DNA of 35,919 bases from Candidatus Omnitrophota bacterium (GTDB lineage: Bacteria > Omnitrophota > Gorgyraeia > JAHIPI01): contig JAHIPI010000054.1 of the NCBI GenBank assembly GCA_018894435.1, positions 1 through 35,919 of the forward strand, read 5' to 3'. A program made the translations under genes and the position numbers. The notes beneath the pieces are model-generated. The model ran no database searches. It was not told the DNA's origin and saw only the letters and a list, made by a program, of their open reading frames with translations. The number at the start of each line of letters is the position of its first letter. The stretch's first letter is position 1. Below are positions 1-35,919 of the stretch, one piece after another.

Positions 1-35
1 AAATTTTTAATATCTTTTTTAGTCATATTTTACGT

Positions 36-101
36 AAAAAGGGGACAGGCTGCTTTTTCATATATAAAAATATACTTAGAAAAAGCAGCCTGTCCCCTTT
101 T
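36..101. repeat. REP-like palindrome, possible bidirectional terminator
   Basis: A perfect 23-bp inverted repeat (arms 37-59 and 79-101, 19-base loop). The left arm begins AAAAGGGGACAGGCTGC and ends in a T run. Because both arms end in A or T runs, the transcript from either strand would form a GC-rich hairpin followed by U residues, so it could end transcription of the OmpA-like gene that stops at 112. The form (GGGGACAGG core, A/T-rich ends, intergenic site) resembles the REP sequences served by RAYT transposases. No transposase is present in this window. Confidence 0.8.
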
Positions 102-111
102 ATCTGCATTC

Positions 112-1062
112 CTATTCTACAGGAATTATGATTTTCTGTCCCACCTCAAGCTTATTCGGATTCTTGATCCTTGATTTATTTAATTCATAAAGGTACTTCC
201 ATTTATAGGCGCCGCCGTATTCTCTTTGGGCTATACCGGATAGCGTATCGCCTTTTTTGACGATATATTCCTTTGTCGAGACCTTAACGGCCGATTCCAC
301 GCTCTCTTTTTCCTCGATCAGGTATTTACCGTCTTCCAATAGTTCTGCTTCCATATTCTCCAGGTCCTCGGGATATGGTATCATAACTTCCTGGACTTCG
401 GCGATCATAAACTGCGCGTTTCGGTCCTTTTGCATACCCAATATATCCGTAACCGGCGCAATGGCATCAAGCTTACCCCTAGATACTATCTTTATGCGCT
501 CTTCGGGAACGCCGTTTTCCAGCATAAACTCCTTTACCGCTTCTCCGCGCCGCTTGCCCAATTTCACATTATAAGCTTCTGAGCCGCGCACATCGCAGTT
601 ACCGGTAATCAAAATACTCGATTCGGGGTTTCTCCTTAAAGTATCTATGGCATTTTTCAACACTTTTATGGCATCTTCTCTCAGGTCCGCCTTGTCAAAG
701 TCAAAGTAGATCTTTACGTTCCTGATCATCTTCCTTATGAGAAGAGACGGACGCGGTTCTTTGGGTTTTGGCGGAGGGAGTTCATCCTCTTTATAATCAA
801 AGATTATTTTATACACATAAACCCAACCTCTATTGCCCCAGAGCGGCCCTATCTCGCCCGGCTTTGTGGGCCACCACCAATATCCGCCTTTTTTAGCGTC
901 TTTTACGGGGCCAGGTTTAGCGTCGGTAGGCCACCATTCAAACTTTTTCTGAAACTGCTCCATCTCCTTCTTTCGGCTTTCTTCCCTGTCTAATGCGAAT
1001 ACCGAAGTCGTTAAAAACACAAACGCGATTAAGGATAATAGGATCTTTTTAGTTTTAATCAT
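112..1062 (-). CDS. OmpA-family envelope protein with C-terminal LysM domain
   Basis: A 316-residue exported protein expected to tie the outer envelope to peptidoglycan. Residues 1-23 form a signal peptide ending SVFA. Residues 41-80 are unusually rich in tryptophan and contain two WWPT repeats. A proline-rich linker (96-105) follows. Residues about 115-222 are an OmpA C-terminal peptidoglycan-binding domain: YFDFDKADLRE strand, then NCDVRGS and a KLGKRRGEAV helix. Residues 264-315 are a LysM domain (KKGDTLSGIA, ending VGQKIIIP). There is no lipobox cysteine, so it is probably periplasmic or outer-membrane associated rather than lipidated. The start has a GAAAGG site 9 bases upstream. It stands alone behind its own candidate promoter at 1137-1165 and ends at a palindrome. 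The domains are clear; the role of the tryptophan-rich part is unknown. Confidence 0.88.
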   Translation of the reverse strand: MIKTKKILLSLIAFVFLTTSVFALDREESRKKEMEQFQKKFEWWPTDAKPGPVKDAKKGGYWWWPTKPGEIGPLWGNRGWVYVYKIIFDYKEDELPPPKPKEPRPSLLIRKMIRNVKIYFDFDKADLREDAIKVLKNAIDTLRRNPESSILITGNCDVRGSEAYNVKLGKRRGEAVKEFMLENGVPEERIKIVSRGKLDAIAPVTDILGMQKDRNAQFMIAEVQEVMIPYPEDLENMEAELLEDGKYLIEEKESVESAVKVSTKEYIVKKGDTLSGIAQREYGGAYKWKYLYELNKSRIKNPNKLEVGQKIIIPVE

Positions 1063-1136
1063 GGCATTTGCCTTTCTCAGATTTTATCACTAAAATAAAG
1101 GTCGGGTTTCTTACTAACTTTTTAGGTAATTTTGGT

Positions 1137-1165
1137 ATTATATACCAATTAAGGCCGGAATGCAA
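1137..1165 (-). promoter_or_regulatory. Candidate sigma-70 promoter of the OmpA/LysM gene
   Basis: Reading the minus strand, TTGCAT (1165-1160) is followed 17 bases later by a perfect TATAAT (1142-1137), about 75 bases before the start codon. The -35 matches consensus only in TTG. The -10 lies inside a palindrome, TTGGTAT-N3-ATACCAA (1132-1148), which could be an operator. Confidence 0.45.
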
Positions 1166-1182
1166 ACTATTTGTTCATAAAT

Positions 1183-2469
1183 TTACGGATGCCAGATAAA
1201 CCATACAAAAAGTGACGCAGCTATAACAGCCGCTAACGTAAACGGCAGGCCTATTTTCATAAATTCGCCGAATTTAACGTCATAGCCTTCTTTTTTAAGA
1301 ATACCCATGCTCACTATGTTGGCAGAAGCGCCTATAGGTGTTATGTTTCCGCCTAAACTCGCGCCTATGAGAAGGCCGAATAAAAGTAAAGAAGGGTCGA
1401 TCCCCAAAGTTTTTGACACTGATACGCCCACAGGTAACATGGCTGCCAGAAAGGGCACATTATCTATAAAAGCCGAGAAAAATACAGAGATAAAAACGAT
1501 CATAAGATATCCCAGAAATATATTGCTGCCTATAATGTTGGAGAGAGAATCGGAAATTACGCCTATCCATCCCGTGGCCGTTATGCTTCCCACCATAATA
1601 AATACGCCTATAAGAAAGAGGGTCGTATCCCAGTCTAGCGATTTTAGGCCTGTCAAGACGCTCTTACTCGCCGCCAGCTTAGCCCATATGATCGATATTA
1701 TCGCGAACAATATGCAAATTGCCCCCGCCATGTAAGAAAAATTTATGTCAAAAAATGAGGATGCCCCGAGCGCGAAAATAAGCGCGATTAGAATCCTCGT
1801 CGGTACCCACGATTTGACTTTCTCCGAAGGTACAAGCTTTGTTTTTTCTTTATGTTTTCGAAAGATAAAATATAATACTATAAATGACGCTACGGCGCCT
1901 AGTTCCACCGCAAAAAATATACTTGGTTTACCCTTATAAAAGAAGAAGTCCATAAAACCCATCTTTGCGAAACCGCCTAAAAGCATGCTTGGCGGATCTC
2001 CTATAAGGGTGGCCGCCCCCTGAAGGTTGGAGCTCACGGCGATGGCTATCATCATATTAATGGGGTTTATCTTAAGCTTTTTTGCGAGCGATAACGCGAT
2101 CGGCGCCACTATTAAAATGGTGGCCACGTTTTCTACAAAAGCCGATATAAAACCGGTTAAAACGCATATAAATAATATTGCCCAGCCGGTATTTTTCGCC
2201 TTATTCACCACTATTTCTGCAATATAGGCCGGTACCCGGCTCTCCATAAATATATCGGCCACGACCAGAGTACCGATAAATATGCCCATGACGTTCCAGT
2301 TGACGGCAAAAAATGCCTCCTTTAAGCTGACGACTCCCGCGATAATAGTCAGTATAGCCGCCATAACGGCCACATGCGTCCTCTTTTTAGGTAAAAAAAT
2401 AAAGAGGGCATATGCCGTCAAAAATATTACGAGCGCCGTCATTTTGCTGCTCATCAGCGTATTCCCCAT
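1183..2469 (-). CDS. ArsB/NhaD-type ion permease (IT superfamily)
   Basis: A polytopic inner-membrane transporter of about 429 residues with 10-12 predicted hydrophobic helices. It has the pattern of the ion transporter superfamily that includes ArsB, NhaD and CitM: two homologous halves, each with a helix hairpin. The first half carries ENVATILIVAPIA and SSNLQGAATLIGDPPSMLLG, and the second IDNVPFLAAMLPVG and GGNITPIGASANIVSMGI. Substrate cannot be read from sequence; arsenite or Na+/H+ exchange are the usual choices, and no ars genes are adjacent. The reading frame extends to a TTG at 2514, but that codon lacks a Shine-Dalgarno sequence. ATG 2469 has AAGGGGCGGG upstream and was preferred; ATG 2451 is also possible. 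It ends 120 bases before the OmpA-like gene. Confidence 0.85.
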   Translation of the reverse strand: MGNTLMSSKMTALVIFLTAYALFIFLPKKRTHVAVMAAILTIIAGVVSLKEAFFAVNWNVMGIFIGTLVVADIFMESRVPAYIAEIVVNKAKNTGWAILFICVLTGFISAFVENVATILIVAPIALSLAKKLKINPINMMIAIAVSSNLQGAATLIGDPPSMLLGGFAKMGFMDFFFYKGKPSIFFAVELGAVASFIVLYFIFRKHKEKTKLVPSEKVKSWVPTRILIALIFALGASSFFDINFSYMAGAICILFAIISIIWAKLAASKSVLTGLKSLDWDTTLFLIGVFIMVGSITATGWIGVISDSLSNIIGSNIFLGYLMIVFISVFFSAFIDNVPFLAAMLPVGVSVSKTLGIDPSLLLFGLLIGASLGGNITPIGASANIVSMGILKKEGYDVKFGEFMKIGLPFTLAAVIAASLFVWFIWHP

Positions 2470-2556
2470 AATGATATTTCCCGCCCCTTGACCAAGTATC
2501 CTTAAAATGCTCAAATGGGCGGGAAAAATTATGCTTTAAATAAACGTGAAATATAT

Positions 2557-3012
2557 TTAGTTCGTACCCGCTTGCGCTTTACTAAGATATATTTTCATTT
2601 TTTCCCACGTCCTCGGCCCGACTTTCCCGTCCGGCTTTAAGTTATTTTGTGCCTGAAAATCGACTACGGCCTTTTTGGTCTTTGAGCCTAAAATTCCGTC
2701 AATTTTTCCCTCGTAAAGGTTGGCATTTTTTAGAGCTATCTGGATCTCCCTTATCGTCGGCTTAGTGCTCGTTGCGACAGGTTTTGATTCCTGCACGAAC
2801 ACTTCCACGGATTCTATTCTTGATTCCACCGGCTCAGGCAGTTCGAGAGACTTGTTTCTCGGCTCGATTTCTGTGCCTCTTGTTATAGGCAGCGCCTCTA
2901 CTTCTATAGCCATTTCCTCAAAACCACTTGACATACTTGCTTCTTTGTCTCTTTTGCCGCAGCCTGTTACAACAAATAGAAGAGCGATCAATAAAACTAA
3001 AAATCTTGTCAT
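2557..3012 (-). CDS. Lipoprotein with peptidoglycan-binding domain
   Basis: A 151-residue predicted lipoprotein. The signal peptide ends in the lipobox VVTGC, with Cys18 the lipidated residue. A low-complexity, Glu/Ser-rich linker runs to about residue 85. Residues about 87-147 are a PG_binding_1 domain (IREIQIALKNANLYEGKIDG, then GSKTKKAVVDFQ and KPDGKVGPRTWEKM), the fold found at the ends of many cell-wall hydrolases. No catalytic domain is present, so it probably anchors or senses the cell wall. The start is well supported by AAGGAGGAT seven bases upstream. It has a perfect consensus promoter (3075-3103) and is probably a single-gene transcript. It would be matured by Lgt, LspA and the Lnt encoded at the other end of the window. 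Confidence 0.87.
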   Translation of the reverse strand: MTRFLVLLIALLFVVTGCGKRDKEASMSSGFEEMAIEVEALPITRGTEIEPRNKSLELPEPVESRIESVEVFVQESKPVATSTKPTIREIQIALKNANLYEGKIDGILGSKTKKAVVDFQAQNNLKPDGKVGPRTWEKMKIYLSKAQAGTN

Positions 3013-3074
3013 ATTCTCTATCCTCCTTTTGGGATAAAATCGGTTTTGTAATTAAAATAGTACAGAATAGGAAG

Positions 3075-3103
3075 ATTATACAAAAAAAAGGGCAAAATGT
3101 CAA
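3075..3103 (-). promoter_or_regulatory. Consensus sigma-70 promoter of the peptidoglycan-binding lipoprotein gene
   Basis: On the minus strand TTGACA (3103-3098) and TATAAT (3080-3075) are both perfect and separated by 17 bases. The start codon at 3012 lies about 60 bases downstream of the expected transcription start. The promoter overlaps the probable terminator of the upstream DUF1846 operon. Confidence 0.8.
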
Positions 3104-3109
3104 GCGGAG
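3083..3109 (-). terminator. Weak intrinsic terminator of the gdhA-carB-DUF1846 operon
   Basis: Downstream of the DUF1846 stop, the minus-strand transcript has AGGGC and GCCCT arms around a loop of roughly 15 bases, followed by a run of at least seven U residues. The stem is short and the loop long, so it may be leaky. It shares sequence with the -35 and spacer of the next promoter. Confidence 0.4.
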
Positions 3110-3124
3110 CCCTTCGGTCCCATT

Positions 3125-4645
3125 CTACACCACAAAAAGGTTCTTACTTGAAAAGATGGGTTCAGTGGTAAGGTTTACGCCTAATCTTCTCAGGCCGGTC
3201 TCATCCCCCGGGGTAGGAATATGCGTCATATGGACTTCGCAGCCCCGCAGTTCTTTCAGCTTCTCCATGGCTATTTGGGCAGTCGGATTGGTGGCGGCGC
3301 TTATGCTAAGCGCTATCAATGTCTCTTCTAAGTCGAGGTTAACGGCCTTCGAATTTAAAATATTTCTCTTAAGGTTGCCGACGGACTCTATTATAGCAGG
3401 AGACAACAGGTGTATCTTGTCCGGTATCTCGGCCAATTCTTTTATGGCATTTAAAACAAGGCTCGATGCGGCGTGCATGAGAGGTGAATTTTTGCCCGTC
3501 ACTACAGAGCCGTCTTTTAATTCTATGGCAGCGCCGCAGAATACGCCTTCATTTCCTTTGTTTTTGTCTTCCGCCTCATTCCGCGCTTTTTTAGATGAGC
3601 CGACCACTAATCTATCGTCAGGCTTAATGTCGAGCTCCTTCATCAAGATTTCTACCCTCTCTACTGTCTCTTTATCCACGAATCCCATAATGTATTCGCA
3701 GCCGTATCTGAAATGACGCCTGATTATCTCCTGTTTTGCCGCATCTTTTACGGCCCCGTCATTTATTATGCCAAAACCGGCGCGGTTTACGCCCATATCC
3801 GTCGGAGATTTATAAGATAATTCGCCGGTCATTATCCTGTCCAATATTCTCTTCAATACCGGGAATACCTCAACATCTCGGTTATAGTTGATGGCGGTCT
3901 TTCGGTATGCTTCCAAATGAAAAGGATCTATGAGGTTAAAATCTCTTATGTCGGCAGTTGCCGCTTCATACGCCACATTTACAGGGTGCTTAAGCGGGAG
4001 GTTCCATATGGGGAAAGTTTCAAATTTTGCGTATCCCGATTTTACGCCCCCTTTGTGTTCATGATATAGCTGCGAAAGGCATGTAGCTAATTTTCCGCTT
4101 CCGGGGCCGGGGGCGGTCACCACCACTAGAGGATTCTTCGTCTTTATATATTCATTGGCTCCGTAGCCTTCTTCGCTCACTATCAGATCTATGTCAGTAG
4201 GATATCCCTTTGTAAAACGGTGGGTGTAGACTTTTATATTATTGCGCTCAAGTTTATTTTTAAATATCCTTGCCGCCGGTTGATTTTCGAAACGGGTTAT
4301 TACTACTGCCAATATATCTATGCCCCACTCCCTCAGATCATCTATCAATTTAAACACATCTACATCATAGGTAATACCAAAATCCGCCCTTACTTTCCTT
4401 CTCTCAATGTCACCGGCATATATGCACAATATTATGTCGGCCTTGTCCTTCAATTTTTGCAATAGCCGCATCTTTACATTCGGGTCAAACCCGGGCAATA
4501 CCCTCGCCGCGTGATAATCAAAAATGATCTTTCCGCCGAATTCCAGGTATAGTTTATTGTCGAATTTCTTTACTCTTTCAAGAATCGCGGCGGTCTGTTC
4601 CTTAAGGTACTTTTCGTTATCAAATCCTGCTTTTTTGAGTGCCAT
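3125..4645 (-). CDS. DUF1846 (UPF0371) protein
   Basis: A 506-residue protein of the DUF1846 family, full length for the family (about 500 residues). The family has solved structures but no settled function. Visible features are the conserved N-terminal block ([20 protein letters not shown]), a phosphate-loop-like segment GPGSGK at residues 180-185 within [20 protein letters not shown], and a conserved [10 protein letters not shown] block. It starts 1 base after the carB stop, so it is cotranslated with carB and gdhA. That context suggests a nucleotide- or nitrogen-linked enzyme, but this is inference from position only. The start is ATG with AAAGGT upstream. Confidence 0.85.
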
Positions 4646-4646
4646 T

Positions 4647-7600
4647 TTACCTTTTTGCGAAGATATTTTTTAAGGAAGATATAAGATTATATCCTCCCTT
4701 CGGCTCCGCCAGTTCTTTATGATAATCCTGCAATGACTTCGGCACAACTTTACTCTTCTTCATCGCTTCTATGCCTTCGACGCTTGCTTCCGCGGCTGTC
4801 AACGTCGTGATGTAGGGGATCTTATGCTGTATGGCCATCATACGTATATAGCTGTCGTCGTATTTGCCGCTTCTTCCGACAGGCGTATTTATTATGAGAT
4901 GGATCTCCTTATTCTTTATCATGTCCGCTATGTTTGGCCTGCCTTCATGCAGTTTCTTTACCGTATCGTTTTCCACGCCTTTTTCCCTTAGGAACTCACT
5001 TGTCCCTTCCGTGGAATAGATTTTAAAACCGAGTTTCTTTATGCGTTTTGCTATCGGCAAGAGGTGGGTTTTGTCTTTATCGGCTACCGTCAAAAGCACA
5101 TTGCCTTCGAGCGGCAGCTTCGATCCGGAGGCCTCCTCCGCCTTGTAAAAAGCGAGCCCGAAGGTGTCCGCCATACCCATGACCTCGCCAGTCGCCCTCA
5201 TTTCGGGCCCCAACACAGGATCGACTTCGGGAAACATATTGAACGGAAAGACCGCTTCTTTAACACCGACATAAGGAAGTTTATGCACTTTTAGCTCGGG
5301 AAAATCTTTCAGTTTTTTACCGAGTATCATCTGCGTGGCTATCCTCGCTATCGGTGAGCCCGTCATCTTAGAAACAACGGGAACGGTCCTTGACGCCCTG
5401 GGATTCGCCTCAAGAATATACACTTTATTGTCGCATATCGCGTATTGTATATTGATAAGCCCCACAACTTTCAGCTCTTTGGCTATAGCCGCGGTATATT
5501 TTTCTATTGTCTTCAAATGCTCTTCTTTGATCGTCCTCGGCGGAATAGCGCAGGCGGAATCTCCCGAATGAATGCCGGCCAATTCTATGTGTTCCATGAC
5601 GGCCGCTATGAATGTTTCGTTTCCGTCGCAAAGAGCATCGACTTCGGCCTCTACGGCCTGTTCCAAAAATCTGTCTATGAGCATCGGGTGTTCGGGGCTG
5701 ACTTTGATGGCCTCTACGGCATATTTGCGCAGCATATCTTCGTCGAAGATCACTTCCATGCCGCGTCCGCCCAGGACATAAGACGGCCTTACCATAAGCG
5801 GGTAGCCGATCTTTTTTGCGATCACTATTGCTTCATCCAGCGATCTGGCAGTCCCGCTCTCCGGCTGAGGTATGCCCATCTCTATCATCTTTTTGCGGAA
5901 TAGCTCCCTGTCTTCCGCAAACGCAATGCTTTCCGTGCTTGTCCCGAGAATTTTGACGCCGTTATCTTTTAATTCCTGCGCAATATTTAACGGCGTTTGC
6001 CCGCCGAACTGGACTATCGCGCCTTCGGGTTTTTCTTTCTCGTAAATCGCAAGGACATCTTCCACTGTCACAGGTTCGAAATAGAGCTTGTTTGAAGTGT
6101 CATAATCCGTCGAGACCGTCTCGGGATTGCAGTTCACCATAATAGATTCATAGCCTTCATCACGGAGCGCGAACGCCGCGTGAACGCAGGTATAGTCGAA
6201 TTCAATCCCCTGTCCGATCCTGTTCGGTCCGCCGCCCAAGATCATGATCTTCTTCTTTGCGGAAACTGGAACGGCATCTTTTCCGCTATATGTCGAGTAG
6301 TAATAAGCCGCATCTTTTACGCCGCTTACGGGCACGGCTTCGTATGCGCTATATTTACCGATTTTGATCCTTTTTTCCCTAACCGCCTTTTCCGATACAT
6401 CGAATAGCCCGGCCAGGTATTTATCGGAAAAACCCCATTCCTTCGCCTTTATCAGCAAACCATTCGGGAAATTATTCCATTTATAAGCAAGGATCTCTTC
6501 CTCGAAATCAACCAATTCCTTCATCTCTTTTATGAACCATGTGCCGATATGCGTCATTTTGTATAAATCTTCAACGGATATCCCCTTGCGCAGCGCTTCG
6601 TACATCAAAAATATACGCTCGCTTGAAGGAGACGCAAGCCTTTCCTTAAGTTCGTCAACGGAAAGTGTTTTAAAGTCCTTGACGCCCAGGCCATAGCGCT
6701 TGATTTCCAGAGAGCGTATGGCTTTCTGGAAGGCCTCTTTAAAGGTCTTCCCTATACTCATAACCTCGCCTACGGCTTTCATCTGCGTGCCAAGAATATC
6801 TTTTGCCTGCGCAAACTTTTCAAAAGCCCATCGCGCAAATTTTATGACTACGTACTCGCCCCACGGCTCATATTTCTCGAGCGTGCCCTTTCTCCAGTAC
6901 GGTATCTCATCCATGGTAAGTCCCGCGGCAAGTTTCGTGGAAATACGCGCTATCGGAAATCCGGTCGCTTTTGAAGCCAGGGCCGAAGAGCGGGAAGTCC
7001 TTGGATTAATTTCAATGGCTACCAGCCTGTCATCCTCCAGATTATGGGCAAACTGAATATTCGTGCCGCCTATTACGCCGATTGCTTCGACGATCTTATA
7101 GGAAATGTCCTGCATTCTCTTCTGCAGTTTTTCCGGCACCGTCAACATGGGGGCGACGCAAAAACTGTCGCCTGTATGGACGCCCATAGGATCGATATTC
7201 TCGATAAAACAGACTGTTATCATATGGTTTTTCGCGTCTCTTACCACCTCAAGCTCAAGTTCCTCCCATCCCAAAACAGATTCTTCCAGGAGAATCTGAT
7301 GTATCAAACTCGCGGCAAGGCCCCGGCTTGTGATAGTCCTGAGCTCTTCCACGTTATAAGCTATACCCCCGCCCGTTCCACCGAGGGTATAAGCGGGCCT
7401 AATGACTACCGGATATTTTAAACGTTCGGCTATAGCTTCGGCCTCTTCTACGGAATAACACGGCTCGGACTTGGGAATAGAAACGCCAAGCTTATTCATA
7501 GTATCTTTGAACGCGATCCTGTCTTCGCCGCGTTCAATAGCGTCTGCCTTGACACCTATGATCTCCACATTATATTTGGACAGGACCCCTGCTTTATAAA

Positions 7601-7904
7601 GAGCGGATGCCAGGTTTAGGCCTGTTTGTCCGCCTAAATTCGGCAAAAGCGCATCCGGCCTCTCTTTTTCTATGATCTTCTCGACGCTCTCGACGGTAAG
7701 TGGCTCTATGTATGTTTTGTCAGCCGTTCCCGGATCTGTCATGATCGTGGCGGGATTTGAATTGACAAGCACTACCTCATACCCCTCTTCTTTGAGCGCC
7801 TTGCATGCCTGCGTACCCGAATAGTCAAATTCGCAGGCCTGTCCTATAATAATAGGCCCGGAGCCTATTATAAGTACTTTGTGAATATCATTTCGTCTCG
7901 GCAT
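4647..7904 (-). CDS. carB: Carbamoyl-phosphate synthase large subunit
   Basis: A 1085-residue protein, about the usual length (E. coli 1073). It makes carbamoyl phosphate from bicarbonate, glutamine-derived ammonia and two ATP, for pyrimidines and arginine. The two homologous halves are both intact: the first begins [20 protein letters not shown], the second [20 protein letters not shown]. Each carries an ATP-grasp domain ([16 protein letters not shown] and [34 protein letters not shown] and [15 protein letters not shown]). A C-terminal MGS-like allosteric domain lies near residues 940-1060, including [12 protein letters not shown]. No carA is next to it; the small subunit must lie elsewhere. 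It starts 2 bases after gdhA, which fits a shared transcript. Its coupling with gdhA puts ammonia capture and carbamoyl phosphate synthesis under one leader. Confidence 0.97.
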
Positions 7905-7906
7905 AT

Positions 7907-9262
<1,356 letters not shown>

Positions 9263-9286
9263 TTAATTTTTGTGCACGCCAAAACA

Positions 9287-9330
9287 TAAAAATAGACGCT
9301 CCGCCTTTCTTTGAAAGGCCCTGGAACGTC
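9287..9330 (-). terminator. Intrinsic terminator (attenuator) in the gdhA leader
   Basis: In the minus-strand RNA, GACGUUCC pairs with GGAGCGUC (8 bp, one G-U). After a 3-base bulge, GCCUUUC pairs with GAAAGGC around an AAA loop. UAUUUUU follows directly. It lies between the promoter and the gdhA Shine-Dalgarno sequence, so it would stop transcription before the gene unless the 5' arm is held by the upstream hairpin. Confidence 0.85.
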
Positions 9331-9360
9331 TTTGTTCTTTCCTGACACAGCATTGTATCA
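9324..9360 (-). ncRNA. ANTAR-target dual hexaloop RNA in the gdhA leader
   Basis: Two small hairpins lie in tandem in the minus-strand leader. P1 (9343-9360) is a 6-bp stem UGAUAC/GUGUCA around loop AAUGCU. P2 (9324-9337) is a 4-bp stem GAAC/GUUC around loop AAAGAC. They are 5 bases apart. Both loops have six bases with A at position 1 and G at position 4, the published signature of RNAs bound by ANTAR domains (EutV, NasR, AmiR type). The 3' arm of P2 lies within the 5' arm of the terminator, so the two folds exclude each other. A GAF-ANTAR protein is encoded at 10143-10859. Binding itself is inferred. Confidence 0.75.
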
Positions 9361-9377
9361 AACCTAGTTTGCAAGAA

Positions 9378-9406
9378 ATTATATCGTATCTAAACCGTTT
9401 AGTCAA
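9378..9406 (-). promoter_or_regulatory. Sigma-70 promoter of the gdhA-carB-DUF1846 operon
   Basis: On the minus strand TTGACT (9406-9401) and a perfect TATAAT (9383-9378) are separated by 17 bases. The expected start near 9371 gives a leader of about 124 bases ahead of gdhA. The promoter begins just after the stop codon of the 215-residue gene at 9422. Confidence 0.85.
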
Positions 9407-9421
9407 GTACTTTTTACGACA

Positions 9422-10069
9422 CTATCCGATTTCAGATTCTATCTTTTTTATTAAACTGCCCGTTTCCTTAATAAGAGCGGCAGGGATCATCTTCAAAAGT
9501 TCCATATCTCTCTTCACTGTCCTGAGCGTGCCTAAAAGCCTCTTCAAGGTAGTGATCTTTTTTTTCCTTCTTGCCTCTTCCGGCTCCAGTTCCTCCCTGT
9601 CCCTGATCAGCGCCGTAAGGTCTTTTTTTATCTCTCTTGCGTCCTGGCCCTTTTCAAAGACCTTCTTCTTCAACTGGGTATAGTCGCCTGCGTCGAGCGT
9701 CTTTTTATTCCTGGCAAGCCTGAGTACATTGACCGCATCACAACTCGGTATTGAAGCAACCTCCTCTGATTTGGCATAATCCTTTTCCAGATATTCCGGC
9801 TCTTCTTTTTCCAAAAAATAATAGGACCTCAAAAGTTTCATCGCAGTCTGCTTCTTTATGCCTATCTCTTTGGCGGTATACGCCTCAAACGTCAGATACC
9901 CCCATTCCTTATACAACTTATCTTTCCATACCGAATAAAGCGCCTGGCCCAGCGATATCCAGGATATCTTGAAGTTTTTCACTTTCTCAAGGATCTGGTA
10001 GCGTAGAGAATTTTCATCCATATCCTGCATTCTTTGCTCTATTTTTTCTATCGATTTGGTTCTTAGCAT
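9422..10069 (-). CDS. Uncharacterised basic protein, possible helix-turn-helix, upstream of gdhA
   Basis: A 215-residue protein I do not recognise as a named family. It is highly charged. The N-terminal part has a conserved-looking block with WISLGQALYSVWKDKLYKEW followed by a segment that could be a helix-turn-helix (EIGIKKQTAMKLLRSYYFLE, about residues 67-86). The C-terminal third is lysine/arginine-rich and predicted helical, possibly a coiled coil (ALIRDREELEPEEARRKKK). No signal peptide or membrane helix. It lies between the GAF-ANTAR gene and the gdhA promoter on the same strand, separated from the former by a palindromic repeat. A regulatory or nucleic-acid-binding role is an inference from composition and place. 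The start is ATG; the nearby GATAAGAAAG is only a weak ribosome site. Confidence 0.7.
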   Translation of the reverse strand: MLRTKSIEKIEQRMQDMDENSLRYQILEKVKNFKISWISLGQALYSVWKDKLYKEWGYLTFEAYTAKEIGIKKQTAMKLLRSYYFLEKEEPEYLEKDYAKSEEVASIPSCDAVNVLRLARNKKTLDAGDYTQLKKKVFEKGQDAREIKKDLTALIRDREELEPEEARRKKKITTLKRLLGTLRTVKRDMELLKMIPAALIKETGSLIKKIESEIG

Positions 10070-10090
10070 ATATTCACTTTCTTATCGGCC

Positions 10091-10146
10091 CCCTCGACGC
10101 ACTTCGTTTGCTCGGGGTTGACCCTGAGCGTAGTCGAACGGGTCAA
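10091..10146. repeat. Palindromic repeat with CTGAG/TCGAA core
   Basis: An imperfect inverted repeat between the GAF-ANTAR gene and the 215-residue gene. CCCTCGACGC and TGCTCGGGG on one side face CCCTGAGCG and TAGTCGAACGGG on the other. TTGACCC (10118-10124) and GGGTCAA (10140-10146) form an inner inverted repeat. The stop codon of the GAF-ANTAR gene lies inside it. The core CCTGAGCG-TAGTCGAA resembles palindromes scattered through many bacterial and metagenomic genomes. A relative lies at 12611-12647. Confidence 0.65.
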
Positions 10147-10859
10147 TGCGCCTTGCCGAGTTCTTCATTCAACATGATAGCTTCCGCTATTTCGCGCATG
10201 CTGCGCCTTTTGTCCATGCTGTATCTTCTTATTCTTTGATATGCCTCTTCCTCGCTAAGCGCCTCTTTCTTCATGAGAATGCCCTTTGCCCTTTCTACGA
10301 TCTTGCGCGATTCCAGCTCTTCCCTTATAACATTCGATTCGACGATGAGCCTGAAATTCTCTATGACTATAGCGGCCTGATTAGCGATAGATTTCAATAC
10401 ATTTATTTCGTTATGGCTGAAGCGGTGTGGTTTTGGCGTATAACAATTAAGAACGCCTATTACCTTCTTTTTTGAGAAAAGAGGTACACTTAATAATGAA
10501 CATAGATTTTCGTGAACGGCTATTTCCCTCGACTTATAACGCTTATCCTTGCGCACATCCAGGACAGTTATCGGCTTTCCTTCCCTGGCTACCTTTCCGG
10601 CAACGCCTTCGCCCAATTTTATATTCGCCTTCTTATTATACTCTTCGCTCACGGACTGGGTCGCTTTGACGCTAAGTTCCCTGCCGGATTTATCCAAGAG
10701 GAGGATCGAGCAGATATTGGAGCCCATCACTTCGGCCGTCACCGCAACTATAAGCTTCAATATGTCTTCCAAATATAGATCCGAAGTGATAGCTTCGCTT
10801 ATCTTTGCCAGCGCCTGTATTACTTTAGCGCCTGAGTTCTCTTTATTTTTAGCGCTCAT
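10143..10859 (-). CDS. GAF-ANTAR RNA-binding antitermination regulator
   Basis: A cytoplasmic regulator of about 238 residues. A GAF sensor domain covers roughly residues 10-165 (VIQALAKISEAI through ANQAAIVIENFRLI), and a C-terminal ANTAR domain roughly 175-232. The ANTAR part is textbook: IVERAKGILMKKEALSEEEA, then SMDKRRSMREIAEAI. ANTAR domains bind RNA hairpin pairs and prevent transcription termination; the GAF ligand is unknown. The frame opens with TTG at 10883, inside the PEGA gene, but ATG 10859, one base after the PEGA stop, is the better start. It is thus translationally coupled to the PEGA lipoprotein gene. The nearest operon downstream, gdhA, has a leader that matches ANTAR targets, which makes this protein its likely regulator. 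No phosphoacceptor receiver domain is present. Confidence 0.92.
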   Translation of the reverse strand: MSAKNKENSGAKVIQALAKISEAITSDLYLEDILKLIVAVTAEVMGSNICSILLLDKSGRELSVKATQSVSEEYNKKANIKLGEGVAGKVAREGKPITVLDVRKDKRYKSREIAVHENLCSLLSVPLFSKKKVIGVLNCYTPKPHRFSHNEINVLKSIANQAAIVIENFRLIVESNVIREELESRKIVERAKGILMKKEALSEEEAYQRIRRYSMDKRRSMREIAEAIMLNEELGKAH

Positions 10860-10860
10860 C

Positions 10861-11238
10861 TCATTCTTCTTTCTTAAGTTCAACGTGCACTTTGTCCGGT
10901 ACCAGCCTGTATTGAGACCCTGTCAGTCCGTCCACTGCCCAGCCGACAGGCCCCCATATGAATATATTACCGGCCGCTGCGCTGCCAATGGCGCGTGAAA
11001 GCGCGACCTTCTCTTCTTTATACCCTTCTTTTGTAATGACCACGGTATGGTTAAACGGCGTCTTGAGTTTTATCTTCATCGGTGTAGTGCCGACGGCTTC
11101 ACCGTCGATTTCTACCGTGGCGCCCTGCGGGTCGGATGAAATCTCTATTCTCTGCTTTGTCCCCTGCACAATAGTGGCACAACCTGCTGCGGAAAAGATA
11201 AGTAGAAGTACTAAAATATAACTTATGGACTTACGCAT
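10861..11238 (-). CDS. PEGA-domain lipoprotein
   Basis: A 125-residue predicted lipoprotein. The signal peptide ends in SAAGC with Cys20 as the lipidation site. Residues about 30-75 form a PEGA domain: ISSDPQGATVEIDGEAVGTT followed by PMKIKLK and ITKEGYKEE, a surface beta-domain common in envelope proteins. A glycine- and alanine-rich hydrophobic stretch (about 84-108, with IWGPVGWAVDGLTG) may sit in or on a membrane. The stop is one base from the start of the GAF-ANTAR gene, so the two are coupled. A consensus promoter at 11246-11274 ends only 7 bases from the ATG, so the mRNA is probably leaderless. The lipobox requires this start. A link between an envelope lipoprotein and the GAF sensor is possible but unproven. 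Confidence 0.88.
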   Translation of the reverse strand: MRKSISYILVLLLIFSAAGCATIVQGTKQRIEISSDPQGATVEIDGEAVGTTPMKIKLKTPFNHTVVITKEGYKEEKVALSRAIGSAAAGNIFIWGPVGWAVDGLTGSQYRLVPDKVHVELKKEE

Positions 11239-11245
11239 AACAGAT

Positions 11246-11274
11246 ATTGTAAATCACGCCGGGGTTATGGTCAA
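11246..11274 (-). promoter_or_regulatory. Promoter of the PEGA/GAF-ANTAR operon, leaderless type
   Basis: On the minus strand TTGACC (11274-11269) and TACAAT (11251-11246) are 17 bases apart. Only 7 bases (ATCTGTT) separate the -10 box from the ATG at 11238, so transcription should begin at or next to the start codon. No Shine-Dalgarno sequence is present. Confidence 0.75.
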
Positions 11275-11297
11275 GGTTTAATTGCACTCCTTTTCGT

Positions 11298-11325
11298 TTG
11301 ACAAAAGCCCGGCTTTAATTATAAT
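11298..11325 (+). promoter_or_regulatory. Consensus promoter of dus, leaderless type
   Basis: TTGACA (11298-11303) and TATAAT (11320-11325) are both perfect, with a 16-base spacer. Only AGCAGC lies between the -10 box and the ATG at 11332, so the expected transcription start falls on the start codon. There is no ribosome binding site. Confidence 0.8.
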
Positions 11326-11331
11326 AGCAGC

Positions 11332-12297
11332 ATGATAAAGATAGGCTCTGCGCGGATCAATACCAATATATTTCTGGCGCCGCTTTCCGGGTGCTCGGAT
11401 CTGGCGTTCCGACTGATAGCCCGCGAGGAGGGCGCTAAATTCTGCTTTTTTGAGATGGTCGATGCAAACGCGCTCATCCGTAATTATGAAAAGACGCTCC
11501 GCATGCTTAAGACCACAAAAAAAGACAGCCCTATAGCGGGGCAGCTTTTGGGAGCCGATCCTGATCTTATGGTTGACGCGGCTCAAAAACTCGTAAGCAT
11601 ACGGGATGTATCGTTTCTCGATATAAACAGCGCGTGCCCTGTAAGAAAAGTAGTAAGTAAAGGCGCAGGCGCGCGTCTTTTGGAAAAACCCGAAACACTC
11701 TTCAAAATATTAAAAAAACTCTCGTCATCGCTTAATATCCCTGTCACTGTAAAGATCCGGACAGGGTACAATAGAACGGATATAAAAAATATAGCCGAAA
11801 TCGCTATGGGGTGCGAACAGCACGGCGCCGGCGCCATATTTGTGCACGGGAGAACCCGCGCGCAGGGATATTCCGGAGAAATCAACTATGAGGCTATAAA
11901 AAAGATAAAAGAGGCTGTCGAGATACCTGTCTTCGGCTCGGGTAATATTTTTACGCCGGAGCTTGCGAAAAAGATGTTTGATGAAACAAGTTGCGATGGT
12001 ATTACTGTGGCGAGAGGGAGCTTTGGCAATCCCTGGATATTCAAAAATATAGAAAATTATCTAAAATCCGGCTCCGTCCTGCCGGAGCCGGATTTCTTGA
12101 TCAGAAAAAAAGTGCTCAAGAAACATCTGGCTTATACAGACAAATACCGCCATTCTATCCCATCGGCCGAGATAGGCTTTATGAGAAAAGTGGCTATATG
12201 GTATATGAAAGGCTTTCCTTACGCCGCAAATACACGGAACGAGATAACAAGAACAAAGACTTATCCCGATCTTATTAAGCTAATAGACGAATTATAG
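11332..12297 (+). CDS. dus: tRNA-dihydrouridine synthase (DusB-like)
   Basis: A 321-residue FMN enzyme that reduces uridine to dihydrouridine in tRNA. The N-terminal TIM barrel begins IFLAPLSGCSD. The active-site Cys102 sits in NSACPVRKVVSKGAGARLL. FMN- and substrate-binding segments follow: VKIRTGY, HGRTRAQGYSG, GSGNIF and GVTVARG-like TVARGSFGNPWIF. A small helical C-terminal domain starts near residue 240. Length is normal for the family. It is the only large plus-strand gene here, divergent from the PEGA/GAF-ANTAR operon and convergent with the next gene, whose stop is 2 bases away. The start is fixed by homology, since Dus proteins begin at this point, and it supports a leaderless transcript. 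Assignment to the DusB branch is by overall resemblance. Confidence 0.94.
   Translation: MIKIGSARINTNIFLAPLSGCSDLAFRLIAREEGAKFCFFEMVDANALIRNYEKTLRMLKTTKKDSPIAGQLLGADPDLMVDAAQKLVSIRDVSFLDINSACPVRKVVSKGAGARLLEKPETLFKILKKLSSSLNIPVTVKIRTGYNRTDIKNIAEIAMGCEQHGAGAIFVHGRTRAQGYSGEINYEAIKKIKEAVEIPVFGSGNIFTPELAKKMFDETSCDGITVARGSFGNPWIFKNIENYLKSGSVLPEPDFLIRKKVLKKHLAYTDKYRHSIPSAEIGFMRKVAIWYMKGFPYAANTRNEITRTKTYPDLIKLIDEL
12064..12095. repeat. Perfect 13-bp inverted repeat inside dus
   Basis: AAATCCGGCTCCG (12064-12076) and its exact complement (12083-12095) flank a 6-base loop within the dus coding sequence. The encoded residues KSGSVLPEPDF align with the usual Dus sequence at that point, so no extra block has been inserted. 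Confidence 0.7.
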
Positions 12298-12299
12298 CT

Positions 12300-12578
12300 T
12301 TATTCGTACGCTTCGTGGCCTACTATGCCTCTCATGCCTACGCCGGTAGTTTTCCTCTGTATCTTCAACTCTTCAGGGCTAAGAGGCGGTGCCTCCTCTT
12401 TTGGCGCTGTGCGCCCTTCCCAGCTTGGCAAGTGAGACGTAAGCCAATTTGCTACATTATTCAAAGCCGGGCCGCTGCTTTCGGCGCCGGCGCCCCTTGT
12501 TTCTCCCTGATCGGCAAGTGCAATTCCGGCTACAGAGAGAAACATCAGAATTACAACAAACGCTATTACCTTCTTCAT
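12300..12578 (-). CDS. Small secreted protein of unknown function
   Basis: A 92-residue protein with a clear signal peptide (MKKVIAFVVILMFLSVAG, cleavage after IALA near residue 22). The mature part is short, Gly/Glu/Pro-rich and contains NNVANWLTSHLPSWEG and PPLSPEELKIQRKT. No known domain is visible. The frame runs upstream to 12677, but ATG 12578 is chosen because it starts the signal peptide and has GGAGGT 5 bases upstream. A 24-bp near-perfect palindrome (12588-12611) sits directly before the ribosome binding site and may be an operator. It is convergent with dus. A periplasmic location is likely; function cannot be assigned. Confidence 0.75.
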   Translation of the reverse strand: MKKVIAFVVILMFLSVAGIALADQGETRGAGAESSGPALNNVANWLTSHLPSWEGRTAPKEEAPPLSPEELKIQRKTTGVGMRGIVGHEAYE

Positions 12579-12587
12579 GCATACCTC

Positions 12588-12611
12588 CGAATTTTTGTGT
12601 ACAAAAATTCG
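12588..12611. promoter_or_regulatory. 24-bp palindrome, possible operator
   Basis: CGAATTTTTGT and ACAAAAATTCG are perfect 11-bp arms around GT. The site lies immediately upstream of GGAGGT and the ATG at 12578. Its A/T-rich symmetry is typical of a dimeric regulator site. It could also be part of the 3' end of the neighbouring hairpin (12611-12647). Confidence 0.45.
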
Positions 12612-12647
12612 TCCTGAGAACGCGACGAATAGGAGCGTTCGTAGGAC
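12611..12647. repeat. CTGAG/CGAA palindrome, possible terminator of the ogg transcript
   Basis: GTCCT-GA-GAACGC (12611-12623) pairs with GCGTTC-GT-AGGAC (12635-12647), with one 2x2 mismatch and an 11-base loop. On the minus strand it is followed by GAATTTTTG, so it may end the transcript of the ogg gene that stops at 12664. The CCTGAG and CGAA blocks match the core of the repeat at 10091-10146. Confidence 0.6.
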
Positions 12648-12663
12648 TACCTTTTGCCCCTGG

Positions 12664-13296
12664 TTATTTAAACACAAATCCCGTTTGGCTGGACCAGAAG
12701 AGAAGATCCAGCTCCTCCATCGGAATCTTGACTTTTTTGGAAAAATTTCGCATCGCGTCTTCCATATTTATATAATTGCCTTTTGTCACAGACGCCGGGA
12801 TTTTTCTTATAGCCCCGTATCTTTTCATATTCTTAAGGATATGCCTGTCTATTATGGCCATATCTTTGCCAAGCCCTATATTTCTTAAAAAATGGCTCGC
12901 TTCCTTATAACCCAGGCCTTTTATATTTCTCACAAGCCATTCCCGCGCTTTAAAGGTGTCCTTTGTATCCAATTTATTTTTAATATTTAACTTCCCGCCG
13001 AGCCCTAAAAGTTCTCTCGCGCCTACCAGATACTCCGCTTTCTTATTATGAAACCTGACATTCCCTCTCAATATCTCTTTTATGATATTCTTGCTGCCCC
13101 GAAACAATAGGCCCGAACACTTAAGCTCTTTTACCGCTTTATCGCAATAAACAGCCTTTGATTGCGGAGTCAACAGACAAAAACACAATTCTGAAAATAT
13201 ATCTTCGTCCTTTGCCCCTCGGAAAGCGCTAAATTCCTTTAGCCGTCTTTTTATCTCGTTCTTTCTCTTTTTATATTCCGACACGAGTCTCTTCAT
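12664..13296 (-). CDS. ogg: N-glycosylase/DNA lyase, archaeal-type Ogg2
   Basis: A 210-residue base-excision enzyme that removes 8-oxoguanine and cuts the abasic site. Length and sequence fit the Ogg2 family known from Methanocaldococcus and other archaea and sparsely in bacteria. The helix-hairpin-helix motif reads NIKGLGYKEASHFLRNIG, with catalytic Lys131, and Asp150 follows in MAIIDRHILKNM. There are no iron-sulfur cysteines at the C-terminus, as expected for Ogg2 and unlike Nth (19719). It starts 1 base after the trxB stop, so it belongs to the redox operon 12664-14464. Its place suggests repair of oxidised DNA alongside thiol and peroxide defence. The final residues GFVFK fit the family, whose C-terminal lysine and aromatic residues recognise the base. 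Confidence 0.88.
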   Translation of the reverse strand: MKRLVSEYKKRKNEIKRRLKEFSAFRGAKDEDIFSELCFCLLTPQSKAVYCDKAVKELKCSGLLFRGSKNIIKEILRGNVRFHNKKAEYLVGARELLGLGGKLNIKNKLDTKDTFKAREWLVRNIKGLGYKEASHFLRNIGLGKDMAIIDRHILKNMKRYGAIRKIPASVTKGNYINMEDAMRNFSKKVKIPMEELDLLFWSSQTGFVFK

Positions 13297-14205
13297 CTAC
13301 CACCTATTGCGCATCAGATATCTGAATGCCGAAAGCGCCGCTTTTGCCCCCTCCCCGGCTGCTATTATTATCTGTTTCTCCGGCACATCCGTTACATCGC
13401 CCGCCGCAAAGATTCCCGGAATATTTGTTTCGTTGCGAGAGTTCACCTTTATCTCTCCCAGATTATTCTTTTCTATGTCCTTTGCAAAATCGGAATTAGG
13501 AGTAAGCCCTGCCTCTACAAAGACACCTTCGACTGCTATTGTCTTCTCCTCTCTGCCCTTTTGCCTGACTTTTAAGGCTGTAACCATACCTTTTCCTATA
13601 ATAGCGCTGACGGCAGTATTGCTCATCACGGATACATTTTTACTTGAGGCGGCCTTCTCGCGCATAATAGCATCTCCGCCGAGCGAGGGATTTATATCGA
13701 TAAGATAAACATGGTTGGCTATTTTGACTAACTGAAGCGCCGCGTCAAGGGCAGAATTTCCGCCGCCGATCACCGCGACGTTTTTTCCGGAAAATAACGG
13801 GCCGTCGCACGTTGCGCAATAAGTGAGGCCTTTATTTTTGAATTCTTTTTCACCCGGCACTCCAAGCTCTCTGGATCTTTTCCCGGAGGCTATTATCGCT
13901 GTCTTTGCTTCGTAGGAACCTTTGTCGGTTTTTACCCTTGTAATATTGCCGGATTTTTCAAGAACTACCGCGCCCTCTCCCTCCTTGACGCTTATATCAT
14001 ATTTGCGCATATGTTCTTCAAACTTCTCTGCCAGGTCCGGGCCGGTAATAAATTGATAGCCCGTATAATTCTCTATATCTCCGCTCCAGGCCGCCTGCCC
14101 GCCAATATCTTTCGTTATAACGAGAGCGTTTAATCTTTTGCGCGCGGCGTACACACTGGCGGTAATGCCCGCGGGACCTGCGCCTACAATAACTATATCA
14201 AACAT
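13297..14205 (-). CDS. trxB: Thioredoxin reductase
   Basis: A 302-residue FAD and NADPH flavoprotein that reduces thioredoxin or glutaredoxin-like partners. The FAD motif GAGPAG is at 8-13. The redox-active pair Cys130-Ala-Thr-Cys133 lies in LTYCATCDGPLFSG. The second nucleotide-binding motif AVIGGGNSALDAAL starts near 144. The C-terminal FAD block reads GIFAAGDVTDVPEKQ. Size is typical of the low-molecular-weight bacterial type. It lies 22 bases after a glutaredoxin-like gene that is a likely substrate, and abuts ogg downstream. The ATG start is fixed by the FAD motif at the N-terminus. Confidence 0.95.
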   Translation of the reverse strand: MFDIVIVGAGPAGITASVYAARKRLNALVITKDIGGQAAWSGDIENYTGYQFITGPDLAEKFEEHMRKYDISVKEGEGAVVLEKSGNITRVKTDKGSYEAKTAIIASGKRSRELGVPGEKEFKNKGLTYCATCDGPLFSGKNVAVIGGGNSALDAALQLVKIANHVYLIDINPSLGGDAIMREKAASSKNVSVMSNTAVSAIIGKGMVTALKVRQKGREEKTIAVEGVFVEAGLTPNSDFAKDIEKNNLGEIKVNSRNETNIPGIFAAGDVTDVPEKQIIIAAGEGAKAALSAFRYLMRNRW

Positions 14206-14227
14206 AACGCACCTTAAATGGTGTAAG

Positions 14228-14464
14228 TTATATACCCAATGCTTCTCTTATCTTTGTTTTATCAAACCCGGCGATGATCTCGCCCTCTATATCAAGGACC
14301 GGAACACCCATCTGGCCGGATTTATTCATCATCTCCTGAGCTTTATCCTGTTTTAATGATACATCTATATCCTCATACGCTATATTGTTATCTTTTAAAA
14401 ATTGCTTGGCTCTTATGCAGAAAGGGCAGGTCGGTGTGCTGTATATCTTTACGTTCTTTGCCAT
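14228..14464 (-). CDS. Glutaredoxin/NrdH-like thiol-disulfide protein
   Basis: A 78-residue thioredoxin-fold protein with the redox pair Cys13-Pro-Phe-Cys16 (YSTPTCPFCIRAK) and the cis-proline loop GVPVLDIEG. The end GFDKTKIREALGI matches the family of small glutaredoxin-like proteins (Uxx-type or NrdH-like) that often sit next to trxB in anaerobes. It probably receives electrons from the adjacent TrxB rather than glutathione, because no glutathione genes are visible. It is part of the redox run of genes, between the ferritin-like gene (17 bases away) and trxB (22 bases). Confidence 0.92.
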   Translation of the reverse strand: MAKNVKIYSTPTCPFCIRAKQFLKDNNIAYEDIDVSLKQDKAQEMMNKSGQMGVPVLDIEGEIIAGFDKTKIREALGI

Positions 14465-14481
14465 AATATCACCCCTCTTGG

Positions 14482-14958
14482 TTAAATATTATTCCTTAGC
14501 TTCAACAGTTTGAATAAGTGCGTGTTTTCCTGTTCGACCAGTTTTTCAACAATATCCGCTTGAATTTCCGGTACCGCCTTTTTCATGCCTTCATAGAATA
14601 TAATAGATTCTTTTTCAAACTTTATTCCAAGATCTATAGCTTCTTTGTCATTTGTGATTTTTTTGGCCGCTTCTTTACCCTTATCAGTCTGGGTAAATAC
14701 ATATTCTCCGGCAAGCATCGTCATATATGCAAAATATTCGCCGGCATAGGTTTCCGGAGGCTCGTATTCTTTAACCGATTCTAATATCTTCTGAAATACG
14801 GCTATGTGCTTCTCTTCTTCTCCTTCAAGAAATTTAAATACATCTTTCGCCTTAGCATCTTGGGCCTTCGCCGCCAAGGTATTATAGAAATCCCTGCCGT
14901 TACGCTCTATCTCGATGCCAAAACCTACTATTTCGCTGCCTGAAAATACATTAGCCAT
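14482..14958 (-). CDS. Ferritin-like/rubrerythrin-family diiron protein without rubredoxin domain
   Basis: A 158-residue four-helix-bundle protein. Helix motifs carrying likely iron ligands are visible: EIERNGRDFY (Glu18), FLEGEEEKHIAVFQ (Glu and His near 45-51), FEKESIIFYEGM and LVEQENTHLFKL. This is the erythrin-type ferritin-like pattern, with the second pair of helices repeating the first. There is no C-terminal CxxC rubredoxin domain, unlike the rubrerythrin at 15658. Its probable role is peroxide reduction or iron handling. It overlaps the end of the flavoprotein gene by 8 bases, so the two are translationally coupled. Confidence 0.88.
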   Translation of the reverse strand: MANVFSGSEIVGFGIEIERNGRDFYNTLAAKAQDAKAKDVFKFLEGEEEKHIAVFQKILESVKEYEPPETYAGEYFAYMTMLAGEYVFTQTDKGKEAAKKITNDKEAIDLGIKFEKESIIFYEGMKKAVPEIQADIVEKLVEQENTHLFKLLKLRNNI

Positions 14959-15550
14959 TGCGCAAGCTCCTGGTTAAATCTTCCCCCAATTTATATGCTT
15001 TTTCTAAAAGGTCCGGGTGTTTTAATATATCGGCCTTAGCGTCGATTCCCGTAAAATAAAGTTCTTTTTTATATTCTATATTTAAAGTCGCAAAAAGATT
15101 TTTGACTATAGCCTTTGCGTTCTCGAAAAAATCTTGCCTCTCAGACGCCGCTACGGCGATAAAAGCGCCTATTCTTTTTTCCCCAAAAGCGTCTTTCTTC
15201 AGTATATGCTTTGCTCTCCAGGCGCATTGAAAGCGGTCTATCATCATCTTTGCCTGGCCGCTGATACTGCCGAAAAATATAGGGGAAGCCAATATAACAA
15301 CATCTGCCTCCTTGAATTTCCTATACACTACTCCCATGTCATCTTTGAAATTGCAGTTGCCGTTATTATCCGGCTCTTCACATTCCTGGCAATACTGTAA
15401 TCGGAGGCCATTCAAAAATATCTTATCGGTGTCCGCGCCGTTATCTTTGGCGGCTTCCAGGATCTTGTCTATAATAATATCAGTATTCCCGCCTTTTCGC
15501 GGGCTGGCGTTTATGCCCAGCACTTTTGCGACACCGGAAGTCTTCATCAT
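14951..15550 (-). CDS. NADPH-dependent FMN reductase, iron-sulfur flavoprotein-like
   Basis: A 199-residue flavodoxin-fold oxidoreductase. The FMN phosphate loop reads NASPRKGGNTD at 14-24. A compact cysteine cluster follows (Cys54, Cys57, Cys66 in YCQECEEPDNNGNC), similar in place to the iron-sulfur site of the archaeal and anaerobe ISF family, but with one cysteine fewer than the classical four visible; a cluster is therefore uncertain. ASPIFFGSISGQAKMMIDR is the second flavin-contact segment. It is coupled to the ferritin-like gene downstream (8-base overlap) and may supply it with electrons. The start is ATGATG with AAGGCGG upstream, inside the arm of a palindrome (15557-15622). Confidence 0.88.
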   Translation of the reverse strand: MMKTSGVAKVLGINASPRKGGNTDIIIDKILEAAKDNGADTDKIFLNGLRLQYCQECEEPDNNGNCNFKDDMGVVYRKFKEADVVILASPIFFGSISGQAKMMIDRFQCAWRAKHILKKDAFGEKRIGAFIAVAASERQDFFENAKAIVKNLFATLNIEYKKELYFTGIDAKADILKHPDLLEKAYKLGEDLTRSLRNG

Positions 15551-15556
15551 TTTCAG

Positions 15557-15622
15557 TCCGCCTTCGCTGAAATTGCCTGCCTAGCGGCAAGGCCGCTGGC
15601 TTCCGCGTTCAGCTTCGGCGGA
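15557..15622. repeat. Nested palindrome between rubrerythrin and flavoprotein genes
   Basis: Outer arms TCCGCCTTCGCTGAA (15557-15571) and TTCAGCTTCGGCGGA (15608-15622) pair at 12 of 15 positions, the middle TTC being unpaired. Inside lies a second hairpin with AGCGGC and GCCGCT arms (about 15579-15600). The arrangement gives a cruciform-like or branched fold and contains the Shine-Dalgarno region of the flavoprotein gene. Confidence 0.55.
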
Positions 15623-15657
15623 TTTCCGCTTAGCCAAAGCGAAAGAAAAGTGGCGCT

Positions 15658-16233
15658 TCAATAATTCTCGCACATCACTTCGTAATAAGCCTCGGGATGC
15701 GCGCAAGCAGGGCATTCTTTTGGCGCGTCTTTACCTTCGTGGATATAACCGCAATTGCGGCATTTCCACTTAACCACCGCATCCTTTTTGAACACCTTCG
15801 CTTCCTTAATATTACTTAGCAGCTTTTTGTATCTCTTTTCGTGTTCTACTTCGACTTCGGCTATCTCTTTAAACTGTTTGGCAACTTCTTCAAATCCCTC
15901 TTTGCGCGCGACCTCTTCGGCTTCCTTATAAAGTTTGGTCCATTCAAGATGCTCCCCTGCGGCAGCAGCGGCCAAATTGGTTGGGGTTTCACCTATCACA
16001 CCGGCGGGATAGGACGCCGTTATCTCTACTTCGCCACCCTCCAAAAGCTTAAAGAATCTCTTTGCGTGCTCTTTTTCATTATCCGCGGTCTCCAAAAATA
16101 TAGCGGATATCTGTTCGTAACCCGCCTTCTTTGCCACGCTGGCAAAATAGGTATAGCGGTTTCTCGCCTGCGATTCTCCGGCGAACGAAGCCAAAAGATT
16201 CTTTTCTGTCTGCGTACCTTTTATACTTTTCAT
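15658..16233 (-). CDS. rbr: Rubrerythrin
   Basis: A 191-residue non-haem diiron peroxidase of anaerobes. The N-terminal four-helix domain contributes the diiron ligands: Glu20 in FAGESQARNRY, the DNEKEHAKRF segment with Glu53 and His56, GEHLEW, and EVEVEHEKRY. The C-terminal rubredoxin domain has Cys158-x2-Cys161 and Cys174-x2-Cys177. Length is typical. The frame extends to a TTG at 16269, but ATG 16233 with AAGGAG 7 bases upstream is clearly the start; the extension is a palindrome. It reduces hydrogen peroxide using electrons from rubredoxin or a flavoprotein, and the neighbouring TrxB, flavoprotein and ferritin-like genes fit this role. Confidence 0.96.
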   Translation of the reverse strand: MKSIKGTQTEKNLLASFAGESQARNRYTYFASVAKKAGYEQISAIFLETADNEKEHAKRFFKLLEGGEVEITASYPAGVIGETPTNLAAAAAGEHLEWTKLYKEAEEVARKEGFEEVAKQFKEIAEVEVEHEKRYKKLLSNIKEAKVFKKDAVVKWKCRNCGYIHEGKDAPKECPACAHPEAYYEVMCENY

Positions 16234-16245
16234 AATCCGCTCCTT

Positions 16246-16262
16246 GCCCGCCTGAGGCGGGC
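16246..16262. repeat. GC-rich palindrome upstream of rbr
   Basis: GCCCGCCTGAGGCGGGC is a 17-base palindrome with 7-bp arms, placed 5 bases from the rbr ribosome binding site. It may stop readthrough from the upstream gene or control translation. Short GCCCGCC/GGCGGGC palindromes are common dispersed elements. Confidence 0.55.
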
Positions 16263-16277
16263 TTTTCAAATATACTG

Positions 16278-16751
16278 TTATTTTATATGTGAAGGTGTAA
16301 GACTCACTATTTCACTGACCTTCACGGAAATCATATATTCCGGTTTGGGAAAAAGGGATTCGGGATGACGAGTGTGCCCTTTAACGGATTCATCCTTTAT
16401 ATTTTTAAGAAGCCGGTGCGTAATACGCCCCGCTAATCTTTTTTCCCAAGCTTTTATAATCCGGGGAGTAAGCAATTTCTTGTCCACTATGGCCGCTATG
16501 CCTTTAAGACAATAGCCCACGAATTTATGTTCATCTACAGCCGTTATGCTTATATTAGGATTGCGCTTTAAGTTAGCCAGCGTATTTTTTCTGTAAAGAT
16601 CAAGTATATAGACGGTGCCCTTTTCGTCTATATCTACTATGCCTTTACAGGAATTATGCGGCGTGTTATCGCTGTCAACGGTAGAGACGATGACAAACGG
16701 TTGTCTTCGGAAAAATTGGACTATTTCAGGGGGCAGTGCTTTCATATGCAT
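16278..16751 (-). CDS. Pyridoxamine 5'-phosphate oxidase-like FMN split-barrel protein
   Basis: A 157-residue protein of the PNPOx-like FMN-binding split-barrel fold (155 if the second Met is used). The N-terminal block QFFRRQPFVIVSTVDSDNTP is the usual first strand pair, and YILDLYRKNTLANLKRNPN the typical second. The C-terminal extension (about 105-157) is rich in Lys, Arg and His. Members reduce or bind flavins, haem or F420; the exact substrate cannot be inferred. It is the first gene of the redox run, 44 bases before rbr. An AATTATAATAA stretch about 45-50 bases upstream could be a -10 region, but no convincing -35 was seen. Confidence 0.82.
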   Translation of the reverse strand: MHMKALPPEIVQFFRRQPFVIVSTVDSDNTPHNSCKGIVDIDEKGTVYILDLYRKNTLANLKRNPNISITAVDEHKFVGYCLKGIAAIVDKKLLTPRIIKAWEKRLAGRITHRLLKNIKDESVKGHTRHPESLFPKPEYMISVKVSEIVSLTPSHIK

Positions 16752-16811
16752 TTCTATTTTCGCAGATTTTTTAGAAAATTACCATTAAATTATTATAATT
16801 GCGCGGGCAGT

Positions 16812-16892
16812 TTAGTGTCTTACCCGGGACCTGCTACCGCAGCCTTCTTTACAATGCGCTACCTGCCTGAGCATCCATTTCCTTATGAACAT
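16812..16892 (-). CDS. Possible 26-residue basic cysteine microprotein
   Basis: A short ORF, 26 codons plus TAA, lies 14 bases after the stop of the PP-loop gene. Its ATG is preceded by AGGGGGGTGA, nearly the full anti-Shine-Dalgarno complement, 4 bases away. The peptide starts MFIRKWMLRQ, holds HCKEGC and ends RSRVRH. It has eight Arg or Lys residues and two Cys spaced CxxxC. I do not recognise it. The strong ribosome site and tight spacing to the upstream gene argue for translation; the small size means chance is not excluded. A role in metal or sulfur handling next to a thiolation enzyme would be speculation. Confidence 0.5.
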   Translation of the reverse strand: MFIRKWMLRQVAHCKEGCGSRSRVRH

Positions 16893-16906
16893 GCTATCAC
16901 CCCCCT

Positions 16907-17902
16907 CTATATTCTTAGGCCCTCCAGGTCCTTTTCCGCCATCGGCAGGACTCTTATATGGATGGACTTTTTTTCGTTGAAGTCTTTGTGGGCTATTTCT
17001 ATTTCACTCGATACCGGATCTTTATCGCTATATCTTGCAACTACGGCAGAGGCTTTTATTATATCATCTTTTTCAAGAATCCGCCTGCCCAGCGCAACCG
17101 GACCTTTTCTTTTTACGGGATAAAAAAAGACATCGCCTGACCGGGCCAGTTTAAGCAGATTATCATTATCCTCCCTATCCCTGCCTACCGCGAGCCGCGC
17201 GTCTTTGGTCAATCTGAAATGCCTGCCCACTCTGAGCAGCCTTATGTCCTGAACAGTTACATCGGGCTTAGAATCTATAAGGTCCCTCAACCTATCTGCG
17301 AAGCCTTTATCGGTCAAAAGGCATCCGCCGGCAGGCGTCGGATATTTTGTAATTCCCAGTTCTTTCGCAAGTTCCATCTGAGGTTTTCGCGAGCGGCCTT
17401 CTATGTCCATCAGTTTATCTCTCGCCACCCATCCTTTCTCTTCCGGAATCGTGGGCTTCAGCAATTTTGCCGAGAGAGGACGAAGGATAAGCCCTTTCAT
17501 GCCGCTATCTTTTTCGACTATATCCAGGGCCGGCTTTCTCTGGGACATGGGCCGCTCCCCCAGCACCTCGCCGGTTATGAGAAAAGACGCTCCCGATTCT
17601 TTCATATATAGTCCGGCCCTTTTAAACATAAACGCGTGGCAGTCTATGCAAGGGTTCATATTGCGTCCATAGCCGTGTTTCGGATTTTTAACTATTTCAA
17701 ATAGTTCTTCGCTGACATCGAATACCTTTATAGGTATACCCAGCATGCCTGCGGTAGATGCTATTGGGGTGCCGCCGGCTTTACTGCCGTGGAATACGCT
17801 GGCAAAATTAACCCCTTCGACTTCCACGCCTTGCAGCGAAATAATCTTCGCGGCTAACATGCTATCCAAGCCGCCGGACATCAAAGCTATGGCTTTAACC
17901 AT
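16907..17902 (-). CDS. PP-loop ATPase, tRNA thiolation-like, with NFACT-R-type C-terminus
   Basis: A 331-residue protein of the MnmA/ThiI-like adenine nucleotide hydrolase group. The PP-loop SGGLDSMLA at 9-17 binds ATP and adenylates the substrate. Cys85-x2-Cys88 (NPCIDCHAFM) and Cys194 (TPAGGCLLT) are positioned like the sulfur-transfer cysteines of tRNA thiolases. The last 120 residues (VQDIRLLRVGRHFRL onward) resemble the NFACT-R domain found at the end of this family. Function is most likely 4- or 2-thiouridine-type tRNA thiolation, but the exact base is not known. It follows thi4 by 18 bases, so the two form an operon whose products both move sulfur. ATG start. Confidence 0.85.
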   Translation of the reverse strand: MVKAIALMSGGLDSMLAAKIISLQGVEVEGVNFASVFHGSKAGGTPIASTAGMLGIPIKVFDVSEELFEIVKNPKHGYGRNMNPCIDCHAFMFKRAGLYMKESGASFLITGEVLGERPMSQRKPALDIVEKDSGMKGLILRPLSAKLLKPTIPEEKGWVARDKLMDIEGRSRKPQMELAKELGITKYPTPAGGCLLTDKGFADRLRDLIDSKPDVTVQDIRLLRVGRHFRLTKDARLAVGRDREDNDNLLKLARSGDVFFYPVKRKGPVALGRRILEKDDIIKASAVVARYSDKDPVSSEIEIAHKDFNEKKSIHIRVLPMAEKDLEGLRI

Positions 17903-17920
17903 TGTTACTCCGATGATCTT

Positions 17921-18697
17921 TTAAGGAAGCCTTTTAATAAGCTCCTCCGCCACTTTTTTTCCAGCCAATAACATGCCGCCGAATATCGGGCCCATCCTGG
18001 GGCCTCCGAAAACGGCGTTTGCGCACATACCGCACACATAAAGTCCGGGTGCCACTTCCTTTGAATTTTTAACTATCATATCTTCGGCAACCTCGGCCCA
18101 CATCGAACCCTCTCCTACTACTTTACCTGTTTTTGTGTTGAGCGGCACTCCGGATTTTTTCTCCGCTATGCGCACGACTTCCGCGGCGTGGCCGGTAGCA
18201 TCAATTACAAAACGCGCAGCCATAGTAATCGGATCGACGTGCAGATTTGCAATCTCAACTGCGGTCCAATTTAAAACAAGGCCGCATATTTTATTCTTCC
18301 TTATCATGACGTCTTCGGCGCTGATCAAGTTGAATATCTTTACGCCTCGTTTGACCGCCTTTGAGCAGATAGTGGATACCGACTCTATGGAATCCGCCAT
18401 ATAGTAGTCTTTCTCATAAAGCCTCGTTTTGACACCAAACTCATCCAGTATCTTTTTGGCCTTCTTTTGAACTACTATTTCGTTAAACATTATGCCGCCG
18501 CCCCACATCCCGCCGCCGACAGACAGCTTCCTTTCAAAAATCGCCACCTTTTTGCCTGCCTTTGCCAGATAGTAGCCGCAGCACATGCCGGCCGGCCCTG
18601 CCCCGACTATGGCAACATCGACATCAAGCGATTTAATAAGCTTGTTGGTATAAGTTTCTATTATAGCTTTTGAAATCTTTACTTCATCTAATGCCAT
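17921..18697 (-). CDS. thi4: Thiamine thiazole synthase Thi4, sulfide-dependent type
   Basis: A 258-residue flavoprotein-like enzyme making the ADP-thiazole precursor of thiamine from NAD, glycine and sulfide. The dinucleotide motif [10 protein letters not shown] starts near 31, followed by [19 protein letters not shown], a family hallmark. In the segment [10 protein letters not shown] the position that is a sacrificial Cys in yeast Thi4 is His153. This is the form found in methanogens and other anaerobes, which use free sulfide catalytically with iron and do not destroy themselves. The C-terminal [15 protein letters not shown] is also conserved. AGGGGGAGGAGAC gives a strong ribosome site. 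No TPP riboswitch motif was seen in the 96-base gap upstream. It leads the operon with the PP-loop gene. Confidence 0.94.
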
Positions 18698-18721
18698 GTC
18701 TCCTCCCCCTTTAATATTGCT

Positions 18722-18746
18722 TGCTGCTTAAGTTATGTGCTCATTA
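18722..18746 (+). repeat. Degenerate 3'-half copy of the GTCGC/GCTCC palindromic element
   Basis: TTGCTGCTTAAGTTATG-N2-CTCATT matches 20 of 25 positions of the 3' half of the copy at 19502-19547. The 5' arm is absent, the thi4 start lying where it would be. Confidence 0.4.
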
Positions 18747-18773
18747 AAAAACCCTTATGCCGAACATAAGGGT
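18745..18773 (-). terminator. Intrinsic terminator of marC
   Basis: The minus-strand RNA forms ACCCUUAUG/CAUAAGGGU, a perfect 9-bp stem with loop UUCGG, followed by UUUUUU. It lies about 20 bases after the marC stop codon and separates marC from thi4. Confidence 0.88.
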
Positions 18774-18793
18774 AGGCTCATTTCATTTTCTAC

Positions 18794-19387
18794 TCAGGAT
18801 ACCGCAACTAATGAGATGATATGCTCAAGCCCTTTTCTTATCAACATGACGGCGATGGCAGCCAAAAGAAGATGCATTATCTTTGAGAGCACTTTGGTCC
18901 CTCTTTCACCCAAAGCCTTTATGATGAGAGTTGAGGAGTAAAACATCAGGCCGGCCAACGCTACATTACAGAAGATGGATACAGACGCCGCGTAGACGCC
19001 GCATTGCTCCGCCACCAATAATGACGTAGTCAAAACTGCCGGGCCGGCTATTAACGGCGTGCCTAACGGCACTGCGCCTACTTCGCCGGCAGGTGTATTG
19101 TGTTTCTTGCTGGGATTTACGATATCGATTATCGCTATGCAAAAAAGGATTATGCCGCCGGCTATCATAAAATCGCCTATGGTGATATTGAGGACTTTGA
19201 ATATCCACTTTCCGAAAAAAACGAAACCGATGGCAAGACAAAGCGCGGTTACGACCGAATGCATGATGATTATGGATTTCTTCTTTTCACTCAATTCTCT
19301 GGTCAGGCTCACAAATATAGGCAGGATTCCTATAGCGTCAACCGCGACAAATATGGGAATAAAGGAAAGCCAGAAGATTTTAATCAT
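18794..19387 (-). CDS. marC: MarC-family integral membrane protein
   Basis: A 197-residue inner-membrane protein with six predicted helices, the normal size and layout for MarC (UPF0056). Visible hallmarks are FIPIFVAVDAIGILPIFVSL in the first helix, the GGIILFCIAIIDIV segment, and AVPLGTPLIAGPAVLTT at the start of the second half. Despite its name the family is not a proven antibiotic transporter; amino acid export has been proposed for some members. It is transcribed alone, from a good promoter at 19413-19441, to a strong terminator at 18745-18773. ATG start with GCGAGAGAA upstream. Confidence 0.93.
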   Translation of the reverse strand: MIKIFWLSFIPIFVAVDAIGILPIFVSLTRELSEKKKSIIIMHSVVTALCLAIGFVFFGKWIFKVLNITIGDFMIAGGIILFCIAIIDIVNPSKKHNTPAGEVGAVPLGTPLIAGPAVLTTSLLVAEQCGVYAASVSIFCNVALAGLMFYSSTLIIKALGERGTKVLSKIMHLLLAAIAVMLIRKGLEHIISLVAVS

Positions 19388-19412
19388 ATATTCTCTCGCT
19401 ATTTTTGTGGAT

Positions 19413-19441
19413 ATTATACCATCCTCTCATATGATTATCAA
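19413..19441 (-). promoter_or_regulatory. Sigma-70 promoter of marC
   Basis: On the minus strand TTGATA (19441-19436) and TATAAT (19418-19413) are 17 bases apart, and the -10 is preceded by the extended TG-N. The start codon is 25 bases after the -10 box. Confidence 0.75.
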
Positions 19442-19473
19442 TAGACTTTTTCCTTTATTTTTTGGATACTTCG

Positions 19474-19482
19474 TGGTATACT
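19474..19482 (+). promoter_or_regulatory. Extended -10 promoter of the 56-residue gene
   Basis: TGGTATACT fits the extended -10 pattern TG-N-TATAAT with one mismatch. The expected start near 19489 would give a 70-base leader containing the palindrome at 19502-19547. No clear -35 is present. Confidence 0.45.
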
Positions 19483-19501
19483 TGTAGAAAGTGTAAAACA
19501 T

Positions 19502-19547
19502 GACTTACAACTTACGTCGCTATTGCTCCGTAAGTTGTGGTCTCATT
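19502..19547 (+). repeat. Palindromic element copy 1, 5' leader of the 56-residue gene
   Basis: Arms ACAACTTACG (19507-19516) and CGTAAGTTGT (19529-19538) are perfect. They enclose the conserved blocks GTCGC and GCTCC, and CTCATT follows. The Shine-Dalgarno sequence of the 56-residue gene begins 1 base later. Copies 2 (22438-22496) and 3 (22587-22648) share the same blocks, and copy 3 has compensating changes in the stem. Confidence 0.75.
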
Positions 19548-19558
19548 GGGAGGACTAA

Positions 19559-19729
19559 ATGCCTGATATGGAATTTTTTGACGTAAAGACGAAAAAAAAG
19601 TTTAAAACAGCCGAGTTCAGAGTCGTGGAAAAGAGCGGCCGTAATTTTGCAGTCGCGAAATCCCCCAGCGGGCCGCATGAATGCTGGAGAGTATTAGGAA
19701 AAGACGCAGCAGCAAAGCTTAAGGGGTAA
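19559..19729 (+). CDS. Small conserved-looking protein, 56 residues
   Basis: A plus-strand ORF with ATG at 19559 and the strong ribosome site GGGAGGA five bases upstream. The product starts MPDMEFFDVKTKKKFKTAEF and later has NFAVAKSPSGPHECWRV. It has a beta-rich pattern and a basic centre, resembling small nucleic-acid-associated or zinc-ribbon-less beta-barrel proteins found in many bacteria. I cannot name a family. Its tail overlaps the tail of nth by 11 bases. Expression is supported by a candidate extended -10 promoter and by the hairpin leader that it shares with the PC4-like gene at 22192, which hints at common control. Function is unknown. Confidence 0.72.
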   Translation: MPDMEFFDVKTKKKFKTAEFRVVEKSGRNFAVAKSPSGPHECWRVLGKDAAAKLKG

Positions 19730-20375
19730 GCGCGGGATAAAATATACCTCTTGACGGGCAGAGTTTATTTATTATACATTTAGGACAAAGCGGTTTTCTT
19801 GCCATGCATATTTCTCTGCCGTAGTTCACAAGAAGGTAATTGAAATCCAGCCAGTCTTCTTTCGGTACCAAAAGCATCAAATCCTTTTCTATTCTTTCCG
19901 GATTTACTTCCTTACTAAACCCAAGCCTTTGTGAAAGCCTTTTGACGTGCGTGTCTACAGCTATACCTTCTGCCTTACCGAATCCGCTTGAAAGCACTAT
20001 ATTCGCGGTTTTGCGCGCAACGCCGGCGAGCATAACGAGCTCTTTCATGGAATCCGGCACGCGGCCGTTATAATCGCGCAAGATCTTTTGCGAAGCGGCT
20101 ATTATATTCTTTGCCTTATTTCTATAAAAACCGGTTGAGCGTATATCTTTTTCGAGGGATGATCTCCTAGCGCATGCAAAAGCGCTTATCGTATTATACT
20201 TTTTGAATAGTCCGGGGGTTATCTTATTTACTCTTTCGTCGGTGCATTGCGCAGAAAGTATTGTGGCAACCAAAAGATGAAACACATTTTTATGCCTAAG
20301 GGAGGTCCGCGGGAAAGGGTATTTTTTTCTGAGTATGCGTATGACCGGCTTTATTCTATCTTTTCGGCTTTTCAT
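19719..20375 (-). CDS. nth: Endonuclease III
   Basis: A 218-residue DNA glycosylase/AP lyase that removes oxidised pyrimidines. The helix-hairpin-helix motif reads LAGVARKTANIVLSSGFG with catalytic Lys122, and Asp141 lies in IAVDTHVKRL. The iron-sulfur loop is complete: Cys190-x6-Cys197-x2-Cys200-x5-Cys206. Size is typical. The ATG lies 20 bases inside the upstream adenosyltransferase gene, so translation is coupled. With Ogg2 (12664) it gives the window two separate oxidised-base repair enzymes. Confidence 0.95.
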   Translation of the reverse strand: MKSRKDRIKPVIRILRKKYPFPRTSLRHKNVFHLLVATILSAQCTDERVNKITPGLFKKYNTISAFACARRSSLEKDIRSTGFYRNKAKNIIAASQKILRDYNGRVPDSMKELVMLAGVARKTANIVLSSGFGKAEGIAVDTHVKRLSQRLGFSKEVNPERIEKDLMLLVPKEDWLDFNYLLVNYGREICMARKPLCPKCIINKLCPSRGIFYPALTP

Positions 20376-20880
20376 AAGACCTTGCCATAAGAAAAAGGAG
20401 GTCGGAGAGCCTGTTTAAATAGACTATTGCGAAGGGATTTTTAAGGATCTTCTCTCTTTTTAGCGCGACTACTTTTCTTTCGGCCTTTCTTGCCGCAGCT
20501 CTTGCGACATCCAGCATAGCTGAAAATGTGTTTTCGCCCGGCAATATAAAAGAACACCTTTTGGATATATATTTCTTTTCCAGTGCCTTTATCAAGGACT
20601 CAAGGTACGCTATCTCGTTATTTCCCAGCCTTTTATTGAGCTTATGAATAAAAGATTTCTTAGTGGCCACTTCAGAGCAGGCAACAAATAGATCGTTTTG
20701 CACTTTTTCCAGAAGGGCTTTGGCAAATTTATCTTTCGCTACACTCTTCGCCAGGCCCAAGAATGAACAAAGCTCGTCAAGCGCGCCGCAACATTCCATG
20801 CGCGGACTGTCTTTTTTGTCCAAACCGCCGAAAAGAAGCGAGGTAACGCCTTTATCGCCTGTTTTTGTGGTTATGCTCAT
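20356..20880 (-). CDS. Cob(I)alamin adenosyltransferase, PduO type
   Basis: A 174-residue enzyme that transfers adenosyl from ATP to cob(I)alamin, making coenzyme B12. The ATP-binding N-terminus TTKTGDKGVTSLLFGG is nearly canonical (TKTGDxGxT). The helical region has the family pattern DVARAAARKAERKVVAL with the arginine and glutamate residues of the active site, followed by YLNRLSDLLFLMAR. It lies 5 bases after the dihydrolipoamide dehydrogenase-like gene and overlaps nth by 20 bases. It implies that a B12-dependent enzyme exists elsewhere in the genome. Confidence 0.94.
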   Translation of the reverse strand: MSITTKTGDKGVTSLLFGGLDKKDSPRMECCGALDELCSFLGLAKSVAKDKFAKALLEKVQNDLFVACSEVATKKSFIHKLNKRLGNNEIAYLESLIKALEKKYISKRCSFILPGENTFSAMLDVARAAARKAERKVVALKREKILKNPFAIVYLNRLSDLLFLMARSYEKPKR

Positions 20881-20885
20881 GATTA

Positions 20886-22184
20886 TTATCCGTGTATGGG
20901 CTTGCCGAATACTGCCATTGCCCCCTCGCCCGCTATTTCGGAAAGTGTGGGGTGCGCGTGCACCATCTTTGTTATTGCGTCCACGGTAAGGCCCGCGCTC
21001 TTGGCTAAGACAAATTCGTGTATTATCTCAGTAGCGCCCTCACCTATTATGTGTACCCCCAATAATTTTCTGGTTTTCTTATCGGCTATTATCTTTACGA
21101 ATCCGTCGTCTTTTTTTCCTATTACAGCCTTTGCGTTCGCCTTGAAAAAATATTTTGATACCGCTATATCATATCCGCCTTCTTTTGCCTGGATTTCAGT
21201 AAGGCCTACGCCGGCTACCTCCGGATCGGAAAAGATCACATGGGGCACATTTTCATAATCTATAGGCTCTACTTTTACGCCGCATATATCCTCAGCGGCT
21301 ATAATGCCCTCCCGGTATGCCACATGTGCATACATGGGTGTATTTAAGACATCTCCCGCGGCGTATATGCCCTTAACGCTGGTACGCATCTTGCCGTCGC
21401 AAGCTATGAAGCCGTCTTTTGTTTTGACACCCGCGTCTTCTAAGCCGAGTCCGTCGATATTTGGTTTCCTGCCGGTAACTACTAATATTTTTTCAAAAGC
21501 CGTCTTATCGGCCGGCTCTATCGTTCGGCCGGTAAGGACTTCCATGCCCTTTTTCGCAAGAATCCTCGCAAGCGCTTTTGATACCTCTTCGTCCTCAAAA
21601 GGCAATATGCGGGAAAGTGCCTCGATAAGTGTAACTTTGGTTCCAAGCCTGAAAAAGAGGGACGCCAGCTCTACTCCTATAGCACCGGCGCCTACGACCA
21701 GCATCGTTTTGGGCAGCTTTTCCAGTTTAATCGCCTCATTACTCGTTATGGACGATTCTCCATCTATGATTACGCCTTGTGGAATATTCGGGCTTGAACC
21801 TGTGGCTATAATTATATTATCCGCCTCTATCTTCGCGGATTTTCCGCCATTTTGGGATACATTTATCTTTTTACCGGGAAGCAGCTTTGCCTTACCGCTT
21901 ATGAATTCTATGCCGTTCTTTTTAAAAAGGCTTTTCAGGCCGCTTTTTAGCGCTGATACTGCTTCCTGCGAGCGAGATACCATTTCTCTTATATCCCGCC
22001 CCTTAGAAGCATTGCTTATAAGCGATTTAACGCTCACGCACCCCTCATTCAGGCATACCCCGCCCAAACGCGCTTCGTCGATATCGATTACGCACGGCCT
22101 CTTTCCGAGCTGACTGAGCCTTATAGCAGAAACATATCCGCCTGGCCCCGCACCTATTATGGCAACATCGCGCTTTTCGGACAT
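20886..22184 (-). CDS. lpdA: Dihydrolipoamide dehydrogenase-like flavoprotein, shortened
   Basis: A 432-residue FAD disulfide reductase. The FAD motif GAGPGGYVSA, the redox pair Cys44-x4-Cys49 in GGVCLNEGCV, the NAD motif VVGAGAIGVELASLFFRLG, the AAGD block and the C-terminal HAHPTLSEIAGE (His-Glu active-site pair) all match dihydrolipoamide dehydrogenase. It oxidises the dihydrolipoyl arm of 2-oxoacid or glycine cleavage complexes. It is about 30-40 residues shorter than usual. The missing part lies in the NAD domain, where MEVLTGRTIEPADKTAFEKI jumps straight to LVVTGRKPN. The Pro-Ser-Lys after the second Cys is changed to Ser-Val-Lys. No partner E2 gene is near. It heads the lpd-adenosyltransferase-nth operon. 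Confidence 0.9.
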   Translation of the reverse strand: MSEKRDVAIIGAGPGGYVSAIRLSQLGKRPCVIDIDEARLGGVCLNEGCVSVKSLISNASKGRDIREMVSRSQEAVSALKSGLKSLFKKNGIEFISGKAKLLPGKKINVSQNGGKSAKIEADNIIIATGSSPNIPQGVIIDGESSITSNEAIKLEKLPKTMLVVGAGAIGVELASLFFRLGTKVTLIEALSRILPFEDEEVSKALARILAKKGMEVLTGRTIEPADKTAFEKILVVTGRKPNIDGLGLEDAGVKTKDGFIACDGKMRTSVKGIYAAGDVLNTPMYAHVAYREGIIAAEDICGVKVEPIDYENVPHVIFSDPEVAGVGLTEIQAKEGGYDIAVSKYFFKANAKAVIGKKDDGFVKIIADKKTRKLLGVHIIGEGATEIIHEFVLAKSAGLTVDAITKMVHAHPTLSEIAGEGAMAVFGKPIHG

Positions 22185-22191
22185 TTACTAC

Positions 22192-22425
22192 CTACATCTC
22201 TTTGACAGCCGATTGTATAAGCGGCGTGATGGCCTCGATCTCTTCTTTTGTCATCCGCCCCAGTTTTGCAAATCTCCATTCGCCTTCCGGGCCTACATTT
22301 TCGCGAGACAACTGCAGTTTCTTATCTCCGTTATTATATGAAAATACGCCTACAGTTACCCGTGTACCCTCGAATTCCTTCGTCTCGTAAAACACCTTCT
22401 TGTCCAGACTTGCATCGTACGGCAT
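22192..22425 (-). CDS. PC4/YdbC-like small nucleic-acid-binding protein
   Basis: A 77-residue protein. Its pattern (RVTVGVFSYNNGDKKLQLSR, then GEWRFAKLGRMTKEEIEAI and a C-terminal helix LIQSAVKEM) resembles the fold of the transcriptional coactivator p15/PC4 and bacterial YdbC: a beta-sheet followed by one helix, used to bind single-stranded DNA. This is recognition by pattern, not proof. It ends 7 bases before the dihydrolipoamide dehydrogenase-like gene and may share its transcript. AAGGAGGT lies 4 bases upstream of the ATG. Its leader is copy 2 of the palindromic element that also precedes the 56-residue gene at 19559. Confidence 0.75.
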   Translation of the reverse strand: MPYDASLDKKVFYETKEFEGTRVTVGVFSYNNGDKKLQLSRENVGPEGEWRFAKLGRMTKEEIEAITPLIQSAVKEM

Positions 22426-22437
22426 TTAAACCTCCTT

Positions 22438-22496
22438 AAATGAGCCCACAACTTACGGAGCTATTATTTTATCGAATTTGCGACGTAAGTTGTTGG
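22438..22496 (-). repeat. Palindromic element copy 2, 5' leader of the PC4-like gene
   Basis: Arms 22448-22457 and 22484-22493 are identical in sequence to those of copy 1 (ACAACTTACG on the minus strand). The blocks GTCGC and GCTCC and the trailing CTCATTT are also kept, while the loop differs in length and sequence. The element leads directly into AAGGAGGT and the ATG at 22425. Confidence 0.75.
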
Positions 22497-22526
22497 TTTA
22501 CGTTTTTGCCCGTCAGGGCGAATTTA

Positions 22527-22580
22527 ACCCCGCCCTTTTGGCGATATTCCTGCCATTTAAATTCCCCAAAAGGGCGGGGT
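22527..22580. repeat. 15-bp inverted repeat with CCCCGCCCTTTTGG arms
   Basis: ACCCCGCCCTTTTGG (22527-22541) and its exact complement (22566-22580) flank a 24-base A/T-rich centre. It is sandwiched between oppositely oriented copies 2 and 3 of the other element. A small GCCC-GTCA-GGGC hairpin lies just to the left. REP or MITE-like; no transposase present. Confidence 0.75.
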
Positions 22581-22586
22581 AAGTTC

Positions 22587-22648
22587 GGACTTATAAGTTA
22601 TGTCGCTCCTGTTTTTCATACAAGGCTCCATAACTTATGTCCTCACTT
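22587..22648 (+). repeat. Palindromic element copy 3 with compensating stem changes
   Basis: Arms ATAAGTTATG (22593-22602) and CATAACTTAT (22629-22638) are perfect. The blocks GTCGC, GCTCC and CTCA are the same as in copies 1 and 2, while several stem pairs differ on both sides. It touches the stop codon of the SDR gene, and no plus-strand gene follows it. Confidence 0.7.
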
Positions 22649-23420
22649 ACTTTTCCCTTACTATTCTATCAAATAAAGACGGAAAATGCTTTGTTAAAAA
22701 TATAAAACCTCCTGCCATGATGCCCATATTTACTTCGCGTCTTGGCCTTTTGATAAGACCCGATATTGCCTTTGCGACCGCTATCACCTTAAAATTGGTC
22801 AAGGCATGATGTTTCACCTTACTGTCAACTTCTATCTTTTTGGAAAAATTGGTTTGCACAGAAGGCGGCCTGATTATAGAGACATTTATATTATATTTGG
22901 CGACCTCAAGGCGGAGGCTTTCCATAAAACCTTCCATGCCGTATTTACTGGCGCAATAAAGAGACCTGTAGGGCGCGGGCCCTTTGCCGAGTATGGAGGA
23001 GACATTTATTATATGGCCGGACTTTTGTTCGATCATATGCGGCAATATACCATGCGTAACCCTGATGGTGCCTAAAAGGTTTATATTGATCACGTCTTCG
23101 GCTTTTTTAATGTCCATATCTTTTACTCTGCCTACATAGCTGATTGCCGCATTATTGATAAGGACGTCCACTTTCCCGTATTTTTTGATTACCTCTTCAA
23201 CAAGCCGCTTGACATCCGTGTCGTTTGATATATCAGCCACTACGGAAAGGTGTTTTTTTGGGCCTCCAGCCAAGTTATTCAGCACTATTTCCAGCGCTTC
23301 TTTTCTGCGCGCCACTAAAACTATAGCGGCATCACATTTAGCCAAAAAAAGTGCCGTTTTGCGCCCTATACCGTCTGAGGCCCCCGTCACTACGACCACC
23401 TTATTCGTAAGATCAGCCAT
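22647..23420 (-). CDS. Short-chain dehydrogenase/reductase
   Basis: A 257-residue Rossmann-fold NAD(P)-dependent oxidoreductase of the classical SDR family. The coenzyme motif TGASDGIG is at 12-19, NNAA at 89-92, catalytic Ser at 141/142 (NVSSILG) and Tyr155-x3-Lys159 (YCASK). Arg38-Arg39 (LVARRKEAL) after the second strand favours NADP. The C-terminal segment GFIFLTKHFPSLFDRIVREK resembles the membrane-associated tail of some SDRs of lipid or ketone metabolism. Substrate unknown. It overlaps the upstream unknown gene by 8 bases, so they are coupled. Confidence 0.92.
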   Translation of the reverse strand: MADLTNKVVVVTGASDGIGRKTALFLAKCDAAIVLVARRKEALEIVLNNLAGGPKKHLSVVADISNDTDVKRLVEEVIKKYGKVDVLINNAAISYVGRVKDMDIKKAEDVININLLGTIRVTHGILPHMIEQKSGHIINVSSILGKGPAPYRSLYCASKYGMEGFMESLRLEVAKYNINVSIIRPPSVQTNFSKKIEVDSKVKHHALTNFKVIAVAKAISGLIKRPRREVNMGIMAGGFIFLTKHFPSLFDRIVREK

Positions 23421-23778
23421 CTTTTTTCTCCGTCAATTTATTTATATCGTAAAGACCCATTTTCAGGGTTATCTTGGACGGGTCTGACTGCCAAGGCCAC
23501 AATGCCGCGTAAAAATATTTACTTTCCGTTTCGTTTTTTGCGTAAAATGACTGCTCGCGTCTTAAACCGCCTATCAGATCCACTACATTCTGCACTTCTT
23601 TAGTAAATTTTACGTTCTTTGCCGGCGGCTTAAGCGGCTTACCGAATTCTTTTTCCAGAATAGTGTTGAGTTTTTCCAGGTCTTTAACCATAAATACCGC
23701 TTCAAAATACTCATTCGCGTCGGAAGAAGTCCTGACTTCCGGTTCCAAAGCAGCTTTGATCTCATCCACAAGTTTCAT
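23413..23778 (-). CDS. Uncharacterised 121-residue protein
   Basis: A soluble protein I do not recognise. It begins MKLVDEIKAALEPEV and has a middle segment FEAVFMVKDLEKLNTILEKE and later KNETESKYFYAALWPWQSDP. The C-terminus KITLKMGLYDINKLTEKK looks beta-stranded. There is no signal peptide, membrane helix or known motif. The open frame is supported by an 8-base overlap with the SDR gene, which also suggests a joint role. It lies 37 bases after the YchF-like gene. Function unknown. Confidence 0.75.
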   Translation of the reverse strand: MKLVDEIKAALEPEVRTSSDANEYFEAVFMVKDLEKLNTILEKEFGKPLKPPAKNVKFTKEVQNVVDLIGGLRREQSFYAKNETESKYFYAALWPWQSDPSKITLKMGLYDINKLTEKKDG

Positions 23779-23815
23779 TTCGTATCCTTTTTTATATAAT
23801 TGCCCGGATTTTTAT

Positions 23816-24892
23816 TTAGACGCTAAACCTTATGTTCAGCAGATCGCCGTCTTCGACTATATAATCCTTGCCTTTTACCATAAGCCGGCCGGCTTCCTTT
23901 ACCTTAGCTTCGCTCCCCAGCTCAATTAAATCCTTATACTTTATGACCTCTGCCCTTATAAATCCCCTCTCCATGTCACTGTGTATGGCGCCGGCCGCCT
24001 GCGGGGCAGTGTTATTCTTCCTTATAGTCCATGCTCGTGCTTCACTAGGGCCGCCGGTAAAAAAAGAGACAAGGCCGAGGGCCTTATACAACAGCCTGGT
24101 AAGCTTGTCTATGGCCGGCTCATCTATGCCAAGTTCTTTAAGAAACGACTCCCTCTCTTCGGGGGAATCGAGGCCCGCAAGTTCATTTTCTATCTTAGCT
24201 GAAACCTGCATTATATACATAGCGGTTTTTTTATACTTCTCTGCCAAGTCCTTAGGCAATATCTCTTTTTTTAAATCATCTTCGCCGGTATTTAGCACCG
24301 CAAGCATCGGCTTGAGGGTTATAAACGGATAATTCGTTAAAAATTTCTTGTGCTCGGCCCCTATATCAAGCGAGCAAAGGGGAAGGCCCTTCTCAAGGTG
24401 TTCTTTAAACATCGCCAGAAGGATCTTCTCTTTTTCCTGTTCCACTTCGTTCTTTCTCTTTGAGTCTTTATTTATTCTCTCAAGCCTTTTTTCCACAAAC
24501 TCAAGATCGCTCAGGATTAATTCAACATTTATTGTATCTATATCTCTCGCAGGATTAACGGAACCTTCTATATGATAAATCATCTCATCCTTAAAGGCCC
24601 TGACTATATGGCATATGGCATCGGCATCATTAAGATGTTCAAAGAGTATGCCGCTTTTGATGTATTCGCCTTCTATCTTCGGCATAAGTACCGCTTCTAT
24701 CTGAGCGGGCGTTGTCTTCTTAGGAGAATATACGGCTCGTATCTTATCAAGCCGCGGATCTTTTACGGTTATAATCCCCTTGAAGGGCGACCTCAGTTTT
24801 TCCTGTTCGGCCTGCGATAGATCGATGCCCGTAAGAAGTTTAAATATCGTCTTTTTTCCTACCTGTGGTAATCCTATAATGCCTATCTTCAT
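23816..24892 (-). CDS. YchF-like OBG-family ATPase/GTPase, divergent
   Basis: A 358-residue P-loop protein related to YchF, a ribosome-associated ATPase. The Walker A segment GLPQVGKKT (7-15) replaces the usual NVGKST. DADAICHIVRAF and the LAVLNTGED segment (the YchF counterpart of NKxD) are present. The C-terminal TGS-like domain is well kept (FTGGPSEARAWTIRKNNTAP, then AAGAIHSDMERGFIRAEVIK and GKDYIVEDGDLLNIRF). The switch II motif (usually D-x-A-G-L) is missing; AVLMPKIEGEYIKSG is found in its place. It may be a paralogue with altered or no hydrolysis. The start is ATG with a weak ribosome site, behind the CACAGAT repeat. Confidence 0.85.
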   Translation of the reverse strand: MKIGIIGLPQVGKKTIFKLLTGIDLSQAEQEKLRSPFKGIITVKDPRLDKIRAVYSPKKTTPAQIEAVLMPKIEGEYIKSGILFEHLNDADAICHIVRAFKDEMIYHIEGSVNPARDIDTINVELILSDLEFVEKRLERINKDSKRKNEVEQEKEKILLAMFKEHLEKGLPLCSLDIGAEHKKFLTNYPFITLKPMLAVLNTGEDDLKKEILPKDLAEKYKKTAMYIMQVSAKIENELAGLDSPEERESFLKELGIDEPAIDKLTRLLYKALGLVSFFTGGPSEARAWTIRKNNTAPQAAGAIHSDMERGFIRAEVIKYKDLIELGSEAKVKEAGRLMVKGKDYIVEDGDLLNIRFSV

Positions 24893-24914
24893 ATTTATAT
24901 TTCCGATTCATTAA

Positions 24915-25007
24915 CACAGATTAGCACAGATCTATGTTCACCACATGCTTACAGATGAGCACAGATATCTGCGATCATCTGTGGCTTCTAATCTGCGGTC
25001 ATCTGCG
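24915..25007. repeat. Inverted, 10-bp-phased CACAGAT repeat
   Basis: Left half: CACAGAT at 24915 and 24925, then again (A)CAGAT at 24950 and CACAGAT at 24960. Right half, in reverse complement: ATCTGCG at 24967, ATCTGTG at 24977, ATCTGCG at 24991 and 25001. Members of each pair are exactly 10 bases apart and the two halves are inverted. It fills the 131-base gap between maf and ychF. Similar ATCTGTG-type repeats are scattered in many genomes; its role is unknown. Confidence 0.75.
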
Positions 25008-25023
25008 CATAAATGTTAAAATA

Positions 25024-25611
25024 TTATTTCACAAAATCCAATAGATCCAAACCTATCTTCTGGAAAAGTTCCTGCAATTTAGCCATCGGGAGGCCCAACA
25101 CATTATAATACGAACCCTTTATATCGTCAAACACTATAGATCCTATACCTTCTATAGAAAAACCGCCTGCTTTATCGTACGGCCCTAACAACTTGAAATA
25201 TTTCTCTATGTCCCGGCGCAGGATGCGTTTTATGCGAAGCGCCGTGATGTCGAACCCCGTGGACGACCTTCCGCTTGCTGTGTCTATAAGATGTAATCCC
25301 GAATAGACTAAAAGCCTTTTCCCGCTGAAAGAGCGCAGCATCTTTTTTGCCGCATCCTTATCAGCCGGTTTCCCCATAAGCTTTCCTTTGAAAAGAACCA
25401 TTGTGTCCACACCCAAGATAATACCGGATCTTCTTCCTTTCGCCACCTGTTCGGCCTTTATCCTGGCGTTATGCATAACAAGCGCTTCAGGCCCTCCGGA
25501 GGATTTGTGCATTTCACGCACACCGCTCGGTATGACCTTGTGCGATATGCCGCAGGAAGTTAATATTGCGGACCTTCTTTTGGATTGCGATGCCAGTATT
25601 ATTTTTTTCAT
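25024..25611 (-). CDS. maf: Maf-like nucleotide pyrophosphatase
   Basis: A 195-residue house-cleaning enzyme that hydrolyses dTTP, UTP or modified nucleotides to monophosphates. The N-terminal motif LASQSKRRSAIL, the HNARIKAEQVA helix, catalytic Asp in GIILGVDTMV, and GKPADKDAAKKML with the GPYDKAGGFSIEGIG segment fit the Maf family. The YDKAGGFSIEG sequence is like the dTTP/UTP subfamily. It is in a run with the BaiN-type gene (11 bases apart). Confidence 0.93.
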   Translation of the reverse strand: MKKIILASQSKRRSAILTSCGISHKVIPSGVREMHKSSGGPEALVMHNARIKAEQVAKGRRSGIILGVDTMVLFKGKLMGKPADKDAAKKMLRSFSGKRLLVYSGLHLIDTASGRSSTGFDITALRIKRILRRDIEKYFKLLGPYDKAGGFSIEGIGSIVFDDIKGSYYNVLGLPMAKLQELFQKIGLDLLDFVK

Positions 25612-25622
25612 GGTTTATATCA

Positions 25623-26867
25623 CTACAAATTATTGCCGCATACGTATCCGGTAGAAAAAGCGGCCTGCATATTATAACCGCCGGTTTTGGCGTCTACATC
25701 TATGAGTTCACCGGCGAAAAATAATCCCTTAATCAGTCTTGACTCCATGGTTTTAGGATCTATCTCTTTAGTGTTTACTCCGCCTCTTGTAACTATTGCC
25801 TCTTCTATAGGTCTCGTCTTTTTTATCCGAAACCGCAGATCCTTAAGGCCTTTTACGAGGCGCTCTCTTTCTCGCGCGGTTATCTGATTGGCCTTTTTAT
25901 CCTTTGAAAGGCCGCAATAATCTATAAAGCCCGGTATCATTTTTGCGGGCAGGATCTCTTTTAATATATTTTTTAGAGCCTTATTGGAATTCCCGGCCAA
26001 CTCTCTTATAAGCCTGTTGTTTAATTTTGACAAGTCGAGCGCCGGTTTAAGGTCTAGTGAGATCTCTACGCAATTTTTCTCTTGAAGGAGGTCATATGCG
26101 GGGCCGCTTAAATCTAATATTATGGGCCCGCTTAACCCGAAATGGGTAAAGATCATATCGCCGAAACATTCGGCTATTCTTTCGCCGTCACCGATCACTG
26201 CCGCTTTTACGTTATCGAGTGATAATCCCTGCCATGTCCGCGGAAGGGCTGATTCCGTAACCAACGGCACAAGGGCGGGCCTTGGATCAACCAGTTGGTG
26301 CCCCAGCCGCTTTGCTGCATCAAAACCAAAGCCTGTCGATCCGGTCTCAGGATAAGAGACGCCGCCCGTGCATATGGCTACTGAAGGTGCGGCATATTCC
26401 ACACCGCGGGCTAATATCACCTTTTTCGTGCCGCTCTCATCCTGAATTACGTCTTTTACCTCGGCGGCTAAAATAAGGTCTACTCTATTTTCATGGAGAT
26501 ATCTCTTCAGAGCATCCAATATATCTTTTGATCTCCCCGATTCCGGAAAGACCCTTTTACCGCGCTCCACCTTAAGCACCACGCCGCGCGCTTTAAAAAA
26601 ATCGATTAATTCGGTGTTAAATATTTCAGAAAATGCATTCCTTAAAAATTTTCCGCTTCTGCCAAAATTGGCTATATGCTCATCTATGCTGCCGGCATTT
26701 GTAATGTTAGAGCGGCCGGATCCTGAGATAAGGAGTTTCCTGCCGAGCATATCGTTCTTTTCGACTAACAATACCTTTTTCCCGCGCTCCGCTGCTCTTC
26801 CTGAGGCCATCATACCTGCCGGGCCGCCGCCTATTACTATGGCATCATAGGCTGCTTTAACTAACAT
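25623..26867 (-). CDS. BaiN/HI0933-family FAD-dependent oxidoreductase
   Basis: A 414-residue flavoprotein of the HI0933/YhiN/BaiN family. The FAD motif VIGGGPAGMMASGRAAERGK lies near the N-terminus, followed by the family signature NDMLGRKLLISGSGRSNITN. A C-terminal FAD segment GLFFAGELIDVDAKTGGYNM is also conserved. Some relatives are linked to bile acid reduction, but most are uncharacterised and chromosomally conserved, so the function is unassigned. It overlaps the GH57 gene by 11 bases, placing it at the end of the glycogen operon. Start ATG with AGGAT upstream. Confidence 0.9.
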   Translation of the reverse strand: MLVKAAYDAIVIGGGPAGMMASGRAAERGKKVLLVEKNDMLGRKLLISGSGRSNITNAGSIDEHIANFGRSGKFLRNAFSEIFNTELIDFFKARGVVLKVERGKRVFPESGRSKDILDALKRYLHENRVDLILAAEVKDVIQDESGTKKVILARGVEYAAPSVAICTGGVSYPETGSTGFGFDAAKRLGHQLVDPRPALVPLVTESALPRTWQGLSLDNVKAAVIGDGERIAECFGDMIFTHFGLSGPIILDLSGPAYDLLQEKNCVEISLDLKPALDLSKLNNRLIRELAGNSNKALKNILKEILPAKMIPGFIDYCGLSKDKKANQITARERERLVKGLKDLRFRIKKTRPIEEAIVTRGGVNTKEIDPKTMESRLIKGLFFAGELIDVDAKTGGYNMQAAFSTGYVCGNNL

Positions 26868-28962
26868 GGCTTATCCTAAATTCTATTTCAAAACTTACGC
26901 TCTTACGCGGTGTTATAGAAAAATGCCAATTAGGCAGTATGACGGAGCCCTGGTAATTCTCTTCGTAGTCCTTTTCGGATTGAGAAACCGTCTTTATGGG
27001 AAAGCGCCATAAATCGCACTCTTTAGAAAATGATATTTTTAATCCCATTTCTTTTTCCGTATCGGTAACTTCGGCATTGTCGATCTTTTCTGTGATGCCG
27101 CGGGACAAAAGCGACGTATCTTTATCCTTTTTCTTCCCCAGGACATAGGCATACCTGGAAGAATCGGCTTCCGGCATTATAAACGCGGCTTCTGTGCCAA
27201 ACCAGAATTCTCGCTTCTTTTTTCCTAAATTTGTAATGCTATAAAATACTTTTAATGTCGCGCCATTCAGGATTATCTCTTTTTTAATGCTTACGGGCGC
27301 GCCATATGCGGCGCCTTTTCTCTCCATCGTCACCTTTCCATCGCTCGCCTTAAAATCGTAGGAAGAGTCGGTAAAATCACCGGCTTCGGCGTAATCAACA
27401 CTCTCAAAATCTTCCAATGTCGTTCCTTCTTCAAAGAAGTAGTCTCTAAACATCGCCTTTCTATACCTGTCATAAATTATCTTTCCCGTAAAGCCCTCTA
27501 TGGCCTTCTCCTTATCGTGGATGCTTACACGTTCCCCGGATCCGACTTCTTTGGCCGCGGTTATATTCCTATGATAGGCCTCCTTGTAGCGCGTCAGGAC
27601 GTTTAGCAGGTTAAATGCCTTGTCTTTGGAGTCGAGCTCGACTATGCTGCCTCCTTTTGACGGCTTTACGCATGCCCATATATTCTTATTTTGCAGGATA
27701 ACTTCATCGTGGCCGTCGGCATCAAAATCTACCACTTCCGCTTTGTATACGGCCTTGTCCTTCGTTCGGCCCGCGCGGCATATCTTCTCCGCTTTCAGGA
27801 TATGCTCGTAAATTGCCTTTCTTAAATGATAAAGATACAGCCCCCCGAAGACGCCGTGCCAATAAGAGCAGTTACACTGCCCCTTGTAAAGTTCGGAGCG
27901 CGCCTCCAAAATTTTCGGTGATGAATGCGGGCCTTCGGCAGATTTTTCCACAAGGTCACTTACGTAAAGCATCCTTTTATGCATCTGGTTTGATTCTTCA
28001 TATTTAACGAGAAAATTGCGGAAAAATCCTCCCCTTATAAACGGGCTGTACCGCTCGTACTTATTTTCTTTTTTGATCTCCTCTTTTATGTCATGAAGCG
28101 CCATAGACGCGTCTACGGGAAGGGCCCATTCCAGCATTTCTTCATAAGAAGCGGTGGGAAGATATACCCTGCCTAGCGGACTTTTATCTTTTAGGCATTC
28201 CGAAACAGTGCGCGTTACGAGCCAATCGCTATTCTTCGATAATGCGTCCAGAAACCTGACGAGCCATTTATCTTCATAGACCCACTTATGCGTCCCCGGC
28301 CATTCGCCGAACTTCTCGGCGTCGTCACCGTAAGTAAATATCACGCCTTCTTTCTTTTGGGCTATGTCTCTCATATACGAGATGGGCTTATCCGGCTCGC
28401 TGAATGGTATTACATACCTGAGTTCCCTGTCCGAAGGAAGAACGCGTATTGATCGGCCGTTATTTTCGGATACGAAATAACCGTAAGTATCTTCTTTCCG
28501 AAGACCGGCGTATACAAAGTGCATATCATCAAGCACTACGTAATCTATATCGTTTTTAGAAAGCGTGGAAATAAGCTCCGGCTCCCATACCCTTTCGGCT
28601 ATCCAGGCGCCGCGCGTCTTTACGCCGAAACGCGATCCTATATAGTCGCGCATCATGGATAACTGAGCCGTCCTATCTCTTTCCGGAATTATGGATAATA
28701 TCGGTTCGTAAAAACCTCCGCCGATTATTTCGACCTGACCTCTTTTTACTAATTTTTTAATTGTCTCAAGTATCTTGGGTGTATTTTTTTCGAACCATTC
28801 AAGAAGGCATCCTGAAAAGTGCATGCTGAATTTTAAATCGGGATATTGCGAGACGATATCTAAAAAAGGCTTATAGCACCTGTCGTGAACACGTTTTATT
28901 ACACTGTCAAAATTCCCGACCGGCTGGTGAAAATGTATTATTAAAAGGAGATCCGCTTTCAT
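26857..28962 (-). CDS. GH57 4-alpha-glucanotransferase/alpha-amylase
   Basis: A 701-residue retaining glycoside hydrolase of family 57, close in layout to the 4-alpha-glucanotransferase of Thermococcus litoralis. All five GH57 motifs are visible: HFHQP (10-14), GGGFYEP (81-87), WIAERVWEPE with the nucleophile Glu123, TYGDDAEKFGEWPGTH with acid/base Asp214, and YEEMLEWALP. Residue numbers of the catalytic pair equal those of the T. litoralis enzyme. The C-terminal half (from about 400) is the beta-sandwich DUF1925/1926 region. No signal peptide, so it acts on cytoplasmic glycogen. It begins directly after the glgA stop and overlaps the next gene. Confidence 0.92.
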   Translation of the reverse strand: MKADLLLIIHFHQPVGNFDSVIKRVHDRCYKPFLDIVSQYPDLKFSMHFSGCLLEWFEKNTPKILETIKKLVKRGQVEIIGGGFYEPILSIIPERDRTAQLSMMRDYIGSRFGVKTRGAWIAERVWEPELISTLSKNDIDYVVLDDMHFVYAGLRKEDTYGYFVSENNGRSIRVLPSDRELRYVIPFSEPDKPISYMRDIAQKKEGVIFTYGDDAEKFGEWPGTHKWVYEDKWLVRFLDALSKNSDWLVTRTVSECLKDKSPLGRVYLPTASYEEMLEWALPVDASMALHDIKEEIKKENKYERYSPFIRGGFFRNFLVKYEESNQMHKRMLYVSDLVEKSAEGPHSSPKILEARSELYKGQCNCSYWHGVFGGLYLYHLRKAIYEHILKAEKICRAGRTKDKAVYKAEVVDFDADGHDEVILQNKNIWACVKPSKGGSIVELDSKDKAFNLLNVLTRYKEAYHRNITAAKEVGSGERVSIHDKEKAIEGFTGKIIYDRYRKAMFRDYFFEEGTTLEDFESVDYAEAGDFTDSSYDFKASDGKVTMERKGAAYGAPVSIKKEIILNGATLKVFYSITNLGKKKREFWFGTEAAFIMPEADSSRYAYVLGKKKDKDTSLLSRGITEKIDNAEVTDTEKEMGLKISFSKECDLWRFPIKTVSQSEKDYEENYQGSVILPNWHFSITPRKSVSFEIEFRISHVS

Positions 28963-30417
28963 CTATTTTGCGCCCATCATCTTTTTGTAAAGCGCGAGGT
29001 ACTCGCGCGCGGAACGTTTCCAGGAAAAATCTGCGCTCATTCCTCTTAACTGGAGTTCCCGCCACTTCTTTTCATTCTTGAAAAGCTTTAGTGCCTTCTT
29101 TATCGCTTCCAGAAAATCGTATGAATCGGCATTATCAAATTTGAATCCGTTGCCGTTTTCTGTATCGGAGGAATAATCTATTATCGTATCATCCAGCCCG
29201 CCCGTCGATCTTACTATTGGGACGGTCCCGTATTTCAGGCTGTACATCTGGTTAAGGCCGCAGGGTTCATACCTTGAAGGCATAAGGAACATATCGACGC
29301 CCGCCTCTATCAGATGCGCCAATTTATTATCAAATCCAAGGATAACTCCTACCTTGCCGGGGTATTTCTTAGCCAGATTGGCAAAGATCCTTTCATGCTT
29401 AGCATCACCTGTCCCTAATAATACAAATCCTGCGCCCTGCTTAATAACCTCATTGACTATGCCGGCCATAAGGTCTATGCCCTTCTGTTCCGCTAGGCGC
29501 CCTACATAGCCCAGAAGCGGGCTTTGGGCAGGAAGTGAGAGCTTCATTTGTTTCATCAGTTCCTTTTTGCAATCCGCTTTTTTGTCTATGCTTTCAGGCC
29601 CGTAATTTACGGGTATAAGAGTATCGCGCTCCGGATTCCAGTGCTCGTAACCGGCGCCGTTTAAAATACCGTAAAGATCGCTTTTTCTTGTAGTGAGTAA
29701 TCCTTCCAGCCCGCATCCATACTCCGGGGTCAAGATCTCTCTCGCGTACCTCTTGCTTACCGTGCTAATGGCGTCAGAATACAAAATACCGGATTTCATA
29801 AAATTGAGTTTACCGTAAAATTCAAGGGCATATATAGTGAAAAACTCTTCGGGAATGCCTATTTCCTGAAGGACTTCGGGTCCGAAAAGGCCCTGGTATG
29901 CGAGATTATGAATAGTAAAAAGAACTTTTGACCTCGTTAAGGGATGCGCCTCGTCAAAATATACATTCTTGTAAAGCGGCACAAGGGCTGTCTGCCAATC
30001 GTTAAGATGGATTATATCGGGATGAAACCCAAGATGCACCGACGCGGCCAAAATAGATTTTGAAAAAAAACTGAACCTCTTAGCATTGTCCTCATAATCG
30101 CCGCCCGGCGTGCCGTATAAGGCATCCCTGTTAAAATATCCGTCGTGTTCAGTAAAATAGAATTTCACGCCCTTAGATTCATATTCAAGCAGCGAAAAAC
30201 GCTCGAGCCCGCCAAAAAGGGCAGGTTCATCCACGTCCGCAACTTTTTTCATGTTGATTTTTTTGTCCTTAGTCATCTTGTAAAATGGCGCTATTACGCG
30301 GACATCGCAATCCCCCGCATCTAAAAGCGCGTAAGGAAGCGTGCCTGCGACATCGGCCAACCCGCCTGTTTTTGAAAAAGGCACTACTTCTGACGAAGCT
30401 ATCAATATTTTCATCAT
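28963..30417 (-). CDS. glgA: Glycogen synthase (ADP-glucose type)
   Basis: A GT5 glycosyltransferase of about 484 residues that extends alpha-1,4-glucan from ADP-glucose. The substrate-binding SKTGGLADVAG lies at the N-terminus. The second domain has LLGYVGRLAEQKGIDLM and the C-terminal FLMPSRYEPCGLNQMYSLKYG with the conserved glutamate, then STGGLDDTI. Length is typical. The open frame extends to a GTG at 30426, but ATG 30417 (or 30414) is preferred: GGAGGAG lies 8 bases upstream and the ATG overlaps the stop of the upstream GH57 gene as ATGA. Cytoplasmic; it uses the product of the adjacent GlgC. Confidence 0.96.
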   Translation of the reverse strand: MMKILIASSEVVPFSKTGGLADVAGTLPYALLDAGDCDVRVIAPFYKMTKDKKINMKKVADVDEPALFGGLERFSLLEYESKGVKFYFTEHDGYFNRDALYGTPGGDYEDNAKRFSFFSKSILAASVHLGFHPDIIHLNDWQTALVPLYKNVYFDEAHPLTRSKVLFTIHNLAYQGLFGPEVLQEIGIPEEFFTIYALEFYGKLNFMKSGILYSDAISTVSKRYAREILTPEYGCGLEGLLTTRKSDLYGILNGAGYEHWNPERDTLIPVNYGPESIDKKADCKKELMKQMKLSLPAQSPLLGYVGRLAEQKGIDLMAGIVNEVIKQGAGFVLLGTGDAKHERIFANLAKKYPGKVGVILGFDNKLAHLIEAGVDMFLMPSRYEPCGLNQMYSLKYGTVPIVRSTGGLDDTIIDYSSDTENGNGFKFDNADSYDFLEAIKKALKLFKNEKKWRELQLRGMSADFSWKRSAREYLALYKKMMGAK

Positions 30418-32537
30418 GCGCTCCACTCCTCCATTATGTGTTTTTTAGAAGGTATCTTTACCGAAATAAACCTATTTTTGGGCCAAGACTCGGCTATCCC
30501 GCCATCCGCTTCCACTAAAATCACGAATTCAAGCTCATCATTTTCTTTTACCTTTAAATCGGTAAACGGAATGGTTACCTCTACGATCTCATCGAAAGAA
30601 TATCCGAAAAATTCCTTCTTTTCTATTTCTTTACCACTATTATCAAAAACGGTTACAGTCCCGTTTTCTTCCTTCGCAAGAGGTATCGATACATAAACGT
30701 GAGACGGCGCCAATATCTTTAATATCAGTTTTATGCGCTCCGCCTCTTTATCGCGCGAATTTACATTCGTATCGATCCTGACATGAAGGTTAGATTCATT
30801 GCAGCCGTAATAAAACGCCTTTACAATGCTTTCGCGGCCGAACATCGTGCTTCCTTTTTCGTGCACATTATAAAGCCCCGCCATTTCCCACTCATAGAAG
30901 GAATCGATACGGCCGTTTATGCTGGGTGTAAACGTAAGCGTCGGCTCGCGGCGCGGCCTGCCCTTTTCCAGTATTACTATCGGCTCTTTGAGATAGGCCG
31001 GTACTGCCTTGCCCATTATTTTGTATACATTCATAAGGTGCATACGAAAAAGATGGTCGAAGACACTGTCATTCTCGGACGTAAAATCATCGCCGTACCA
31101 CCAGAACCAATCGCTTGATTCGGCGGCGTAGATCTCTTCCCACGCCTGTTTCTTTGGCTTGTCTATTTCGGTAAGCGCCTCTCTTGTCTTGGCCAGTAAT
31201 TCCCACGCCTTATTTTTTTCACGGCTGCCTATCCATATATGAAAATCATGGTTTATCCAGCTGCCGGCATGTATGGTATTTAATTTTAGCGGGCTTACTT
31301 TCTTATTTTTGACGATATCCCTGAATGTGGTCAATTCAATATTTGCCTCTTTCGGCAAAAGGCCGTATATTCCGTTAAGAAATTCTTTTCCGCCGTCCGG
31401 AAAATACTCCCAAGGATTTTCCCCGTCAAGCGCTACAGTGACGACATGTTCGCCCGGAAGCGCCTGGACCCAGTCTCTTATATTGCGCATGTGGGTTATA
31501 AAATCTGCCACCGCTTTTCCCTGCTCCATTCCGGAATATTGGAAGCTTATATTATTGGATAAGTTCTTATCGCGGAAAAATATATTAAGGCCCGGGTATT
31601 TCTGGTGCTCGAAGGGTTTATATATTACTTTCCCTCTCTCAACGTCTTCCCCTTTAAGGGATTCGAGAAGTATCTCTTCATCGGTCGCTATCCATTTCAA
31701 TCCTACTTCTTTAAATATAGAAAGCGCCCTTTCGTTTACCGATCCCTCGGCAGGCCAGAAGCCCGAGGGCTCGCGGCCGAAAAAGGATTTATACAGTTCT
31801 ATGGCTTTAGTTACGTGTTCGGCTGCGTCATCCGGATAATTGAAGCCATATGTTCCGTCGCCGCCGCATAATAACGGCAGGATAGGGTGATAGAAAGGCG
31901 TGGTGGACACTTCCACCTTCCCCTGATCTTGCAGCCTCTTATAAGACGGGATCACCTTTGCTATAATGCTCTCCTGCTTGAGTATAAGCGCCCTTTTATC
32001 TCTTTCCGTAAAATTCGCGCCTTTTTTCTTGAGATTTTTGACCAGCCTGTCCTCTTCCGAGAGGGCGAATCCGCACCAGGCAAGATTATACAGAACCTGT
32101 AAATCCCTGTAATCCTGCGCCTTAAAAGAATCCACCATTTTAGAGGCCATATCCTTTGAAGTATGGCGCCCTCTTTTGTCTAAAAGCTCCGTGTACCTTT
32201 TTGACTTTAAAACGTGGTTTTCCCAATTGATCATAAAGAAATTTGAAAGGATGTATTCTTTGTCCTGCTTGGTAAGTTTATCAGCGGGTCTCAGAGACAA
32301 TTCTCTGTGCTTGTCTTTTACGTGTCTCTCGGAAAGGTCTTTTAGCTGGTAAAGAAGGGACGGCGTAAGATTTACCACAGCCTTGGCTTTGGGATTGGAC
32401 TCTATCGCCCGCATCATATTCCAATAGCCCTTAGTGGCATGCAGCCTTACCCACGGCAGATAATAATGGCTCGTGAGATAATCCTTATAAAGCGGCTGAT
32501 GCATATGCCATAGGAAAACAACATACAGCGTCTTCAT
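30414..32537 (-). CDS. GH57 glycoside hydrolase, amylopullulanase-like
   Basis: A 707-residue GH57 enzyme distinct from the one at 26857. Motif 1 is HMHQP (11-15). The nucleophile region is SGFWPAEGSVNERALS with Glu264, and the acid/base region is VTVALDGENPWEYFPDGG with Asp371. These fit the amylopullulanase-type branch of GH57. The C-terminal part (about 540-700) is an immunoglobulin-like beta domain, often called DUF1957-associated or carbohydrate-binding. No signal peptide. It may degrade or reshape cytoplasmic glycogen; a branching role is possible since no GH13 GlgB is nearby. It is coupled to glgA by a 3-base overlap and follows galT by 15 bases. Confidence 0.88.
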   Translation of the reverse strand: MKTLYVVFLWHMHQPLYKDYLTSHYYLPWVRLHATKGYWNMMRAIESNPKAKAVVNLTPSLLYQLKDLSERHVKDKHRELSLRPADKLTKQDKEYILSNFFMINWENHVLKSKRYTELLDKRGRHTSKDMASKMVDSFKAQDYRDLQVLYNLAWCGFALSEEDRLVKNLKKKGANFTERDKRALILKQESIIAKVIPSYKRLQDQGKVEVSTTPFYHPILPLLCGGDGTYGFNYPDDAAEHVTKAIELYKSFFGREPSGFWPAEGSVNERALSIFKEVGLKWIATDEEILLESLKGEDVERGKVIYKPFEHQKYPGLNIFFRDKNLSNNISFQYSGMEQGKAVADFITHMRNIRDWVQALPGEHVVTVALDGENPWEYFPDGGKEFLNGIYGLLPKEANIELTTFRDIVKNKKVSPLKLNTIHAGSWINHDFHIWIGSREKNKAWELLAKTREALTEIDKPKKQAWEEIYAAESSDWFWWYGDDFTSENDSVFDHLFRMHLMNVYKIMGKAVPAYLKEPIVILEKGRPRREPTLTFTPSINGRIDSFYEWEMAGLYNVHEKGSTMFGRESIVKAFYYGCNESNLHVRIDTNVNSRDKEAERIKLILKILAPSHVYVSIPLAKEENGTVTVFDNSGKEIEKKEFFGYSFDEIVEVTIPFTDLKVKENDELEFVILVEADGGIAESWPKNRFISVKIPSKKHIMEEWSA

Positions 32538-32552
32538 CGGCCTATCCGTTTT

Positions 32553-33587
32553 TTAATCTACTTTTAATTCCCGCATGAATTTTGCCGCGTCTTCCGGAGG
32601 GGTGGGGTTGATATAAAACCCGGAGCCCCATTCAAATCCTGCCGTCTTGACTAAGCGCGGAAAAAGTTCTATATGCCAATGGTAATCCTCTTCTATGGTA
32701 TGCCAGTATCCGCGCCGCGGGAATCTGTTGGGCGCCGTATGTATAAGATAGTTGTACTCCGGGTCGTCAAGCGCCTTCCCCAATTTCTGAAGCGTGATCT
32801 TCATCACGTCTGCCAGAGAAGGGACCTTATTTATGACTTTCTGGTCATAAAAATCTATGCAGTGTTCTTTGGGTAGTATCCATATTTCAAAGGGAAAGCG
32901 CGACGCATAAGGGCAGAATGCGATAAACGCGTCGTTTTCGTACACTATTCTTTCTCCTATTTCCGTCTCTTCTTTTATCAAATCGCAAAATACGCACCTT
33001 TCCTTAAGCTTGAAGTAAGCTTCAGCGCCCATCAACTCTTCTTTTACGCGCTTAATCGTGACCGGGGTAGCTATAAGCTGATGATGCGGATGAGAAAGCG
33101 AGGCACCCGCCGCTACGGAACCTTTATTTTTAAAGACGAGTATATACCTAAGCCTCTTATCATTATGCAGGTCTTTTACCCGTGACTGCAGCACGACGAT
33201 CCAGTTCTTTATCTCTTCTATGCTCTGATCCTTTGCCTCTCTCCTGTGATCGGTGGTCTCTATAACGACTTCATGGGCGCCGAAACCCGCCATCATATCA
33301 AACATGCCCCGTCCCGATTTTTGAAGCGTCACATCTATGCCCAACGCCGGATATTTATTGGGCACTACCCTTACTTTCCACCCCGGCTTATTGGGCTGGG
33401 AACCGTACTCGCGTAAAGCGTATATCTCCGGCGGGGTCATATCTTCGTGGCCTACGCAAAAAGGGCATGTAGCCGGGTCTGTTTCGGTAGCGGCTTTTTC
33501 TATTTTATAGCTTCCGGGGCGCTTGGCGCGCTCGGTAGCTATTATTACCCACCTGCCTAAAATCGGATCTTTTCTCAATTCTGCCAT
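32553..33587 (-). CDS. galT: Galactose-1-phosphate uridylyltransferase family protein
   Basis: A 344-residue HIT-superfamily nucleotidyltransferase. Cys41-Pro-Phe-Cys44 binds zinc, and the active site is SHPHHQ at 165-170 with His168 as the nucleotidylated residue. The C-terminal WHIELFPR is also conserved. Classical GalT moves UMP between glucose and galactose 1-phosphates. Here, between glgC and a GH57 glycogen enzyme, it could instead act on ADP-glucose, as the plant GalT-like ADP-glucose phosphorylase does; this is an inference. AAGGAGAG lies 5 bases upstream of the ATG. It follows glgC by 10 bases. Confidence 0.92.
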   Translation of the reverse strand: MAELRKDPILGRWVIIATERAKRPGSYKIEKAATETDPATCPFCVGHEDMTPPEIYALREYGSQPNKPGWKVRVVPNKYPALGIDVTLQKSGRGMFDMMAGFGAHEVVIETTDHRREAKDQSIEEIKNWIVVLQSRVKDLHNDKRLRYILVFKNKGSVAAGASLSHPHHQLIATPVTIKRVKEELMGAEAYFKLKERCVFCDLIKEETEIGERIVYENDAFIAFCPYASRFPFEIWILPKEHCIDFYDQKVINKVPSLADVMKITLQKLGKALDDPEYNYLIHTAPNRFPRRGYWHTIEEDYHWHIELFPRLVKTAGFEWGSGFYINPTPPEDAAKFMRELKVD

Positions 33588-33597
33588 GGTTCTCTCC

Positions 33598-34857
33598 TTA
33601 AATAATCGTTCCCGGCGCTATTACTGAGTTCTTTTCTATAACAACGATGCCGTCCCTTATGCAGTAATTTTCGCCGTCAAACGTTTTGATCTTCTTCTGG
33701 TTCAAGATTTTTGTGCCGTCGCCTATAGCGACATTCTTATCTATGATAGCATTCTTTATAACGCAGTTTTTCCCTATGCCTAAAGATGGCATATTCTTTG
33801 ACTGCTTTATCTTTACATCATCCAATGTTTCGTAGTAATCACACCCCATGATAATGGAATCTTCTATCAGAGAATTCTCCTCTATCCGGCTTCTAAGGCC
33901 TATTATAGAATGTTTTATCGTCGTATTTGAAAGTATTATCGCGCCCTCCGCCACTATACTTTTGACCATATGCGAATCGTTCACTTTTGACGGCGGAAGA
34001 TATCGTGGCCGTGAAAATATGAGCCAATGCTCGTCAAACATATCAAGCGGGGGAAGATCCTCAGTAAGCGCGAGTGACTCATCATAATATGACTTTATGG
34101 TCCCTATATCCTTCCAGTAACCTTTGAATAAAAATGCGTATGTCCTTTTATTAGAAAAGGAACTCGGTATTATCTCTCTTCCGAAATCCTCCGCTTTTGG
34201 GCTGCTCCTCAATATATCTACGAGGGCATCTTTATTAAAAAGGTATATGCCCATAGAGCCAAGAAAAAACTCTTTGCCGCGTGCTCCCACCATCATATCC
34301 CTGATACCGTCTGCATTGTGCGGCTTCTCCACAAATTTATTGATCCTGTCATTATCGTCTGTACCCATTATGCCCAGCTCATCCACATCTTTGGCGTCGA
34401 CGGCATTACACGCTATCGTGATCTGGGCGTCCTTTTCTATGTGGAAACGGAGCATCGTCCTGAAGTCCATCTTGTACATGTGGTCGCCGGCCAAAATAAG
34501 GACATACTTATATGCGGGGTCATTGAAGTGCTTAAGGCATCTTCTCACGGCATCGGCTGTCCCCTGAAACCAATTGGTATCATCCATAGACTGCTCTGCA
34601 GCCATTATGTCTACAAAACCCTTTGAAAACGGATCAAGTTTGTAGGTACGCGATATATGCTTATTAAGCGATTCGGAGTTGAATTGTGTGAGGATGTATA
34701 TCTTATTGAACCCGGAGTTGAGGCAGTTACTTACCGGGATATCGATCAATCTGTACCTGCCGAAGATCGGGACGGCGGGTTTTGACCTGACTTTTGTAAG
34801 AGGGTATAACCGCGTGCCACGGCCTCCTCCCATTACAACGCATAATAAACTCTTCAT
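33598..34857 (-). CDS. glgC: Glucose-1-phosphate adenylyltransferase
   Basis: A 419-residue enzyme making ADP-glucose from glucose 1-phosphate and ATP, the committed step of bacterial glycogen synthesis. The nucleotide-binding N-terminus is VMGGGRGTRLYPLTKVRSKP, followed by AVPIFGRYRLIDIPVSNCLNSG-like sequence, VLILAGDHMYKMD and the KFVEKP segment. The C-terminal left-handed beta-helix (about 290-419) contains hexapeptide repeats such as IGLRSRIEENSLIEDSIIMG and IGKNCVIKNAIIDKN. It is the first gene of the glycogen operon, with AAGGGATGG upstream of the ATG. Allosteric control by sugar phosphates is expected from the family but cannot be seen here. Confidence 0.97.
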   Translation of the reverse strand: MKSLLCVVMGGGRGTRLYPLTKVRSKPAVPIFGRYRLIDIPVSNCLNSGFNKIYILTQFNSESLNKHISRTYKLDPFSKGFVDIMAAEQSMDDTNWFQGTADAVRRCLKHFNDPAYKYVLILAGDHMYKMDFRTMLRFHIEKDAQITIACNAVDAKDVDELGIMGTDDNDRINKFVEKPHNADGIRDMMVGARGKEFFLGSMGIYLFNKDALVDILRSSPKAEDFGREIIPSSFSNKRTYAFLFKGYWKDIGTIKSYYDESLALTEDLPPLDMFDEHWLIFSRPRYLPPSKVNDSHMVKSIVAEGAIILSNTTIKHSIIGLRSRIEENSLIEDSIIMGCDYYETLDDVKIKQSKNMPSLGIGKNCVIKNAIIDKNVAIGDGTKILNQKKIKTFDGENYCIRDGIVVIEKNSVIAPGTII

Positions 34858-34914
34858 AAAACCATCCCTTAATAGATGAATAGATATACTGTTTATCGGA
34901 TAATATAGGTAATA

Positions 34915-35919
34915 TTATATCCTTGGCAGGCAAAAGTCAATGAAATAACATAGTATAAGAAAAGCGAAACATGCGCAAACAAATATATCGCCGTAAGATG
35001 TATAAAAACTGCGATTTTTTTCCACTTTGATGTTAAAGGTCTTTGATCCTTCTTTATAGATATTTCCCGTATTTTTATTGTATATGGAATCCTCGATTAT
35101 GCCTTTTGGGCTTATATAGCAGGAGAACCCGTTATTTGCCGCGCGGATAACGCTCGTCCGGTTCTCCACGGCCCGAAAAACTGATGCCTGGGCATGCTGA
35201 AACTGCTCGGAGGATTCCCTAAACCATGCGTCATTGGTGATATTTATCAGAAAATCGGCCCCCTCCATCGCAAAACGCCTTGTCAGTTCCGGAAAGATGT
35301 CTTCAAAGCAGATAAGCGCCGCATATTTGTACGGCCTCTCATTTTCTTTCGTTATCTCAAATATAGTAAACTCCTCCCCCTTTGTATAGTTGCCTATTTC
35401 CTTATCTATCACGCTTCGAAAAAACGGGATTTCGGATTCAAACGGAATATATTCGCCAAAAGGAACCAGGTGGATCTTGTCATATTGCCGGCGTATAGTA
35501 CCGTCCGGCGAAAATAAAATGGCGCTATTAAAAAAACAATCTTTCCCTTTCTCGCTCTTATATGTTACCGCTCCAGAAAAAAGCGGCGCATTCGCCTCCT
35601 TCATCACCTTTAACAGCCTGATCTGTATATCGCATTCATCTATAAATCCGGGCATAGCCGTCTCCGGCCACACGACGAGATCCACACCGCCTTCCGCCGC
35701 CTCTTTTGTAAGTGTTTCATACCTATCCAGGACATAATCCCTATAAGCGGGATCCCATTTCTTAAACTGTTCGATACTTCCCTGCGCGACGGCTAATCTG
35801 AGGTTCGTATCAGTTTCGCTCTTTTTAAGAGAAAATGCGCCGTACCCTATATATAGACCCAGAATAATACAAAATATTGTCGCCTGTAATACAAAGGCGC
35901 GCTTATTCTCCTTTTTTAA
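34915..35919 (-). CDS. lnt: Apolipoprotein N-acyltransferase, C-terminal part
   Basis: Partial: the frame is open to the right edge of the window. 334 codons remain. It adds the N-acyl chain to mature lipoproteins in the inner membrane. The last membrane helix of the N-terminal part is at the edge (FVLQATIFCIILGLYIGYG). The nitrilase-like periplasmic domain follows: LRLAVAQGSIEQ, catalytic Glu in DLVVWPETAMPG, catalytic Lys in YDKIHLVPFGEYIP, and catalytic Cys in ALICFEDIFPEL. A C-terminal helix (VCACFAFLILCYFIDF) anchors the end. The GTG at 35685 is internal, not the start. It is probably in a separate transcript from glgC, 57 bases away. It would process the lipoproteins encoded at 2557 and 10861. 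Confidence 0.95.
   Translation of the reverse strand, partial: LKKENKRAFVLQATIFCIILGLYIGYGAFSLKKSETDTNLRLAVAQGSIEQFKKWDPAYRDYVLDRYETLTKEAAEGGVDLVVWPETAMPGFIDECDIQIRLLKVMKEANAPLFSGAVTYKSEKGKDCFFNSAILFSPDGTIRRQYDKIHLVPFGEYIPFESEIPFFRSVIDKEIGNYTKGEEFTIFEITKENERPYKYAALICFEDIFPELTRRFAMEGADFLINITNDAWFRESSEQFQHAQASVFRAVENRTSVIRAANNGFSCYISPKGIIEDSIYNKNTGNIYKEGSKTFNIKVEKNRSFYTSYGDIFVCACFAFLILCYFIDFCLPRI

Follow-up and report, generated by a model that had tools for sequence, protein, structure and literature searches.

The closest described relatives of the leader reported here are the ANTAR leaders of the Enterococcus faecalis eut genes (EutV), of nasF (NasR) and of amiE (AmiR), in which two small hairpins carry six-base loops with A at position 1 and G at position 4 (A1/G4) and AC/GU closing pairs, the second hairpin (P2) overlapping an intrinsic terminator (PMC3369931, PMC8934654). 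In the natural E. faecalis eut leaders the two hairpins are separated by linkers of 5-12 nt (PMC3369931, PMC8934654). Deletion of the first hairpin (P1) abolishes induction in the EutV system (PMC3369931), and in the view of a structural paper termination is prevented only when a dimer touches both loops (PMC8934654). ANTAR leaders have also been described at glutamine synthetase and glutamate synthase, for example at the glutamate synthase of Desulfotomaculum reducens (PMC3369931, PMC3369936). Actinobacterial ANTAR RNAs, with linkers of 2-25 nt, are dual stem-loops with A1/G4 loops and often cover the ribosome site or the start codon (PMC8164766).

Here we describe a leader before gdhA in a stretch of 35,919 nucleotides from a Candidatus Omnitrophota bacterium (the window). 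It shares the two A1/G4 hexaloops, the closing pairs and the overlap of P2 with a terminator with the eut, nasF and amiE leaders, and the dual stem-loop with the actinobacterial RNAs, but overlaps a terminator instead of the ribosome site or start codon. As with the leaders of glutamine synthetase and glutamate synthase, it concerns the control of ammonium assimilation, with several operons per genome. In contrast to eut, nasF and amiE, the target is gdhA-carB in Omnitrophota, the presumed regulator is a GAF-ANTAR protein without a receiver domain, and among the sister leaders are forms with a single loop or with loops of seven bases. This would extend ANTAR control to an uncultured phylum and to a gdhA-carB operon. 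The preliminary description knew of no account of such control, and in the main texts of the open full-text literature we found no paper on it, none with a heptaloop and none dealing with ANTAR in Omnitrophota; among the papers listed as naming both ANTAR and gdhA, none looked relevant, and the main text of PMC3369931 has no gdhA among the described leaders. Nevertheless, since glutamine synthetase and glutamate synthase already belong to ANTAR regulons (PMC3369936, PMC3369931), gdhA-carB is an extension of these, and the claim of novelty holds only to that extent.

Anatomy of the gdhA leader and its operon

As the preliminary description had stated, the minus strand carries two hairpins with the hexaloops AAUGCU (9354-9349) and AAAGAC (9333-9328), with A1 and G4 in both (Table 1). 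P1 has AC/GU closing pairs and two terminal G-U pairs. The short, A-rich linker measures 3 nt with the full P1 and 5 nt if the terminal G-U pairs open, so the spacing of 5 bases given earlier applies to the opened form; both lengths agree with the short linkers of ANTAR targets. The terminator has the layout GACGUUCC-AGG-GCCUUUC-AAA-GAAAGGC-GGAGCGUC-UAUUUUU, in which GACGUUCC (9330-9323) pairs with GGAGCGUC (9302-9295) around the inner helix GCCUUUC/GAAAGGC, followed by the tail UAUUUUU. The coordinates also bear out that the 3' arm of P2 (GUUC) lies inside the terminator 5' arm, just before the gdhA ribosome site. Because the 3' half of P2 is part of that arm, P2 and the terminator are mutually exclusive; P1 is compatible with either. 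The evaluated energies are -6.6 kcal/mol for P1, -2.6 kcal/mol for P2 and -21.2 kcal/mol for the terminator, whose fold has a z of about -4 to -5. Thus the terminator, far stronger by energy, would win unaided, and P2, with its 4 bp, would need the help of a protein. The well-spaced promoter noted upstream was recovered, with its -35 hexamer at 9406-9401 and its -10 hexamer at 9383-9378, and would place the transcript start near 9371. An Rfam search returned no riboswitch, for glutamine or otherwise, and no family over threshold; a PsrR1 match was at chance level and was discarded.

Downstream of carB, the DUF1846 gene is probably the third gene of the operon. Elsewhere, DUF1846 genes have their own attenuator (L018:17059-17114) or adjoin GAF-ANTAR (L051, L058), and operon, attenuator and neighbourhood together suggest a role in nitrogen metabolism. 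A 215-aa protein encoded at 9422-10069, between the GAF-ANTAR gene and gdhA, has no Pfam or NCBIfam match. A 34-codon ORF on the minus strand (9353-9249), probably there by chance, begins in the P1 loop and ends just before the gdhA start.

Table 1. Features of the gdhA locus and matches to the covariance models in the same genome; positions without a prefix are those of the window.
Feature	Position	Strand	Remarks
gdhA leader	about 9371-9287	minus	P1, P2, intrinsic terminator
Sigma-70-like promoter TTGACT-17-TATAAT	9378..9406	minus	11/12 consensus matches
P1 hairpin UUUGAUAC-AAUGCU-GUGUCAGG	9341..9362	minus	8 bp, A1 and G4 hexaloop
P2 hairpin GAAC-AAAGAC-GUUC, antiterminator arm	9324..9337	minus	A1 and G4 loop; conserved and covarying in relatives
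Intrinsic terminator	9287..9330	minus	U-rich tail, inner helix, mutually exclusive with P2
gdhA ribosome-binding site AAGGAG	9255..9260	minus	from sequence
Covariance model match (R1 and R2; P2 and U-tract)	9286..9340	minus	R1 E 2.1e-5, R2 E 6.6e-4
R2 match	C84:894-946		before glnA-gltB
R2 match	C54:9286-9340		before gdhA-carB (window leader)
R2 match	C48:4975-5028		before 265-aa protein gene, then amtB-glnK
gdhA, NADP-specific glutamate dehydrogenase	7907..9247	minus	ATG at 9247
carB, carbamoyl-phosphate synthase large subunit	4647..7904	minus	2-nt gap to gdhA
DUF1846 protein gene	3125..4645	minus	1-nt gap to carB
GAF-ANTAR protein gene	10143..10883	minus	presumed regulator; sole ANTAR protein found in genome

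The GAF-ANTAR protein and its predicted regulon

A regulator gene had been placed close to the leader, and a Pfam ANTAR search of the own genome (1.57 Mb, 96 contigs) found one protein only, the GAF-ANTAR protein at 10143-10883, about 0.9 kb upstream of gdhA. The ANTAR part of this protein can be aligned with EutV, Rv1626, NasR and AmiR, all of which have known structures. Once EutV residues are shifted by two to bring the numbering of the chain into line with that of the paper, 8 of 11 EutV contact positions are identical (R142, K143, K149, E160, Y164, R168, M172, R175) and three are changed (K147 to R, N173 to D, R177 to S). In EutV, E160, R142 and K149 coordinate the flipped hexaloop G4, on which Y164 stacks (PMC8934654). 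The GAF domain resembles that of NifA and PtsP and may read nitrogen status.

When the own genome was searched with the covariance model R2, exactly three good matches were obtained (E 2.5e-4 to 1.6e-3, the next at 0.28; these E-values have a rough calibration), and all three precede ammonium-assimilation operons. The glnA leader has a P1 with the seven-base loop AAAGUUU; no clear P1 is seen in the amtB leader, whose P2 consists of just three pairs. The 265-aa protein (L109:2044-2841) encoded first in the amtB-glnK operon looks, by eye, secreted or outer-membrane and has no NCBIfam match, and genes of like size (251-272 aa) occupy that position in relatives.

The traits of ANTAR targets found here, namely two adjacent hexaloop hairpins with A1/G4 in both loops, mutual exclusion of P2 and terminator, compensatory conservation and an ANTAR protein with the contact residues, form the computed support together with regulon membership and ANTAR co-occurrence. 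On this sequence evidence ANTAR-type antitermination at the gdhA leader is well supported, and we are highly confident in reading this leader as a transcription attenuator that responds to ANTAR, probably controlled by the GAF-ANTAR protein and shared with the glnA-gltB and amtB-glnK leaders. By default, a polymerase starting near 9371 would make P1 and then the terminator (9330-9287), stopping before gdhA. Once active, the GAF-ANTAR protein is predicted to bind the leader, its ANTAR domain holding the A1/G4 loop of P1 and then that of P2, as proposed for EutV. The held P2 would keep part of the terminator 5' arm, the terminator would be blocked, and gdhA-carB-DUF1846 would be transcribed. The same protein would also control the glnA-gltB and amtB-glnK operons via similar leaders. 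A single RNA-binding protein that acts on termination probably coordinates how this lineage takes up and assimilates ammonium.

Conservation and distribution of the motif

GAF-ANTAR relatives were taken from 76 places, mostly in Omnitrophota, plus Elusimicrobia, Caldatribacterium and others. Hexaloop hairpins that lie upstream of genes and overlap a terminator were strongly skewed towards A1/G4, with 53 of 241 in that class against an average of 15 for each of the sixteen possible classes. Thirty A1/G4 hexaloop and terminator sites served as seeds of the R1 model, the window among them, so that the R1 E-value of 2.1e-5 for the gdhA leader is that of a seed sequence; R2 comprised 74 sites from other genomes (R1 matches realigned), with the own-genome sequence left out. 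Both are single-hairpin models covering P2 and the U-tract, and this design outperformed a strict two-hexaloop scan, which failed to pick up most sister leaders, their P1 frequently being missing or carrying a seven-base loop. The P2 stem occurs as GGAC/GUCC, GAAC/GUUC, AAAC/GUUU, AGAC/GUCU and GGGC/GCCC. Double-sided changes in it number 65 against 29 ± 6 in shuffles, and its covariation score is 0.470 against 0.303 shuffled, a signal that is destroyed by sliding the partner and that is overstated, since pairing had been a condition for choosing the sites and the model guided their alignment. The P2 5' arm lies outside the core helix of the terminator, and nothing else would obviously make it covary. 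Covariation was quantified for P2 only; the conservation of P1 is seen in the comparison of leaders and in the enrichment of A1/G4 hairpins upstream of P2.

The preliminary description had suggested a covariance-model check on the leaders of gdhA homologues. Run on these and on whole genomes with the P2 and U-tract models, it showed the dual-loop architecture kept in relatives, including the free-standing gdhA leaders among 25 genomes with a close gdhA. Two same-family leaders have changed stems, with P1 loop AAAGAG and P2 loop AAGGGC in G119, and AAUGGG and GAAGAC (A1 to G) in G118. The more distant G025 has AAAGGU in both loops and a P1, UUUGAUAC-AAAGGU-GUAUCAAG, very like that of the window; G019 has AAAGCC/AAAGAC and a long linker; G049 keeps the architecture, as does G016, with both hairpins and a 7-nt P1 loop. 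A seven-base P1 loop is also present in G009, G015, G022, G076 and G054, and the P1 of G049 and G009 departs from the A1/G4 rule or from the loop sequence seen elsewhere. There is no separate gdhA leader in other genomes, among them G117, G007, G053 and G108, where gdhA lies close behind another gene, and G117, of the same family, keeps its ANTAR gene. Loss of both hexaloops in relatives keeping the GAF-ANTAR gene had been named as counter-evidence: some of them, such as G117, have indeed lost the leader, but along with the promoter, and no loop decay was seen. The sole ANTAR match in G119 (L165, G119:C151:8677-8769) lies just upstream of gdhA; it is limited to a C-terminal fragment and contains a stop codon, as would result from gene decay or from a fault in the assembly.

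An ANTAR protein is present in 74 of 117 Omnitrophota genomes, nearly always a single one. Among 80 Omnitrophota genomes, R1 matches at E <= 1e-3 occur in 28 of 37 with ANTAR vs 6 of 43 without (p = 2e-8), and in 19 of 37 vs 6 of 43 (p = 6e-4) when 15 kb around the ANTAR gene, from where the seeds came, are left out, in a test that ignores descent although genomes with and without ANTAR are related by kinship. The six motif-bearing genomes without a detected ANTAR gene are G026, G072, G054, G076, G109 and G045. In at least the first four the motif precedes nitrogen genes, with sites before glnA, gltB, carB or amtB operons in G026 and G072 and intact gdhA leaders in G054 and G076, which belong to one genus. 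Incomplete assembly may explain some of these cases, but G054 is rated 97% complete. A recheck of all six with the whole GAF-ANTAR protein found no ANTAR (long matches outside the own genome were <=36% identical and nearly all to the GAF part only), and the exceptions therefore stand.

Recognised nitrogen genes are found in the operons behind 92 of 117 sites, 15 of which precede gdhA (many loci were picked beside ANTAR genes). The attenuator also stands before glutamine-dependent amidotransferase genes (L083, L088, L097 (pyrG), L133 (purF) and several nadE and carAB operons), the purF and pyrG identities being confirmed. The regulon thus has glutamine consumers and not only ammonium assimilation, mixing scavenging (amtB, glnA, gltB) with functions that use ammonium or glutamine (gdhA, carAB, nadE, purF, pyrG).

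The motif-bearing genomes without a detected ANTAR, two of one genus with the motif at gdhA, are what one would expect if the same attenuator were read by another RNA-binding protein or by a metabolite, the nearby GAF-ANTAR protein not being its partner. We consider this improbable, as the A1/G4 loop and the AC/GU closing pair fit the known ANTAR target, the motif co-occurs strongly with ANTAR genes, the genome's only ANTAR lies close to the leader and Rfam recognised no riboswitch.

Two further explanations seem more improbable still. Translation of the 34-codon ORF, with the ribosome position setting termination, could be imagined because the ORF stops just before the gdhA ATG; its ribosome site is weak, however, it lacks any stretch of Glu or Gln codons, the G118 leader has no comparable peptide (by eye), and in many sister leaders the transcript begins right at P2 and reaches the terminator without passing a start codon, all of which makes peptide-coupled attenuation very unlikely. 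It is equally hard to believe that the hairpins are there by chance and that the terminator simply closes off a transcript from upstream or lets a fixed share of polymerases through. No second pair of A1/G4 hexaloops overlapping a terminator exists on either strand of the window, and dinucleotide-shuffled windows hold a mean of 0.05 such pairs each, 5 of 100 containing one, which leaves chance some room; against it speak the three model matches in the genome, all at ammonium-assimilation operons, and the way the motif persists, with compensatory changes, in different families and phyla. ANTAR-responsive attenuation remains our preferred reading.

Leaders with one hexaloop

Transcript starts inferred at 117 unique sites lie within about 12 nt of P2 in 19 cases and at 20-50 nt in 30, with up to 11 promoters per 5-nt bin vs about 0.2 in shuffled sequence. 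An A1/G4 hairpin with a six- or seven-base loop precedes P2 in 17 of the 30 leaders starting at 20-50 nt (3.7 ± 1.9 shuffled), the dual group to which the window leader belongs, and in only one of those starting within about 12 nt. Such a close start leaves room for one A1/G4 hexaloop before the terminator. Provided that their promoters are placed correctly, the single-loop leaders would depart from the two-loop requirement and may represent a new variant of the ANTAR leader; as sisters of the dual-loop leaders, they make it possible to ask directly, in natural sequences, whether two loops are necessary for ANTAR antitermination. A wider proposal, plausible to us but leaning slightly to the doubtful side, is that Omnitrophota and neighbouring phyla have a GAF-ANTAR nitrogen regulon (gdhA, glnA, gltB, amtB-glnK, nadE, carAB, pyrG, purF) with a sizeable single-hexaloop class, in which ANTAR antitermination would proceed without P1. 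Several single-loop leaders have a second attenuator in tandem downstream.

Near-consensus promoters close to P2 are found at L053:12092-12136 before gdhA, L049:894-941 before amtB, L041:10803-10853, L099:1501-1545, L124:3528-3580, L018:17059-17114 and others (19 sites). Seven-base P1 loops (AANGNNN, mostly AC/GU-closed) are frequent, as in L108:870-890, L079, L080, L018:9900-9925, L023, L084 and L119, and some P2 loops have seven bases, or G for A at position 1. Tandem attenuators, with two or three units of P2 and terminator about 50-75 nt apart per operon, occur in L007, L012, L013, L034, L041, L043, L112, L123 and L134.
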